From a virus, in the IMG/VR virus record IMGVR_UViG_3300020198_000018, positions 1 through 57,895 of that record: a stretch of DNA of 57,895 bases; one strand, written 5' to 3'. The translations under genes were made by a program, and so were the position numbers. Below are positions 1-57,895 of the stretch, piece after piece; the first letter of the stretch is position 1; every line of letters starts with the position of its first letter. The notes under the pieces were generated by a model. The model was not told the DNA's origin, ran no database searches, and worked only from the letters and a program-made list of their open reading frames with translations.

Positions 1-49
1 GAAATAGTTTACTGCTGAAACCTTCTGTGATAAATTCGGGTGCTCGCAT

Positions 50-991
50 TTATTTATTCCGTGGTTGTGGTTGGAATTTGCCGTTATTACGAATACCGGC
101 TGATATTTGGTTTTGTGTACCTGCTTGTTTTTGGTTTACTGCTATTTCGGTACCGTTATTAAAGCTATTAGAAGGGGTATTAGCTCTAGTATTTTTATTA
201 TGTTTTAGTTCCCAAGTTCTGCCTGCTTTGTGCCCTGAGCAATCTTTAGTGCATGGTCTACCGAAGTAAGTAAGTTGTTCGATGATTTCCTGGTCGATTA
301 GTTCGTAGATGAAGTCTGCTTTATTTGCGTATATTGGATTTTTGGCTAGAACCAGGCCACCTATTTGGATAGCGAAATCGGCTGCAATTACTGGTTGTTG
401 TGTTTGTCTATTGTAGAAGTATGAATGACGTTCTGGGTCCATACCTACTTGGATCCAATTTTTGTTATTAAGTGCGTGTTGTGCGATTGATCTAGCTTTA
501 TTGACTGTGAGTGGTATGTATTCGCCGTTCATTGTTGCGATGGGTGATTTATCGGTATGTGCGCGGGCGATATTGAGTGCGCCTTTTTCTGGGACGGACA
601 TTTTAACATTTTTTATAGCGGCTGTTGCTGTGTGTGCTATGACGGTGCCGTTTTTATCGTGGATAGTTGGGATCCAGACGCCGTGGTCTTTATAAGCTGG
701 GATATCTAATCTAAGTTTAACGTGTGTACCTGGTTCGATTTTTGCATTTAGTTTTTCGCGTTTATTGACGTGTAGTGCGTTATGCATTTCGTCATCGGAT
801 GCGGATGGTGGTAATTCGTTATATACTGAGACTGGTTTATATTTATCGACTAGATTTTGGTATTCTGTATTAGACAATTCGCCGTTTTTAAGTTTTTGTG
901 CGGCTGTGGTAAGTTCTGGAATGCGTTTAGTAACATCTTTGTAGTTCAGGAATTTTCTGTCATTATTTTCTAAAATGTCTAATATATTCAT
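50..991 (-). CDS. Conserved phage protein with DCSGH motif, function unknown
   Basis: A 313-residue protein I cannot assign to a function. The centre (about residues 60-235) looks globular. Near residues 240-265 lies a Cys/His motif, CTKDCSGHKAG followed by W, of a kind I recall in uncharacterised phage and bacterial proteins. The last 50 residues are Asn/Gln-rich and probably disordered. There is no signal peptide or membrane segment. It is the last gene of the minus-strand replication block and lies 20 bp downstream of gp41. A late-type box ACTAAATA ends 5 nt before the ATG and there is no clear Shine-Dalgarno, so late expression from its own promoter is likely and a virion or packaging role is possible. 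That role is inference. Confidence 0.7.
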   Translation of the reverse strand: MNILDILENNDRKFLNYKDVTKRIPELTTAAQKLKNGELSNTEYQNLVDKYKPVSVYNELPPSASDDEMHNALHVNKREKLNAKIEPGTHVKLRLDIPAYKDHGVWIPTIHDKNGTVIAHTATAAIKNVKMSVPEKGALNIARAHTDKSPIATMNGEYIPLTVNKARSIAQHALNNKNWIQVGMDPERHSYFYNRQTQQPVIAADFAIQIGGLVLAKNPIYANKADFIYELIDQEIIEQLTYFGRPCTKDCSGHKAGRTWELKHNKNTRANTPSNSFNNGTEIAVNQKQAGTQNQISAGIRNNGKFQPQPRNK

Positions 992-996
992 TCCAT

Positions 997-1004
997 TATT
1001 TAGT
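997..1004 (-). promoter_or_regulatory. Late-type promoter box ACTAAATA, 5 nt before the 50..991 start
   Basis: The minus strand reads ACTAAATA, five bases, then ATG. It resembles the T4 late box TATAAATA, and the same octamer precedes the starts at 27474 and 31537. T4 late transcripts begin about 6 nt after the box, so the mRNA would be leaderless or nearly so. Confidence 0.5.
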
Positions 1005-1011
1005 ATTTATT

Positions 1012-2382
1012 TTATTCAGGTAGGTTATTTAAAAGGTTTCTAAGTTTGGTGCTTTGTACTGATGTTTGTATTTTTGGGTCATTGATTATAGATCGTTGTT
1101 TAATATTATCGAGTAGTGATGAGGTATCGTTGTTATCATCGTCTACTGAATCGGTGATACGGAGTGAATCGATATTGAAGTTGAGGTCGATTTTTTGTCC
1201 TACACCGGACGAGCTACGTGTTTTCATGAGTTGTATTTGGTATTTGCCGCGTTCGCGCATAGCTCTAGAAGTAAAGATACCGAATACATTATCGGCGGTT
1301 TGGATTTTTGATAGGCCGCCTGATATATGTGAGTGGTCGAATTCTACTTCTTCCACGGCTCCTCTATTTAATTGTGATGCGGTGACGAAGATGCAATTTT
1401 TTTCCATCGCCAGGTTTCTAAGTTCTTCGGATACGAATTTATCTTTAATGAACAGGTCTGCTGGGGAGATTTTTTTAGATTGTGGCATTAGTAGGTCTAG
1501 GTAATCTACTAATAGTACATCTACTTTTCTACCTGTTTTGACTTCAAATTCTTTCAGGTAAGATCTGATATCGTTAGCTGTTTTACCGGATGGCATGTAT
1601 TTTACTTGAAGGGATCCGGATTTTTTCTGTAGTATTTTTACTTTCATTTCCACGTCGTCGATATTTTTAAATACATCTTTAGTGGGGATCCCGGTCATCA
1701 TTGAGTCGATACGCATAGAGACTAGTTCTTCAGAAAGTTCGAATGTCAGGTATATTACATTAAGACCGTGTAGTGCCCAGTTTACGCCTAGGTTAGCCAG
1801 GAACAGTGATTTACCGGCTCCTGACCCACCGGCGAAGATATTAAGTTCGCCTCTATTCATTCCGCCGAATAGTTTATCGTCGATGTTTTTCCATCCTGTT
1901 GAAATTTGGCCGTTTTTATCTTTAATTTTCAGTAGTCGTAATTTGGGGTCTTGGAAGTAATCGGTACCCATATCTTTTTGCAGGCCGATTTGGACGGCTT
2001 TTTTTATTTTATCTTCTACTGACCCGTATTCGCCTTTTTCTAGCATATCGGCGGATTCAAGGATGGCGCGTTCGAGACCTTTATGACGGACGAAGGTTTC
2101 GAATTCATTTAGTAGCCAATCGAAGTTTTCTTCTTTTAGGTTAGCTGGGTGAGTTAAGGTTGAATTAGTAGTTGCGTTAACGATATCATACGTTGGCAGG
2201 GTGTTATATTCTTCGACGTAGGTATTGATGAATTGTGCAGCCAGTTGTAATTTTCTATCGAATAGTGAATAGTCGAAAATTGTTTGGCAGCGAACAAATG
2301 TTTCTGCGTCGGCGAGCATCATTTCTAGGTATAATTTTTGGATATCGTACCCGTAATTTATATTTTGTTTCAATGTATCCAT
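1012..2382 (-). CDS. 41: Replicative DNA helicase, T4 gp41 / DnaB family
   Basis: This is the hexameric 5'-3' helicase of the phage replisome; with the gp61 primase it forms the primosome. The 456 residues compare with about 475 in T4 gp41. The N-terminal helical domain covers about residues 1-135. A RecA-type ATPase core follows, with Walker A GGSGAGKS at about 185-192 and Walker B VDVLLVDYLDLL at about 287-298, then an arginine-rich stretch with RSSSGVGQK. The primase gene ends 4 nt upstream and supplies part of the Shine-Dalgarno (AAGGGA just before ATG), so the pair is probably translationally coupled. The P-loop carries no intein, unlike UvsW, UvsX and TerL in this window. Confidence 0.93.
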   Translation of the reverse strand: MDTLKQNINYGYDIQKLYLEMMLADAETFVRCQTIFDYSLFDRKLQLAAQFINTYVEEYNTLPTYDIVNATTNSTLTHPANLKEENFDWLLNEFETFVRHKGLERAILESADMLEKGEYGSVEDKIKKAVQIGLQKDMGTDYFQDPKLRLLKIKDKNGQISTGWKNIDDKLFGGMNRGELNIFAGGSGAGKSLFLANLGVNWALHGLNVIYLTFELSEELVSMRIDSMMTGIPTKDVFKNIDDVEMKVKILQKKSGSLQVKYMPSGKTANDIRSYLKEFEVKTGRKVDVLLVDYLDLLMPQSKKISPADLFIKDKFVSEELRNLAMEKNCIFVTASQLNRGAVEEVEFDHSHISGGLSKIQTADNVFGIFTSRAMRERGKYQIQLMKTRSSSGVGQKIDLNFNIDSLRITDSVDDDNNDTSSLLDNIKQRSIINDPKIQTSVQSTKLRNLLNNLPE

Positions 2383-2386
2383 TCCC

Positions 2387-3349
2387 TTAGTTATTAAACC
2401 AATATTTTTCTGTTAGTTGTATTTTGAGTGGGGATGATTGAATTGAATTGACCACTAAGAATAAAGTTGCCAATCTTCCCAATTTTATCACACAGTCATT
2501 GATATCTTTCACGCCGGGTGGATAATCTGGAATTGCGACTGCCCACCCGTACTCTAGTGCTTGTTTTATAACTTTTCTACCTGCGATATCTTTATCGGGA
2601 ATTAATACTATTTCCTTGTGCAGTTGTTGTAGTAGCCAATTTTGTTGGTCTTTGATTTCTGATCCAAGTAATGCGCAGCCATCTATGCTAATTGCATCGA
2701 ATGGTCCTTCGCACACGAATACAAATTTTCTATCGTTATATTGGTTATCTAGGTTAAAGACGAAGCCCGGTTGTTGTTCGGCTATATATCTAGTTTTATT
2801 ATTATCGATTGTTCTTGCTGTATACCCTACTATTTTATGTTGATAGAAGTAAGGTATTATTAATCTATTCTCGATATTAGGTGTCCAATAGAACTCATAA
2901 TCTTCCAAAAATAGCCCTCTTGAATTTATATATTCTAATACTGGTATTAAGTTTGTTGGTGCATCGTTGATGTAGTTAGTTATTGGTTTTGCATTTAGCG
3001 GCAGTTCTCGTTTATCGAAAGTTGGTATTATTATATTATCGATAGTTTTTATTTGTTCATTAAGCAATTTAATTGCTTCGAAGCTTAGTTTAGAAATGGT
3101 ATCATCTGGTATGTGCAGATGATGCATGAATTGTTTCATGCTTTTACTAAGTTGTCTACCTGGTTGCCAACTTGCTTTAAATCCACAATTAAAGCAATGA
3201 TAAGTAACGGCATCGCCGTCATTAACAATGAAACCGCCTCGTTGTCTTTTATCTGGGCAGCATACTGCATTAAAGCTTATCCACCCGCTGGGAGTTTGTT
3301 TTCGTTTAGGTGGTAGGTATAATTTTAGTGTTTCTGCTATTAGGCTCAT
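2387..3349 (-). CDS. 61: DNA primase, T4 gp61-like
   Basis: It synthesises RNA primers for lagging-strand replication with gp41. The 320 residues match the family (T4 gp61 is about 342). The N-terminal zinc ribbon has its cysteines in NAVCCPDK (about residue 30) and HCFNCGF (51-57). The TOPRIM catalytic domain lies at about 205-260, with the glutamate motif FVCEGPFDA and the acidic motif LIPDKDIAGRK. It starts at ATG 3349 in an AT-rich leader and is followed 4 nt later by gp41, the expected primosome pair. Confidence 0.92.
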   Translation of the reverse strand: MSLIAETLKLYLPPKRKQTPSGWISFNAVCCPDKRQRGGFIVNDGDAVTYHCFNCGFKASWQPGRQLSKSMKQFMHHLHIPDDTISKLSFEAIKLLNEQIKTIDNIIIPTFDKRELPLNAKPITNYINDAPTNLIPVLEYINSRGLFLEDYEFYWTPNIENRLIIPYFYQHKIVGYTARTIDNNKTRYIAEQQPGFVFNLDNQYNDRKFVFVCEGPFDAISIDGCALLGSEIKDQQNWLLQQLHKEIVLIPDKDIAGRKVIKQALEYGWAVAIPDYPPGVKDINDCVIKLGRLATLFLVVNSIQSSPLKIQLTEKYWFNN

Positions 3350-3363
3350 AATAGCCTATTATA

Positions 3364-4437
3364 TTATATGACTATGATTTTGTCAACTATTCCTGAATAA
3401 TTCATACCTGTCACGTTATATGCTCCATTGCCGGTGGTGGCAATACCTGTCCATGTAATAGAAGTAATTGATCCGACTGTATAGCTAGACCCTGTTCCGT
3501 TGACGCCAGTAACAGTTATTATAACATCATTGATGTCATTTACTCCCCCGAGATGACTTCCTAATATTTTTATTAGGGATCCATTTGAGTAATTAGTTCC
3601 GGAATTGATTAGTGTAATATCATAACTTTCATTATTTCGGATTACGTTAAATGATGCGCCGTGCCCTGATATTGTGTTGGTTTGATATGAAACCCTGAAG
3701 TATGAATAATCATTGACTGGTAGGTTTGCGCCGTACGGAATTATTCCGGAGAACAATCCATCTGATGTCCAAGAACCAAACGGTTTCCCGGCTTTTTTAA
3801 ATGAATCTATGCTTATGGTATCAGTAGTTGTTGCGTCTACCCATATTGTTCCATTAAAACCAGTTACGTGTATTTCAAGTGAAATATTAGAAGTTGGGAT
3901 TGCTTCATAGAATTTAACTGGTATTGCGCTTGTATGATGAATTGGGGTTCCTTGTAAGTCTATTTCAGCGGTAAATGTATTGAATGTTGTATTATTGCGG
4001 GTAGTTGGTATGGCATTTCCAATGAGTTCAATAATGCCGGTTGCTCCAAATTTTGTATCTGAGTAGAGTAATACATCTTGGCCGTTTTTAATAGCGGTGA
4101 CGCTATAAATAAGGTATTGTGCAGATAGGGATATTACATCATTGGATGGTATTGTAATTTTTCCGATGCCTTTAATAAGGGTTGGTGTTACCTGGTATGG
4201 TGATGAAGGGAGTGCGTTGCCGCTGGCATCCATGATATTAACTTGAATTTGCTGCAAAGTAGATAAGTCTAATCTTTTTTGGTCGGAATTTTTAATGTCA
4301 AATTCTAAGGTATTATCAATGCCATTATATATTTTTATATTTCGTTGGTACACGTTAGTAAACTCCACATTGGACTCACCCATATTAGCAAGAAGATTAA
4401 TTTTATTTGGGTATAAATATATTGATATTTTTTGCAT
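3364..4437 (-). CDS. Probable virion (baseplate or fibre-associated) protein
   Basis: A 357-residue beta-rich protein whose N-terminal region (NMGESNVEF, then VYQRNIKIYNG) matches the style of structural proteins I know from T4-like marine phages. A domain at about 20-150 resembles the N-terminal domain of baseplate upper-protein families. The C-terminal part is rich in Gly, Thr, Asn and Ser (GTGSSYTVGSITSITWTG), typical of fibre-like proteins. There is no enzyme motif. The start at 4437 is used; an internal ATG at 4383 (MGESNVEF) is an alternative. It sits between the primase and a divergent small gene, away from the other structural genes. Structural role: inference from composition. Confidence 0.6.
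   Translation of the reverse strand: MQKISIYLYPNKINLLANMGESNVEFTNVYQRNIKIYNGIDNTLEFDIKNSDQKRLDLSTLQQIQVNIMDASGNALPSSPYQVTPTLIKGIGKITIPSNDVISLSAQYLIYSVTAIKNGQDVLLYSDTKFGATGIIELIGNAIPTTRNNTTFNTFTAEIDLQGTPIHHTSAIPVKFYEAIPTSNISLEIHVTGFNGTIWVDATTTDTISIDSFKKAGKPFGSWTSDGLFSGIIPYGANLPVNDYSYFRVSYQTNTISGHGASFNVIRNNESYDITLINSGTNYSNGSLIKILGSHLGGVNDINDVIITVTGVNGTGSSYTVGSITSITWTGIATTGNGAYNVTGMNYSGIVDKIIVI
4412..4419 (+). promoter_or_regulatory. TATAAATA, consensus T4 late box on plus strand
   Basis: An exact T4 late octamer on the plus strand inside the 5' end of the minus-strand gene 3364..4437. It could drive the divergent gene 4535..4909. A second box lies closer, at 4501. Confidence 0.4.
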
Positions 4438-4500
4438 CTAGATGGTCCTGTTGATTATCACGCAAATATGTGATTACTTTATATTTATGCACAAAACATC

Positions 4501-4508
4501 GCTAAATA
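4501..4508 (+). promoter_or_regulatory. Late-type promoter box GCTAAATA for 4535..4909
   Basis: GCTAAATATA on plus, 26 nt before ATG 4535. The same octamer GCTAAATA lies in front of gp14 at 33442, which supports it as a phage late promoter variant. Confidence 0.45.
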
Positions 4509-4534
4509 TATTTAATAAAAAAATAACTATAATA

Positions 4535-4909
4535 ATGACAACTTTAAGAGATGATATAGAACATAAATTGCCATTTGTAAGTGTAATTACCTATGGTGGG
4601 AATGAGTATATTGGTATAATCATAAACCAAGACCAATTTGTAACTAGTTTTTATGATTTCAATTCTATCCGCACTCAGGTCGAAAAGACTACATTAATAG
4701 AAATAGGTGAGACCTGGTGGTGGGAATCGAACAGGCAGTTTCCTATTTCTATATTTTGTAGGGAGCAGATTCAACCATTCAGTTATGCTATTAAAACATT
4801 TAGTAGCAAAGACACCCGGATTATATTAGGACCCATAGTAAATTTAATGAATTTAAGTATTAAGCGAGCAAAGCGAAAATCGATTACCTTAGTTCGGAAG
4901 GTCAAGTAG
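4535..4909 (+). CDS. Conserved T4-type phage protein, unknown function
   Basis: The frame is open from 4442, but ATG 4535 (MTTLRDDIEHKLPFVSV, 124 residues) is preferred because the first 31 residues look like translated leader and the box at 4501 lies inside them. It resembles a small conserved protein of marine T4-like phages with a TWWWESNRQFPISIF core and a basic C-terminus (SIKRAKRKSITLVRK). It is the only plus-strand gene in the first 31 kb. Its last 21 bp overlap the 3' end of the convergent DNA polymerase III-like gene. No Shine-Dalgarno is visible. Function unknown. Confidence 0.65.
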   Translation: MTTLRDDIEHKLPFVSVITYGGNEYIGIIINQDQFVTSFYDFNSIRTQVEKTTLIEIGETWWWESNRQFPISIFCREQIQPFSYAIKTFSSKDTRIILGPIVNLMNLSIKRAKRKSITLVRKVK

Positions 4910-5455
4910 TTGTTCACATAATAGATTCATTTGTATTATAATAACGTGTGCATAAGCGATTGAGTGTGCTTTTTTAAAATAATACTCGTTATTATCGGGG
5001 TTAATCCAGATCTCGTTCATAATCGTAGTCCAATCTTTCCCAATCAGATAGCGTTTCGCTGGGCGCATCATCGCCAGGACTGCAGCTAATTGTTCCACTG
5101 AAGTCGGCGAGGTCTGTTTCAGAATATCGGCGTGTCCGTTTAAATGAAATAACAGATTCACAAATTCGTCGTTTTTTAAAAGTTCCCATAGTGGTTCAGT
5201 CTCCATTAGTTGTAATAGATGATTATTATTCTTAATGCCGTTATATACGTGGACATTTAGAAAATCAATTTTAAAATACCCCAGTTTTTCAGCACTTTTA
5301 TAATCGATGGTGCTCATATTGGTTATTGGATTATGTGGGATGTTTTGCACATAAATTCCTGTATTATGCGAAACATTTAAGTTTCGTGCTGCTATCACAT
5401 GCGGTAATTTGTTTAATGCAATTGTTCTATCTGAAAAATCTATGTCGATATCCAT
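4889..5455 (-). CDS. Miniature DNA polymerase III alpha (DnaE)-like protein
   Basis: At 188 residues this is far shorter than DnaE (over 1000), yet it keeps recognisable pieces of the DnaE palm region in order. MDIDIDFSDR at residues 1-10 matches the DxD catalytic motif. EKLGYFKIDFLN at 57-67 matches the KFDFLG motif with the third catalytic Asp (D64). A segment at 88-135 (EPLWELL to AAVLAMMRP) matches the motif ending ALFRPG in DnaE. KAHSIAYAHV at 162-171 matches the KSHSAAYA motif. PHP, fingers, beta-binding and OB regions are absent. Its ATG follows directly after the stop of the 55-residue gene, so it is co-translated with the genes upstream. Whether it polymerises or regulates is unknown. 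Confidence 0.6.
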   Translation of the reverse strand: MDIDIDFSDRTIALNKLPHVIAARNLNVSHNTGIYVQNIPHNPITNMSTIDYKSAEKLGYFKIDFLNVHVYNGIKNNNHLLQLMETEPLWELLKNDEFVNLLFHLNGHADILKQTSPTSVEQLAAVLAMMRPAKRYLIGKDWTTIMNEIWINPDNNEYYFKKAHSIAYAHVIIIQMNLLCEQLLDLPN

Positions 5456-5623
5456 TTAGTGTAGTACTTCTGATTCAAGCAACATTAATGGTAGGTACTC
5501 AGATAAGAACATTGCATATGCCTCTGCTTCTTCTACATCATCAAACCCTGCGAATTTTATATAAACTGAGTTATCTTCTTCAGCAACAATTATTTCAACA
5601 TCCAATGGTATTTCACTATTCAT
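5456..5623 (-). CDS. Small acidic protein, 55 residues
   Basis: An uninterrupted minus-strand frame reading MNSEIPLDVEIIVAEED to MLLESEVLH. Its ATG overlaps the TGA of the zinc-finger gene upstream (ATGA at 5620-5623), and its TAA is followed directly by the ATG of the DnaE-like gene. This coupled packing is the main evidence that it is real. It is strongly acidic, with an EEAEAYAMFLSEYLPLMLLE amphipathic helix. No family recognised. Confidence 0.6.
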   Translation of the reverse strand: MNSEIPLDVEIIVAEEDNSVYIKFAGFDDVEEAEAYAMFLSEYLPLMLLESEVLH

Positions 5624-6306
5624 AATTGTGATTCCTTAATAACTTGTTTAACTAGTTCTACATCTGCGGGTAATAATTTAAATTTATTACTCCAATATGG
5701 TGGATTTATAACATTACTTATAATTATTAATTGCTCGTCGTTCATATTCTGTAATAATGATTTGCCTGATTTTGAATGTAATATTAACCAGGGGCTAATT
5801 TTACCATCTTTTATATCGTAGGTTGCTCGTGGAAGGCTGACACATGAAAAGTATTGATTCCACGTCGAATCAGTAGATTTAGCCCATGACATCATATGAT
5901 TAATACTTCGTTCCAATGCGGTTTCTACATTTTCTGTTTTGATGAGTTCCAATACATACTTATCATATAATTCATCGCGGCACCAATGGTCGAGTTTAAC
6001 ACCGCTATTAATTACATAATCAATAAAATGATTTGGGTATAATGGGTTTACGTTATTAACAAAACTTCCGAATTTTACAAAAGCATTATAATATGGACTT
6101 TTGATAAAGTCGTCATATGTTTTAGAATGTTTCATATTTTGTGTACGTTTATAGAACCGGTTGTAAGTATCAAACCCGATTACCACATGTTTTTCATGTT
6201 GTGCCAATGAACGGCGTTTTTGTTCGCATACATGGGTATGTAAAGTACTTTCGCGGGTATATCCACGATTGCAATATTTGCATACATATGGTTTAGTAAT
6301 CATCAA
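5620..6306 (-). CDS. Zinc-finger protein, conserved in T4-type phages
   Basis: A 228-residue protein with an N-terminal finger, YVCKYCNRGYTRESTLHTHVC (residues 7-27): Cys9 and Cys12, then His23/His25 and Cys27, a CCHC-like variant of the C2H2 layout. The remaining 190 residues are mixed alpha/beta with many aromatic residues. I recall a finger-plus-unknown-domain protein of this kind in cyanophage genomes, but no function. It overlaps the gp62-like gene upstream by 4 nt (ATGA) and the 55-residue gene downstream by 4 nt, so the run 6785 to 4889 is one coupled operon next to replication genes. DNA or RNA binding is inferred from the finger. Confidence 0.65.
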   Translation of the reverse strand: MMITKPYVCKYCNRGYTRESTLHTHVCEQKRRSLAQHEKHVVIGFDTYNRFYKRTQNMKHSKTYDDFIKSPYYNAFVKFGSFVNNVNPLYPNHFIDYVINSGVKLDHWCRDELYDKYVLELIKTENVETALERSINHMMSWAKSTDSTWNQYFSCVSLPRATYDIKDGKISPWLILHSKSGKSLLQNMNDEQLIIISNVINPPYWSNKFKLLPADVELVKQVIKESQL

Positions 6307-6785
6307 AACAGTTTTTTAATATCGTTATTTGAAAGTCCCATATCATTAGCGAGATTTTTCATGTCATTATCATTAAGTAACTTTGATAGTACTTCTATAT
6401 CGTCAAGTTTTTTAGTTGGGTATAATTCAGATAAAAATTTTATTTTTTTATCTGAATTATCAGTTTTCTTTTTATTACCTATCCATTCATGATAATATGT
6501 GTTGCCATCTAATTTACATAGACATAACAACAACCACAACAATTTTGGGTGTTTTTGTAAAATGTGCCAATGCTTATTATAAAATTCGTTCACAGTTAAC
6601 ACATAATGTTCTTGTACTACCCGATTATTAGTTTTTACACTACTGATATATCGGTTGAGGTTATATAAATCCCCTGCAATTTCTTTTTTTCCTTCATCGG
6701 TTGATGCATCCCATAATTCTTTGATCCCAAGGTCAACTGCTGGAATCATATCTTTAAAAAGGTCTATATGTTTATTACGTCCCAT
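6303..6785 (-). CDS. 62: Probable clamp-loader small subunit, T4 gp62-like
   Basis: The start MGRNKHIDLFKDMIPAVDLG resembles cyanophage gp62 openings (LFKDIIP). The helical body (VQEHYVLTVNEFYNKHWH, then KLLWLLLCLC) and the end KNLANDMGLSNNDIKKLF fit the family in length (160 residues; T4 gp62 is 187) and layout. In T4, gp62 joins gp44 to load the sliding clamp. The frame is open upstream to a TTG at 6851, which would add 22 residues; I prefer ATG 6785, although neither start has a good Shine-Dalgarno. No gp44 or gp45 lies in this window. The assignment rests on weak similarity. Confidence 0.5.
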   Translation of the reverse strand: MGRNKHIDLFKDMIPAVDLGIKELWDASTDEGKKEIAGDLYNLNRYISSVKTNNRVVQEHYVLTVNEFYNKHWHILQKHPKLLWLLLCLCKLDGNTYYHEWIGNKKKTDNSDKKIKFLSELYPTKKLDDIEVLSKLLNDNDMKNLANDMGLSNNDIKKLF

Positions 6786-6878
6786 ATTATACCATATTAG
6801 TTGATGATAGTAAAGAGGATCTCCATTTCTTAGTTTTCTGGAATAAACCAAGTTCTCTGGTGAGCCAGCTGTGTTATT

Positions 6879-7385
6879 TTATAATAATTTATCTAAATAA
6901 ATGATTTCATTTTGTCTAGGTACTTCTTTAACGAAATATGCACATTCTGGGTTTTTGCCAAATTGTAGTGGGGTAGCCAGCAATTGACCATTTTTCATTT
7001 TTGGAAAATACCATTTTACATCATTATAGAAATTAACAATTTCCGCTGGTTTAAAGTCTAACCGATGGGCGCTTAGTGGGTTATATATTAGCGCCTCAAA
7101 TCCTCTATCATTTAGACTTGTCAACGGTAGTACTTCTATATTAGTTGATGTACTACTGTCCCCGACTGCTATACACCAATCAAGTGGCATTGATATTTTT
7201 GTATCACCTATTTTTAGAACCATTGCTGGTGAATTGAATGATTCTAGAAATATAAGTGGGACAAAGTAGAAATCTGGGTCTAATATATTACTGTTATCCA
7301 ATACTGCAAATCTAGTTGTATCGTCGACTTCTTCTGGTAAGTTATTCAATGAAAATGCTTTATTATCTAATGTTAAAATTCTCAT
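6879..7385 (-). CDS. Conserved phage protein, unknown function
   Basis: A 168-residue protein starting MRILTLDNKAFSLNNLPEEV. This start is chosen over the open frame to 7406 because AGGA lies about 9 nt upstream. The body has alternating beta strands (AMVLKIGDTKISMPLDWCIAVGD, then EALIYNPLSAHRLDF) and no catalytic motif I can name. It begins within the last codons of the UvsW gene (overlap 7394 versus start 7385, 9 nt apart), so it is in the UvsW transcript. I recognise the style from marine T4-like phages but not the function. Confidence 0.6.
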   Translation of the reverse strand: MRILTLDNKAFSLNNLPEEVDDTTRFAVLDNSNILDPDFYFVPLIFLESFNSPAMVLKIGDTKISMPLDWCIAVGDSSTSTNIEVLPLTSLNDRGFEALIYNPLSAHRLDFKPAEIVNFYNDVKWYFPKMKNGQLLATPLQFGKNPECAYFVKEVPRQNEIIYLDKLL

Positions 7386-7393
7386 ACTTTTTC

Positions 7394-9217
7394 CTATTTT
7401 GACCAATCTATTTTTTCTACCGTAAACGGGTATTTTGCATCTTTATAGAATTTTTTTCTTTCAGTAAGGTGACGCTTCGCAAACTTACACGTGGAAGTGA
7501 TGTCCCAGATTTGTACGAAGTCTTTATCCTGTGCCTTTCTAATGCCTCTCCCAATAGATTGGATAACACGTGTAAAGCTTTTGCCGGGTTCCAACAATAC
7601 CAAATTAAAAATCCTTGGAATGTTAAGACCAACAGCAGCCACTCCATAAGTAGCAACAATAAGTTTATTGTCACTTGTTTTAACTTCATCATATTCTTCT
7701 TTCCTATCCCTTGTTTTTACTGAACCATGTATAAAAACGGAATCTTCGATTTCATTTATTATAAAATTGCCAGTGTCAAGTCTATTAACTAGAACCAACG
7801 TATTACCAGTCAATGATATTTCTTTTATCATATTGCTAATGTATTGCATTCTATTTTCATCAGTAACTAGGTATTTTAATTCATCGGAATATGCTTTAAA
7901 TTCTGGAATATCTAATAATTGTTTAATATTAACATGACACTGTGATAATACCCCAATTTCCTGCAATTCGTGTGCTTTGATGCCGCCGACTACTTGACCA
8001 AGACTAACAAAAATACTTTCGTATTCATATTTTTCTTTTGGTACAGTACCAGTTAATCCCCAACGGATTGGTGCATTACACAAGTTTTGTGTTAATAAGT
8101 TTTTCAATACATCAGCCTTTGCCATATGACAATTAGCGACAACAGCGCCGTCAACAATATAGTTATGGTCTTGTTCAATATGCAAGTTGTAAATGTTGAC
8201 TGGTTTTTTTATTTCCACCCGGTTAATTAATCTCATATAATCAGTAGATATTATCGCGTGTTTTGTATCCAACTCATCAGCGCGGACCCATCCGTCTGTT
8301 GTCAAGAATCTATGATTCCCAGTGACATTAATACTTGAGCCATTAGTAAATTCCAATTCATACATTAATTCGGTATCTGAATTAGATAAATTTATATGTT
8401 GTTTAATTACGACATCTGTTTTAAAATCGGTAGATTCTTCAGAATAATTAATTACCTTGTCACCTGGTACAATATCTTTTATTGGTTTGTACCCATCTGG
8501 GGTTAATACCTTGCTATCTCCAGAAAAACACTCATCAACAATTACGGCTTTCACATCGTTTAAAAATTCAGCCAATGTTACTATATCGTGATTATTATTT
8601 TTGCTTTTTTTGTCTAGTATGTTTAAACTTTGCCAAGTGCAAATGGTGTGTGTTTTATAAAGTTCTTTTCTATCACCATAATATACCCCGACATCCAACC
8701 CGCAATTTATAAAATCTTCTTCTGTTTGTTCAACCAATGATTTATTAGGAACAATTGTTATAGTTCTGCCATACTGTTCACAAAGTTGTGAAAGTGTTGC
8801 AGTTGTTATTGTGTTATGATGAACTATACCTTGATGGTCATAATATAGATGTGGTGCATCAATCCCAATATCATAAAACGTTGTATCTGTGATAGGTAAT
8901 ATATCAGTTACTATTTGTTGACCATCAATTGTGTCAATACTATTACCTATTTGTAAAGTATCAGCAAATACATCACCCATATTGGAGCGCAATATATGTT
9001 TATTTGCACATTTGACAATTGCGTTATTTTCTAGTGTTAGTTTAATCCCGGTAAGACCTTCTTTTTTTATAACATGATTGATCAGGGTTACCCCAGATGG
9101 GGTTGAAATATAGCATTGTAAGTCTTGTATATTAATTTCTTGATTGTGTATTAATTGCTGGTTTTTAAATTGTGCAGCTAATTCACATAACTTTCCTAGT
9201 TCTATGGTAACATCCAT
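7394..9217 (-). CDS. uvsW: UvsW helicase, C-terminal piece: split-intein C-part, helicase core, mini-intein
   Basis: A 607-residue precursor. Residues 1-135 are the C-part of a split intein ending VHHN. Extein resumes at TITTATLSQLC, the Thr completing the P-loop begun in the N-piece (GAGK/T). Residues 230-362 are a second, contiguous mini-intein inserted in the DEAH-like box (VIVDE / CHMAKA). The rest is helicase domain 2 with VNRLDTGNFI and QSIGRGIRKAQ (motif VI). Joined to the N-piece, the exteins total about 488 residues, against 503 in T4 UvsW, an ATP-dependent helicase acting in recombination and branch migration. ATG 9217 lies 9 nt after the stop of the N-piece. Two splicing events are needed for one active protein. 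Confidence 0.9.
   Translation of the reverse strand: MDVTIELGKLCELAAQFKNQQLIHNQEINIQDLQCYISTPSGVTLINHVIKKEGLTGIKLTLENNAIVKCANKHILRSNMGDVFADTLQIGNSIDTIDGQQIVTDILPITDTTFYDIGIDAPHLYYDHQGIVHHNTITTATLSQLCEQYGRTITIVPNKSLVEQTEEDFINCGLDVGVYYGDRKELYKTHTICTWQSLNILDKKSKNNNHDIVTLAEFLNDVKAVIVDECFSGDSKVLTPDGYKPIKDIVPGDKVINYSEESTDFKTDVVIKQHINLSNSDTELMYELEFTNGSSINVTGNHRFLTTDGWVRADELDTKHAIISTDYMRLINRVEIKKPVNIYNLHIEQDHNYIVDGAVVANCHMAKADVLKNLLTQNLCNAPIRWGLTGTVPKEKYEYESIFVSLGQVVGGIKAHELQEIGVLSQCHVNIKQLLDIPEFKAYSDELKYLVTDENRMQYISNMIKEISLTGNTLVLVNRLDTGNFIINEIEDSVFIHGSVKTRDRKEEYDEVKTSDNKLIVATYGVAAVGLNIPRIFNLVLLEPGKSFTRVIQSIGRGIRKAQDKDFVQIWDITSTCKFAKRHLTERKKFYKDAKYPFTVEKIDWSK
8132..8530 (-). other. Contiguous mini-intein (133 residues) in the UvsW Walker B/DEAH box
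   Basis: It starts CFSGDSKVLTPDGYKPI and ends IVDGAVVAN before +1 Cys of CHMAKA. Block A (Cys1), block B (VTGNH, a TxxH motif), block F (YNLHIEQDHNY) and the terminal Asn are all visible. The penultimate residue is Ala rather than the usual His. There is no endonuclease domain. Removing it restores VDECHMAKA. Confidence 0.88.
8813..9217 (-). other. Split intein C-part, UvsW P-loop
   Basis: 135 residues, starting MDVTIELGKLCELAAQF and ending GIVHHN before +1 Thr. It contains the helix-like ELGKLCELA segment, the STPSG turn, block B as CANKH (Ala where Thr is usual) and block F YDIGID. Partner of the N-part at 9230..9307. Confidence 0.88.
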
Positions 9218-9226
9218 GTTTTTTCT

Positions 9227-9754
9227 TTAATTATTTTTTATTAAAAAGGACCCAAACTCACTGCTGTCGTCAATCGTTATTGATAGCAAAGAATCATAGG
9301 TTTGGCATTTACCTGCCCCAGTTGCAATCTCTTGAAGACTTTGTGGATTTTCCAAAAATTTATTAATTGCGTCAACTTGATAATCCCGAAGCATGATGGC
9401 GGTGCCTTCTTCTGTGTGTCCATCGGGCCATACTTTGCCTTGGTCTGCCCAATATGTTTCGGTTACTTTATCAAATTGCAGGGTAACTGGTGTTCTTTCA
9501 TCAATGACTTCATCGATTTGTATTCCCATTTTATATAGAATTTCTAGAATTGTTTCTAATTGATTTAGAAACCCATTTCCACCTAATCCAAATAAACTTA
9601 CATATCCATCCCAGCGACCCAATTTATATGCAGGATGATACTTTGCGTATGGTATTTCGTATTTGAATGTTGCTGTCAATTTTTTTCTGGCGTCGAGTGG
9701 CAAATTTTCAAATTTTATATTTACTTCATCTTTGATAACTAATCTTACTGGCAT
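9227..9754 (-). CDS. uvsW: UvsW helicase, N-terminal piece with split-intein N-part
   Basis: 175 residues. Residues 1-149 are the UvsW N-terminus, including the N-terminal domain (KYHPAYKLGRWDGYVSLFG) and helicase Q-motif-like segment (MLRDYQVDAINKFL), ending in the P-loop start ATGAGK. From Cys150 the sequence is intein (CQTYDSLLSITIDDS), stopping after 26 intein residues. The C-piece starts 9 nt further on. No endonuclease gene separates the halves, unlike UvsX and the first two TerL breaks, so a former one may have been lost. Useless alone, since the P-loop is cut. Confidence 0.9.
   Translation of the reverse strand: MPVRLVIKDEVNIKFENLPLDARKKLTATFKYEIPYAKYHPAYKLGRWDGYVSLFGLGGNGFLNQLETILEILYKMGIQIDEVIDERTPVTLQFDKVTETYWADQGKVWPDGHTEEGTAIMLRDYQVDAINKFLENPQSLQEIATGAGKCQTYDSLLSITIDDSSEFGSFLIKNN
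9230..9307 (-). other. Split intein N-part, UvsW P-loop (26 residues)
   Basis: Starts at Cys directly after ATGAGK (CQTYDSLLSITIDDS) and ends at the stop codon after IKNN. Classical split inteins break after roughly 100 residues, so this is an atypical early split. Confidence 0.85.
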
Positions 9755-9782
9755 GTGTGCTTTTCATCCTGAAAATTATTTT

Positions 9783-10946
9783 TCACCAATTTTTTGAATA
9801 AATTAATGGTTCGTTTTTTGAATATGTTATAATCAAGTCACACCGGTTTGCATACAATAATGCTTTATTACGTAAATTAATTCCAATTGATATTATTACC
9901 ATTGGGGCCCAGTCACTGGCTAATAAAAATTTTGGTAATGTGTTTACATCAATCATACCGACATTTGTTGTTTTATCTAGCCATGAGTTATATTGGTTTT
10001 CACGAATAAACTCATTGAATATTTTACCATCTGCAGTATTTGTCACTCTAAAATAGGTACCTATCTTATCGGTTATATTGTTTTCTTTTAATGCGTTAGA
10101 TACAACTCGCATATCATCGGTCACGTTTTTAATATTACTTTTATCAAATATGAAAAGTATCGGGGTTCTTTTTAATCGAATTACACTGCTAATTAATTTA
10201 CTTAATGTTACTGTAGTATTATCTATCCAGATTTTTGGTGATGTTCTGTCAGCTAATACATCGGCAATGGTAGTATGGGTAGACGATTTATTATTAATAT
10301 CATTTTTGACAAAGTATTGATACCGTAAACTACGATCTTTAATTATTAATAAATCATCCAATGATTCCTGACCAATATCATTTATTATCACTGATTTATC
10401 TATAATATTGTCAAAGAAAAATTGTGAAGATTCAGTATTATAGTCCCACGAATTTATTATATCATAGTAAGACATAATTTCATCACTTATGGAAAATCCA
10501 TGTGGCTGCAATTTTCTAACTATGACATGTAAGTTATGTTCGGTTAGTTGTGCTTTGTAACACTTACCATTCGTGATCGTAGTCAATGTAATAATGTCAT
10601 CAATCGACGTCATTAATTTTCTAAATGAATTAGAATAGGTAGACGTAATCACGATATATCTAGTTTTTGTAGATGATACAATTTCAACAGTTTTTACATT
10701 ATCCAATTGTCTAAATTCCCGTGACCAAGTTGGATTTTTTAATGCTTCTATAATTTCAGGAATAGATTCTTGTATAATCTCTTTATTTTGTTCAATCAAA
10801 TTAATACAAAATTTGGATTGACCTTCTGTTAAGAAGCCATGGGTTTTTATTGTTGATTCTAACCCATGGAATCTAGCAAGTGTTTTGGAATCCAGCCCAG
10901 AACATCGTATTGCGATAATAGTAATGTATTGGTCAATTGTATTCAT
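9783..10946 (-). CDS. Conserved phage protein, unknown (387 residues)
   Basis: The frame is open to 10982, but that stretch runs into a perfect palindrome, so ATG 10946 (MNTIDQYITIIAIRCSGL) is preferred. A TATAAT-like sequence lies about 7 nt upstream. The N-terminal part includes FLTEGQSKFCINLIEQNKE, a segment I recall in unknown T4-like phage proteins encoded next to UvsW. The middle has a KRTPILFIFDKSNIKN strand, and the end is WAPMVIISIGINLRNKALLYANRCDLIITY. No Walker, nuclease or polymerase motif is visible. Its position between UvsW and the UvsY-like gene suggests recombination or repair; that is context only. Confidence 0.6.
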   Translation of the reverse strand: MNTIDQYITIIAIRCSGLDSKTLARFHGLESTIKTHGFLTEGQSKFCINLIEQNKEIIQESIPEIIEALKNPTWSREFRQLDNVKTVEIVSSTKTRYIVITSTYSNSFRKLMTSIDDIITLTTITNGKCYKAQLTEHNLHVIVRKLQPHGFSISDEIMSYYDIINSWDYNTESSQFFFDNIIDKSVIINDIGQESLDDLLIIKDRSLRYQYFVKNDINNKSSTHTTIADVLADRTSPKIWIDNTTVTLSKLISSVIRLKRTPILFIFDKSNIKNVTDDMRVVSNALKENNITDKIGTYFRVTNTADGKIFNEFIRENQYNSWLDKTTNVGMIDVNTLPKFLLASDWAPMVIISIGINLRNKALLYANRCDLIITYSKNEPLIYSKNW

Positions 10947-10974
10947 GTAACACATTATAAAATAATTGTAAGTA

Positions 10975-11005
10975 GAAGTCAAGTATATCTGATATACTTG
11001 ACTTC
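10975..11005. repeat. Perfect 31-bp palindrome (15-bp arms, 1-bp centre)
   Basis: Arm GAAGTCAAGTATATC (10975-10989), centre T, then its exact reverse complement (10991-11005). It lies in the gap between the UvsY-like stop (11009) and the start of 9783..10946. Neither side has a terminator T-run. It could be an operator, an mRNA processing or stability hairpin, or a cruciform. Confidence 0.85.
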
Positions 11006-11008
11006 ACA

Positions 11009-11464
11009 TTAAATAGTGGCATCTTCCATACCAGCAACACGTAATTTCACAATATTTGTGATTTGCCACTGTTTCTGGTCCAGTGCTTTAGTTATCCCCA
11101 ACCATTTATTTCTTAGTAATGCAAATTCATTCACTACTATTTCAAAATCAACCACGGATGATTCGCCATCCACAAATTTATCGCATTCTTTCTGTGTTAA
11201 GATACGGTTATATGTTTCAAGATATCGTCTGAAACAATCCGACTTTATACGACGTAATTCGATATTAAGATGTTCTAAAATTGCATCAATTTCTTGAAGT
11301 TGATTATATCTATGTTCAACGATGCCAGGCATTGCTGCCGCAGCTTTTTCTAAATTCCCAGACAACTTGCATTCGGCTGATGCATCAATTAACTGGGTTT
11401 CGTAGTAATTGATACAGTCTGGTAATTTAGTAATGTTTTTTATGATGATAGAATACCAATTCAT
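11009..11464 (-). CDS. uvsY: Possible UvsY-like recombination mediator
   Basis: 151 highly helical residues. The C-terminal half (CDKFVDGESSVVDFEI to LRNKWLGITKALDQKQWQITNIVKLRVAG) matches the pattern of UvsY ends: an acidic loop, a long helix, then a short helix ending in R-A. T4 UvsY is 137 residues and loads UvsX on gp32-coated ssDNA. UvsX, gp32 and UvsW are all nearby, as expected for this gene, and in T4 uvsY also lies near uvsW. It overlaps the stop of the small gene upstream by one base. No motif is decisive, so the name is tentative. Confidence 0.45.
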   Translation of the reverse strand: MNWYSIIIKNITKLPDCINYYETQLIDASAECKLSGNLEKAAAAMPGIVEHRYNQLQEIDAILEHLNIELRRIKSDCFRRYLETYNRILTQKECDKFVDGESSVVDFEIVVNEFALLRNKWLGITKALDQKQWQITNIVKLRVAGMEDATI

Positions 11465-11706
11465 TAAAAATCAAGTTCATTATAGTCATCGTCATCTTCG
11501 GATGATTCGTCCTCGGTTTCGAGATAATATGTAATTGCTCGATCGATAATCGAATCATTACCGGTTGCACTTTGGAAAATCCTATCAGGGACCCCGAAGT
11601 CAGCTAACATATCGATATATCGTTCTGCAACGATATCTAATTGTTTTTTTTCGATATAATCTGCAAACAGCATCCACATTTCATTAATTTGTGTCTCATT
11701 CAACAT
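11464..11706 (-). CDS. Small acidic protein following UvsX
   Basis: 80 residues from ATG 11706 (MLNETQINEMWMLFADYIEKK), chosen because AGAGGAAG lies about 9 nt upstream; the longer frame to 11760 would lie inside uvsX. It is helical with a very acidic tail (ETEDESSEDDDDYNELDF). Small proteins of this form follow uvsX in several marine T4-like phages as far as I recall; function unknown. It overlaps the uvsX end by 11 bp, so it is translationally coupled. The acidic tail recalls gp32-type protein-interaction tails, but that is speculation. Confidence 0.6.
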   Translation of the reverse strand: MLNETQINEMWMLFADYIEKKQLDIVAERYIDMLADFGVPDRIFQSATGNDSIIDRAITYYLETEDESSEDDDDYNELDF

Positions 11707-12937
11707 TTTCGACAACTTCCTCTTTTGTAGTAGTATTTGCTGGTTTATTAACAAAATCATCCATTAGTTTATCTAAACATGAATTTGTATTTTTGACCCA
11801 TTCTTTTCTGTATTGTTTAATTGTAGTACCATCCAAATAATCTGCGCGTAGACTATTACCATCTTTGGTCAACATGTGTTGAGATTCAAAAAATTCAACC
11901 ATCCCACTATATGGATTCATTCCAGTCTCATATGGTATTTTAATTTCAACTTGTTCGAATGGTTTGTTGTACCTGGTTTTCATAATCTTACATTGTGCTC
12001 TAATACCGGTAACATCACTAATTTTATTTCCGTCATCATCTTCTTTAAGTTTCAATTTACGCATTGCTACGACAATTGAACTAGCATAGATAAATCCTTG
12101 GCCGCCGGAAATTTTATCATCTGGATCGAACATATCTTGACTGGCATAACTATGATTAGTTGCTACCAAACCAACGTTCTGCGAACCGAACATATTTACA
12201 CAATTTCTAACCAATGCCGTCAATGCTTTCGGTTTTCTACCCATGTCACCTTTGAGGTCACCATCGTCAAATTGTTTAATGTCAGTTGGGGTTAATAACA
12301 TACCCAAGCTATCCACTACGAATAAAACTTTTGGTTTTTCATCTTCTGGTATGGTTTTATATTCTTTCATAAACTCACTAATTGTTTTTGCAACATCGTC
12401 GATCATTGCCATATTAAGTTTAAGAAGTTTATCTTCGTTAGTATCGACACCAACGCCCTTGAGCCATTTTTCATCCAATGCGTTTTCAGAATCAATAAGC
12501 ACTACATAAATGCCTTGTTCTTGTGCGTTTCTAATCACATTGCCAGCACAAATAAAACTTTTGCCACTATTGTGACTAGAAATTCCATCCCCCCAATACC
12601 GATGATTTGGATGTAGCACTTCAAAATCATAGCATTCCTGCGGGTCAACTGGTGCTTTGAAAATAACAGCTTCTTCACCCGACTCAGTTAAAATAACATC
12701 CCCCGGGGATAATTCATCTGCTAACACCCACCCTAAGTCAGGGGTTTGAATCATGTGGTTAGTTGCACAAATAGTATTATAGGTATCAGTACCAATATTC
12801 ACCATTGGCAATTTACCTTTGTCGAACCACCCACCGATTGATTGATACCCATCCGGTGTATCAATTTCAATATTATATTTGCCACTGTCGTATAATTCTT
12901 TTAATTCACCAACGGTGACTTTCTTTTCAACAAACAT
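11696..12937 (-). CDS. uvsX: UvsX recombinase, C-terminal piece with split-intein C-part
   Basis: 413 residues: intein C-part 1-123 (starts MFVEKKVTVGELKELYDSG, ends GISSHN), then UvsX from the second half of the P-loop (SGKSFICAGNVI). RecA-family motifs follow: VVLIDSENALDE, the Walker B strand KVLFVVDSLGMLL, and the DNA-binding loops around VGLVATNHSYASQDMF and ISGGQGFIYASSIVV. Joined to the N-piece the protein would be 355 residues (T4 UvsX 391). UvsX carries out strand exchange in recombination-dependent replication. The start has a good Shine-Dalgarno (AGGAG, 6 nt spacing). The first 11 bp overlap the end of the endonuclease gene. Confidence 0.92.
   Translation of the reverse strand: MFVEKKVTVGELKELYDSGKYNIEIDTPDGYQSIGGWFDKGKLPMVNIGTDTYNTICATNHMIQTPDLGWVLADELSPGDVILTESGEEAVIFKAPVDPQECYDFEVLHPNHRYWGDGISSHNSGKSFICAGNVIRNAQEQGIYVVLIDSENALDEKWLKGVGVDTNEDKLLKLNMAMIDDVAKTISEFMKEYKTIPEDEKPKVLFVVDSLGMLLTPTDIKQFDDGDLKGDMGRKPKALTALVRNCVNMFGSQNVGLVATNHSYASQDMFDPDDKISGGQGFIYASSIVVAMRKLKLKEDDDGNKISDVTGIRAQCKIMKTRYNKPFEQVEIKIPYETGMNPYSGMVEFFESQHMLTKDGNSLRADYLDGTTIKQYRKEWVKNTNSCLDKLMDDFVNKPANTTTKEEVVENVE
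12569..12937 (-). other. Split intein C-part, UvsX P-loop (123 residues)
   Basis: Runs from the new ATG to SHN before +1 Ser of SGKS. It includes the helix segment VTVGELKELYDSG that in the TerL inteins lies on the N-part, the DTPDGY turn, block B as CATNH (Ala in the usual Thr position) and block F YDFEVLHPNHRY. Confidence 0.88.
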
Positions 12938-14075
12938 ATTTTTCTCCTATTTTGGATAATAAATTTTTTACTGTTTCTACGGGATTTTTCCTATATTCAC
13001 TTTCCCACACTATTATTAAAGAAGAAACTAATGAATGTTGATTTATGATGTTAGTTCGCATTTCATCATATTGCCAAACATCATTAGATGTTTTTCCAAA
13101 ACATTCATAATCTTCTTCAAAAAGAATGGGATTTCTATGAAAAAAATCACCATAAAACTCTATTACTGTACCAGATTCTTTGTGATAAAAATCAACTCTG
13201 AATCCACTAATATTATATTCATAATTTTTAAATTGATAATAGCAAGTACCAAGCAGATGTTGTTCCAAACGGTTAAATAAATCTTGCGAAATTTTAGAAA
13301 ATGATTGATTTTTTTTATTTTTCATTTTCATGCAATGATCTTGATATCTGGCGGTTGCATCTTCTAATGATAGTCCCCTAGCCATATTTCCTTCAATACT
13401 AGGTCCTTTCTTTTTATTGATCATCACCTTGTCATCTGCTGTTTTAGCATCTAATGTGGCTAACCATTTTTTTAACCGAATATCATACAATCGTTTTCCT
13501 TCTTCTTCGCCATATTTTTTTACATAGTAAGCAATACCGTTAGTTGAATTCACCCGTTTCACTTCATTTCTAGCATCTTCTTCGGAATATCCCTTTCTCA
13601 TCCAAAAAACTAATGAACGAGAAGAATATATATTGGTTCCTCGCAATAGTACAACTGCTTTTGCGGCGTTGTTTTGTTGAATTTCTTTAACTTTTTCAAC
13701 TGCTTCTGCTTCTGAAAATCCTAAGCTAGTCCAATATGAATTTTTATTTTTAAAATGCTTTGTTTTACGAATACTATGATCTTGCTTAATAGCAACATAT
13801 GACCGGCCATATCTCAAAAAATAAGAATAATCACTTCCATTAAGTATTTTTTTCAATCGGTTGATTCTACCTTTATAATTATTTAAATCATATAAAATGA
13901 ATTTAGAAATAGTTTCAACCCAATCATATAAATTAGATACGGGAATTTCATCAAACAGTTTGTCAAGTCGTACTATATGATACTCGGTTATTGTTTTATC
14001 TTTTAATACTTGTTTTGCTATTTTATAATTTAAAAATTTTGTTACCTGTTTACTCATCATACTGATAAATCCCAT
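12927..14075 (-). CDS. Vsr/EDxHD-type homing endonuclease inside the split uvsX gene
   Basis: A free-standing nuclease between the two intein halves. The catalytic domain is C-terminal: an IEFYGDFFHRNP motif (Glu, Asp and His of the Vsr-like EDxHD fold) followed by the strand LIIVWESEYRKNP. The middle has repeated helix units typical of DNA-binding modules (GFSEAEAVEKVKEI, GYSEEDARNEVKRV, GLSLEDATARYQDH, each about 30 residues). The frame is open to 14120, but a GATAAATA late box at 14084-14091 makes ATG 14075 more likely. Such enzymes cut intein-free alleles so that the fractured locus spreads; target specificity here is inferred from position. Confidence 0.82.
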   Translation of the reverse strand: MGFISMMSKQVTKFLNYKIAKQVLKDKTITEYHIVRLDKLFDEIPVSNLYDWVETISKFILYDLNNYKGRINRLKKILNGSDYSYFLRYGRSYVAIKQDHSIRKTKHFKNKNSYWTSLGFSEAEAVEKVKEIQQNNAAKAVVLLRGTNIYSSRSLVFWMRKGYSEEDARNEVKRVNSTNGIAYYVKKYGEEEGKRLYDIRLKKWLATLDAKTADDKVMINKKKGPSIEGNMARGLSLEDATARYQDHCMKMKNKKNQSFSKISQDLFNRLEQHLLGTCYYQFKNYEYNISGFRVDFYHKESGTVIEFYGDFFHRNPILFEEDYECFGKTSNDVWQYDEMRTNIINQHSLVSSLIIVWESEYRKNPVETVKNLLSKIGEKYVC

Positions 14076-14083
14076 TAAAAGAA

Positions 14084-14091
14084 TATTTATC
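14084..14091 (-). promoter_or_regulatory. Late-type box GATAAATA for the uvsX homing endonuclease
   Basis: Minus-strand GATAAATA, 8 nt before ATG 14075. It would let the endonuclease be expressed late, separately from the early uvsX transcript. Confidence 0.45.
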
Positions 14092-14123
14092 AGTTGCCGG
14101 AGAGACGGGTTCAAATACAAAAA

Positions 14124-14366
14124 TTATTTTTCACTATATCGTATTTTTACTACAGCACTTTCTGGAAGGCACCCGCTTTCACCAGCAAATACGGTAACTT
14201 TCCCAAGTGGAATCCCATGTTTAAAATTACCGCTAATTTTGTAATTAAGTGCATAATTACCAGTTGAAACCCAATCCGTAGGATCATTAAATCCCACACC
14301 CAATCCCTCAATACTTTTTGTGAGGGTTTTTCTAAATTTTGTTAAATCAAAGGCTTTAGTTGCCAT
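14124..14366 (-). CDS. uvsX: UvsX recombinase, N-terminal piece with very short split-intein N-part
   Basis: 80 residues: UvsX 1-65 ending KVTVFAGESG (first half of the P-loop GESGSGKS), then intein CLPESAVVKIRYSEK and stop. The ATG has a GGAG Shine-Dalgarno 8 nt upstream, just beyond the gp32 terminator. Without trans-splicing to the 11696..12937 product it has no ATPase site. The intein part is only 15 residues, missing the helix that the TerL intein N-parts retain. Confidence 0.9.
   Translation of the reverse strand: MATKAFDLTKFRKTLTKSIEGLGVGFNDPTDWVSTGNYALNYKISGNFKHGIPLGKVTVFAGESGCLPESAVVKIRYSEK
14127..14171 (-). other. Split intein N-part, UvsX P-loop (15 residues)
   Basis: CLPESAVVKIRYSEK directly after FAGESG. 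Only block A and one strand remain. This is near the lower limit I know for natural split-intein N-fragments. Confidence 0.85.
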
Positions 14367-14385
14367 GCAAACTCTCCATGTTTTG

Positions 14386-14414
14386 AAAAAGTAGGGAGAA
14401 CAATTCTCCCTACT
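14386..14414 (-). terminator. Rho-independent terminator after gp32
   Basis: An 11-bp stem AGTAGGGAGAA/TTCTCCCTACT with a 3-nt loop, followed on the minus strand by a run of T, 13 nt after the gp32 stop. It sits between gp32 and the UvsX start and would set the gp32 : UvsX transcript ratio. Confidence 0.85.
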
Positions 14415-14426
14415 AAATGATAGTTC

Positions 14427-15410
14427 TTACTGAGCTTGATTACGATTACGTATCATCGCTAGTATATCAGCTGCTCTGTTATCACCACTTGATGTGGTAG
14501 ATTCAGTGACATTCACTGGGGCGGATGGAGTAATTGGTGTATTAGTAACTGGTGGTGTAGGAGGTACACTGACGGTTCCAGTAGTAGATTTAACTGGGTC
14601 ACCTGTTTGTTGACTCATACCAGCTGGTCTATAATATTGACCCCAGCGTCCTGTATCAAATGCCTCACCATCTACTGATGCTTCAAACATTTCTTTAATG
14701 ATTTTAAGTTCTACTTCATTAGGTTTTTTAGGCAAAAATTCTGATAAGTTATACAACCCGAACGTGGTTATAGAAGATTGTTCACCTTCACTCAATGGCC
14801 GTGAACGACGTGCCCAATTCGAGGTTGAATAATCAGCGTATCCACCTTTGCTACCTTTTTTCAAACGGAAATCAATACCGTTGATGTAATCAGTTGGAAG
14901 TTCTTCTAACTCTGGATCAACCAATGCTGAACGAATTAGTGTAAAAATTTGTGGGCCAATTACAAATCTACGAATAGGATTTTCTGGTTTCTCTTGTTCA
15001 TTCAACCCATCTTCTGTTACAAATCCTTGGAAGATATATGATTTTTTCTTCCAATATTTTCTACCCATATCTTCTAATGCTGGGTCTTTAAACCACGCAC
15101 GAACTTCTGAAAGAATTGGGCATACTGAACCATCATTATACATTTCAACGCATGGTACTTGTACTGTAACTTGTTTACTTTCAGTATCGCCTTTGATGCC
15201 AGCAAATGGCAGTTTGATCATTGCGCGTTCAACCCAAAAAAATGTATTGTTTTGATCGCCGTCTGGTAAGAATCGAAATACTGATTCTTTTCCTTCTTGA
15301 ATGTTCCAGAATGGATAGATTGAATTGTCTGAGGAGATTCTTTGTGAGCCATCTGAACCGCGTGATTCAGATTGTTTTAATTTTGCGCGGATTTCTGCTA
15401 GTGTTGCCAT
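14427..15410 (-). CDS. 32: Single-stranded DNA-binding protein gp32
   Basis: 327 residues (T4 gp32 301). It has the N-terminal LAST-like basic segment (TLAEIRAKLKQSE), the OB-fold core including SVFRFLPDGD and FFWVERAMIKLPF, and a Cys region VPCVEMYNDGSVCPI where the family holds its zinc. The long Pro/Thr/Ser tail ends in DILAMIRNRNQAQ, and this tail is less acidic than in T4. It coats ssDNA in replication, recombination and repair and recruits the gp41 loader and UvsY. It has its own consensus promoter and terminator, fitting a monocistronic, abundant product. Confidence 0.92.
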   Translation of the reverse strand: MATLAEIRAKLKQSESRGSDGSQRISSDNSIYPFWNIQEGKESVFRFLPDGDQNNTFFWVERAMIKLPFAGIKGDTESKQVTVQVPCVEMYNDGSVCPILSEVRAWFKDPALEDMGRKYWKKKSYIFQGFVTEDGLNEQEKPENPIRRFVIGPQIFTLIRSALVDPELEELPTDYINGIDFRLKKGSKGGYADYSTSNWARRSRPLSEGEQSSITTFGLYNLSEFLPKKPNEVELKIIKEMFEASVDGEAFDTGRWGQYYRPAGMSQQTGDPVKSTTGTVSVPPTPPVTNTPITPSAPVNVTESTTSSGDNRAADILAMIRNRNQAQ

Positions 15411-15461
15411 ATTATTTAATTCCCTTTAAATGCCTATATTGGACTTTATGTTTGCCTAAAT

Positions 15462-15480
15462 GATAAACATCATGTTTATC
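15462..15480. repeat. 19-bp palindrome in the gp32 leader
   Basis: GATAAACAT-C-ATGTTTATC, a perfect 9-bp inverted repeat between the promoter and the gp32 start, about 52 nt upstream of ATG. T4 gp32 is autogenously controlled through its leader, so a translational or transcriptional operator is possible. Confidence 0.7.
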
Positions 15481-15496
15481 TAACTTTAGAGTGTAT

Positions 15497-15525
15497 ATAA
15501 TACCCTAATCTATTTATCTTGTCAA
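15497..15525 (-). promoter_or_regulatory. 32: Sigma-70-type promoter for gp32: TTGACA-N17-TATTAT
   Basis: Minus strand: TTGACA (15525-15520), 17-nt spacer, TATTAT (15502-15497), about 87 nt upstream of the gp32 ATG. Both boxes and spacing are near consensus for a bacterial housekeeping promoter, consistent with early expression. Confidence 0.7.
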
Positions 15526-15555
15526 CTAAAATTTTTAACAAGATAATTTGATATC

Positions 15556-15588
15556 AGCCAACAATGCATAGTGTATCAATTGTTGGCT
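15556..15588. repeat. Inverted repeat, 10-bp arms, between 15606..16327 and the gp32 promoter
   Basis: AGCCAACAAT / ATTGTTGGCT with a 13-nt loop, 18 nt beyond the stop of the upstream minus-strand gene. No T-run follows, so it is either a weak or factor-dependent terminator or a 3'-end stability hairpin. Confidence 0.5.
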
Positions 15589-15605
15589 AATGTGTCAAGT
15601 GTTTT

Positions 15606-16327
15606 TTAACGTTTTGCCAGTTCAATAATTCTAGCCAACGTAGCTTCTTGATTAAACGTAACTGTTTCTTTTATCGGTTCATTAAGGTCTGATTGATGGG
15701 TACTTGACCAATTATTCAACGGAAACCACTTATCCAATTGCTCTTGTGAGTGATATAATTGTGGTGGGGGTACTGCTCGATGTTGGGCGAACCATTGTTG
15801 ATGTGCTGCTATTCTTTTATTTAAATCAGCAATTTCATTGTCTTCTGGGCCTGTTGTTTGTTGTTGTACCCGGGGAGCAACCCGTGCAGCTTTTTTGTCC
15901 ACCCTTTTGAAACCTGGGGGTGGTTGTATTCCAGCAGTTGCCAATGCTTGCAATGTTTGTGGACCAATCAATCCATCAACTACGAGTGGTTTCCCATCTA
16001 ACTGTTTATGTGTTGATTGAAATGCTTTTATTGCAGCTTTATCATTCCAGTCAAAATTGACTGTCTGTGTTTTTTCAGGTTCTGGTTGATTGGTTGCTGA
16101 ATCATATCCTTTTCCAAAATCAGATACTGCATCTTTTATAGAATCATATGCACCACTAGCAGTATTTTTTATAGAATCATATGCAGCACTAGCAGTATTT
16201 TTTACACCTTGCACAACATTACCAACAGCTGTGCCCACGTTTTTTGCCATCCCATCTTCTAATATGTGATCACTGTATTCCCGCAACGAACGGATTCCAA
16301 TAATTGTTGTTCTGTAAGTTTTTTCAT
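15606..16327 (-). CDS. Peptidoglycan-binding-domain protein with an apparent 1-nt frameshift near its start
   Basis: The main frame (15606..16286) encodes alanine-rich helical repeats (TASAAYDSIKN, TASGAYDSIKD), then a peptidoglycan-binding_1-like module (AIKAFQSTHKQ, VVDGLIGPQTLQALATAG, about residues 85-117) and a C-terminal tail. Its first possible codon is TTG, with no ribosome site. Upstream, AAGGA and ATG 16327 open another frame, MKKLTEQQLLESVR, which runs on as LREYSDHILEDG only if one base is added near 16290. A combined start of MKKLTEQQLLESVR-LREYSD is typical of phage virion proteins. Either a real frameshift mutation, a programmed shift, or an assembly error. Possibly a structural or cell-wall-binding protein. 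Confidence 0.55.
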
Positions 16328-16340
16328 ATGTCTGTATTCC

Positions 16341-18479
16341 TTAGTCTAACCCAGCATTTTTTTTAATCTGGTATAATTCATTTTCAGTGATTGGCTGTTC
16401 TTGCATAAATTTAATATTGCTAGCCAATGCATCTTCTCTACTGTCATGCTGCCCAGTGATTGCATCCGCCGCGTTGTCCGAATTCCCACTTGGATCTTTT
16501 TTGTCAATCAACAGTAATACTCGTTTGACATCTTGCTTAGTTGCAGATGGGCAATCACCATCTTCAAATGCTTTAACGACTTTTATTTTTGCGCGTGTTC
16601 CACCAATTGTGAAATTTTTATCTTCTTTATTCCAGAATCCTGAAATAATTTTTAATAGTTCAGTAATCCCATTCTGGGGTTCATCAACGTATCCACATTC
16701 AGATGGATTTAATCCACATTCTTTAATTGCATCCAATATTGTCATACCTTCCGCAAATGGGGTGTCTAACTTTGCACCTGCCGCTTTTGCTTTAATAAAG
16801 GTGGCTTTCATTTTAGTTTTTTTACCACATCCTTCTGCCAGTGGTGGTTGGTTATTATCAGGACTTGCAGCAGGTGGTGTCATTTCAGGGGATGTATCTG
16901 GTTCTGGTAATGGCATTTGTTCACTGTTGGGTTGTTCGCCACCTATTTTTTCTGGTTCTTTGGCGTCTAGTTTCGGCAACATTTTTAACAATTTTGGTTC
17001 TTTATCCAAAATATATTGTTTAATTTCGTCACGTACTTCTTTATCCGTTTTCAATACTTCAATTTTAGAGGTTAATTCCGGGTCATCAATCAAGCCTTTT
17101 AGTGCCAGTATCCCAGCAACCCCACCCACCATTTCGGATGATAATAACATATTAAAATCATTTATTGCATGGTTTTTTGTACCCGGTATTAAACTAAATA
17201 ACGTATCTTTATCTTCGGTAACCAGTTGTTCAATGAATGTTTCGAATTTAAGCTCTGGTGTTAATGATGAAGATTTTTTACCAAATTTTTCCTTCCATTC
17301 AGCGGCACGTGCTGCTTCATCTTCTTCTGCTTCTTTATGTCTTTTTGCAGTTTCCGTTGAACGTGTAATCCACTCTTGCTCTTGTGCAGATAAATCAATA
17401 CCATGTTTATTTTTCAATCGTTGTGCTAACCCTTTTTGTCCAAATGCTTCAGCTAATAAATCATCTGCATTTAATTCACGTATAGGAAGCAGTTGTGTTT
17501 CAACAATATTATATAGATATGGAAAAACTTCGGTTAATTCTTCATTAAATGTTTTTATTGTCAATCTGTCAACCCAATCATTCATCACATCTTCTGGGAT
17601 TATTTGTTCACGTTTTTCTTCAAATGATTCCACAAAACTTTCGTAATAAGAACTACGTTGCAATCCTTGAACTTCTTTTTTAATGTTGGCAATTCGTTCC
17701 AATACCTTATCGGTTACTGAACCCATTGCTTCTGAAATTTGCGTCTGACGTCCAACATAATTCTTAAATTTACGCAACTGTGATAATTCTTCACTTAACC
17801 CAGTAATATGTTTTCCGATAGAATCGTATGGGGTGCCACCATGGTTTACATGTTCTGCCAACGCACGCGCACCATTCAAATGTTTATATGGGTATTTGAA
17901 TCTCTCACCATCAGAATTTTCAACAAAAATACTTTCAATGTGCATAGATCTTGCCCCAGCAATATCTGGATTTATTGACTGATTATGTTTTACTATTACA
18001 CGGGAATCACCAATGTCTTGATAACTAATCCGACCAGTGCCAAACATTTTACTTTCCATTATTTGCGTTTCCTTTGGTAGTTCAACTGGTATTACTTTTG
18101 GTTTTGCTTGAAACATATAATCACGTTTATCAAGATTACTTTTTCCGATATTCTGCACGTCAAAATTTAACAACCGATTCTTTGCAAACTTTCTAAATGA
18201 CCGTATAAATTTATAAGCATTATGGTACAATGAGGAGGTATTATTTGCTAACTCACCGCTAACCTGTATAACTACACCATCATCATCATCTAACGTAATA
18301 GCAATTGTACCAAGTGGGTTACCATGCTCTTTATACTGAAATTCAAAAAATCTGGCTTTTGGAATGTCACTCTTTTTACTCAAGACCTGCGCATTCTCAT
18401 CCCCAATTTTAATATTTGGGAACCTAGTTTGTATTTTACCATATAAATCGGTTGCAATTTTATCTAAATTATTATCCAT
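16341..18479 (-). CDS. Large virion-associated protein, unknown
   Basis: 712 residues from ATG 18479 (MDNNLDKIATDLYGKIQTRFPNI); the open frame to 18572 would overlap TerL and the late box GATAAATA lies 4 nt upstream of 18479. An N-terminal alpha/beta domain (about 1-150) precedes long charged helices (coiled-coil-like HKEAEEDEAARAAEWKEKFG), a Pro-rich linker (PLPEPDTSPEMTPPAASPD) and a C-terminal domain. The phrase SESKMF-like MESKMFGTGRISYQ near residue 145 recalls large structural proteins of marine T4-like phages encoded beside gp17. No enzyme motif. A head or packaging-associated role is inferred from its place between TerL and gp32. Confidence 0.65.
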   Translation of the reverse strand: MDNNLDKIATDLYGKIQTRFPNIKIGDENAQVLSKKSDIPKARFFEFQYKEHGNPLGTIAITLDDDDGVVIQVSGELANNTSSLYHNAYKFIRSFRKFAKNRLLNFDVQNIGKSNLDKRDYMFQAKPKVIPVELPKETQIMESKMFGTGRISYQDIGDSRVIVKHNQSINPDIAGARSMHIESIFVENSDGERFKYPYKHLNGARALAEHVNHGGTPYDSIGKHITGLSEELSQLRKFKNYVGRQTQISEAMGSVTDKVLERIANIKKEVQGLQRSSYYESFVESFEEKREQIIPEDVMNDWVDRLTIKTFNEELTEVFPYLYNIVETQLLPIRELNADDLLAEAFGQKGLAQRLKNKHGIDLSAQEQEWITRSTETAKRHKEAEEDEAARAAEWKEKFGKKSSSLTPELKFETFIEQLVTEDKDTLFSLIPGTKNHAINDFNMLLSSEMVGGVAGILALKGLIDDPELTSKIEVLKTDKEVRDEIKQYILDKEPKLLKMLPKLDAKEPEKIGGEQPNSEQMPLPEPDTSPEMTPPAASPDNNQPPLAEGCGKKTKMKATFIKAKAAGAKLDTPFAEGMTILDAIKECGLNPSECGYVDEPQNGITELLKIISGFWNKEDKNFTIGGTRAKIKVVKAFEDGDCPSATKQDVKRVLLLIDKKDPSGNSDNAADAITGQHDSREDALASNIKFMQEQPITENELYQIKKNAGLD

Positions 18480-18483
18480 CTTG

Positions 18484-18491
18484 TATTTATC
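18484..18491 (-). promoter_or_regulatory. Late-type box GATAAATA, 4 nt before the 16341..18479 start
   Basis: Minus-strand GATAAATA-CAAG-ATG, overlapping the last codons of the TerL C-piece. Predicts a near-leaderless late transcript. Confidence 0.5.
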
Positions 18492-19587
18492 AGAATCCAG
18501 AAGAAATAAATATAGGAAGTGGGGCTTCCCATTCGTCATGCATAATATCAATACACAATGAGTCAAATACATTAGGGTCCCATTCAGATAATACTACACT
18601 CATTCTAATAATTAATAATACAGCAGATACTAGATCATCATGATGCCCTTGTTTTGCTTTGAAACTAACACCCGATGCAATAAATCCTTTCAATTCACTT
18701 ATTAACATCCGACTATTAATCACCATTTTATCTTCTTCAATAAGAAATTTTAATCGAGCACACGACGAAATCTTATTACCAAATGTTGTGTTAAATCCTT
18801 TTCTAAATTTTTTAACATGACCTTTACGCAATGGCTCACTTAAAAATAAACCAGGAAATGATTCTTCCCCTAAATTTTCAATTGTAACTAACGCGCTATC
18901 ACCAATAGTATTATTTTCAACAGACCAATATATACTATTCCCACCCCCAATTTCATCTTGAATATATCGCAATACATCACGCAATATTTTACATTGTCCA
19001 TGTATCGGTGTTAAATTATGTTGCCATTCTGCTATCTGGGTGAAACTAGGCAATTCAAACACCTGAATACCGCCATAATCCCCGCCAGTCCCCAAACTTG
19101 GGTCCAATGCAATTAAATACATATGTCCCGCAGATGGTTTTTTATACCACCTGACTTGTCCCATCTTAAATATTGGCTCTATGCCAAGCATTTCAGTTAG
19201 TTTAATACTGTTAATTAATGTTTCATCATATACCAAAAATTCGCAGTTCGATGATAAAATATTATTAGCATAATACCTATGCCCATTTTCAACTTCAATT
19301 AAATCATAAACCGGTTCCTTATGCCCAGTCGGTTCTTTCTGTAACAATCGTAAATTTCCAGTTGATGTTATTACAGAATCACCAATGTTTAATTCATCAG
19401 CAGTTTTTGTCGTGGTTTCTGATACATAAAGTTTATGGTTGGGTGTGCATTCTACCAATGCATTATTTTCAAAAGTTAATCTAACAGTATGTGTTATATT
19501 CATCATACTAACCCCGGCAAAATCTTGAAATCCAGACGGTGTTAATACTTTATATCCCAATGTGTTTGTTTTAAATATGGGGTTCAT
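18490..19587 (-). CDS. 17: Terminase large subunit, piece 4 (nuclease domain) with split-intein C-part
   Basis: 365 residues. Intein C-part 1-114 (MNPIFKTNTLGYKVLTPSGF to NNILSSN), then TerL from CEFLVYDETLI. The RNase H-like nuclease domain shows its acidic sites: LIALDPSLGTGGDYGG, WSVENNTIGDSALV and QGHHDDLVSAVLL. Its ATG immediately follows the stop of piece 3 (TAAATG), with no endonuclease gene in this break. Two noncanonical points: the penultimate intein residue is Ser, and block B is CTPNH. It cannot package DNA until spliced to piece 3. Confidence 0.92.
   Translation of the reverse strand: MNPIFKTNTLGYKVLTPSGFQDFAGVSMMNITHTVRLTFENNALVECTPNHKLYVSETTTKTADELNIGDSVITSTGNLRLLQKEPTGHKEPVYDLIEVENGHRYYANNILSSNCEFLVYDETLINSIKLTEMLGIEPIFKMGQVRWYKKPSAGHMYLIALDPSLGTGGDYGGIQVFELPSFTQIAEWQHNLTPIHGQCKILRDVLRYIQDEIGGGNSIYWSVENNTIGDSALVTIENLGEESFPGLFLSEPLRKGHVKKFRKGFNTTFGNKISSCARLKFLIEEDKMVINSRMLISELKGFIASGVSFKAKQGHHDDLVSAVLLIIRMSVVLSEWDPNVFDSLCIDIMHDEWEAPLPIFISSGF
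19246..19587 (-). other. Split intein C-part 3 of TerL
   Basis: 114 residues ending NNILSSN before +1 Cys. Contains LTPSGF turn, TPNH block B and YDLIEVENGHRYY block F. Partner is the N-part 19591..19686. Confidence 0.87.
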
Positions 19588-20328
19588 TTAATACCCCTGC
19601 AGAGAGTCATACAACTCCCCAATTGTGATTTGAAAAATATTGCCGTCTGTATCTTGTACTGTTATACCATTATGATGCGCCAGACAATTAAATTCGCGAC
19701 GGAACCTTTCAACCCCTATCCGACCGATTTCTTCTTTTTTCCAGTTTTCATCACGGTCTGGGTGTTCCCACCAGTCTGATTTAAAACTATAGAATCCATT
19801 TCTTCCTATACCATCCGTACGTTCATTTCCATATTCATCGAATATATCTTTACTTTCTTTCCATATAAGAGCAAATTGGTCTTCATCTGAATTGGGGGTT
19901 GATGTGATAATAGCGCGACCACCCGTCGCTAATGTCGGGGAGATAGATGTCCAAAATTCATTTGCAATATTTGGCTGCACATAGCTGAACTCATCGCAAT
20001 TTTTTGTTATAATACAAGAGTTTACAATATATTGATGGTGTGGCTGGGCCACTTCTACAATATCATACACATCAGTTTCTTTAAACATCGTTATTGATAT
20101 TATCTGCAAACTTCCGTTTGTAGTGTCGACATAATCACCAATTGCTAAATTTGATAATTTAATTTTATTATTATTGTTAAAAAAGTAATGCCCGGGGGTA
20201 GCATTAATTACACCCCCATTTTCTAATGTTAATTTATAAGTAACTTTATTTTTAAGTTGTGTTATACCCCGGAAATCTCTCCATCCATCTGGGGTTAGAA
20301 TTTCATATTCAGTGTTTTCAACAAACAT
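19588..20328 (-). CDS. 17: Terminase large subunit, piece 3 (Walker B to motif III) between two half-inteins
   Basis: 246 residues: intein C-part (1-110, MFVENTEYEILTPDGW to CIITKN), extein 111-214 starting at the Walker B acidic pair (CDEFSYVQPN; the preceding SLLY is on piece 2) and including the coupling motif ITSTPN, ending RFRREFN, then intein N-part from Cys215 (CLAHHNGITVQDTDG to SLQGY). Good Shine-Dalgarno (GAGG, 7-8 nt before ATG). Its 5' end overlaps the endonuclease gene by 34 bp. This polypeptide must splice at both ends. Confidence 0.92.
   Translation of the reverse strand: MFVENTEYEILTPDGWRDFRGITQLKNKVTYKLTLENGGVINATPGHYFFNNNNKIKLSNLAIGDYVDTTNGSLQIISITMFKETDVYDIVEVAQPHHQYIVNSCIITKNCDEFSYVQPNIANEFWTSISPTLATGGRAIITSTPNSDEDQFALIWKESKDIFDEYGNERTDGIGRNGFYSFKSDWWEHPDRDENWKKEEIGRIGVERFRREFNCLAHHNGITVQDTDGNIFQITIGELYDSLQGY
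19591..19686 (-). other. Split intein N-part 3 of TerL (32 residues)
   Basis: CLAHHNGITVQDTDG then IFQITIGELYDSLQGY and stop. It keeps the ITIGELYDSL helix segment, so the split lies after the helix. Confidence 0.87.
19999..20328 (-). other. Split intein C-part 2 of TerL
   Basis: 110 residues from MFVENTEYEILTPDGW to IITKN before +1 Cys. Block B is ATPGH (TPGH). The penultimate residue is Lys instead of His, which should slow Asn cyclisation unless another residue compensates. Confidence 0.86.
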
Positions 20329-21230
20329 AGTATATCCTCAACATCCTGTTTATATGTGTTTTCCCACACATAATAAGTCACAAATCCGCGATGCTTATGT
20401 AGTATTCGTGCTTTGTTATAATCATATTCTAATACTTCGGCGGCAGTTTTTGTTTTACCGCGTGGTGGTTTCCATGTGTCCCACAAATTATCAGGCATAG
20501 CTGGATCAGCATGCCAAGCATTTGATTGATACTCAATGGTTGCATTAATACTGGGAATTGTTAAATCCCAAAAATAATGATTACCAGTATCCGGGTCTTT
20601 AAAGCAATATTCTTGTTTATCAAAATAAAAAATTACGTTATGCTCAGACAACAGATTTATGATAGGTGTTAAAGCTTTAATTGACGCCTTACTTGCACCA
20701 CCCGTCCCAGATATGTTGTTTTTCATAAGGGTTGCTTTTTGTTTTACATGGGCATTTTGTTCAATAGTTAATCCATTTGGCAATACCGTAGTTAATCGAT
20801 AATTGGCTTGTCTACGGTACCCATTTCTTCCCAATTCATCAACCTTATTCATATGGGTGTTTCTGGTTTTTTCACCTTTACGTTTATACCCAGATTTTCC
20901 GGTATGGTCTACTTGTCGTAATGTAGCACGGGCTTTTATTTGTGCGGTTTCATATTTTGACATTCCTGTTGCTTCATCGAGCACTGCTAATCCATTTTTT
21001 ATATTGGTGAGAAAGGCAGGGGACATTCCACGAACTCCTGGATACAAGTTGTCATATTCATCAACAGTCATTTCAAGAATTTTTATAATGTATGTTGTTT
21101 TTATCACCAGCAATCGTTCATTACTAACAGGGCAAGTAATGAAATCAACATTATCTACCAATCCAGGTAGATATAAATGTGCATTTCGCCGTCTATTTCG
21201 CTTAATAAATGTTTCTAATTTAGTTTTCAT
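20295..21230 (-). CDS. Vsr-like homing endonuclease in the second TerL break
   Basis: 311 residues. C-terminal nuclease-like fold: HYFWDLTIPSINATIEYQS followed by NAWHADP, matching the Vsr/EDxHD E..(D)..WH arrangement, though an Asn or Ser replaces the second acidic residue seen in the other two nucleases. Final strand FVTYYVWENTYKQDVEDIL resembles Vsr ends. The N-terminal part has basic repeat-like units (HTGKSGYKRKGEKTRNTH, DELGRNGYRRQANYR) probably for DNA contact. It has a perfect late promoter, TATAAATA, 5 nt before ATG. It overlaps piece 3 by 34 bp and starts 37 bp after piece 2 ends. Activity is inferred; the changed acidic position could mean loss of activity. Confidence 0.78.
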   Translation of the reverse strand: MKTKLETFIKRNRRRNAHLYLPGLVDNVDFITCPVSNERLLVIKTTYIIKILEMTVDEYDNLYPGVRGMSPAFLTNIKNGLAVLDEATGMSKYETAQIKARATLRQVDHTGKSGYKRKGEKTRNTHMNKVDELGRNGYRRQANYRLTTVLPNGLTIEQNAHVKQKATLMKNNISGTGGASKASIKALTPIINLLSEHNVIFYFDKQEYCFKDPDTGNHYFWDLTIPSINATIEYQSNAWHADPAMPDNLWDTWKPPRGKTKTAAEVLEYDYNKARILHKHRGFVTYYVWENTYKQDVEDILCLLKTLNMKF

Positions 21231-21235
21231 AAAAA

Positions 21236-21243
21236 TATTTATA
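21236..21243 (-). promoter_or_regulatory. Perfect T4 late promoter box TATAAATA
   Basis: Minus-strand TATAAATA-N5-ATG (21230). Exact T4 consensus, and the best single example in the window of the box lying 5 nt before a start codon. Confidence 0.65.
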
Positions 21244-21267
21244 CTAAAGTAAATTCATCGTGCGACA

Positions 21268-22017
21268 TTATGAAATTACTCGCAATGGATTTAGTAGTTT
21301 AATATAAAGATCTTTTAAGCATATATCTTCTTCCACAAGGGTGGCTTTATTTCTAATTTTGACAAATGATGTTTCGCCATCTAAACAATATAATAATGAT
21401 ATTGAAAGACCACGCCCTGTTGTACCGGTAGTTGTTTGACTTATGATGCGTGAGCCGTTATCAAATTCCATGCTACCTTTATTATAACTGACTACCCCAG
21501 CACGTAGGAAATCAGGACATAATTCATAACCATATCTAATCCGTTGCATGATTTCTTGTGCGCCGGTAAATTTATGTGCTGCGACCAAGATAGTTTGGTC
21601 TGGGTGGAACATTGCATACCAAAGTAAATATGCTGATGCGCAGGTGGTATTATGGCTTAGTATATCGTTTGAGTAAAACCTATGATTACTCGAATCAACT
21701 TCAATATCATACATATTATCAGTATCCAATGTATTAATTACCGAAATAACTTTAGCCGTGCCGTGTTTTGTAATAATCTCATCGTTTAACTGCAAATCTT
21801 TTACAAATACTTCGGTATAATCTTTACGAAATACTATGTGGTCATCTGCACATTCTAAAAATTGTCCATTATCGAGTTCTAATCTCCAAATTTCATATTC
21901 TATAGTCTGTTTTACATCAACCATAGATTCCCACCCAGTATCAGTTTCTATTAACCACTCAGATGCATCGTATATTTGAGTAAATTTTCGATTTATTGTT
22001 TCAGAAAGTTTAAGCAT
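21268..22017 (-). CDS. 17: Terminase large subunit, piece 2 (ATPase middle) between two half-inteins
   Basis: 249 residues: intein C-part 1-123 (MLKLSETINRKFTQIYD to DILSHN), extein 124-210 from TTCASAYLLWYAM (the Thr completing P-loop RQSGK/T) through FDNGSRIISQTTTGTTGRG to SISLLY, then intein N-part from Cys211 (CLDGETSFVKIRNKATL to PLRVIS). Only 87 terminase residues, so nearly two-thirds of this polypeptide is removed. ATG 22017 lies inside the last codons of the endonuclease gene (25-bp overlap). Needs two trans-splicing reactions. Confidence 0.92.
   Translation of the reverse strand: MLKLSETINRKFTQIYDASEWLIETDTGWESMVDVKQTIEYEIWRLELDNGQFLECADDHIVFRKDYTEVFVKDLQLNDEIITKHGTAKVISVINTLDTDNMYDIEVDSSNHRFYSNDILSHNTTCASAYLLWYAMFHPDQTILVAAHKFTGAQEIMQRIRYGYELCPDFLRAGVVSYNKGSMEFDNGSRIISQTTTGTTGRGLSISLLYCLDGETSFVKIRNKATLVEEDICLKDLYIKLLNPLRVIS
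21271..21387 (-). other. Split intein N-part 2 of TerL (39 residues)
   Basis: Starts at Cys after SLLY (CLDGETSFVKIRNKATL) and contains ICLKDLYIKLL, the helix segment before the split. Sits exactly before the Walker B DE pair of TerL. Confidence 0.87.
21649..22017 (-). other. Split intein C-part 1 of TerL (123 residues)
   Basis: MLKLSETINRKFTQIYD to DILSHN before +1 Thr. Block B is CADDH (Ala in the Thr position, as in the UvsX and UvsW P-loop inteins) and block F YDIEVDSSNHRFY. Confidence 0.88.
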
Positions 22018-23168
22018 TGTTGTATTGCCTGTTGTTTATTGTTTTTGTATTCGTATTCATTAACATGAATAATGTCATATCCGGCCTGTTTAATGATATT
22101 GTCTCTTAATAGTTCTCGTGCAGGGTTGGTTTTTGCAGGAGAATGCCAATAGTCTCCATCAAATTCTATAACCTTTTTAAGATTAGTATCGATAAAATCT
22201 GGTCTAACATACGTGTTAGCAAGCTCTAAAGTATATTCTTTATTTTTATATGATGTCATATCTTCTCGCAAAAATGTTGCATAATACACATTTGTACAAT
22301 CAATATGTGTAGCTATTTCAGCAAATAATTCTTGTGATATTTTTGAATAGCTAGCTTTTTTAAATGTTTTACTCCATTTTTTTATTTTTTCTTTATGTTT
22401 ATTAATACCATCAATTTCGCCATACTTTTCTATAAACCAATTTATATCTCTAGTTTGTGATTTTGTATATAACTCTTTTGCTACTACTTCATCACCATCA
22501 GCAATATTTAACCAATACGATAATTTAAAAATGCTATTGTCATAATTTTTCATAAATTTAGAATGATTTGTTTTATGTTCAGCATGTCGCTCTTTATCAT
22601 ACCCATGAATAAAATTTTTACTCCATGCCGAATATTTTCCATTATGGTGATACGCAGGGTTATTTTTACCCTGACGTATTTTACAATGCTTAATAGGTTT
22701 TAATTTATCTACATTATATTTCAATTTATATTCGGCAGATGTAACATCATGGATCATAATATGAGTACCTAAATCACCTGTCTTAGCTCCGCATATTTCA
22801 CATACTTGATAATCATATCCTTCTATTTTATCTTTAAACTTCTTTTCGCCTGCAGCTATGCATTTTTTTAATTCATACTCATGTTTATCAATTTTTGAGT
22901 CTAATCTTACTGTTTGATAACATTTATTAGAACAATAATCTTTTGTATAATCGCCATGAATCTTTCCACAAGATTTACACTTGCAATCTGTTTGATTAAC
23001 AATAGCATATATTCTTTTTGAAAAAGAAACATTAAGAGGAAATGTATTAGTTATTTCATAAACTTCATTACGTATCCCCTTTGCAATAACATTATGTTGA
23101 ATGCTGTACTTGCTACTTGATGCTATTATTTCGCTGCATTTCAAAAAAATCGCCGATTGGTATATCAT
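21993..23168 (-). CDS. Vsr/EDxHD homing endonuclease in the first TerL break
   Basis: About 391 residues. Start ATG 23168 (MIYQSAIFLKCSE) is preferred over GTG 23177 because AGGTG lies about 6 nt upstream. N-terminal zinc sites: DCKCKSCGKIHG with DYCSNKCY, and VCEICGAKTG with HIMIH. A NUMOD3-like DNA-binding motif follows (GKNNPAYHHNGKYSAWS). The C-terminal nuclease has VIEFDGDYWHSP (Glu, Asp, His) and the strand YDIIHVNEYEYK. It overlaps the first TerL piece by about 55 bp and the second by 25 bp. This is the classical fractured-gene layout. Confidence 0.85.
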   Translation of the reverse strand: MIYQSAIFLKCSEIIASSSKYSIQHNVIAKGIRNEVYEITNTFPLNVSFSKRIYAIVNQTDCKCKSCGKIHGDYTKDYCSNKCYQTVRLDSKIDKHEYELKKCIAAGEKKFKDKIEGYDYQVCEICGAKTGDLGTHIMIHDVTSAEYKLKYNVDKLKPIKHCKIRQGKNNPAYHHNGKYSAWSKNFIHGYDKERHAEHKTNHSKFMKNYDNSIFKLSYWLNIADGDEVVAKELYTKSQTRDINWFIEKYGEIDGINKHKEKIKKWSKTFKKASYSKISQELFAEIATHIDCTNVYYATFLREDMTSYKNKEYTLELANTYVRPDFIDTNLKKVIEFDGDYWHSPAKTNPARELLRDNIIKQAGYDIIHVNEYEYKNNKQQAIQQCLNFLKQ

Positions 23169-23481
23169 ATTCTTCACCTGTGTCTTTATGTTTGATACGT
23201 ATATTTATCTCTTTCGTCAAACACTTCCCACTCTGTCTGGGCAGCATATTAATATTAAATCTATAGGAATGATAGCTATTTAAAAGATTTAGTTGATATT
23301 CGAACGGGTCAAATAATAATTTTCCCTTAACTGGGTGTTGAATGTGAAAAAAGTTTTTAGCAAAATATAAGTATCCAAATTCTGGATCCATACAAGAAAT
23401 CATGTCTTGTATTTGCTGTTCAGTCCACTGTTGTTTTATGTGTGCTCTCTTAGTTAGAGCATTATCTACGTTTCTAGCCAT
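23113..23481 (-). CDS. 17: Terminase large subunit, piece 1 with split-intein N-part
   Basis: 122 residues. Residues 1-86 are the TerL N-terminus (EFGYLYFAKNFFHIQHP, FEYQLNLLNSY) ending at P-loop MLPRQSGK. From Cys87 the sequence is intein (CLTKEINIRIKHKDTG to FEMQRNNSIK). The mature TerL from four pieces would be 86+87+104+251 = 528 residues, close to related gp17 proteins (T4 gp17 610). TerL is the packaging motor: ATPase plus headful nuclease. A terminator lies immediately upstream and a TGTAAATA box 5 nt before ATG, so the gene is a late transcription unit with almost no leader. Confidence 0.92.
   Translation of the reverse strand: MARNVDNALTKRAHIKQQWTEQQIQDMISCMDPEFGYLYFAKNFFHIQHPVKGKLLFDPFEYQLNLLNSYHSYRFNINMLPRQSGKCLTKEINIRIKHKDTGEEYDIPIGDFFEMQRNNSIK
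23116..23223 (-). other. Split intein N-part 1 of TerL (36 residues)
   Basis: From Cys after RQSGK to the stop: CLTKEINIRIKHKDTG, then IPIGDFFEMQ, the helix segment. The endonuclease start and promoter lie within this coding stretch. Confidence 0.87.
23202..23209 (-). promoter_or_regulatory. Late-type box GATAAATA inside TerL piece 1
   Basis: Minus-strand GATAAATATACG, 33 nt before the endonuclease ATG 23168, embedded in the intein N-part codons. The extended match GATAAATATAC also precedes gp13 (33430-33437). Confidence 0.45.
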
Positions 23482-23486
23482 AACAG

Positions 23487-23494
23487 TATTTACA
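23487..23494 (-). promoter_or_regulatory. Late-type box TGTAAATA, 5 nt before TerL piece 1
   Basis: TGTAAATA-CTGTT-ATG on minus. The same octamer and spacing are found on plus before 31661. Confidence 0.5.
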
Positions 23495-23495
23495 T

Positions 23496-23523
23496 AAAAA
23501 AACGGGCATATAACCCGTTTTTT
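23496..23523 (-). terminator. Terminator between 23543..24499 and TerL
   Basis: AAAAAACGGG / CCCGTTTTTT stem with a 7-nt loop, U-rich on the minus strand, 19 nt after the stop of the upstream gene. The A and T arms are symmetrical, so it might work both ways. Confidence 0.8.
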
Positions 23524-23542
23524 GTAATTTTATTATTTTTTA

Positions 23543-24499
23543 CTAGTAAGAGTAAGGACCATCATACTTCCAATAGCGTTTATAGTCATCATCATAATTG
23601 TCTAAATCATTTTTTTCGATCTGCCAATAGCGTTTATAGTCATCATCATAATTGTCTAAATCATTTTTTTCGATCCACGCCCAAATCGGGTTTTTCAAAT
23701 ATTCTTTAAATTTAGTCACATCAACCATTTCATTTTTTTCTTCGTCATAAGATTCAACTTTATGAAGTTCTAAATTACCATGTTCGTTAAATTCATATGT
23801 TACACTTAAAAATCCAGACGGTACAACTTGTTCTAAGTTTGATGGTAGATCAATTTCCACTTCGTCGACAGTTCTTGTTATACCATATGCTTCAACGTCA
23901 TCGTCATCGCCATACGGTGTTCTACCTCCCCATGTAGCTTCGTCTCCATAACCAGGTAGATTGCGGGTTTCATTCAATGTCTTGGTTTTTATGGTTTCAT
24001 AAAGTTCTGATAAATGTTTTATCAAGCTCGCATCTACATTCCAAGGATTTTCTCCACCGTTTGCTTTTAATGCCCCTTTACCTTTACTAGATAAATCGTC
24101 ACCTGTTGCGATAACGGCGTCGATTGCATATTTCATTGGATCTATTTTATCGGCGGTTGAATTAGCAAAACTATCGTCAATGATTTCATCGGATGGATCC
24201 ATGTCAATACTCGATGGTTCTAACTCATGCATGGTGCTAGTATCAATAATCATTGGTTCTGAATCAGTACGTGGCTCACCAACAATAATTTTTGCATCTC
24301 CTTGACCAGTTGTTTCAATATTACGTAAAATGTCCATTAAATCACGGATACCACCAGAACCTTGACCATTAAAAGATATATTCATATTTACCGAATCAGG
24401 TTGTGTATGTTCTGCTGGGCCAGTATTGTCGCACGAACATTCATTAACTACCCCGGAATCGATATTAGATATTTTTTTATATAAATTATTAAAATTCAT
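23543..24499 (-). CDS. Acidic phage protein with recent internal duplication, unknown
   Basis: 318 residues, strongly acidic, no recognised domain. It has low-complexity stretches (MHELEPSSIDMDPSDEIIDD), a LIKHLSELYETIKTKTLNE helix, and a C-terminal tandem duplication of 18 residues (IEKNDLDNYDDDYKRYW twice). ATG 24499 has AGGA about 8 nt upstream. Placed between the head-like gene 24569..25117 and TerL, it ends at a strong terminator, so it closes the gp16-side operon. A head or scaffold-like role is possible but not shown. Confidence 0.65.
   Translation of the reverse strand: MNFNNLYKKISNIDSGVVNECSCDNTGPAEHTQPDSVNMNISFNGQGSGGIRDLMDILRNIETTGQGDAKIIVGEPRTDSEPMIIDTSTMHELEPSSIDMDPSDEIIDDSFANSTADKIDPMKYAIDAVIATGDDLSSKGKGALKANGGENPWNVDASLIKHLSELYETIKTKTLNETRNLPGYGDEATWGGRTPYGDDDDVEAYGITRTVDEVEIDLPSNLEQVVPSGFLSVTYEFNEHGNLELHKVESYDEEKNEMVDVTKFKEYLKNPIWAWIEKNDLDNYDDDYKRYWQIEKNDLDNYDDDYKRYWKYDGPYSY
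23570..23677 (-). repeat. 54-bp tandem direct repeat, two copies, in frame
   Basis: Unit beginning CCAATAGCGTTTATAGTC on plus at 23570 and again at 23624, almost identical for about 52 bp. It encodes 18 residues twice and looks like a recent slippage or recombination duplication. Confidence 0.9.
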
Positions 24500-24568
24500 C
24501 TTATTTTCCTATTTTTGTTTGTTATTGATGGGTGGTTGAACCAATAGTACTTTTAGTTCCATTTTTTA

Positions 24569-25117
24569 TCATCCGTTGGAGCATGACTTTTTTTCGACTG
24601 GTACTTTTTCAGCCAATATTTTATCGTTAACTCCTTTATACTGTTCACCAGCATGTTTAGTTTTATTTAATTCTTTAAGTAAATTCATAACGTGCGTATC
24701 ACCGACCAGGTCTTGATTATTTTCTTTATCATAATCAGTTCCTAACAATGATTTGCCAGTTTTTTCATCGTGTTGATGGTTAAGTTCATTTTCATTTTCA
24801 TCAGCCAATGACCGAATTCTTATGCAGTCATGTGGTAAGTTCAATGCGGCTGCTACCAAACTTTGTATTTCAATATTTGTTGCCGGGTATAATAATTCAG
24901 CATCAAAAATTGTAACTCTAACATTTGTGTGTAATGGGAACTCTATTTGTTTTTCTTGAATTGGCGTTTCTTTGCCGTTCGAAATAGAGTCAACATTAAA
25001 TTTGTCCAATGCTACTTTTAATTTATCAGATGTGTCGTTGGCGTATTCACCAACGAGCTTAATTTTAAACTTATACGTTTGTTTTGATTCGATTAAATAT
25101 TCTTTAAATGATTTCAT
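24569..25117 (-). CDS. Phage protein with MKSFKEYL start, possibly head-associated
   Basis: 182 residues. The start MKSFKEYLIESKQTY is the type of N-terminus seen on proteins associated with T4 prohead assembly. An alpha/beta domain (KFKIKLVGEYAND, TNVRVTIFDAELLYPATN, about 15-110) is followed by a charged, likely disordered tail (ENENELNHQHDEKTG) ending in KKSCSNG. It lies one gene downstream of gp16. No catalytic motif. A late-like AATAAATA occurs within the end of gp16 about 20 nt upstream. Function unknown. Confidence 0.6.
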   Translation of the reverse strand: MKSFKEYLIESKQTYKFKIKLVGEYANDTSDKLKVALDKFNVDSISNGKETPIQEKQIEFPLHTNVRVTIFDAELLYPATNIEIQSLVAAALNLPHDCIRIRSLADENENELNHQHDEKTGKSLLGTDYDKENNQDLVGDTHVMNLLKELNKTKHAGEQYKGVNDKILAEKVPVEKKSCSNG

Positions 25118-25139
25118 ATGTGTAATCCCAATAGTGTAT

Positions 25140-25622
25140 TTATTTCATATTCTTTAATTTCTCAAGAATGCTATTACGATCTGCAACAACAAATCCTTCA
25201 CCTTGAATATTAAGACCTTTATCGTCTGAATTTATATCATTATCTATCTTCTGTTTTTTGAGTTGAAGTTCGATAACTTTTAGTTTTTTATCAATTTTTG
25301 CTGATTTAGCATCGATTGCATTTTTAAGCATTCCACCAGCCACCTCAAAAATTCTGGCCGAGTATCTTGCTTCAACATTCATACCCAAATCCATAAGGTC
25401 ATCGTATGCATCAGTTGCACGTCGGGCCAATGCATCAAGTTCATCGTCACTTACATCTCCCAACCCAGTGACTTTAGGTAAGGCGGCTGATATTTTGTCA
25501 AAATCGTCCATACTCCTAAAGTTCCGAGGGGTAACATTAGTTGATTTCTTTTTTACAGGTTCTTGCTTAACTATTACATTACTCTCTGGTAAATTCAGTA
25601 TTTCTTCCAGTTTCCGAGTCAT
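25140..25622 (-). CDS. 16: Terminase small subunit, gp16-like
   Basis: 160 residues, the length of T4 gp16 (164). The central two-helix hairpin (DALARRATDAYDDLMDLGMNV, ARIFEVAGGMLKNAIDAKSAK, KVIELQLKKQK) matches the oligomerising helices of the family. Flexible ends flank it. It regulates TerL ATPase and nuclease and selects DNA for packaging. AAGGA lies about 8 nt before ATG, with a TATAAATA box further upstream. It is separated from TerL by two genes and a terminator rather than adjoining it as in T4. Confidence 0.75.
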   Translation of the reverse strand: MTRKLEEILNLPESNVIVKQEPVKKKSTNVTPRNFRSMDDFDKISAALPKVTGLGDVSDDELDALARRATDAYDDLMDLGMNVEARYSARIFEVAGGMLKNAIDAKSAKIDKKLKVIELQLKKQKIDNDINSDDKGLNIQGEGFVVADRNSILEKLKNMK

Positions 25623-25649
25623 TTTAATTCCTTTGATTTACAATAGTTG

Positions 25650-25657
25650 TATTTATA
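25650..25657 (-). promoter_or_regulatory. Late box TATAAATA upstream of gp16
   Basis: Minus-strand TATAAATAC, 27 nt before ATG 25622, with the Shine-Dalgarno in between. A conventional late promoter with leader. Confidence 0.55.
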
Positions 25658-25683
25658 TTGTTTATCAATGGAGTATAGTATGT

Positions 25684-26121
25684 TTAGCGTGACCCAGTAT
25701 GAAATAAATCATTTTCAGTAAGAACTCTAAATTTTATACCTTGCTGTTTACACCAAAGTTGGGCAGCTTGCCATTTTGCCTGATTTTTAATGAATTGTTT
25801 TTGATTGTGTACACTTTTTCCAGTACGTTCCAATAATGTTTGACTGGCTGGTTTAATTTCGATTAATTCAACATTAAGCTTGTTATTTTTATCCAAGTAT
25901 TGGATAAAAAAGTCTGGGACATAAATTGTTTGGCGGCCTGTTAATGGGTCACGATATGGGATTGATATTGCTTCACTTGCCCATTTTTGTATACTTGGAC
26001 TATTATCACAAAAGTTCATAAAACTCAATTCCCACGAACTACGATACATAGGAATTTTTGTTCCAACATATTTCTCTGAGTTTTTCATATTAAATTTGCC
26101 TTTTGCAAACGAATGTGCCAT
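25684..26121 (-). CDS. 4: Head completion protein, T4 gp4-like (TnsA-type nuclease fold)
   Basis: 145 residues (T4 gp4 about 150). Diagnostic sequence: KYVGTKIPMYRSSWELSFMNFCD at the start, then YVPDFFIQYLD and VELIEIKPASQT, the D-(x)n-E-x-K arrangement of restriction-like nucleases, and QAKWQAAQLWCKQQGIKFRVL. gp4 finishes DNA-filled heads before tail joining. One nt separates it from the next gene upstream, in a compact late operon. Confidence 0.82.
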   Translation of the reverse strand: MAHSFAKGKFNMKNSEKYVGTKIPMYRSSWELSFMNFCDNSPSIQKWASEAISIPYRDPLTGRQTIYVPDFFIQYLDKNNKLNVELIEIKPASQTLLERTGKSVHNQKQFIKNQAKWQAAQLWCKQQGIKFRVLTENDLFHTGSR

Positions 26122-26122
26122 A

Positions 26123-26491
26123 TTATACTAAAATGTTTCTTGTTTCATATTCGTCATATGTTGATTCAATTCTATATCCAATAATACTAGTCTTTTCTCT
26201 AGATGAATTTAAAATTTGTGCTATTATGTAGTTTAATTGGACATCAGTTAATCCTTTTAATTTATCCATTACCGTTAGCACATTTATGTTATCTTCCCGT
26301 GCTTGATTTAATATAACCATTGCAATTGATTTTGCGCTTTCTGAATCAAAATCACGTTTCATGAAGAATGCCACAATTGCATCTATATGTTGTACTGGAA
26401 AACTCACTTTTTTTGAATAGAATTTATCAAAAAATTCCCTAACTTCAATTGATGAATCAGTAGTTGGTTGTTTTGGTAAATTTAATGTCAT
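26123..26491 (-). CDS. Conserved T4-type phage protein, unknown
   Basis: 122 helical residues (REFFDKFYSKKVSFPVQHID, AIVAFFMKRDFDSESAKSIA, LKGLTDVQLNYIIAQILNSS). I recall proteins of this type beside gp4 in marine T4-like phages, probably structural. Its ATG overlaps the stop of the tail-tube-like gene (ATGA at 26488-26491), and it is followed 1 nt later by gp4. No function assigned. Confidence 0.6.
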   Translation of the reverse strand: MTLNLPKQPTTDSSIEVREFFDKFYSKKVSFPVQHIDAIVAFFMKRDFDSESAKSIAMVILNQAREDNINVLTVMDKLKGLTDVQLNYIIAQILNSSREKTSIIGYRIESTYDEYETRNILV

Positions 26492-27474
26492 GTAGTTACC
26501 CCCGATGTTGCATTTGTGTTATCACTACTAGAATTACCAGTCGGGAATGTAGTCCCATTAAGACCGCCGATGGTAGATGTGATGGAATTTTGTACAGAGA
26601 CGCCCGAACTGTCGGTACTAGTATTCTGATATGTATTAATTTGTGTTGCTTTTGTATTAGCATTACTCAACCATGCATCAACTGCCGGATTAGAAAAAGA
26701 TGCACCAAGCCATTCATTTAACCCGTCCGATTGTGGCCCGGCGGTTAACGGGGATGGGGTATTGTCATAATGTTCTTCTGCGAACCCTTCTGGTTTTTCT
26801 GTAGCAGTAATAAAGCCGGTGTCATACGAAATAGCTTCGTATCCAATAGTCATATCAAAGTCACGTACGTTCCCATCTGAATAACTAAGTTTGTTGTGAT
26901 TCCATCCAGTTATAATTGGATTTATTAATTTATAACTCACATATTCGTGTCTTGCCATTTGGTAAATTGTTATATAATTAAAAAATGGCTTATTACTACC
27001 ATTATCTAATCCATATACCCCAGTGATAAAGCTTGAATTTCTAGTTGCATTTTTTGCAAATGTACTGGTCTTCTTGGCGGTTGTTGAATCGGCATAGTAA
27101 TAACTGTAATAATTTTGCCATACCTGATTTATTAATCCCATGTTATCGTCGTGAAATTTAATACTTATATCTTTAGGGTTATGGCGATATTGAATAATTT
27201 TTTTTCTGTTGTATTGGTTAAAGGTTGTTGTTTTAATTTCAAAACTAGGCAAATCAATTGATTTAACCAACATATTAATTTCATTTTTGTATTTTTGAAC
27301 TAATTCAATGTTTTTTAACACTTCTTGATTTATATTAAATGCAACATGAAATAAAAAATTATGTTTTGGTGCAAGGCGAAATTGGTCATCAACGAATAAC
27401 CGTGAGGCGTGTTGTTGACTACGAAGTGATATATTACTATTCGATTGTAATTGATGAGGTGGTGTAAATGACAT
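26488..27474 (-). CDS. Tail-tube-like structural protein (gp19 fold; possibly gp54/gp48-type tube initiator)
   Basis: 328 residues. The region 35-125 (HNFLFHVAFNIN, LVKSIDLPSFEIKTTTFNQYN, IQYRHNPKDISIKFHDD, INQVWQNYYSYYYAD) resembles the T4 gp19 beta-sandwich of tail tube proteins, as does WNHNKLSYSDGNVRDFDMTIGYEAISYD further on. A Ser/Thr/Asn-rich tail of about 80 residues is added. At this length a baseplate-tube junction protein fits better than the tube itself, which is encoded next door. It has ACTAAATA-N5-ATG upstream and no Shine-Dalgarno. Confidence 0.6.
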   Translation of the reverse strand: MSFTPPHQLQSNSNISLRSQQHASRLFVDDQFRLAPKHNFLFHVAFNINQEVLKNIELVQKYKNEINMLVKSIDLPSFEIKTTTFNQYNRKKIIQYRHNPKDISIKFHDDNMGLINQVWQNYYSYYYADSTTAKKTSTFAKNATRNSSFITGVYGLDNGSNKPFFNYITIYQMARHEYVSYKLINPIITGWNHNKLSYSDGNVRDFDMTIGYEAISYDTGFITATEKPEGFAEEHYDNTPSPLTAGPQSDGLNEWLGASFSNPAVDAWLSNANTKATQINTYQNTSTDSSGVSVQNSITSTIGGLNGTTFPTGNSSSDNTNATSGVTT

Positions 27475-27479
27475 ATTAT

Positions 27480-27487
27480 TATTTAGT
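27480..27487 (-). promoter_or_regulatory. Late-type box ACTAAATA, 5 nt before the 26488..27474 start
   Basis: ACTAAATA-ATAAT-ATG on minus, right after the gp19 terminator. Confidence 0.5.
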
Positions 27488-27510
27488 ATTTTAATAATAC
27501 CCGTAAAATA

Positions 27511-27536
27511 AAAAAGCCCACCGAAGTGGGCTTTTT
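27511..27536 (-). terminator. Strong UUCG-tetraloop terminator after gp19
   Basis: Minus strand: AAAAAGCCCAC-TTCG-GTGGGCTTTTTT, then A/T. An 11-bp stem closed by the very stable UUCG loop, 8 nt past the gp19 stop. Confidence 0.92.
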
Positions 27537-27544
27537 ATGGTTGA

Positions 27545-28174
27545 TTAAGAACCTACCGATGTTGCAATTGTACCAGGGTTTCGATTCGACGCAAAAGAGT
27601 CGGTTCCTAGTGAACCACCTTTTATTTGAACACAAGTATCTGGTTGAATTGTTAAGTCGATTGTCATTGCATCCGCGGCATTATATGCTAATGCATTATA
27701 TGAGGTGTCCGTTAGGTAACAGCCGTAACATTCCCATTTTTCTATTACACTAGTATCTTCTTTGAAACTAGCTGCGTTTCCACCATCCAACATTTCGATA
27801 ATCATCATAAACTTATAATCACCCGCAGAAGCGGCTGAACTTTGTTCAAAAAAATCAAATTGTTTTTGGTTTTGTTTACCAACTAAATCACTAACTTTAC
27901 CTGTAACATCGTCACGTAGTTTAAGCGTAATCGCGCCCCAAGTCCATTTTCCCGCATAATTAACGCGTGAATTGTATACATCAATTATTTTGTTTTCAAA
28001 TGTAATTTTTGGTCGGGATGCTTCAGCAACTTGTTTAGTAAGTTCAGTTGTATCTGCATCGATACCAAAATTACTAAAAGTAATTCTAAAACGATATTTC
28101 AATTTTGGCATTAACAGGGTCTCATTTGACCCTGCTACTGGTACCGAAAAATTGCTTAATGATGATATTGCCAT
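27545..28174 (-). CDS. 19: Tail tube protein gp19
   Basis: 209 residues (T4 gp19 163). Family sequences: PKLKYRFRITFSNFG, ASRPKITFENKIIDVYNSRVNYAGKW, AITLKLRDDVTG, WECYGCYLTDTSYNALAYNAAD, MTIDLTIQPD. It forms the inner tube rings inside the contractile sheath. It lies 18 nt downstream of the sheath gene and is followed by a tetraloop terminator, as expected for an abundant structural product. Confidence 0.92.
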   Translation of the reverse strand: MAISSLSNFSVPVAGSNETLLMPKLKYRFRITFSNFGIDADTTELTKQVAEASRPKITFENKIIDVYNSRVNYAGKWTWGAITLKLRDDVTGKVSDLVGKQNQKQFDFFEQSSAASAGDYKFMMIIEMLDGGNAASFKEDTSVIEKWECYGCYLTDTSYNALAYNAADAMTIDLTIQPDTCVQIKGGSLGTDSFASNRNPGTIATSVGS

Positions 28175-28192
28175 ATTATTATACTCCTATTA

Positions 28193-31100
28193 TTATCCTA
28201 ATCCTTTGATTTCGCCAGTATTTTTCAATCTTAACGGAATATAAATGAATTCCACAGACTTGACTGGTTCGATGGCAACATCAAGGTATAGTTCATTCCG
28301 ATCAATTCTAGCTGGTGTATTATTTGATTCATCGCATACAACGATATAGTCGTAGATACCACGTTGGCCAACTATTTCAAGTAACAAACTTTCTGCTGCA
28401 GCTTTAATTTGATTCCGTGTTTGAACGTCATTTGGTTCAAATAAATATGGTTTTGCTAATTTATCGAACTGCCTACGTAAATAAACTACTAAACGTGCTA
28501 CATTGATACGATCTAATGCACTTGCATTTCTGGCTCTTGTATATTGAGCATAGTTGACTAAACCAGACCCATTAATGAATGTAATAGCATTTACTTTTAC
28601 TGATGCTAGGGTGTCACGCTGCCCAGTGTTTAATGCAACTGACTTGAATTCACCTTCTGCATCAACATAGCCAACTGCAGTAGCATTTGTGATGCCACCG
28701 CGACGTGTTCCAGCAGGGGCAAACCAAGGGTATGCAACTTGGTCATTTAATGCAATTGTGCGTAGCATCATATGACTTGGTGGGACAACTATATTATTAC
28801 CAATGTTATCACTGGTGTATCCCCAAGGATAGAAGAATGCAGCATATTCATCAAATGATGCAATACCATGATCATTATCTTCCAGTGCACCGGCAATATT
28901 GCGACCCCAGTTACTTAAACTGGTCGCATCTGGTGTTAAACGTGAAGGGGTATCAGCAACAACAAATGCAGTTAACCCACGGTCATAGTTTAGACTAACC
29001 ATTTCACCAACTAATTCAGGATATCCTGGGGTGGCTAATAAGTTAAATACTGTGCCTTCTTCATCACGAATTGATTGATTGGAATTTACCAATGCTTGCA
29101 GTTTCTGAACAACCACTTTACGCTGGGCAAGTCGTCCAAATGTACCAGCACCGTTTTCTTGATTAGCTGCTTCGCTAACCCAACGGTGTGGGTTGTATAG
29201 AGAGGTTCTTTCATTACCATAACGATAATTACTACTTGATAAATCGATATGATTATTTTCAGAACGTTTTACATTCCATCCACTTCTACGTAAGTTCCAC
29301 AACAACATTCCTTTTGGATATAATGCTGGGTCTGGCGCATCTGGGTCTAAGAAGTCACTATGCAACAATTGTTCAATTGCTGCTGGGGCAGAATCTTCAC
29401 CAGATATTGACCAACGTGCATCATGGAATAAAATACCATTTTCAGTAGTTTGATCTGCTGAATCAACCAACTTCCATATTTTAGGGAAGTCCTGGAATTT
29501 GTAGATAGCTGGGAATTGTTTTTCATCAGTCATGTCAATCCACAAGTCGCCCTCAACCAATGGTGTTCCATCAGACTGTGTGGTTGGTTTTGATGCACTC
29601 CAAATTGGGCCATTTGGATCGGTTTTTCTTGAATCAGTTGCATTATAATATGGGCTATCGAAAGTAGATGTACCATTGCCGTGGAATTGATATCCAACCC
29701 AAGTTGAACCATTATTAATTAAAATGTCAGCTTCATCTTTAGTATTATACCATAATTGACCATTAACCGCGCCACTTACTGGCGCAATGGTCGCTGCTTC
29801 AACGAACCCGCGTAAATTGTCATCGGTCAATGATGTCCACAATGAAGCATAGTATTCGGTTGCATTAACACCAGGCATACCGTACAAATTAGTGGTTGGT
29901 GTTGCTCTAGTATCGGTAATTGCACCGAATAAGCTAGCAATAGGGGCACCTGCCCCGTCACTGAATTTGATATCCCCGCCTAATTTATGGGTAATGACAA
30001 TTTTATTAGCTGGTGTTAAACTAGCAACAACATTAACAAGACCAATATTATTAATTGCTTCAACAATTGTTGCGGCATCACGTGCTACACCTGTACCATT
30101 GAAAGAAACTACTTTTGTAGGTGAATATAATGGTGAACCCACTAATGTCTCACTAATTCTAAAATCATATGCACCAGTGGCGAATTGTGAAATAACAGCG
30201 ATAGATGTGATAGAGGTTTGGCCAACACCACGACGACGATAAATTTTAAAGTTTGCACCCGCAGGCGAATTTACACTGCCTGATAATACAGCAGTTTCTT
30301 CATCATTGTATTTTACATAAACTGTATTTCCGGCTAAATTAATACCACCATGTACTGCATCCATTGCAGCTAACGCTGCTGCATTATTTGCATATAATGG
30401 AACAGTTAAATTTTGCCAAGATTTGGTTTGTGCATTGAATTTTTTAACATCCCAATTTGCACCCAAGTTGTATGAGGTTGTTTTAATCCACAAAGAACCA
30501 GATGGTCTAATTTCAGAACCAGTTCTTTTCCAAGATGGGACTTGTGTATGTTTTGAAATCGCCAATGCAGGAGGATTGTAAATCGGCGTTAAATCAACTA
30601 CTCCATCATTTCCAACGAATCCTAAGCCAGCCTTACCTACAGTGGAACCGGATAATTCGATAGACACACCAGAAGAATATAATTCCAAATGCTCATCGAT
30701 CAGCGCAGCAGTTACCCCAGGAATACTAGTACCAATCGCAGCTACCAATGCATCTAATGTTGTTACATTGGTAACATTAACCCCATTGATAACAAGTGTA
30801 TCTTCATTGACTAACGTTACATTTACCTCAGACCCCCTTACTGTTGGGCTGCTCGCAATCCACGCCTGTGACCCAACTGCAACCCATGAAACTGGGGTTT
30901 TTGTCATTGGTTTTTTATACCACATTGTGTTTAAGTTATTGACTGTCACAATTGCATATGTACCAATTGCACCATAACTAAGGTTAGGTGCACCTGTGCT
31001 TGCATCTACTAATTCAACATTATTAATAACGACAGGAACAACATTAGCAAATGTCTGACCGCCAGCGGTATCAGCCAATCCACCATTCCATTTAAAAATT

Positions 31101-31537
31101 CCATATTTTGATGAGTTAGTAGATAACCAAAAGGTATTATTCGCAGGGTTTCCAGTTGGTTCCTTTGACATTGCAGACAATTGTGCCAAGTCAACATCTG
31201 CACGAACTACATATGCACGATTGCTAACACCCAAAAAGCTATACGCAGCTTGTAATCCATATTCGTTTTGTTCTCCAGCATGAACTGGATTGTTATTTCC
31301 ATCTGTGATAAATTTAGGTGTACCAAATGTATCAGTTAAATCTTTTTGGCTAGTAATTAAATATACCTTGCCAGCATTTGCTTTTAATGTACCACGTGCG
31401 GTACCGGTACTCGCACCATTACGTTTGTTTTCTTCAGTTGCAACAAAAATTAAAGGAACTGTGCCAGGGGCAGCTGATGTATAAAAGCTTTCGTCGATTA
31501 CCGATACGCTTACACCAGGTGAACTAAGTTGAGCCAT
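28193..31537 (-). CDS. 18: Tail sheath protein gp18, very long (1114 residues)
   Basis: The ends are sheath: LSSPGVSVSVIDESFYTSAAPGTVPLIFVATEE at the start, and at the end FPWFAPAGTRRGGITNATAVG, NAITFINGSGLVNYAQYTRAR, RINVARLVVYLRRQFDKLA, VCDESNNTPARIDRNELYLDVAIEPVKSVEFI. T4 gp18 is 659 residues; about 400-450 extra residues lie between roughly 130 and 680, rich in Trp-containing short repeats (GSLWIKTTSY, GQLWYNTKDEADIL, GDLWIDMTDEKQF) that resemble fibre modules and would project from the sheath surface. GGAG lies 10 nt before ATG and an ACTAAATA late box further up. Confidence 0.92.
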   Translation of the reverse strand: MAQLSSPGVSVSVIDESFYTSAAPGTVPLIFVATEENKRNGASTGTARGTLKANAGKVYLITSQKDLTDTFGTPKFITDGNNNPVHAGEQNEYGLQAAYSFLGVSNRAYVVRADVDLAQLSAMSKEPTGNPANNTFWLSTNSSKYGIFKWNGGLADTAGGQTFANVVPVVINNVELVDASTGAPNLSYGAIGTYAIVTVNNLNTMWYKKPMTKTPVSWVAVGSQAWIASSPTVRGSEVNVTLVNEDTLVINGVNVTNVTTLDALVAAIGTSIPGVTAALIDEHLELYSSGVSIELSGSTVGKAGLGFVGNDGVVDLTPIYNPPALAISKHTQVPSWKRTGSEIRPSGSLWIKTTSYNLGANWDVKKFNAQTKSWQNLTVPLYANNAAALAAMDAVHGGINLAGNTVYVKYNDEETAVLSGSVNSPAGANFKIYRRRGVGQTSITSIAVISQFATGAYDFRISETLVGSPLYSPTKVVSFNGTGVARDAATIVEAINNIGLVNVVASLTPANKIVITHKLGGDIKFSDGAGAPIASLFGAITDTRATPTTNLYGMPGVNATEYYASLWTSLTDDNLRGFVEAATIAPVSGAVNGQLWYNTKDEADILINNGSTWVGYQFHGNGTSTFDSPYYNATDSRKTDPNGPIWSASKPTTQSDGTPLVEGDLWIDMTDEKQFPAIYKFQDFPKIWKLVDSADQTTENGILFHDARWSISGEDSAPAAIEQLLHSDFLDPDAPDPALYPKGMLLWNLRRSGWNVKRSENNHIDLSSSNYRYGNERTSLYNPHRWVSEAANQENGAGTFGRLAQRKVVVQKLQALVNSNQSIRDEEGTVFNLLATPGYPELVGEMVSLNYDRGLTAFVVADTPSRLTPDATSLSNWGRNIAGALEDNDHGIASFDEYAAFFYPWGYTSDNIGNNIVVPPSHMMLRTIALNDQVAYPWFAPAGTRRGGITNATAVGYVDAEGEFKSVALNTGQRDTLASVKVNAITFINGSGLVNYAQYTRARNASALDRINVARLVVYLRRQFDKLAKPYLFEPNDVQTRNQIKAAAESLLLEIVGQRGIYDYIVVCDESNNTPARIDRNELYLDVAIEPVKSVEFIYIPLRLKNTGEIKGLG

Positions 31538-31578
31538 AATGTATTCTCCATAATAAAGTTCTAATAAGATCTTATCTT

Positions 31579-31586
31579 TATTTAGT
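31579..31586 (-). promoter_or_regulatory. Late-type box ACTAAATA upstream of gp18
   Basis: Minus-strand ACTAAATA, 41 nt before ATG 31537, followed by a leader with GGAG. The rest of 31538-31660 holds the divergent promoter for 31661 and no gene. Confidence 0.55.
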
Positions 31587-31647
31587 GACTTTTATGGTTT
31601 TTACCCTTAATATAGCCCCCAAAAAAGGGATAAAAAGGGTTATTTTT

Positions 31648-31655
31648 TGTAAATA
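31648..31655 (+). promoter_or_regulatory. Late-type box TGTAAATA, 5 nt before 31661
   Basis: TGTAAATA-TTGCT-ATG on plus, identical box and spacing to TerL piece 1 on minus. Confidence 0.5.
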
Positions 31656-31660
31656 TTGCT

Positions 31661-31990
31661 ATGAGACCATTATGTAAATGTGGATGTAAACCGGCTGCAA
31701 TAAATTATATTAAGAATGGGCGTACTTATTACCGAAAACTATGTGAATCTTGTTTAAAAGGTCATGTACAGATTTGTCGATGGTATACTGCTGGGTATAG
31801 AATAAAAACACAATGTGATAAATGTGGGTTCAAATCACCATATACAGAAATATTTTCGGTATTTCATGTAGATGGTAATTTAAACAATTGTAGACCAGGA
31901 AATCTCAAAACAGTGTGCGCCAACTGTCAACGGATACTACATCAGGAAGGGATATCGTGGAAGCAGGGGGATCTAACTCCGGATTTATAA
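31661..31990 (+). CDS. HNH/zinc-ribbon-like small phage protein
   Basis: 109 residues with four Cys pairs: LCKCGCKPA, LCESCLKGH, QCDKCGFKS and VCANCQRILH. The end FHVDGNLNNCRPGNLKTVCANCQR matches the HNH finger layout (H, N-x-N, CxxC), so a nicking or DNA-binding role is possible. Similar proteins occur widely in T4-like marine phages. No Shine-Dalgarno; a late box is 5 nt upstream. Its last 86 bp are antisense to the 3' end of gp1, and the two genes converge through each other. Confidence 0.7.
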   Translation: MRPLCKCGCKPAAINYIKNGRTYYRKLCESCLKGHVQICRWYTAGYRIKTQCDKCGFKSPYTEIFSVFHVDGNLNNCRPGNLKTVCANCQRILHQEGISWKQGDLTPDL

Positions 31991-32594
31991 ACATATTCAA
32001 ATTGGTATATAAATCATCTATGGTTCCATTATTTTCTATAATCACATCACACACCAACCCATACCAAGCCCATTCACTCTCGTGAACACCATATTGGTTT
32101 AATATTGATTTGCTCGTAGAATCACCAGATAATGCAGCAGACACGTGTGAATGCCATGCTGGGGCGGGTCCACGTGATACCCGTATGATTTTTCCACCCA
32201 TTCTTTTTATAGAATCAAATTCATTTGGGAATCTACAATCAGTAATAACAATATTGTCTTCACTTTTGCTAAGTCTATGTTCTAAACTAGCAATCCAAAT
32301 GTCTTGATGGAAATGATTGCGACATAAATCAGTTGCAAAATTTTGCAACACCCATCTTGGGGTAAGCTGCGGGATGGACAATCTAGTTGCCCACCAGTTA
32401 TCAGGCTGTTCTCGCCAGTCTCGTGCCGTTTTTGTACGACCGTCTAGTAAGGTTCTATCCCATCCAAATATTGCAGATACAGAATCTTTGAGACTTGATG
32501 CAAATGATTCGCGTCGAAAGTTGTGAATAGTTGTTAGGTAATCCGCAATAGTATCTTTACCTGCCCCCATTGAACCAACAATTCCTATTATCAT
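31905..32594 (-). CDS. 1: Deoxynucleoside monophosphate kinase, T4 gp1-like
   Basis: 229 residues (T4 gp1 241). P-loop IIGIVGSMGAGKDTIADYL at the start, then FRRESFASSLKDSVSAIFGWDR, the gp1-type RLSIPQLTPRWVLQNFATDLCR, and VITDCRFPNEFDSIKRMGGKIIRVSR. It phosphorylates dNMPs, including modified ones in T-even phages, for DNA synthesis. AGGAG precedes ATG. The final 25 residues are encoded in DNA that overlaps the plus-strand zinc gene. Confidence 0.88.
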   Translation of the reverse strand: MIIGIVGSMGAGKDTIADYLTTIHNFRRESFASSLKDSVSAIFGWDRTLLDGRTKTARDWREQPDNWWATRLSIPQLTPRWVLQNFATDLCRNHFHQDIWIASLEHRLSKSEDNIVITDCRFPNEFDSIKRMGGKIIRVSRGPAPAWHSHVSAALSGDSTSKSILNQYGVHESEWAWYGLVCDVIIENNGTIDDLYTNLNMFINPELDPPASTISLPDVVSVDSWRTLF

Positions 32595-32645
32595 ATAATC
32601 TCCTATAATATCTATTATATCACAGAATTATAAAGAAATCAATTA

Positions 32646-33413
32646 TTATCCTAACACAAATGAATACCCTGTTCCACCAGATATCAAGGTTTCTAATTCT
32701 TTGTCCAATATTGCCAAATCTTCTTTTGCAGATGATTTTAACTCGGTGCCATTTAGCTGAATTGTACCATTTGGTCCGGCGATTGATGCAAATAAACTTC
32801 TTGCTTCACCCAACATCATTTTGCATGTTGCCAATGTATAATCACGCAACCATTGTTTAGCATATAAATCAGTTAATAGTACAAAATCAGGTCGGTAATT
32901 ATGTGATTTAATTAAAATTTGTTCGCCTTGTGCAAATGGTCGTTGTAGTATTGTTAACGTGTGATTTTGTGGTTTCCATTTAAATTCAATAAAACTACCA
33001 AACATTCTACCGACTAACTTTTGATACCCAGCGAACATATCATAAGTGGCCAATCCACCCATCATGCTACCACTTAATAGATACGTGTTGGTGTATGCCA
33101 AGTTAAATGGTTCAAATAGTGTACCACCTGCGCCCATACCAGACCGTGAACCAATTGCACGACGGAATACACTTTGGACTTCGACAATTTCATCGGGTAA
33201 TCTATATTCATTTTGGTCTTGTATTAACTCCAAAAAGCTATAACTTTCTTCGACCGCATTTGGGCTGCGTTGTCTAAACCGGGTTAATGCCCGTTCCAAT
33301 GCTGTTTCATAATGAGTTGGGTCTAAATCTATGTCAATCATGCCATCACCAAGCATTGTCTTAACATATTCAAATACTTTATTTCTTTCAATTAACGATG
33401 TATTTTCCGACAT
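32646..33413 (-). CDS. 13: Neck protein gp13-like
   Basis: 255 residues. MLGDGMIDIDLDPTHYETALERALTRFRQ corresponds to the T4 gp13 N-terminal pattern (RLGAP.INVELT...YDCIQRALELY), and LRDYTLATCKMMLGEARSLFASI with LNGTELKSSAKEDLAILDKELE and the FVLG end match the gp13 C-terminus (KDYATALAKEVNGRIL, DGASMVQEAQSEIEKLREEL, ILVG). gp13 caps the portal and prepares heads for tail joining. Neighbouring gp14 and gp15 on the other strand support it. GGAG Shine-Dalgarno; late box GATAAATA upstream. Confidence 0.75.
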   Translation of the reverse strand: MSENTSLIERNKVFEYVKTMLGDGMIDIDLDPTHYETALERALTRFRQRSPNAVEESYSFLELIQDQNEYRLPDEIVEVQSVFRRAIGSRSGMGAGGTLFEPFNLAYTNTYLLSGSMMGGLATYDMFAGYQKLVGRMFGSFIEFKWKPQNHTLTILQRPFAQGEQILIKSHNYRPDFVLLTDLYAKQWLRDYTLATCKMMLGEARSLFASIAGPNGTIQLNGTELKSSAKEDLAILDKELETLISGGTGYSFVLG

Positions 33414-33429
33414 AATGGTTCTCCATGTA

Positions 33430-33437
33430 TATTTATC
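33430..33437 (-). promoter_or_regulatory. Late-type box GATAAATA for gp13
   Basis: Minus-strand GATAAATATACAT, 16 nt before ATG 33413, with GGAG between. Confidence 0.6.
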
Positions 33438-33441
33438 ATTC

Positions 33442-33449
33442 GCTAAATA
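33442..33449 (+). promoter_or_regulatory. Late-type box GCTAAATA for gp14, diverging from the gp13 box
   Basis: Plus-strand GCTAAATATACAT. The matching extension TAAATATACAT on both strands makes this a compact divergent late promoter pair only 4 bp apart. Confidence 0.6.
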
Positions 33450-33474
33450 TACATAATATACAAGGAGAAATACT

Positions 33475-34890
33475 TTGCCACGACTAAGTCTTTATAAACC
33501 GGAGAAAGGCAATAATTATCGATTTATAGATCGTCAAATATCACAAATGTTCCAAGTAGGGGGCACTGATGTATACGTTCATAAGTATTTGGGGCCGAAA
33601 AATCCTCTAGAAGGTACTGCAGATCTACCAATATACGATGTAGTTAAAGAAACAAATATTCAAGATTTACTATTCTTAGAAAATCGTGATCGAAAATATG
33701 ATGAAGAAATATATAGGGTACGAGGAATTTACAATGTTCAAAATATTGATTTTAATCTAAGTCAATTTGGGTTGTTTATTGATAATGATACACTATATAT
33801 GACTGTCCATATCAATGACTTTATCAATTACCTTGGTCGAAAACCATTGAGTGGGGATGTAATGGAACTTCCACATTTAAAAGATGAGTTTGCGCTAAAT
33901 GATTATGATATCAGTTTACCTAGATATTATGTTATCGAAGATGTTGGTCGTGCAAGTGAGGGTTTCAGTGCCACTTGGTATCCACATTTGTATCGTTTGA
34001 AATTGAAAAAAGTAACGGACAGTCAACAGTTTGCTGATATTTTAGATAAACCCGCATTAGATGCTAATGGATATCCTAGTGATATGACCCTACGAGAGTT
34101 ATTGAGTACTAAGAATAGAGAACTTGAAATATCTGATGCGGTGATAGCGCAAGCAGAAGCAGATGCCCCATTAAGTGGCTACGAAACTCGGCAATTTTAT
34201 ACTTTAGCAGTTGACAAGAATGGAAAGCCAGTATTAAACACTGCCGATTTAAGTACGATGGATGCTAGTACTTCATCTTACTTAACCAGTGAAAATAATG
34301 CGAGGGCGATTCGGAATGGTTACAATGGGTATTTGATTGGGGATGGGTTCCCCCCAAATGGGTATGATTTTGGACATGGCATTCAATTCCCACCAAACCC
34401 AGGAAAGGATGATTTCTTTTTGCGAACGGATTTTATGCCAAATAGATTATTCAGTTTTGATGGAAATAATTGGATGAAGGTCGAAGATGCAGTTAGAATG
34501 ACTATGACAAATACCGACACACGGGACACCCTTAAAACCGGATTTATCAACAACAGTAATTACATGTTTAATGATAAAGTCACTGATGATATGGTTTATA
34601 TCGAAGATGGTGTGTTTAACATAAACACTAATATCCTATATCAAACTGCATTGTATGTTGTGTTCAAGTTAGAAACAGCAACTATATCATTCGCATATGT
34701 GGAGTATCCAAATATTTTTGAATTGTATGATGATGAAGGAGTTGATAAACTTCGTATTGTTCTACCAATTATCAATAATGAACAAGTTACTATTCCAATT
34801 TCTGGTATTTGGAATGTATCATTATACAACAATAGGGAGGCGCAACGTCAAAGTCTTTCTAAAGTTCTTAAACCTAAGGCAGATTTATAA
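33475..34890 (+). CDS. 14: Neck protein gp14-like
   Basis: 471 residues starting at TTG (MPRLSLYKPEKGNNYRFIDR), with AAGGAG 7 nt upstream fixing the start. The N-terminal 190 residues match cyanophage-type gp14 (ISQMFQVGGTDVYVHKYLG, NIQDLLFLENRDRKYDEEIYRVRGIYN, LSGDVMELPHLKDEFALND, GFSATWYPHLYRLKLKKV). The remaining 280 residues are an extension beyond T4 gp14 (256) with fibre-like segments (GDGFPPNGYDFGHG). Forms the neck with gp13. Overlaps the gp15 start by one base. Confidence 0.75.
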   Translation: MPRLSLYKPEKGNNYRFIDRQISQMFQVGGTDVYVHKYLGPKNPLEGTADLPIYDVVKETNIQDLLFLENRDRKYDEEIYRVRGIYNVQNIDFNLSQFGLFIDNDTLYMTVHINDFINYLGRKPLSGDVMELPHLKDEFALNDYDISLPRYYVIEDVGRASEGFSATWYPHLYRLKLKKVTDSQQFADILDKPALDANGYPSDMTLRELLSTKNRELEISDAVIAQAEADAPLSGYETRQFYTLAVDKNGKPVLNTADLSTMDASTSSYLTSENNARAIRNGYNGYLIGDGFPPNGYDFGHGIQFPPNPGKDDFFLRTDFMPNRLFSFDGNNWMKVEDAVRMTMTNTDTRDTLKTGFINNSNYMFNDKVTDDMVYIEDGVFNINTNILYQTALYVVFKLETATISFAYVEYPNIFELYDDEGVDKLRIVLPIINNEQVTIPISGIWNVSLYNNREAQRQSLSKVLKPKADL

Positions 34891-36383
34891 TGCAACATTT
34901 TTACGATGGTCAAATAAGACGATATCTTACTCAAACAATGAGAGTATTCAGTAACTTCATTGTTCGATATAGCGATGGAACATTAAATCGTGTTCCAGTA
35001 TTATATGGCGACGCAGATCGCCAAGCGGCATCTATCCTAAGGCAAAATTCAGAAAACAAAGTAAATTCTGTACCAAGAATTTCTGTTTATATAAATGAAT
35101 TAAAAATGGATAGAAATAGATTGGCCGATGCAACCTTTATTGGTAAAGTACGAGTTAGAGAACGTGATATAGAAGTAGATGCAGCCACCGGAAATCAATT
35201 GTACACCCGTTCGCAAGGCAGAAATTACACAGTAGAACGGTTGATGCCTACCCCGTTTATATTAGAAATGAAAGTGGATATTTGGGCAGCAAACACTGAC
35301 CAAAAATTACAGTTGTTGGAACAAATATTAGTACTGTTCAATCCAAGCCTTGAACTACAAACAACTGACAATTATATTGATTGGACTAGCTTATCTGTTT
35401 TAAATTTGATAGATATTCATTGGTCAAGTAGATCAATACCAGTTGGGGTCGATTCCCCTATCGAAGTGTGCACGTTAACAGTGGATTCACCTATATGGAT
35501 TAGTCCACCAGTAAAAGTTAAACATTTAGGTGTGATAACAAATATCATCACTAACATGTATGAAAGTTCTATCACAACCCCTAACTCAGGTGAACTTAAC
35601 ATTTTTGGTACAGATGTTGTTGAATCATATTCATCGTTGGTTGATATTTTATCTCAAGTTAGAACTACGATTACTGAATATAAAATTCAAGTTCACAACA
35701 ATAAGGTCGAATTATTAGGCTCCTCTGAAAATTCAATAGCTGGTACAAAATTTGAAATTCCAGTAAGACAAGGAACTGCCCTTAATTGGGATGATGCATT
35801 AGATGTGTATCCAGGAAAATACATTGCAGGAGTCAGCAAATTATTTTTATTACAATCGAATGGTTCGGAAATTGTTGGTACTGTTGCGTTAGACCCAGCT
35901 AATCATGCGATATTGGCCGTCAATTGGGATCCTGACACCCTGGTAAAGGATACATTAATAGATTCTACCGGGTTGTTTCAATCAGACCATGGTTTTGACC
36001 AATCATCGGCAAGAGGTAAAGTTGATGCTATTATTGACCCATTAACATACAATCCTAAAAGACCATTAAAAGAGCGTGATGACCAGCCCATACCCATTGG
36101 AATACGATATTTGTTGATAGAGGATATCGGTGATGTTGAGAATATTGATGGCGCTGATGCATGGAAATCCGTAACCGGGGAAGATTTGGTTGCAACCGCC
36201 AATGATATCATTGAATGGGATGGTATTCATTGGAATGTTATTTTTGATTCTTCACAAGAATATGATACAATGGTTTGGCAAACTAATATATACACAGGTG
36301 TACAATACTTATGGAATGGTGTTTCATGGGTTAAGTCGTTTGAAGGTATATACGAGGAAGGATTTTGGAGACTAGAACTGTAA
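34890..36383 (+). CDS. 15: Tail terminator / sheath stabiliser gp15-like
   Basis: 497 residues (T4 gp15 272). The N-terminal half follows the gp15 pattern: FYDGQIRRYLTQTMRVFSNFIVRY, RVPVLYGDADRQAASILRQ, NSVPRISVYINELKMDRNRL, PTPFILEMKVDIWAANTDQKLQLLEQILVLFNPSLEL and VDSPIWISPPV. The C-terminal half is an extra module (DPDTLVKDTLIDS, RPLKERDDQPIPIGIRYLLIED, EWDGIHWNVIFDSSQEYD) typical of marine phage extensions. gp15 caps the tail for head attachment. Adjacent to gp14 with a one-base overlap. Confidence 0.75.
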   Translation: MQHFYDGQIRRYLTQTMRVFSNFIVRYSDGTLNRVPVLYGDADRQAASILRQNSENKVNSVPRISVYINELKMDRNRLADATFIGKVRVRERDIEVDAATGNQLYTRSQGRNYTVERLMPTPFILEMKVDIWAANTDQKLQLLEQILVLFNPSLELQTTDNYIDWTSLSVLNLIDIHWSSRSIPVGVDSPIEVCTLTVDSPIWISPPVKVKHLGVITNIITNMYESSITTPNSGELNIFGTDVVESYSSLVDILSQVRTTITEYKIQVHNNKVELLGSSENSIAGTKFEIPVRQGTALNWDDALDVYPGKYIAGVSKLFLLQSNGSEIVGTVALDPANHAILAVNWDPDTLVKDTLIDSTGLFQSDHGFDQSSARGKVDAIIDPLTYNPKRPLKERDDQPIPIGIRYLLIEDIGDVENIDGADAWKSVTGEDLVATANDIIEWDGIHWNVIFDSSQEYDTMVWQTNIYTGVQYLWNGVSWVKSFEGIYEEGFWRLEL

Positions 36384-36814
36384 ATGATAAAATAATATGC
36401 AGTGGTGCATTGATATATTCCAAATCAACGCATCGTGTATTATTAATTCAAAAATCATCAGGAAAACATCATGGAACTTGGGGTTTAGTTGGCGGTACTA
36501 ATTTGGCAAATGAAAATCCTTGGCAGGGATTACAACGGGAAATTGAAGAAGAAATTGGATTTATTCCGGAAATAAGTAAAACATTACCATTAGAAAAATT
36601 TGTTTCAAATGATAGTGTTTTCAATTTTCACACATATTTTTGTATTGTTGATAATGAATTTATTCCATTATTAAGCACTGAACATACTGCATGGGGATGG
36701 TTTGATTTAAAATCATTACCAAAACCAGTTCATAAAGGGTTAGATCTTAGCTTACGTAATAAAATTATTCAAACTAAGATCCAAACTGTAATAGATATAA
36801 TTGATAGTATTTAA
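36365..36814 (+). CDS. Nudix hydrolase
   Basis: 149 residues with a perfect Nudix box, GTNLANENPWQGLQREIEEE followed by IGF (Gx5Ex7REUxEExGU). The start is TTG 36365 (METRTVNDKIICSGALIY), overlapping gp15 by 19 bp, after a GAGGAAGG ribosome site. Nudix enzymes hydrolyse nucleoside diphosphate derivatives (dNTP pool cleaning, ADP-ribose, NDP-sugars, RNA 5' caps); nothing here shows the substrate. It follows three structural genes in the same transcript, so late expression is expected. Confidence 0.88.
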   Translation: METRTVNDKIICSGALIYSKSTHRVLLIQKSSGKHHGTWGLVGGTNLANENPWQGLQREIEEEIGFIPEISKTLPLEKFVSNDSVFNFHTYFCIVDNEFIPLLSTEHTAWGWFDLKSLPKPVHKGLDLSLRNKIIQTKIQTVIDIIDSI

Positions 36815-36881
36815 GATTATGAAATATAATACAATAATTATGTAGATAGTCTTTATATCGCGATATTTGTTTCAGATTATT

Positions 36882-37280
36882 TTAGCTAATATCTTCATAT
36901 GACACAGTAAAGACTAATTTATCACCCACCCCACTTCTAATGATAATTGAGTTACCTTCTTGTAAATAAAAAGATGTTGATTTATCAATGACGGTCAGCC
37001 ACGCATTAGCCGGAACTGGTATTGTTGATGCTATGGCGTACTCTGTACCACCAGACGGTGCGGAACCTTGAACTCCCACGCCATTTGTATAGATAGAAAC
37101 TGTAGCAGTTACCGCATTTGTGCCATCATCAACATTAGTTACTATAATTTGGTTTATTTTATAAATTTTACCAGATGACGCAGCATTCGCCAATAGAACG
37201 ACAGCTGTCGTTCCAGGTGGCGTGTAATACGTTGTAACACCATACATGGCTGTTACATTTACTATATTAGGATTTGCCAT
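36882..37280 (-). CDS. Small virion structural protein
   Basis: 132 beta-rich residues (YTPPGTTAVVLLANAASSGKI, YKINQIIVTNVDDGTNAVTA, LTVIDKSTSFYLQEGNSIII). It resembles the 56352..56681 product in length and composition, and both look like small receptor-region or fibre-attachment proteins of marine T4-like phages. Converges with the Nudix gene. No enzyme motif. Confidence 0.55.
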   Translation of the reverse strand: MANPNIVNVTAMYGVTTYYTPPGTTAVVLLANAASSGKIYKINQIIVTNVDDGTNAVTATVSIYTNGVGVQGSAPSGGTEYAIASTIPVPANAWLTVIDKSTSFYLQEGNSIIIRSGVGDKLVFTVSYEDIS

Positions 37281-37565
37281 TCTACTTACCTTTTATCATT
37301 ATATATTATTTATATTATTTATTTGATTAGCGCAAGTCGGCTGGACTAGAATTTATACAGATGTAAGAACTTAGATATCCTTACCAATAGGTTCGTAAGA
37401 TGCATGGTAGATATTTTTCAACCCAAATAAGCTGAAGTAATATAGTCACACACACCAGGTACGGTGTGGTGCTCTTTGTCTTTATAGAAAACGGGTGCGT
37501 TATACGAGTAAATTGGTATATTCTGGTCTATCAGCTACACCATCACATACCCACCGTTGGTGACA
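37281..37565. other. Intergenic stretch with possible decayed coding remnant
   Basis: No intact gene. On the minus strand protein-like segments appear in shifting frames: RWVCDGVADRPEYTNLLV directly in frame after the stop of 37566..39050, then YNAPVFYKDKEHHTVPG continuing to SAYLG in the next frame, then KNIYHASYEPIGKDI. These could be pieces of one gene destroyed by two frameshifts. No tRNA cloverleaf is evident to me. Confidence 0.35.
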
Positions 37566-39050
37566 TTATCCACCGAATACAACCGCCATTGCAATTGCTT
37601 TGCCAGCACCCATTGGTGTAGTCCATGTAGGGGCGGACTCGCCGTTACTAGTCAATACTTGACCGAGTGTTCCGGTATCAGTGTATGCGGTTGTATCAGT
37701 TGATGATTGATAATGTACTTGCCCAGCAGATCCGCCAATAATATTTGAGACTGGCTGTGATAGTACCCTCCAGTTTGTGGTTGGTGAATTATATATGAAC
37801 GAAACATATGCGCCTGCTGTAGTTAAAATAAATGAGGTAGCTGCACCCTCAATTAATTTCCCATTTGCTATTACACTTATATTAAACGTGCTAAACGTAC
37901 CAGTCACATCAAGTATACCAATTATATCACCATCAGTTGGGGAAACGGGAAGTGTAATAGTAAATCCACCAGCATTACTATCACATCTTACCAATTCGTT
38001 TGATAATGCGTTATAATTAGAAGTTTTAATCAAGGTTGGGATTAACCCGCTTATGTGGTGCCACCTAGAACCATTATATCCTTCATATGTTGTTAACTCT
38101 GTATTATATCTTATATTGCCAGAAGATGGTGTCGACGGTCTATCTAATGTTGGTCCAGATGGGATCGTTAATGATGCACCATCGGTGAACCCAAGATTAT
38201 GATTTCCCGATATGGTTAAGTCATGTTGTATTGTATCACCAATTGAAATAGCAACAGCATTATCATCAATATGCGTATGCACATTTATACCATCACCAGG
38301 TGTTATTTTTATAAATTCTTTTGATGGCGATGATTCAATAGTAGGTTGTCCTTGAACGACCACTGATTTAAAACTTGTACTATTTAGTTTGTCACCAAGC
38401 TGTGTTGATGATGATTCAAACTTTATTGTCATATTCGTTGCTGATTTAATACTAGTTGCAGCAAATCCTTCAATTACTATATGTTTGGTTTGAGAATCAT
38501 ATGATTTTACAGTAGCATTATCTGGTATTTTATCCCCATAAACATATTGACCAACCAGAATGTTACCTGTTATAATAGTAGCTGTTATAGATAGTTCTGC
38601 ACTATTAGTGGTAGAATTCCAATAACACCCAGTTGCTATTGCAGGTGCATTTAACGGATAAATTGGGATTGTAGATTTTGCATAATTTACAAAGTATGAA
38701 ATTGTACTACCAGACATATCGGGGGATGCAGGTTGAATAACTAAACTAACTTTTGAATTGGTGGATACAGATCGTACATTGATAAGTTGTCTAGCCAAGG
38801 TAGTTCTAGCGTATATAGTGATGTTAGAGTTACCTGGTGTAGCAACCAATGTTGCATGGATGGTTTCACGTTCATTAATACCATATTCTGCATTGATTAT
38901 GTAATCAGCGGATACAAAATCACCAACGTACCATGTATCAACTTCTTGACTATCATATAGCACTAGTCCTGTACTTTGATATGACAAATTTACACCCGAT
39001 GGCAATTGTAATGTAGAATTAGCACCTTTATTAAAAAAGTTTTCAGTCAT
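37566..39050 (-). CDS. Tail-fibre-like virion protein
   Basis: 494 residues, beta-rich. It carries phage fibre signatures: LTISGNHNLGFTDGASLTIP, then RPSTPSSGNIRYNTELTTYEGYNGSRWHHISG (RPxxPxxGxIRYNT..xxEGYNG..W, also present in 56686..57895), and a late VRCDSNAGGFTITLPVSPTDGD module seen again at the end of the 1008-residue fibre. Ends in a glycine-bearing GKAIAMAVVFGG. CATAAATA late box and AGGA upstream. Likely a fibre or baseplate appendage. Confidence 0.7.
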   Translation of the reverse strand: MTENFFNKGANSTLQLPSGVNLSYQSTGLVLYDSQEVDTWYVGDFVSADYIINAEYGINERETIHATLVATPGNSNITIYARTTLARQLINVRSVSTNSKVSLVIQPASPDMSGSTISYFVNYAKSTIPIYPLNAPAIATGCYWNSTTNSAELSITATIITGNILVGQYVYGDKIPDNATVKSYDSQTKHIVIEGFAATSIKSATNMTIKFESSSTQLGDKLNSTSFKSVVVQGQPTIESSPSKEFIKITPGDGINVHTHIDDNAVAISIGDTIQHDLTISGNHNLGFTDGASLTIPSGPTLDRPSTPSSGNIRYNTELTTYEGYNGSRWHHISGLIPTLIKTSNYNALSNELVRCDSNAGGFTITLPVSPTDGDIIGILDVTGTFSTFNISVIANGKLIEGAATSFILTTAGAYVSFIYNSPTTNWRVLSQPVSNIIGGSAGQVHYQSSTDTTAYTDTGTLGQVLTSNGESAPTWTTPMGAGKAIAMAVVFGG

Positions 39051-39069
39051 TGTTAAATCCTGTTTTTAA

Positions 39070-39077
39070 TATTTATG
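39070..39077 (-). promoter_or_regulatory. Late-type box CATAAATA for 37566..39050
   Basis: Minus-strand CATAAATA, 19 nt before ATG 39050 with an AGGA site between. Confidence 0.4.
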
Positions 39078-39113
39078 CTATTTTTATTTTTTATAACACG
39101 CGATTTACGGTTT

Positions 39114-39121
39114 AATAAATA
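39114..39121 (+). promoter_or_regulatory. Late-type box AATAAATA for the plus-strand sugar/modification operon
   Basis: Plus AATAAATACGG, 28 nt before ATG 39150, with GAGG between. A weaker match to the late box. Confidence 0.35.
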
Positions 39122-39149
39122 CGGAATAATATATTGATATGAGGTTATT

Positions 39150-40175
39150 ATGAAAAAAGCATTTGTTATTAATGGCGGAGCTGGTAGAGTTTTATGCGCA
39201 TTACCAGCATTGGAATATTATAAAAAGAACATTGATCCAGATGTTGTTATTGTTAGTGAGGCTTGGATGGAATTATTTCTTTTAAGCGAATCATTAAGGG
39301 ATAATGTATATCATATTGCGCATAAAGACCTATTCAAAGAAAAGTTGATCGACAGGGAAATTATTTCCCCCGAACCATATCGGTTGAATTCATATTTCAA
39401 TCAAAAATCCAACCTTATTCAAGCGTTTGATTATATTATTAATGATTTAAAAGAAGTCCCTAATACTAAAACAATTTCATTAACACTTGGTAAAGAAGAG
39501 CAAGTGTATGGTCATAATTTAGTAAATCAGGTAAAGGCACAGCTCGGTAAAGAAAAGTGTGTGGTTATCCAACCATTTGGTTCAGGCGTAAAGATGGAAG
39601 GTAATTTTATCTACGATACCTCTGGTAGAAGCTTTGAACTTAAAGATTTTTCTAAAATGGTAGAAGACATTGGAGAAGATTATGCTATTATTTTAATGGT
39701 ACCATTTAAAGTCCCTACAGACAAACCAATGAATGCTGCAGTACCAGAAGACATTGATCTAGTAAAATGGGCAGGTATTATTAATGCTGCTGATTATTTC
39801 TTGGGTTGCGATAGTGTTGGTCAACATTTAGCTCATGCTCTCAATAAGCCAGCAACAGTAGTAATTGGAGCAACTTTTCCGGAAAATATATCCTACCCAG
39901 ATAATAAAAATTTTACTATCATAGATAATGGTGCAGAAAAAAGAATCTACTCACCAATTAGAATAACATTCGATGGTGGAATTGAACGTAATAACGAAGA
40001 TCTTATGATTTTGTCTAATGATACATACAACAAGATTATCAAAAGTGTGAGAGATAAATTGGGTAGATTACCTAAAGATAAGAAACAAAATAAACCCGCA
40101 GAATCAAGTTGTGAAAAACTGCCTGATTTTAAACTAAAACAAAACCCTATAAAACAAGCATTAGGTGGAGTATAA
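39150..40175 (+). CDS. Glycosyltransferase family 9 (heptosyltransferase)-like, copy A
   Basis: 341 residues. MKKAFVINGGAGRVLCALPALEYYKK is the GT9 N-terminal loop; VVIQPFGSG and AADYFLGCDSVGQHLAHALNKPATVVIGATFPENISYP are the C-terminal nucleotide-sugar-binding motif corresponding to (D/G)SGPMHLAxAL.KP of ADP-heptose:LPS heptosyltransferases. The tail (about 300-341) is basic and unrelated. Its stop lies immediately before the start of a truncated carbamoyltransferase, and the same gene pair is repeated in copy B. Substrate is unknown: host surface sugar, phage glycan or modified DNA base are all possible. Confidence 0.7.
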   Translation: MKKAFVINGGAGRVLCALPALEYYKKNIDPDVVIVSEAWMELFLLSESLRDNVYHIAHKDLFKEKLIDREIISPEPYRLNSYFNQKSNLIQAFDYIINDLKEVPNTKTISLTLGKEEQVYGHNLVNQVKAQLGKEKCVVIQPFGSGVKMEGNFIYDTSGRSFELKDFSKMVEDIGEDYAIILMVPFKVPTDKPMNAAVPEDIDLVKWAGIINAADYFLGCDSVGQHLAHALNKPATVVIGATFPENISYPDNKNFTIIDNGAEKRIYSPIRITFDGGIERNNEDLMILSNDTYNKIIKSVRDKLGRLPKDKKQNKPAESSCEKLPDFKLKQNPIKQALGGV

Positions 40176-40176
40176 C

Positions 40177-40533
40177 ATGAATTCAGGATATATCCTTGGT
40201 ATTAGCAGAGGACACAATGCAGGAGTCTGCTTATTAAAAGATGGTGAAATAATTTTTGCCATAGAAGAAGAAAGATTAAGTAGACATAAATATGATGGGG
40301 GTCCATATGCCGCCATGTTAAAAGTGTTGGAGTATACCGATAAATTAGATTATATCGTTGTTTCTCATACACAAAGTTTAGCTGAAACTTGCGGTAAAGT
40401 AGATTACACGGGTGATTTTATTTATACCGGGTTAGCTAGAAAACTAGGGCTGATTGACCGCAAACAAGATCTAAATGAACACCCACAAGTTATTGATCTT
40501 AGTAAACATCACCACGTTTTGTGGTATATATAA
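40177..40533 (+). pseudogene. 5' fragment of a carbamoyltransferase (copy A), broken at the HHxxHAA motif
   Basis: Starts MNSGYILGISRGHNAGVCLL after a GGTGGAG ribosome site and matches the intact copy B (41538..43322) for about 113 residues, through HPQVIDLSKHHH (40507-40515). Then it runs into VLWYI and stops. Copy B continues there as HHKIHAACAFYRSG. The minus-strand fragment 49588..51042 begins exactly with KIHAAAAFYRSG, so the two look like halves of one gene separated by rearrangement. Without the rest it has neither the metal site nor the C-terminal domain. Confidence 0.8.
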
Positions 40534-40581
40534 TATATAATACGTGATAAACTGATAGAATTTATTTTTAATGGAGATAAA

Positions 40582-41538
40582 ATGGATACCACGAAACGAA
40601 GCAGCGCTTTCTTTATTAATGGTGGCAGCGGTAGAGTAATATCATCAATTCCCGCTTTAGAATTATATCATAAAGAAAATCCAGACGACGATTTTATAAT
40701 CGTCTGCGAAAGCGGAATGGATGTCTTTAGAGGACATCCAGTTCTACATCCACGCGCATTCGAGCCTGATCATAAAGGTCTTTTCGAATCACATATCAAA
40801 AATAGAAATTGTGTTACTCCAGAACCATATAGAGTTTGGGAATACTATAATCAACTATGTAGCATTGCTCAAGCATTTGATATAGAGATAAACAAAAAGG
40901 GCTTAAGAGATGTTCAAAAGCCAAACTTATATCTTTCAGGATTTGAGACAAACGGTGCATTCATAACTGTGCGCGAAATGAAAGAAAAACTCAACGTTGA
41001 AAAAATCATAGTATTTCAGCCGTTCGGTAGATCGACGATGACTCCGAATGGATTCCCGTACGATAACTCTGGAAGAAGCTTTGACACGTTCGATGCAGCA
41101 GACATTATAAAAAGACTTCAGAAGAAAAAAATAGGCGTTATACTTATGTCGGAATTTCCAGTTCCGTTCAATGATTTAGGTTGTGAACAACCAGTGCCAA
41201 AGCCAGATAATGCTTCTATCAGACAATGGATGGGATTTATTTCTGCGGCTGATCATTTCTTAGGGTGCGATTCAGTTGGCCAGCATATAGCCTACGCGTT
41301 AGATAAACCTTCAACAGTCGTGTTAGGATCGACGTTTGCGATTAATGTTTCTTATCCTAATAAAAAGAATGTTAACATTATCGACGTAGATAAAGATACA
41401 AGAAGATATTCTGCTATTCGTCTTGCTGTGGATGATGAAGTAGATAGAGTAAACGATGGTTGTATGAAAATCAATAAGAACGATAAAATCATTAATGATA
41501 TTGTAAAATCAGTTTGTAATTCAATTGGAGTTAAGTAA
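40582..41538 (+). CDS. Glycosyltransferase family 9-like, copy B
   Basis: 318 residues, clearly paralogous to 39150..40175: FFINGGSGRVISSIPALELYHK, IVFQPFGRS, SGRSFDTFDAADIIKRL and SAADHFLGCDSVGQHIAYALDKPSTVVLGSTF. The divergence at DNA level is large, and codon choice differs (more GAC, GTC, ATC and AGA), suggesting acquisition of the second cassette from another phage rather than recent duplication. GGAG 6 nt before ATG. Its TAA overlaps the next ATG (TAATG). Confidence 0.7.
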   Translation: MDTTKRSSAFFINGGSGRVISSIPALELYHKENPDDDFIIVCESGMDVFRGHPVLHPRAFEPDHKGLFESHIKNRNCVTPEPYRVWEYYNQLCSIAQAFDIEINKKGLRDVQKPNLYLSGFETNGAFITVREMKEKLNVEKIIVFQPFGRSTMTPNGFPYDNSGRSFDTFDAADIIKRLQKKKIGVILMSEFPVPFNDLGCEQPVPKPDNASIRQWMGFISAADHFLGCDSVGQHIAYALDKPSTVVLGSTFAINVSYPNKKNVNIIDVDKDTRRYSAIRLAVDDEVDRVNDGCMKINKNDKIINDIVKSVCNSIGVK

Positions 41539-43322
41539 TGAGTAATAGTGGGTATATATTAGGAATTTCGCGAGGTCATAATGCTGGTGTATGCTTGTTA
41601 AAAGACGGTAAAATCGTATTTGCTATTGAAGAAGAACGCCTATCTAGACATAAGTATGATGGCGGCCCATATGCAGCCATGATGAAGGTAAAAGAATACA
41701 CTGATAAAGTAGACTATATCTTCGTGTCTCACACACAACCTATATCTGGTGCTGGTTCAGTAGATTATACTGGAGACAATGTATACACTGGTCTTGCAAG
41801 AAAACTTGGCTTAATTGAGCGTAAGAATATAGATCTAATAAATCATCCACAAGTAATTGACTTATCTTTTCAGCATCATAAAATTCATGCGGCTTGTGCG
41901 TTCTATCGCTCTGGCTGGAAAGACGCTGTCGCTTTAGTAGTCGATGGCGCTGGTTCTGCAACTAGAATTTCAGAATACGATTATATGTGGGAAGTAGAAT
42001 CTATATTTGATTGTGGTTATCCCAGCAATTTTAAAACATTATATAAGCATTCTGCTTGTTCATCAATGTTATTCAATAATCATGATTTTAATAGCGATTC
42101 GAAATACTTAGGTGAAGAAGGAACTCATGAATCTTTAATTTCCGGAAATGCAGGAATTGTAAAGCTATATGAAGCAGTCACAGAGTATTGCGGCTTTTCT
42201 GGAATAGAAGCTGGTAAAACTATGGGTCTATTCCCATACGGTAAACCAAATACAAACATTCCATCATTGTTTTGTGAAGATAGCAAGTTCGAAATAAAAC
42301 TTACTAATAAAAACTTGGTCACGCCAAGATATCCCGGAACAGCTGTTATCAATGCATCTCAATATACAGAACTTGATTCAGTTCCAAATGAGGGAGAAGA
42401 TCTTACTTTAATGCAAAATCGTCGTGATCTTGCGTATGCTCTTCAAACCGGAACACAAGAAAAAGTTTTACAGCTTATTCTTAAAGCCGTAGAATCATCT
42501 GGAAAGAAAAAAGTAGTTCTATCAGGTGGATATGCTCTTAACTGTGTAGCCAATTATTATTTTCTTGATACTCTTCGCGAAAAGGATATTGAATTATACG
42601 TTGAGCCAATCTCAAACGACGGTGGCACTGCAATTGGTGTAGCTTTATTGGGTTATCATGAAGTAACTAAATCTGAAGATGTGCATCCACGAGAAATTTA
42701 TCTTGGTCCTAAATATGACTATACAGTCGAACAAGTTCATGAACTTGCAGAAAAGTATGGCGCAGCAATTCAAGATTGCAATGATTCTGATGTAGTAGAA
42801 TTAATGACAAATAAAAACATCGTTGCATGTTTTCAAGGTCGTTCTGAAAATGGGCCGAGAGCTTTAGGCAATCGATCACTTATGTTTGATCCTACTTTTA
42901 AAGATGGTAAAGACTTTGTAAATCTTATAAAGCGTCGTGAATACTTTAGACCATTTGCTGGTTCTATATTAGCAGAAGATGTTCATGAATGGTTTGATTT
43001 ACGCGGCATGGAAGATTCTCCGCATATGATGTATGCAGTAAACTGTCAACCTGGATTTGAAGAAAAAATTCCTTCTATCATTCACGTAGATGACACATGT
43101 CGCATTCAGACTGTGACTGAAGAACAAAATCCACTTTACTATAAAATCATTAAAGCGTTTAAAGAAAAAACTGGTGTTCCTATTATTTTTAACACCTCGT
43201 TCAATCTTGGCGGAGAACCATTAGTAGAAACTTTAGAAGATGCGCTTTGGACATTGCAACAAAGCGATATCGAATATTTGTATCTTCCAGAGCATAGCAA
43301 ATTATTGACAATCTGCAACTAA
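41538..43322 (+). CDS. Carbamoyltransferase, NodU/CmcH (TobZ) family, intact
   Basis: 594 residues, the normal family length. The N-terminal Kae1-like domain has GISRGHNAGVCLL, FAIEEERLSRHKYDGG, the metal motif HHKIHAACAFYRSG and VVDGAGSA. The C-terminal domain has VVLSGGYALNCVAN, CFQGRSENGPRALGNRS and KRREYFRPFAGSILAEDVHEWFD. These enzymes use carbamoyl phosphate and ATP to carbamoylate a hydroxyl on a sugar, antibiotic or, in some phages, a modified cytosine. Next to a GT9 gene the likely substrate is a glycan; DNA hydroxymethylcytosine is an alternative, but no hydroxymethylase lies in this window. Confidence 0.88.
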   Translation: MSNSGYILGISRGHNAGVCLLKDGKIVFAIEEERLSRHKYDGGPYAAMMKVKEYTDKVDYIFVSHTQPISGAGSVDYTGDNVYTGLARKLGLIERKNIDLINHPQVIDLSFQHHKIHAACAFYRSGWKDAVALVVDGAGSATRISEYDYMWEVESIFDCGYPSNFKTLYKHSACSSMLFNNHDFNSDSKYLGEEGTHESLISGNAGIVKLYEAVTEYCGFSGIEAGKTMGLFPYGKPNTNIPSLFCEDSKFEIKLTNKNLVTPRYPGTAVINASQYTELDSVPNEGEDLTLMQNRRDLAYALQTGTQEKVLQLILKAVESSGKKKVVLSGGYALNCVANYYFLDTLREKDIELYVEPISNDGGTAIGVALLGYHEVTKSEDVHPREIYLGPKYDYTVEQVHELAEKYGAAIQDCNDSDVVELMTNKNIVACFQGRSENGPRALGNRSLMFDPTFKDGKDFVNLIKRREYFRPFAGSILAEDVHEWFDLRGMEDSPHMMYAVNCQPGFEEKIPSIIHVDDTCRIQTVTEEQNPLYYKIIKAFKEKTGVPIIFNTSFNLGGEPLVETLEDALWTLQQSDIEYLYLPEHSKLLTICN

Positions 43323-43344
43323 GAAAATGCACTTGGAGAAATTA

Positions 43345-44265
43345 ATGACGATTGTTAAGACAAAAATATTTAATGACATTGCAGTATATTCTGAAAATCT
43401 TGCAGTTGACATTGAAAATATTAGAGAAGAAATTCTTTTCACATCTGATGAAATGGCGCAACTTCGAAATGACTTTGACACTCTTTCTGATCAGGAATTA
43501 GCTGACAAGTATCCAAACCTCACGCGGGAATGGATACCTGATGATCAACTTAGTTTATTTAAGAAAAAATTAGTATACTTGTTTGAACAGAGTATAGTCT
43601 ACTTGGACGTTGGAGGATATTCTCCAGGTGGAAAAGGACCGCTAGTTAAAAGTGATCTTCGCTATCATCACTTACCGAATACGGTAGAATCTACAATATT
43701 AACTTTAAGGAATGATCTTGCGCCGAAAACTAATAGACCGTTCAATGATTTAGAGTCTGCTGACCCGTATCTTTGGGTATGGGAAAACGACGATAATGAA
43801 TGGAAGCAGATTAATATTAGACGCATACATCATATATTCGATATGTTTTTAAGAAAATGGTACCCTAATCAATTCTGGTTATGTGAAAAGCTAGATCGTT
43901 TTACTGCATCTATAAAGTATTACGAAAATTATGATGATGCAGTAAACCATCATCCGCTATATTCAAAAACCCCATTAGACGTTCGAACAAAAACTACGAC
44001 AGTGACGCTTGATCCAAGCCTCATGCCGGAATTGCCGCAGCAAGAAATGGCAGAGAGCGAACCTATTGAAGCTAGATGGGATCTAAATAATAAAGTGAAA
44101 TTTTGGGACACTGAAAATAAACAATGGTTGACATTATCTACATATCAGATTTTAGATATGGAAGTGAATGAAGAAAAAATTCCAAGCACTGACGAAAAAC
44201 ACAAAAAACCATCAAATTGGCGTCAACTAAGAGATGGAATAGATAAATTTCCAAAATATGATTAA
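43345..44265 (+). CDS. Unknown protein in the sugar/modification operon
   Basis: 306 residues from ATG 43345 (MTIVKTKIFNDIAVYSENLAV), chosen for the GGAG 7 nt upstream; the frame is open to 43327. Mixed helix and strand, rich in Trp and Tyr (ADPYLWVWENDDNEWKQINI, VKFWDTENKQWLTLSTYQIL: two similar WxWxxxxxxW units). No recognised domain. It overlaps the next gene by 8 bp. The aromatic repeats recall sugar- or fibre-binding modules; role unknown. Confidence 0.6.
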   Translation: MTIVKTKIFNDIAVYSENLAVDIENIREEILFTSDEMAQLRNDFDTLSDQELADKYPNLTREWIPDDQLSLFKKKLVYLFEQSIVYLDVGGYSPGGKGPLVKSDLRYHHLPNTVESTILTLRNDLAPKTNRPFNDLESADPYLWVWENDDNEWKQINIRRIHHIFDMFLRKWYPNQFWLCEKLDRFTASIKYYENYDDAVNHHPLYSKTPLDVRTKTTTVTLDPSLMPELPQQEMAESEPIEARWDLNNKVKFWDTENKQWLTLSTYQILDMEVNEEKIPSTDEKHKKPSNWRQLRDGIDKFPKYD

Positions 44266-45271
44266 TGTTATTGGTGATAGCATAATATATGAATTCGTCT
44301 ATGGGTCTATTGTACAAGACGAATTGATAACGCACCGGGCTAATTCTACTAGATTAAGTCCAGGCGGTGCTATCACTGCGTATAATTACTGTAATATGTT
44401 TTTTGAAAAACCACAATTGATTAGTTACATGTGTGATGAATATACATTGAGCAAAGATATATTCTTAAAGACAAAAAATACGCCAAAAATAACTCAATAT
44501 ATATCTAATAAGAACTCTAAAGTTTTTCAGTGTATCTCCGATGTACACATCAACAATTTTGATGTGTACTCATTAATCAATGAAAAAGTAAATCATAAGT
44601 CTGTATCAGTGTTGTATGATATTGGCTTTGGCACTCTAGATTCTATAGAAACTATAATTTCAAGTTTGTTAAAAAAAGCTTGCACTGTTATAGCATATTC
44701 TAAAAAATATATGGAGTGCCGCATCGCAAACTATCTTTTAATTGAGAACGAAGACTTCAATGGTAATTGGTCTTCTTATAAAGTAGATAATTTACTAATA
44801 TTGAAAAATCATCGAATCTATAAACTTTACAGTGATAAGTATTGTAATGGATATGAATTTATGTTTGATGAATCGTATTCGTCTAATTCAATAGACATTC
44901 CAGCTATAGTATGCGGTATGTTAGCTGGAGGGATTAATTCGGGAATGGAATTAATCCAGTGTTTAGAATATATAAACGTAGTACTAAACACTAAACTTAA
45001 TCGTTTAGATTATGTGTGCTTGAATAAAGAAGACATTTGCCAGCACAACAAAGTAATAACGTTTAAGTTAGAAGACGCAGATATTGATTCTGATATCATT
45101 AGATCGTTAATAGATAAAGCATCCGAAGGTAACGAAGTACACGTTTACACTAATAGAGAAGAACTGTTATCGATACTACAGAATTTTCATTTTATAGATA
45201 AAGTTTTTCTTTCTAAACCCGATATAAATTCTAGTTCGTTAAAACATAATATACCATCTTTAGTACAATAA
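44258..45271 (+). CDS. Divergent PfkB/HldE-type sugar kinase-like protein
   Basis: 337 residues. The N-terminus MINVIGDSIIYEFVYGSIV, then RLSPGGAITAYNYCNMFFEKP and LISYMCDEY, follows the layout of heptose-7-phosphate kinase (HldE domain 1: VVGDVMLDRYWYG, RISPEAPVPV, PGGAANVA.N). The later anion-hole region is poorly conserved (CGMLAGGINSGMELIQCLEYIN), so activity is uncertain. With two heptosyltransferase-like genes in the operon, a heptose or related sugar pathway is the obvious idea. It ends 1 nt before the radical SAM gene. Confidence 0.45.
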   Translation: MINVIGDSIIYEFVYGSIVQDELITHRANSTRLSPGGAITAYNYCNMFFEKPQLISYMCDEYTLSKDIFLKTKNTPKITQYISNKNSKVFQCISDVHINNFDVYSLINEKVNHKSVSVLYDIGFGTLDSIETIISSLLKKACTVIAYSKKYMECRIANYLLIENEDFNGNWSSYKVDNLLILKNHRIYKLYSDKYCNGYEFMFDESYSSNSIDIPAIVCGMLAGGINSGMELIQCLEYINVVLNTKLNRLDYVCLNKEDICQHNKVITFKLEDADIDSDIIRSLIDKASEGNEVHVYTNREELLSILQNFHFIDKVFLSKPDINSSSLKHNIPSLVQ

Positions 45272-45272
45272 T

Positions 45273-46298
45273 ATGATAGAAGAATTGAATCTGGCGTTAT
45301 CGAATAGATGTAATGCAAAATGTGTTTGGTGTCCATCTACTAGAGGCTCAAAACACTATTATGATATGCCTTGGGAAACTGCTAAAAAGATATTAGACGA
45401 AGCTTCGTCTGCAGAGTTCCCTTGGAAAATTAAGCATATTACATTAAGTGAGAACGGTGAAGGAATTTATAATAAAGATTTTTTAAAAATTGCAAGATAT
45501 GCAAGAGAAAAATTTCCAGATGCTATCATAAGTTCTTTAAGTAATTTTGGCATGATGACAAAGGCTTTATCTGAATCAATCGTTAAAGAAAAATTACTTG
45601 ACACAATGTCAGTTAATATAGATGGACATGATGAACAAACATATTACGCGGCAAAGGGAATCAGCTATAAGTCAGTTATTCGTAATTTCAAAAGGTTTAT
45701 GAAACTTAGAAATGAATTTCAGCCTGAACTTAAAGTGAAAATCAATGTTATGCCGGTGGCCGAATATACAATTACAGTAAAGGCAGTATTAGGTCATAAA
45801 CCTAATCAATTAAACGATAAAGATATTCCATTTTCTAATTTTGAGTTGACGAAACAATCGTTATCTAAAATTATTAATATTCATGACGTTAACATTGACA
45901 TTTCGCCGTCTAAGTCCGGATTCTGGTCAGAACGCAAATTGTTGAAAAACGGTATAGTCAAATCTCCAATTGATCAATCTACGCTTAATTGCCCAATGCT
46001 TGATAGAGTGAAAACACAAGCATTCATTGCACCAAATGGTCAATGGTACCCATGCTGTCTAGACGATAACAATGATATTTCTTTAGGCAACGTAAACGAA
46101 AATACGCTATTAGAAATACACGATTCTGATACTAGAAAAACGTTTATAAGTAATCTAGAAAATCATGATTTTAACAAAAATGGATATCCATGTAATACTG
46201 TAATATGCTGTGAAAGTTTTTCTTTGAACAACTATGACGTAAACACTAAACATTACTTGAAAAAGGGATTTATTCCTATAACTGAGATTACAAATTAA
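45273..46298 (+). CDS. Radical SAM enzyme with SPASM-like C-terminal cysteines
   Basis: 341 residues. The cluster-binding motif is CNAKCVWC (CxxxCxxC) at about 13-20. GEGIYNKDF, MSVNIDGHDEQTYYAAKG and an SPSKSGFWSER stretch belong to the barrel. Near the end, LNCPMLDRVKTQAFIAPNGQ with WYPCCLDD and LGNVNENTLLEI form the usual auxiliary-cluster region, and ICCESF is near the C-terminus. It may modify a sugar, nucleotide or peptide. The neighbours downstream are small and Cys-rich proteins, so peptide modification is worth testing. It begins 1 nt after the upstream gene stops. Confidence 0.82.
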   Translation: MIEELNLALSNRCNAKCVWCPSTRGSKHYYDMPWETAKKILDEASSAEFPWKIKHITLSENGEGIYNKDFLKIARYAREKFPDAIISSLSNFGMMTKALSESIVKEKLLDTMSVNIDGHDEQTYYAAKGISYKSVIRNFKRFMKLRNEFQPELKVKINVMPVAEYTITVKAVLGHKPNQLNDKDIPFSNFELTKQSLSKIINIHDVNIDISPSKSGFWSERKLLKNGIVKSPIDQSTLNCPMLDRVKTQAFIAPNGQWYPCCLDDNNDISLGNVNENTLLEIHDSDTRKTFISNLENHDFNKNGYPCNTVICCESFSLNNYDVNTKHYLKKGFIPITEITN

Positions 46299-46306
46299 GG
46301 ATTAAT

Positions 46307-46513
46307 ATGACTAAAGTAATGCTTAGAGAAGTTATTAAATTACAGCACGATGCACCAGAGGCTCATTCATTAACTGCATTAATGTTGTCTGGTTCTATAG
46401 ACAACAATATTCTTGGCGAAGATCGATTATCAAAATTCAAATACGCATTCCCAATCGAAATGTATTTTGAGAATATTGATAATTTCGAGGGTGGCGGATA
46501 CATATTACAATAA
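46307..46513 (+). CDS. Small truncated protein at a recombination junction
   Basis: 68 residues, MTKVMLREVIKLQHDAPEAH to FENIDNFEGGGYILQ. The first 60 residues look like the start of a helical protein; the last eight come from reading out of frame into the fibre-tip fragment that begins at GCGGATACATATTA. So it is probably the 5' remnant of a longer gene cut by recombination. ATG follows AAGGA with 7 nt spacing. Confidence 0.5.
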   Translation: MTKVMLREVIKLQHDAPEAHSLTALMLSGSIDNNILGEDRLSKFKYAFPIEMYFENIDNFEGGGYILQ

Positions 46514-46814
46514 CTCTGTTTCTGGGTTAGCGGCTACTGATGTACAGACTGCTGTTGATGCGGTTTACAACAAGGTTAATTTGCTAGGTAATGTTGATAA
46601 TTATACAAGTAACGTGACGTATGATTCTAATGGATATGTATCTAGGTTTATTACCCCAAGTATTGATATAAAAAATATTGTTTATACCAATGTCGGGATT
46701 CTTTTATCAGAGTACAAAATAACGTCATATACGGAAACAACTAATGGCATAACAAAAACTATAACCGTAACATATAATAACGACGGTTCTATAAATACAA
46801 TTGTTGCGGTATAA
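46491..46814 (+). pseudogene. Headless tail-fibre tip fragment
   Basis: Without a start of its own: ADTYYNNSVSGLAATDVQTA then VDAVYNKVNLLGNVDNYTSN and a beta-rich tip to GSINTIVAV, a complete 3' end with stop. The opening is homologous to AADTYYNNETSGLASSNVQG of the 1008-residue fibre (minus strand near 53.3 kb), with DNA GC(A/G)GATACATATTA(T/C)AATAA shared. A silent or alternative fibre tip is one reading; a recombination scar is the other. Confidence 0.6.
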
Positions 46815-46823
46815 GGAGATATA

Positions 46824-47813
46824 ATGTCAGATATTTTATTGTATAACGCCATTTCAATGGCAAATCGGAATTTAAGGATGGACATGGGAGAGTATACATC
46901 TGCGCTAGAAGACCCATCCTTTTTTAATTTATGGCCAAGCGCAATCCCTAAATTACCAGTTGTGTCTGGTACTTTATGTGTATACGATAACTCGGTTAAT
47001 TTTAATGCTGGAAAATGTTGCGCTTGGACTGTTCCTGCTGGTACTACAAAAGTACGATTTGAATTATGGGGTGCTGGTGCTGGAACCAGTCCAGGTATGT
47101 GTTGTTCCGGTTCCCCCTTTGGGGCCACTGGCGCATATGCCTCTATGATAATTAAAGCGGTCCCTGGTTGCGCATATACATTATGCGCTGGGTGCGCAAA
47201 CGGAACCCAGTTATATTGTACATGCAGTGTAAATGTTAGTGGATGCGCTAGTTATGTAACCGGATATGATTTGTGTAATTTTTGTGCTATGGGCGGGTGT
47301 TCAAGTTTATACAGAATGATGACTCAATTTTGGGGTGGTGTAAGTAATGGGTGTTGTCGATATCAACCAAATCCTGCTTGTGCCAGCAGTGGATGTTTAT
47401 GTTGCGACAGTAACGCTCTATTTATGTGTTTCTCTAACTCCTGTCAGATGTCTTGCGATACTAATAAGCCACGCATCACAAGAACCTTTGATTCAGAAGT
47501 AACTGCTCACGGAACTTCTTCAACGGGTACTCTATATAAAATTCCAAGTATGTATGCGGCAGATTGGTTTGACACAAACTTCTATGGATGCATGTGTGAC
47601 CAGCCAACAATGTTACCTAATGGTACTATTTCTAATATATGTTGCGTCTCTTATACATCAGGTTACTATTGTGGGATGTCATGGGGCGGCGCATGCACTG
47701 GGAATAGATGTCAGCCTGGGAAAGGTGGAGCTTTTAATCATATGATGGGTGGAGCGACCGGAGGTTATGGTGATTTAGGTAGAACAGGCATGGTTAAAGT
47801 TAGTTGGTGTTAA
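46824..47813 (+). CDS. Cysteine- and glycine-rich adhesin-like protein 1
   Basis: 329 residues with about 31 Cys (my count). N-terminus MSDILLYNAISMANRN is shared with 48476..49537. Then comes a Gly-rich beta domain start, CAWTVPAGTTKVRFELWGAG, as in phage glycine-rich receptor-binding tips, a Cys-dense middle (GCCRYQPNPACASSGCLCC) and a Gly-rich end (GGAFNHMMGGATGGYGDLG). GGAG precedes ATG. Disulfide or metal cross-links would have to form outside the reducing cytoplasm. It follows the fibre-tip fragment by 9 bp, as 51855..52898 follows the intact fibre. Confidence 0.7.
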   Translation: MSDILLYNAISMANRNLRMDMGEYTSALEDPSFFNLWPSAIPKLPVVSGTLCVYDNSVNFNAGKCCAWTVPAGTTKVRFELWGAGAGTSPGMCCSGSPFGATGAYASMIIKAVPGCAYTLCAGCANGTQLYCTCSVNVSGCASYVTGYDLCNFCAMGGCSSLYRMMTQFWGGVSNGCCRYQPNPACASSGCLCCDSNALFMCFSNSCQMSCDTNKPRITRTFDSEVTAHGTSSTGTLYKIPSMYAADWFDTNFYGCMCDQPTMLPNGTISNICCVSYTSGYYCGMSWGGACTGNRCQPGKGGAFNHMMGGATGGYGDLGRTGMVKVSWC

Positions 47814-47827
47814 AAACGGAGAAAAAA

Positions 47828-48466
47828 ATGAAAAAAACGCTTACAATTAAAGTCCCAAATCAACTTTGGGTTGACGATTTTACAGAAAACAAAACGGCAA
47901 AATTTCAATACGATGGTCCTAGTAAAATATGGGTTAAATCAGTCAACGGTACTCTTGTTCCTACTGTTTATGAAGAGGAACCAGAATCAGATCCAACTGA
48001 AGCAACCAAAATATTTCCTATTGAAATTTCAACAGCATCAGAAACAGAATTAGCAGTTGCTATTCTATTAGTTCATGCGCCAGACCCTGTTGAATATGTA
48101 TTTGAAGACGAAATTAATTATGACGGCACGGTATATGGAAAGATTACTAATCCAAAACTTAATGATTATTATGTAGCTTCTGCTACTAGTAACGAATTGA
48201 GTATTGTAGTAAATACAAAAGATCAAACTGTACAAAACGAAGAAATTGCTATTCAAAGAAAAAATTACGTTACAAAATATACTAGCGTATATAGTTTTGA
48301 TTCTGCAGACCAAGCCAAGATTGATGCATTTTTAACAGAAATTGATTCATATTTAGAATCTATGAAAACAGTATATCCTTGGAAGCACGTTGCATTTAAT
48401 GATGACGTACCAAAAATTCCTGTTTCTATAGTATCTTTGTTTAACTCTTTGCCAGATTTGAAATAA
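47828..48466 (+). CDS. Unknown protein between two Cys-rich adhesins (possible assembly factor)
   Basis: 212 residues from ATG 47828 (MKKTLTIKVPNQLWVDDF), chosen because CGGAG lies about 9 nt upstream; the frame opens at 47804 inside the previous gene. N-terminal beta domain, acidic linker (YEEEPESDPTEATK), then VYSFDSADQAKIDAFLTEID helices and PWKHVAFNDD. No known domain. Each Cys-rich adhesin has one such mid-sized partner nearby (also 51052..51834), so a chaperone-like role similar to T4 gp38 or gp57 is a guess. Confidence 0.55.
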   Translation: MKKTLTIKVPNQLWVDDFTENKTAKFQYDGPSKIWVKSVNGTLVPTVYEEEPESDPTEATKIFPIEISTASETELAVAILLVHAPDPVEYVFEDEINYDGTVYGKITNPKLNDYYVASATSNELSIVVNTKDQTVQNEEIAIQRKNYVTKYTSVYSFDSADQAKIDAFLTEIDSYLESMKTVYPWKHVAFNDDVPKIPVSIVSLFNSLPDLK

Positions 48467-48475
48467 GGAGATACA

Positions 48476-49537
48476 ATGAGCGATATTTTATTATATAATG
48501 CAGTTGTTGAAAATCAAAAATTGATTAAAAAGTTTGTTAACCCCAGTATACCATATGATGCTACATATTATAGTAATAATCAACTAGGCGTAGCGTATAA
48601 TTGTTATGGTAGAACAATATCGCAATGCCCCGATATGGTTAAGCACTGGAAAAGACAATTAACGCCGTTGACTTTGCCAAAAGCACATGGGTTTAAGGTA
48701 TGCGATTCTAGCGGATATTTTCGATGCGGAGCGAGTTGTGGTTGGGGTGTCCCTCCTGGCGTGACAAGCGTACAGTTTCAATTATGGGGGCATGGCGGTG
48801 GAAATAGTGGTCAGTGCTGTTGCGGCGGAACACCATTTGGCCCGACAGGTTCATACGCCACTGCGTGCGTTCCAGTAACTCCAGGGGAAGGTTTTTCGCT
48901 ATATGCTGGGTGCGCGTATTGTTGTTATGCAACTCAAACCACTCCAGGATACAATACAAACACGACCTATGTTTGCTCAACAACTACAACAAATTTTAGT
49001 TTATTTGCTAACGGTGCTATGCCAGAGTTTAATAACTGGTGTGCTGCTATGCTAGGAGTAAACTCGACACAATGCGGACCGCCGAGTAATGATGGATGTG
49101 GTCCGTCTGCTTGCTCTGGGTGGAATTTTTGTTGGGATGCTAGTGCTGATAATGTATGTATACCGCATGCATTTTCTAAATGCGACACATGGTGTTTATG
49201 TTGCAATGGTAGAGCTGGGGTAATTACATACGGATTACCGGCAATTTATCCAGCGATAGTTATCGGGTGTGATTTAGGTTCTTGTGGAAATAGCTGGCAT
49301 ATATCCGCCCCAGTATTTGGGTTTGAGAATTGTACTTGTTGTTGGAGCAACAGTACCATTCACACTATGGGAGTCATGTGTCACGGGTACGGTGGCTGTG
49401 GTTACTCAGCACAGAATGGATACCAACAAATTCCTGCTGCTGGAGGATTCGCTGGATGGGTTTGCGGCGGATATAATGCTGGTTCTGGCGACTCAGGCGG
49501 CATGGGAATGATATGTGTTAGTTGGAACTGTAACTAA
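48476..49537 (+). CDS. Cysteine- and glycine-rich adhesin-like protein 2
   Basis: 353 residues with about 33 Cys. Same plan as protein 1: MSDILLYNAVVENQKL, CGWGVPPGVTSVQFQLWGHG, GQCCCGGTPFGPTGSYATAC, LYAGCAYCCYA, and an end rich in Gly (GGFAGWVCGGYNAGSGDSGG). Paralogous but divergent. It ends just before a strong terminator shared with the convergent carbamoyltransferase fragment. GGAG before ATG. Receptor-binding role is inferred from the fibre context and Gly-rich fold. Confidence 0.7.
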   Translation: MSDILLYNAVVENQKLIKKFVNPSIPYDATYYSNNQLGVAYNCYGRTISQCPDMVKHWKRQLTPLTLPKAHGFKVCDSSGYFRCGASCGWGVPPGVTSVQFQLWGHGGGNSGQCCCGGTPFGPTGSYATACVPVTPGEGFSLYAGCAYCCYATQTTPGYNTNTTYVCSTTTTNFSLFANGAMPEFNNWCAAMLGVNSTQCGPPSNDGCGPSACSGWNFCWDASADNVCIPHAFSKCDTWCLCCNGRAGVITYGLPAIYPAIVIGCDLGSCGNSWHISAPVFGFENCTCCWSNSTIHTMGVMCHGYGGCGYSAQNGYQQIPAAGGFAGWVCGGYNAGSGDSGGMGMICVSWNCN

Positions 49538-49549
49538 CGCTGCAAATTA

Positions 49550-49580
49550 ATCTGGGCATCCTTAGGATGCCCAGATTTTT
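49550..49580 (+). terminator. Strong terminator between convergent genes
   Basis: ATCTGGGCATCC-TTA-GGATGCCCAGAT, 12-bp stem, then TTTT on plus. On minus the tail is AT-rich (TTAATTT), so it may end transcription from both sides. Confidence 0.9.
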
Positions 49581-49587
49581 ATTATCT

Positions 49588-51042
49588 TTATTTTGTTACA
49601 TTTTTTATTTCAATTAATTTACCATATTCAGGTAAATACAAATATTCAATATCACTTTGATGTAGCGTCCATAATGCATCTTCTAGCGTTTCAACCAACG
49701 GTTCGCCGCCCAAATTAAATGAAGTATTGAACACAATTGGCGTTCCTGTTTGTGATTTAAATTCTTTGATCAATTTATAATACAATGGATTATCTTCTTT
49801 TGAGACTGTTTGAATACGACATGTTCCGTCAACATGAATAATCGATGGGATTCGTTCTTCTACTCCAGGTTGACAATTTACAGCATACATCATATGCGGG
49901 GTATTTTCCATTCCTCTCAAATCAAACCATTCATGAACATCTTCTTCAAGGATACTCCCAGCAAATGGTCTAAAGTATTCTCTACGTTTCACTGCATTAA
50001 CATAATCTTTTCCGTCTTCAAATCTAGGATCAAATAAGATCGACCGATTTCCCAATGCTCTCGGGCCATTTTCAGATCTACCTTGGAACAACGCAACAAT
50101 ATTTTTACTGGTTAATAATTTTACAACATCAGAATCAGATGCTTCTTTTACATTCGCATCATATTGTTCTGATAAATTAATGATGGTATCGTCATCATAA
50201 GTATAATTAGGACCTAGGTAAATATTGCTTGGGTGCTTGGTATCCGATTTAGTTAACATATGATAGAACAGTAATGCAACACCAATCGCAGTACCGCCAT
50301 CATTAGAAACTGGTTCTACGTACAGGTTAATACCTTCCTCATTTAATTTGTTAAGGTAGTAATAGTTCGCAACGCAGTTCAGACCATACCCACCCGATAC
50401 AACAACATTCTTATTACCAGTTAGCGCAGACGCAGATAAAATAAGATTTAATACTTGGTCTTGCGTTTGTGTTTGACACGCATATGCTAAATCTCTGCGA
50501 TTTTGCAGTTGCGTAACATCGCCAATGCTAAAGTCAGTTGTCAATTCAGAATATAAATGTTCATCGACTATCGCACCATTTGGATATGTAGGTACAATTA
50601 CATTTCTATCACTGATTGGAAACTTTGTATTGCTTGTAAATAATTTTGGAATGTTATCGTTCTCCTTTCCATACGGAAATAGCCCCATTGTTTTACCGGC
50701 TTCGATACCTTGGAACCCACAGTATTCCGTAACCGCTTCGTACACTTTTACAATTCCTGCATGACCCGAAATAAGAACAGTGTGGGTACCTTCTTCACCA
50801 ATTTGGGAACTATCTTCCTTCGTGTTAAAATAAGTTGTTATGGGAGAACGACACCCAAAATGTTTATATACTGTTTTAATATTGTCTGGGTACGAGCATT
50901 CAAAAATAGATTCGACTTCCCATAGCTTCAATGGTTCATTCCGAAATGTAGCATCGTTTGAGGTCCCAGCACCATCGACAATTACTGCAGCGGCAGAATC
51001 AAATCCACTTCTATAAAACGCTGCTGCAGCATGAATTTTTAC
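49588..51042 (-). pseudogene. 3' fragment of a carbamoyltransferase (copy A), without start
   Basis: Open from the TAA of the upstream gene at 51052 and homologous to copy B from KIHAAAAFYRSGFDSAAAVI onward, through GYGLNCVANYYYLNKL, LFQGRSENGPRALGNRS and KRREYFRPFAGSILEEDVHE to the normal C-terminus. The only in-frame initiator is a weak TTG at 50931, which would give 447 residues without the metal-binding motif. The missing 5' part ends at the same codon position at 40515 on plus. Probably nonfunctional, although the C-terminal domain is undamaged, which suggests the break is recent. Confidence 0.82.
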
Positions 51043-51051
51043 GCATGAATA

Positions 51052-51834
51052 TTACATATATTTTGAAGATACGTCTTCAATTTCACCCCAAGTCCAGCCT
51101 TCAGTATCAAGCGCTAGTTCTCCATGATTGCCACCTTCAGTTACGTCGATTGCAGTTGGAGGAGTAATCATCCAATTCGGTACTTTTACAATTAGATCAT
51201 ATATTAGAACATCACATAATTCGCATACTTTTCTAAAAACTTCTTTTTCGGCTGCTCTAAATGATGATAATTCTTGTTGATATAACTCAAGATACTTTTG
51301 TCTATGCATCTTTATCTGGTTTATCATTACATCATCATTTAACCAATCTCCAAGATCTTCATCAGTTGCGTAGCGAATGAAATTTATAGTTCCATCAACG
51401 TTGACGGTTGTGCCATTTATGCTAAAAGTATGAGTAGTGTCATCATACTTTGGTTTAGTGCGTCTAAATAAAAATGTTGAGCCATCTTCAAAGGTGTGTG
51501 TTCTAAATACTAATGTTTTTCTAAGTGCATCCTTAGTTGGATCATTAACATCAACTTTTTCAGAGATCATGTCCATTAAAATAACATGATCATCATTCTG
51601 TTGATCTAACATTACATAATTAGTTTCATCTCCTTCGATTGACGGAATCTGCGGTAATTCGATAGTTCCATCTTCAGCCGCGATTGGATAATGAGCAACA
51701 GTAAATTTACCAGTGTCAGCATCAACCTTAATCAAAATCTTTTCAGGCCCAAGATATTGCGTTGTCACTTTAACTAATTTGCTATTTGCATCTAAATAAT
51801 TTACTCTTGTCTTATATGTAAAACTTCTAGCCAT
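51052..51834 (-). CDS. Unknown protein paired with a Cys-rich adhesin
   Basis: 260 residues. N-terminal beta domain (RSFTYKTRVNYLDANSKLVKV, GPEKILIKVDADTGKFTVAHY), a middle domain with TLVFRTHTFEDGSTFLFRR, and a long helix (MHRQKYLELYQQELSSFRAAEKEVFRKV has the character of a coiled coil) before KVPNWMITPP. GAGG 8-9 nt before ATG. It follows the adhesin gene by 20 bp. No known family; a fibre assembly or attachment function is inferred from place only. Confidence 0.6.
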   Translation of the reverse strand: MARSFTYKTRVNYLDANSKLVKVTTQYLGPEKILIKVDADTGKFTVAHYPIAAEDGTIELPQIPSIEGDETNYVMLDQQNDDHVILMDMISEKVDVNDPTKDALRKTLVFRTHTFEDGSTFLFRRTKPKYDDTTHTFSINGTTVNVDGTINFIRYATDEDLGDWLNDDVMINQIKMHRQKYLELYQQELSSFRAAEKEVFRKVCELCDVLIYDLIVKVPNWMITPPTAIDVTEGGNHGELALDTEGWTWGEIEDVSSKYM

Positions 51835-51854
51835 ATTGTTATCCTCTATTCTTA

Positions 51855-52898
51855 TTAATTATCGTAACTAACAATCACTAAACCAGCACCACCAACAGAT
51901 CCAAAGCAGCAATCGCCTTGGCAGCCACCACCACTTGATCCGCCACCTCCTGGAACTTGTCCCATACAACCATGCCAAGTCCAGGTTTGTGTACAAGAGT
52001 GATGTAACTGAGCGTTACCACCGGCATATGACCCTCCTCCGACCCCAATACCAAGGTAATTGTTTGATTGAATCCCGGCAGAACCCAAAGATCCTTTAGC
52101 ATAACCACATGAACCTCCGCGCGAAAAGCGTTCAGATAGGCAACACACCCACACTGTGTTTGTGTGAGTTCCACATTGACAACATTTAACAGAATCGCAC
52201 ACAAAATAGCAGTTTACATTATTATAAGAACCCGGCTGTGCCTGTGCTCCAGCTGCAGGTGGAGGTGGAGGTGCTTGACTTGCTACTATGGGTAGACATA
52301 CTAATGGATTTACCATATTGCCGCATGCATTTCCATTTGTAGAAATAGCTAAACCAGACATTCTGCATGCAATACCGCCTGTCGACGAAATCATAGCTGG
52401 TGTTCCTAATATGGCATATTCCATATTACAGTCACAAGGATAATGCCATACGTAATGACAACAGGTCCAGCCGGCTCTACCTCCCGAACTACTCATTGTC
52501 CAACCGTGATATACGTGTTCACACAATCTAGAAAATTGGCCTGGGTGGCCGTTCATACCATTATAATAACAGCACCAGCATGAGCAAGCACAAAAACCTA
52601 TACCTAAAGCCGTACCGGTTGATCTTCGTTGTCTTGCCGCGCCATACTCTCCACCGTCGCCACCATACGGTGAATAATAACAGCAACAGCCAGAGGCTCC
52701 GCCACCACCTTGGCCCCACATTTCATAAGTCCAGGTTTGTGACGTAGATGAAGCAGTTGGTATATGTATACAGCAACAAGCACAACAGCCGAAAGTGTAC
52801 ATCTGGCATGTCGTTCCATGCGTAGGCCTAGGAGTTGGAGTTGCTAAACTATGAGTTGTTGCAGTAGTTACTGCGAAAAAATCTGATATAGTAGACAT
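51855..52898 (-). CDS. Cysteine- and glycine-rich adhesin-like protein 3
   Basis: 347 residues with about 35 Cys, the highest of the three. YTFGCCACCCIHIP, SGCCCYYSPYGGDGGEYG and GIGFCACSCWCCYYNG are dense Cys runs. WTYEMWGQGGGGASG is the Gly-rich tip motif, and the end has GGGGSSGGGCQGDCCFGSVG followed by AGLVIVSYDN. A poly-Pro stretch (QAPPPPPAAGAQAQPG) separates two halves. It follows the long fibre gene by 13 bp, so it probably acts with it, as T4 gp38 acts with gp37 in some T-evens. Confidence 0.72.
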   Translation of the reverse strand: MSTISDFFAVTTATTHSLATPTPRPTHGTTCQMYTFGCCACCCIHIPTASSTSQTWTYEMWGQGGGGASGCCCYYSPYGGDGGEYGAARQRRSTGTALGIGFCACSCWCCYYNGMNGHPGQFSRLCEHVYHGWTMSSSGGRAGWTCCHYVWHYPCDCNMEYAILGTPAMISSTGGIACRMSGLAISTNGNACGNMVNPLVCLPIVASQAPPPPPAAGAQAQPGSYNNVNCYFVCDSVKCCQCGTHTNTVWVCCLSERFSRGGSCGYAKGSLGSAGIQSNNYLGIGVGGGSYAGGNAQLHHSCTQTWTWHGCMGQVPGGGGSSGGGCQGDCCFGSVGGAGLVIVSYDN

Positions 52899-52911
52899 GT
52901 TAACACATTCC

Positions 52912-55900
52912 TTAGTATAAGTTTGTTATGATCCAACCGCGAGTAGAATCAACGTAGTATAATTGCGCTCTGGCGCCAGTAACATCTATTGTCAAGTTTT
53001 GGGCTAATCCCATGATATTAGAACCATTTCTAGCGACAGTAACTGCTTTTCCTTCAGAGCCAAAGTCTTTAGAATAATCCGCAATGTTTACCGTATTACC
53101 AGCGCTAGGAGATGCCGGTAGCGTCACTGTCACGGCAGTAGCAGAAGTATCAATCATATAGCCATGTCCACTTTGCGCAGTAACTGTAGTAGTACTTGCC
53201 GAATTTACAAATGACCACACCATCGTGATTGAGTCACACACCATCGCGATTGAGTCAATCGCCCCTTGAACATTACTTGATGCTAATCCAGAAGTTTCAT
53301 TATTATAATATGTATCTGCGGCAACCGCTTGAACAGCAGCTGAAGTATTAGTACCAGATGAGATATTAACATACCTCAAATCAACATAATACGTGCCGTT
53401 ATCTAATGTTTGTACTACACCAGCGCTATTAACAATAACCGCACCAACCCATAAAAATTCTGTAATTGGCAATCCAGATGTTGATGTATCCCTTGGTTCA
53501 GTTTGTGCTGATTCGCGAGCATCAGCTAATGTGTCAAACACATATTGACCCATCATTCTAGTAAATGGATTGATACGACAGTTAGTTGCCATTATATACA
53601 TAACAGCATATTTACCAGACGGGATACCCGACAACGAATAAACCCCAGTACTAACCGTACTGTTATATTGGGCAACACTATTTACAATATGTGAAATTGT
53701 GTTGGATGAACTAGCCAATGACCATTTAGATGCATTTCTATACAGCATTGGGGCAGTTGTAGTACTTGGGATATTTATCTGAATGTCTTCATCCCAAATT
53801 GCACCAGATGCTAAACTCGTAAATGTTGTACCCCCAGCGGTTATACCAGCTGCGCCCAACCCGGATTTAAATCTAGTACCAGATGTGGTGTGTAAATACA
53901 AGTGTGTCGCACCATCCATGGTAATACCATGACGTTCGTCGCCGAATACTACAACTTCGTTTGTGACATCATTGATGTATACCAAAGCCGTGAATGCTTG
54001 CTTTTGTATATAATCACCTGACATCGATGTGTATGAAGTCAGTACTCCATTATTTATAAAATAGAACGTACTACCGGCCATTGAAGACAAGGTCAGTTGT
54101 TGTAACGTAACAAACGTATATGGCGTGCCAGATTGCCACACAACAAATGATATTTCCCCAGTCACTGGGTAAATCACAAATGTGTTTGCAGTTGCTGTAA
54201 TTTCGTGTGTCGTGCCGGTCGCAAATTTACCATCGGTTCTTGATGTATAATTAGAATTCTCATCAATTTTATGAATGGTCGTTCCATCCAATGAGAACTC
54301 CATAATACCCATGGTGAGCGGGTTTCCTCTATTAAACCCAGTAGGTTCAAATGTCGCTGCGTGTAAACTATCAACATATTGTTTTACAGCGTGTTGGGTG
54401 GGCACAGTAGTGTCACTTTCACCTAATCTATGTTCAGGTGAAAAATTATTAATAGCAACCCCGGTTGGTCCAGAAATTGTACCCACGATGACATCAGATG
54501 TCCATTCTGGCAATCCATTTACAACGTTTAATATTTGTGTATTTGTTCCAACTGGAAGTCTTGCATCCGACCCAGATGTGCCACGATAAGTTATATCACC
54601 AGCAGTTGTATTAAAACTATTTGCGCTACCTTGCGATAGTAAATTCCAATATGTCCCGGTAGCATCATTATCTGGTCTATTTGCGCTTGCAGATTCGTGT
54701 GCCAACTTACATATATACGAAGATGCCACATAAGTTATAATATCTCCAAGACGATAGTGTTGTGCGGTGTCCCACGTTCCACGACTGATAAATCCAGTAC
54801 TTAATAATTCCCATTTAGTAGGACTAGACGATGGATCTGAATTAGAATTGTCTTTTGTAGAAACATAAGTATATCCACCATACGTTACGACATTACCAAC
54901 TTTATAACTAGTTGAATTGTTCCATTCCCCTGTCATTTTAAAGCCAGTTGTTACGGGACCCCATTTCGTAGTCGAGGTTGATGGGGCATTGTTTAAATTG
55001 TTAGTGGTTAATGATGAATATGTGTATCCGCCATATGTAACAACCTCGCCTTTTACGTATGATACCGAGTCACTCCAATTGTTTTCAAATTCCAACCCTT
55101 GGACAAAAATAGTAAATGTGGTTTCGTCAAATATAGTTGATGAGGTATGAGCTGTTATACAAATCCATAGATTTGGTCCATATCTTACTACATCATTGAC
55201 TTTGTAAACATAACTTGCATCAGACCAGTCACCAATATAATTAAATCCTTTTACAAAGACTGACCATTTGCTTTGGTCTAATTCCAATGTTCCTTGACTC
55301 GTATGCCCAGATGTACATATATACGTTATACCGCCATATGTTACAATGTCATTTAATTTATAATAAGTCGATGTTTGCCATGTATCTTTCCATTCAGTAC
55401 CATCAACCATCAATGCCCATTTTGGTGTAGCTGCATTTAGATCTGTATAGAATCCACTATTAGCAGTTGAACTTGATGTATGTGGAGCAATACAAATATA
55501 TTCTTTTGCACCAAATTTAACAATATCACTTAATTTATAATAAGTTGATGTTTGCCAAGTATTTTTCCATTCAACACCATCCACTAATAATTGCCAGTGG
55601 TCTACTAGATCTGTATAGAATCCACTATTATCAGTTGAACTTGATGTATGTGGAGCAATACAAATATATTCTTTTGCACCAAATTTAACAATATCACTTA
55701 ATTTATAGTAAGTCGATATTTGCCATGTATTTTTCCATTCAACTCCATCAGTCATTAGCGACCATTTTGGGGTGGCTGCGTTTAAATCTGAATAAAAATC
55801 AGTATTAGCAGTATGTCCATTTAAACATACATATGATTTACCACCATTTCGTACAATGTCATCTTTAACATATAATGTGGTAGCAAGCCATGCGCCTTTC

Positions 55901-55938
55901 CACACAAACCTTAACCGCCCAAGTTTAAATTCAGCCAT
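52912..55938 (-). CDS. Long tail fibre with tandem carbohydrate-binding-like repeats
   Basis: 1008 residues. The first about 430 contain eight tandem units of 45-60 residues built on W....(S)TYYKL(S/N)DIVKFG..EYIC...HT (for example TWQTSTYYKLSDIVKFGAKE), similar to CBM5/12 chitin-binding repeats used in phage fibres. Then come YRGTSGSDARLPVGTNTQIL, a central domain with HAVKQYVDSLHAATFEPTG, and a C-terminal region with DTYYNNETSGLASSNVQGAI and a final VTLPASPSAGNTVNIADYS module. Host attachment is the likely function. AAAGG 12 nt before ATG; late box GATAAATA at 55973-55980. Confidence 0.85.
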   Translation of the reverse strand: MAEFKLGRLRFVWKGAWLATTLYVKDDIVRNGGKSYVCLNGHTANTDFYSDLNAATPKWSLMTDGVEWKNTWQISTYYKLSDIVKFGAKEYICIAPHTSSSTDNSGFYTDLVDHWQLLVDGVEWKNTWQTSTYYKLSDIVKFGAKEYICIAPHTSSSTANSGFYTDLNAATPKWALMVDGTEWKDTWQTSTYYKLNDIVTYGGITYICTSGHTSQGTLELDQSKWSVFVKGFNYIGDWSDASYVYKVNDVVRYGPNLWICITAHTSSTIFDETTFTIFVQGLEFENNWSDSVSYVKGEVVTYGGYTYSSLTTNNLNNAPSTSTTKWGPVTTGFKMTGEWNNSTSYKVGNVVTYGGYTYVSTKDNSNSDPSSSPTKWELLSTGFISRGTWDTAQHYRLGDIITYVASSYICKLAHESASANRPDNDATGTYWNLLSQGSANSFNTTAGDITYRGTSGSDARLPVGTNTQILNVVNGLPEWTSDVIVGTISGPTGVAINNFSPEHRLGESDTTVPTQHAVKQYVDSLHAATFEPTGFNRGNPLTMGIMEFSLDGTTIHKIDENSNYTSRTDGKFATGTTHEITATANTFVIYPVTGEISFVVWQSGTPYTFVTLQQLTLSSMAGSTFYFINNGVLTSYTSMSGDYIQKQAFTALVYINDVTNEVVVFGDERHGITMDGATHLYLHTTSGTRFKSGLGAAGITAGGTTFTSLASGAIWDEDIQINIPSTTTAPMLYRNASKWSLASSSNTISHIVNSVAQYNSTVSTGVYSLSGIPSGKYAVMYIMATNCRINPFTRMMGQYVFDTLADARESAQTEPRDTSTSGLPITEFLWVGAVIVNSAGVVQTLDNGTYYVDLRYVNISSGTNTSAAVQAVAADTYYNNETSGLASSNVQGAIDSIAMVCDSITMVWSFVNSASTTTVTAQSGHGYMIDTSATAVTVTLPASPSAGNTVNIADYSKDFGSEGKAVTVARNGSNIMGLAQNLTIDVTGARAQLYYVDSTRGWIITNLY
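55439..55758 (-). repeat. 168-bp near-identical direct repeat in the fibre gene
   Basis: GATCTGTATAGAATCCACTA occurs at 55440 and at 55608, and the next about 140 bp are almost identical. Each unit encodes 56 residues, one carbohydrate-binding-like repeat. Likely unequal recombination, allowing copy-number change. Confidence 0.88.
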
Positions 55939-55972
55939 ATTTATAATACCTTTAAAAAATTATTTGATAGTG

Positions 55973-55980
55973 TATTTATC
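55973..55980 (-). promoter_or_regulatory. Late-type box GATAAATA for the long fibre
   Basis: Minus-strand GATAAATA overlapping the stop of 55979..56341, 34 nt before ATG 55938. Confidence 0.5.
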
Positions 55981-56341
55981 AAATATTGTCTGGTGTGTCG
56001 TATTGATACGTTTGTCCGATTCTAACAACTAGTTCACCTTCCGAATTTACATAATAGAATAAATTTCTATTATCCCATTTCATTTGTTCATAATTTAAGT
56101 TCGGATGTACTAAATTATGAAATATATCCCGGCCTTCAAAAAAATCTTGACCTACGTCAAACCCAGTATAATCATCATTTACATCACCAGATGCATTAAT
56201 TTGTATCGTTTCATTTTTACTAAGTTGGTTCACGCGAGTGAAATATAAATCACCATCATCGGTTCTACGCAATGCATAAAAATAATTTGGACTGGTGTCA
56301 TTTACTTCTGGTTTTTCATTTCCTAAAAAATAATTGCTCAT
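55979..56341 (-). CDS. Small conserved virion protein
   Basis: 120 residues with many aromatic and acidic positions (SPNYFYALRRTDDGDLYFTRVN, DDYTGFDVGQDFFEGRDIFHN, QMKWDNRNLFYYVNSEGELVVRIG). Type familiar from marine T4-like fibre regions. No enzyme motif. AAGGAATTC leads to the ATG. Probably a fibre or baseplate attachment component. Confidence 0.6.
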   Translation of the reverse strand: MSNYFLGNEKPEVNDTSPNYFYALRRTDDGDLYFTRVNQLSKNETIQINASGDVNDDYTGFDVGQDFFEGRDIFHNLVHPNLNYEQMKWDNRNLFYYVNSEGELVVRIGQTYQYDTPDNI

Positions 56342-56351
56342 TATGAATTCC

Positions 56352-56681
56352 TTATACTATTTCAGCATAACTAATAACAGCATCAACCCCGTTTGCCGTA
56401 TCGCTAACAATGGTCATTTTACAAGAACCTGCTATGATTAATTTTTCACCATTGGTAATTATTTTAGCACTGTGATATGGTGATATTACTAGACCATTCA
56501 CAAATGTACCAACATTGTTTGATGCATCCGTAATAGTAATGGTAATATTAACATTATCATCAGTTGTATTTGCCAAACTACATCCAATTACAGTATAATT
56601 GCTGTTAATCCCAGGTGCTAATACATCAACAGGGGTAGTTCCTATATTATTTTTAACTGTTGTTCTTAAAAAAGTTGCCAT
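56352..56681 (-). CDS. Small beta-rich virion protein
   Basis: 109 residues (MATFLRTTVKNNIGTTPVDV, NITITITDASNNVGTFVNG, KLIIAGSCKMTIVSDTANG). Resembles 36882..37280 in form. It lies between two fibre genes with 4-10 bp gaps in one operon. Likely a structural decoration or connector. Confidence 0.6.
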   Translation of the reverse strand: MATFLRTTVKNNIGTTPVDVLAPGINSNYTVIGCSLANTTDDNVNITITITDASNNVGTFVNGLVISPYHSAKIITNGEKLIIAGSCKMTIVSDTANGVDAVISYAEIV

Positions 56682-56685
56682 TTTA

Positions 56686-57895
56686 TTATCCGAAAATTAA
56701 TGCTGAAGCAACACCAAGTTCTGTTGCTTGATTTGTGGTGATACCACCACTAGTACCGGCTGCACTTACCCACGTGATTCCATTAAAGATTTCCACTAGT
56801 TGGTCTGCTGTATTATATCTCATCATACCCATTTCTGGATTCGATGGTCTATCATTCAATGAATCACCATGTGGGATGACCACCCCATTTGTACCAGATA
56901 TTTTTACATACCCAGTACCAGTTTCAAAAAAATCGGTGATAGAATCCACAACGGTATTGGTAATTACATTATTATATATACTAAAATTACCAATATATAC
57001 CTTCCCAGTTCCAGTTGTGTTTATATTAATATTAGTGTTTTCAGTGTATGACCGTATTGTATTTCCGCTTACAGCTATATTAGCTGTTCTAATTTCTTGG
57101 GAAACTAATTTGGTTTCATCTATTGTTGCAGTTAAATTATTATTTGCATAAAAATATAATTTATTATCATTAGTACCTGGTGCTGATTCAGCCAGAATTC
57201 TAGTTCTACCATCTTCTGAAATAACCCCGCTTAATTGCAACCAATACCCGTTATTCCACCCTTCATAACGTGTAAGAGTGGTATTATAGCGTATCATACC
57301 GTTCGTTGGGACGGTTGGGCGTTGTAATGTTGTTCCTACTGGTATTTGTAAACTTTGATCACTATTTATTACTATCCCACCGGTACCCTGTGGAACTAGT
57401 ACTATATCCGTATTATTCGTTATGCTACGGATGCTGTTGTCTTGTACTTTGATACCTTCAATAACAACATTTCCTGTCCCAGTGGCTTGTAGTTCCAAGT
57501 CAGTACCAGTGACTGATGTCGTAATGCTGTTATTTGAAATAGTAATTTGCGGAAGTTGCAATTCCCCAGTAGTTGTAATATTACCAGTAACCGCAATATT
57601 ACCAGTCAACGTATAATTACCGGTTTGATTGGTCAGACCAACCTGTGTTATCATACCGGTTATATCAACTGATTTCAGATTTGTTGTACCAGTTGTAACC
57701 GTTAAATTGTTAACTACGGTTAAGTTTTGATCGATTTGAACATTATTGGTTGGGACGTAAATTCGTCCAGTTCCATTAGCACGTAATTCCAAATCATTAT
57801 TGGTAATAGTGGTGGTGATATAATTATCATCGATTAGTATATCACCAGTTGAAAATGAATTAGAGGTAATGGTGTTGCTAACTGACACTGCATTA
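56686..57895 (-). CDS. Tail-fibre-like protein, start beyond the window edge
   Basis: At least 402 codons, open to the window edge; the first possible in-window start is GTG 57888, but the frame continues upstream, so treat it as 5'-partial. Repeats of NSFSTGDILIDDNYITTTIT, ISNNSITTSVTGTDLELQATG and FSIYNNVITNTV (about 45 residues each, with GTG-bearing turns) form a beta-helix-like shaft. Two RPxxPxxGxxRYNT...EG(W)NG..W modules (RPTVPTNGMIRYNTTLTRYE, RPSNPEMGMMRYNTADQLVE) match that in 37566..39050. Phage fibre or baseplate spike. Confidence 0.75.
   Translation of the reverse strand, partial: NAVSVSNTITSNSFSTGDILIDDNYITTTITNNDLELRANGTGRIYVPTNNVQIDQNLTVVNNLTVTTGTTNLKSVDITGMITQVGLTNQTGNYTLTGNIAVTGNITTTGELQLPQITISNNSITTSVTGTDLELQATGTGNVVIEGIKVQDNSIRSITNNTDIVLVPQGTGGIVINSDQSLQIPVGTTLQRPTVPTNGMIRYNTTLTRYEGWNNGYWLQLSGVISEDGRTRILAESAPGTNDNKLYFYANNNLTATIDETKLVSQEIRTANIAVSGNTIRSYTENTNININTTGTGKVYIGNFSIYNNVITNTVVDSITDFFETGTGYVKISGTNGVVIPHGDSLNDRPSNPEMGMMRYNTADQLVEIFNGITWVSAAGTSGGITTNQATELGVASALIFG

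Follow-up and report, generated by a model that had tools for sequence, protein, structure and literature searches.

A phage terminase large subunit gene in four pieces, predicted to be rejoined by three different split inteins

The gene for the large terminase subunit (TerL) in a 57.9-kb virus fragment (the window: all 57,895 nucleotides of IMG/VR record IMGVR_UViG_3300020198_000018) has very probably been invaded by three split-intein elements, such that four separate chains would be trans-spliced into a motor of 528 residues and the endonucleases encoded within its breaks would act in homing. The first-pass annotation, made from the sequence alone, had described a TerL encoded as four polypeptides with three different split inteins, and this description is upheld by empty sites in related phages, by the homology of the inserts to inteins together with a modelled intein fold, and by conserved splice residues, as well as by purifying selection on all of the pieces, an identical second record and the lack of any sign of an RNA intron.

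Layout of the fractured gene

As re-derived from the sequence, a T4 gp17-type TerL is specified by four open reading frames between positions 18490 and 23481 on the minus strand, which also carries every feature of the locus described in this section: chain 1 (23481..23113, 122 residues), chain 2 (22017..21268, 249 residues), chain 3 (20328..19588, 246 residues) and chain 4 (19587..18490, 365 residues). Extein 1 (23224..23481; 86 residues, with gp17 homology) extends up to the Walker A sequence RQSGK and gives way to the N-part of intein 1 (23113..23223; 36 residues), which begins with Cys1 and is ended by a stop codon. Chain 2 opens with the C-part of intein 1 (21649..22017; 123 residues, ending SHN), followed by extein 2 (21388..21648; 87 residues, from TTCAS to SLLY, with gp17 homology) and by the N-part of intein 2 (21268..21387; 39 residues), again with Cys1 and then a stop. 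Chain 3 is built in the same way from the C-part of intein 2 (19999..20328; 110 residues, ending TKN), extein 3 (19687..19998; 104 residues, from CDEF to RREFN, with gp17 homology) and the N-part of intein 3 (19588..19686; 32 residues, Cys1, then a TAA stop). Chain 4 consists of the C-part of intein 3 (19246..19587; 114 residues, starting at an ATG and ending SSN) and extein 4 (18490..19245; 251 residues, from CEFLV to the stop), an RNase H-like nuclease with a PF17289 match above cut-off. The splice junctions are RQSGK/TTCAS at site 1, SLLY/CDEFSY at site 2 and RREFN/CEFLV at site 3, and the extein lengths of 86, 87, 104 and 251 residues sum to 528; the coordinates, junctions and lengths of the first-pass annotation were all reproduced. 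Once joined, the exteins match T4 gp17 with E=2e-55 over gp17 residues 10-489, and this homology over both the ATPase and nuclease domains marks the predicted product as a TerL of the gp17 type.

The same annotation had placed endonuclease genes in inteins 1 and 2 and none in intein 3, an arrangement that the open reading frames confirm. The break-1 gene (21993..23177), which starts with a GTG at 23177 or an ATG at 23168, overlaps chain 1 at its end and chain 2 at its start, and its product has a putative Vsr/MTES_1575-like C-terminus, suggested by a PF18741 match (E=9e-7) under the curated cut-off. As to a Vsr/DUF559-type domain in the break-2 nuclease, the only match of that protein is phrog_22677, which is of unknown function. 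The break-2 gene (20295..21230) overlaps the start of chain 3. A candidate T4-late-promoter sequence just upstream of it, TATAAATA, was dropped from consideration, as the window was found to contain 9 such sequences against 12 expected in shuffles.

Break 3 is the slightest of the three. An open reading frame check of the locus gave no endonuclease gene here, and the interruption amounts to a single in-frame TAA followed directly by an ATG, with AGGGG 6 nt upstream of this chain 4 start; purine-rich sequences resembling ribosome-binding sites precede the starts of both chain 3 and chain 4. As the frame is the same on either side of one stop codon, intein 3 could in effect be contiguous, with read-through of the TAA or a sequence error giving a fused chain 3+4 and leaving three chains and two split inteins, and a contiguous intein is indeed found at site 2 in one relative, L177. 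Such an arrangement is highly improbable, however, because the identical stop recurs in the second record (L002), the ATG after the TAA is accompanied by the Shine-Dalgarno-like AGGGG, the other members of the intein 3 family in L119, L126 and L174 have their break at an identical position, and a structural model puts the break in a disordered loop.

The inserts as inteins

Among inteins of known structure in the PDB, the best match of intein 1 is gp41-1 (E=1.5e-7), whereas inteins 2 and 3 match Cat (E=1.1e-6 and 1e-10, respectively). The Pfam Intein_splicing matches of the three C-parts (PF14890; E=1.5e-4, 2.6e-5 and 6e-6 for inteins 1 to 3) fall below the curated cut-off. In comparisons among the TerL inteins, identity is 27-38% between C-parts and 19-31% between N-parts. 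All of them have the short N-part, long C-part and TerL host that typify atypically split inteins; homology to Cat, a further such feature, is seen for inteins 2 and 3 only. For intein 3, an AlphaFold model obtained with the TAA read as Gln, from an alignment of C-fragments and contiguous relatives, reached a pLDDT of 90.1, and its sole segment with pLDDT <50 (residues 32-34) is a disordered loop at the stop codon. In Foldseek, the best matches of this model are all inteins, led by VidaL with a TM score of 0.78. Judged by sequence homology and, for intein 3, by the modelled fold, the TerL inserts are assigned to the intein (Hint) family.

Cys1 and the C-terminal Asn are present in all three inteins, and the +1 residues at sites 1, 2 and 3 are Thr, Cys and Cys; across the families of inteins found at these TerL sites, Cys1, the block B His, a C-terminal Asn or Gln and a +1 Thr or Cys are conserved. 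A penultimate His is found in intein 1 only, with Lys in intein 2 and Ser in intein 3, and block B has the pattern TxxH in inteins 2 and 3 and AxxH, with Ala for Thr, in intein 1. These unusual residues are common to the respective site families, and they lend some weight to the view that the four chains form a working motor by non-covalent complementation, with no ligation or with splicing at some junctions. The positions of the breaks make that view very unlikely. Site 1 falls within the P-loop, separating its Lys from its Thr, and site 2 immediately precedes the Asp-Glu of Walker B, which leaves the parts of the ATPase site on different chains; nor would complementation need the constraint on intein C-parts described below.

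The preferred reading is instead that three different split-intein elements invaded terL at three active-site positions. One string of overlapping genes (chain 1, nuclease, chain 2, nuclease, chain 3, chain 4) would give rise to the four TerL chains, each matching pair of N-part and C-part would associate, excise itself and ligate its two exteins, and three such trans-splicing reactions would produce the 528-residue gp17-type motor. Chains 2 and 3 would have to splice at both ends, with each N-part pairing solely with its own C-part; as wrong pairing would either cyclise a middle chain or leave it out, this orthogonality should be required. The free-standing endonucleases of breaks 1 and 2 would be homing enzymes that copy the elements into empty terL alleles, and intein 3 may be a derivative that has no nuclease gene and is broken by one stop codon. 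An unlikely extension of this scheme would have the multi-chain TerL as a stable and repeatedly evolved state, in which the mutual non-recognition of three orthogonal inteins is selected because a middle chain that paired wrongly would be cyclised, as happens in SICLOPPS constructs, and the onset of DNA packaging is timed by the requirement for splicing.

Empty sites, selection and recurrence

A second IMG/VR record, 3300020197_000396 (L002, 12,435 bp), holds the whole TerL locus with zero differences, the one change relative to the window being a 4-bp repeat indel that lies elsewhere in the record. This identity argues against an assembly error, with the qualification that the two assemblies may not be independent. 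A near-identity DNA search of a phage collection found nothing. RNA introns have a precedent at this gene: the terL of phage ICP1 contains an intron removed by RNA splicing, with a homing endonuclease beside it (PMC10448857). At the present locus they were rejected, as no Rfam match at E<=1 was obtained across 11.5-24 kb and there is therefore no sign of an RNA intron at terL. That the inserts are RNA introns or assembly artefacts is scarcely credible, since the intein halves encoded at their ends share the reading frame of the exteins and, in addition to the identical second record, related terL fractures occur in dozens of other contigs.

In a first survey of 82 distinct TerLs with complete exteins, 50 are uninterrupted and continue across the three junctions without a break, with lengths of 526-528 residues in close relatives. 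Almost all empty alleles already carry the +1 residues that splicing requires (Thr, Cys, Cys). The three sites lie in well conserved stretches of TerL (84th to 99th percentile; P=0.003 against three random positions).

Selection on the pieces was estimated by the Nei-Gojobori method, with ratios that are approximate because dS relative to the window is high (1.5-3). Compared with L119, the exteins of the window have a dN/dS of 0.04 overall and of 0.066, 0.005, 0.029 and 0.047 for pieces 1 to 4; compared with L004 and L015 the values are 0.05-0.07, and for L004 against L015, in both of which a single open frame encodes TerL, the value is 0.084. The intein C-parts are likewise constrained (dN/dS 0.16-0.26) and the N-parts less so (0.5-0.7 where computable). 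All four extein pieces are thus under strong purifying selection, much as uninterrupted TerLs are, and by this measure the gene is functional. As the 57.9-kb record is a fragment, the fractured gene might be a decayed pseudogene whose intact counterpart lies elsewhere in the genome. This is most improbable given that all four pieces have open frames and dN/dS of at most 0.07, as in uninterrupted TerLs, that no second TerL is found within the window, and that complete genomes of isolated phages such as Salicola phage SCTP-2 contain TerL pieces alone.

SCTP-2, a cultured phage (MF360958), encodes its TerL in gp534 (429 kb, minus strand), gp267 (256 kb, plus strand) and gp224 (216 kb, minus strand), with breaks at sites 1 and 2 and one additional in-frame intein; its record names each piece "terminase large subunit" and makes no mention of trans-splicing. 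In Campylobacter phage PC14, two TerL halves lie approximately 27 kb apart on opposite strands, and two-chain TerLs are also found in Agrobacterium phage Atu_ph07 and in the Krischviruses JK32 and kaaroe. As these phages have all been isolated, a fractured TerL is compatible with viability.

A wider survey covered 394 sequences, classified automatically, with a bias introduced by the queries and with several loci per contig. It revealed three unrelated TerLs with three split inteins, namely those of the window, of L083 and of L251/L261 (two contigs 99.97% identical over 3 kb). L119 and L126 combine an in-frame intein at site 1 with two split inteins, and, among TerLs in which every one of the three sites is visible, 16 others contain two split inteins and no more; distinct TerLs with two number approximately 18. 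The description of the four-chain arrangement as exceptional in the first-pass annotation does not hold in view of these cases and of the three-chain TerL of SCTP-2.

Occupancy of the sites changes quickly. The exteins of L119, which has an in-frame intein at site 1 and splits at sites 2 and 3, are almost the same as those of L004, in which site 1 alone is occupied (dN 0.009), and occupied and empty alleles are interleaved in the TerL tree. L261, with three splits, is 95% identical over exteins 2-3 to L262, in which site 2 is empty; identity is 85% over the first 60 nt downstream of site 2 as compared with 97% just upstream, a pattern of the kind that co-conversion would give, and in place of the +1 Cys of the occupied allele the empty one has Leu. 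Nuclease-free breaks and breaks with a nuclease remnant (L125, L165, L126), together with the contiguous intein of L177, fill in a series of decay.

Homologues of the break-1 nuclease occur at site 1 in L059, L162 and L087, and homologues of the break-2 nuclease at site 2 in at least 10 other loci. At site 2, an N-terminal domain of approximately 140 residues is common to the nuclease of the window and those of L003/L083 (55% between the window and L003), but their C-terminal domains have no similarity detectable by BLAST, which suggests exchange of the cutting domain. The L003/L083 nuclease has no Pfam match, and its tentative assignment as HNH comes from a motif read by eye.

Relation to known systems

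Fractured phage enzyme genes, in which a split intein has an endonuclease gene, often Vsr-like, between its halves, were reportedly described by Dassa et al. in 2009, with what is said to be one break per gene. Breaks 1 and 2 of the window resemble these in their combination of split intein and free-standing endonuclease, whereas terL here has three breaks, one of which has no nuclease. Fractured genes and TerL split inteins are thus already known kinds; what appears new is the presence of three in one gene, the middle chains that would need splicing at either end, and the recurrence of such genes in different phages. A literature search returned no natural gene with more than one split intein, although the text of Dassa 2009 lay outside that search and priority is not proven.

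AceL-TerL, GOS-TerL and Cat, the last a consensus of the other two, are TerL inteins of a naturally and atypically split kind with N-parts of 25-37 residues (PMC11766414; PDB 6dsl). Of the inserts in the window, inteins 2 and 3 show homology to Cat; each of these known inteins has been studied as a single split intein, whereas three coexist in the window and intein 1 is nearer to gp41-1. Pseudomonas phage MIJ3 likewise has a split intein with an endonuclease, of the HNH type, in an enzyme gene, but the gene is the DNA polymerase PolB and has one break (PMC6892783). The TerL of SCTP-2 also consists of several chains and is split at sites 1 and 2; it differs in having three chains, three unlinked loci and an in-frame intein.

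As the related phages show, the breaking of terL by mobile elements recurs in nature, and the three-split lineages, the approximately 18 two-split TerLs and the nuclease-free, contiguous and unlinked cases provide an evolutionary series for essential genes that are broken yet functional. Assembly of one protein from four chains by these three split inteins would be a natural instance of orthogonal trans-splicing, hitherto mainly a goal of engineering, and the TerL collection is a source of new sets of split inteins. For annotation, a TerL that seems absent or incomplete in a phage contig may be there in full as separate pieces.

The window also contains a fourth split intein, in uvsX, which is a gene and element separate from the TerL locus. 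This intein is a close homologue of VidaL (E=1.5e-49; PDB 6vgv), the intein that is also the best fold match of intein 3.

Inteins and endonucleases at the terL insertion sites

The Walker A junction (site 1) of the terminase large subunit gene is one site used by two unrelated elements. In the surveyed TerL loci L004–L007, L020–L024, L119 and L126, an in-frame intein of ~327 aa, with Ala as its first residue, sits at the identical position to split intein 1, yet it differs from that intein. At site 2, just before the Walker B Asp-Glu, another surveyed locus (L177, 814–1275) carries a contiguous intein of 154 aa that belongs to the intein-2 family and represents this same element in an unsplit or re-joined form.

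The endonucleases associated with site 2 in the window (20295–21230), L119, L003 (5555–6478) and L083 have a common N-terminal domain, whereas the C-terminal domains of the window and L119 enzymes are unrelated to those of L003 and L083; the catalytic domain thus appears to have been swapped between them.

A fractured uvsX gene

Besides terL, a second gene of the window, uvsX (11696–14366, minus strand), is fractured. Its N-chain (14124–14366, minus) terminates in FAGESG/CLPESAVVKIRYSEK, with an intein N-part of 15 aa, and is followed by an endonuclease-like gene (12927–14120, minus) and by a C-chain (11696–12937, minus) that begins with an intein C-part ending at SHN/SGKS. The uvsX intein is a homologue of VidaL, a known split intein (E=1.5e-49), and, added to the three of terL, brings the number of split inteins in this phage to at least four.

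Divided TerL in isolated phages

In Salicola phage SCTP-2 (MF360958; L189, L190, L205), TerL is divided into three chains whose three loci are unlinked and distributed over both strands, with an additional in-frame intein, and the annotation gives "terminase large subunit" three times and nothing further for these pieces. In Campylobacter phage PC14 (L195, L206), the TerL halves lie ~27 kb apart on opposite strands, and the break is flanked by an intein N-part and C-part.

Other genes of the window

The ORF upstream of terL (23543–24499, minus) ends with an exact tandem repeat, two copies of the 17-residue stretch IEKNDLDNYDDDYKRYW. Two Nol-like carbamoyltransferase genes are located on opposite strands, at 41538–43322 (plus) and 49588–50931 (minus).
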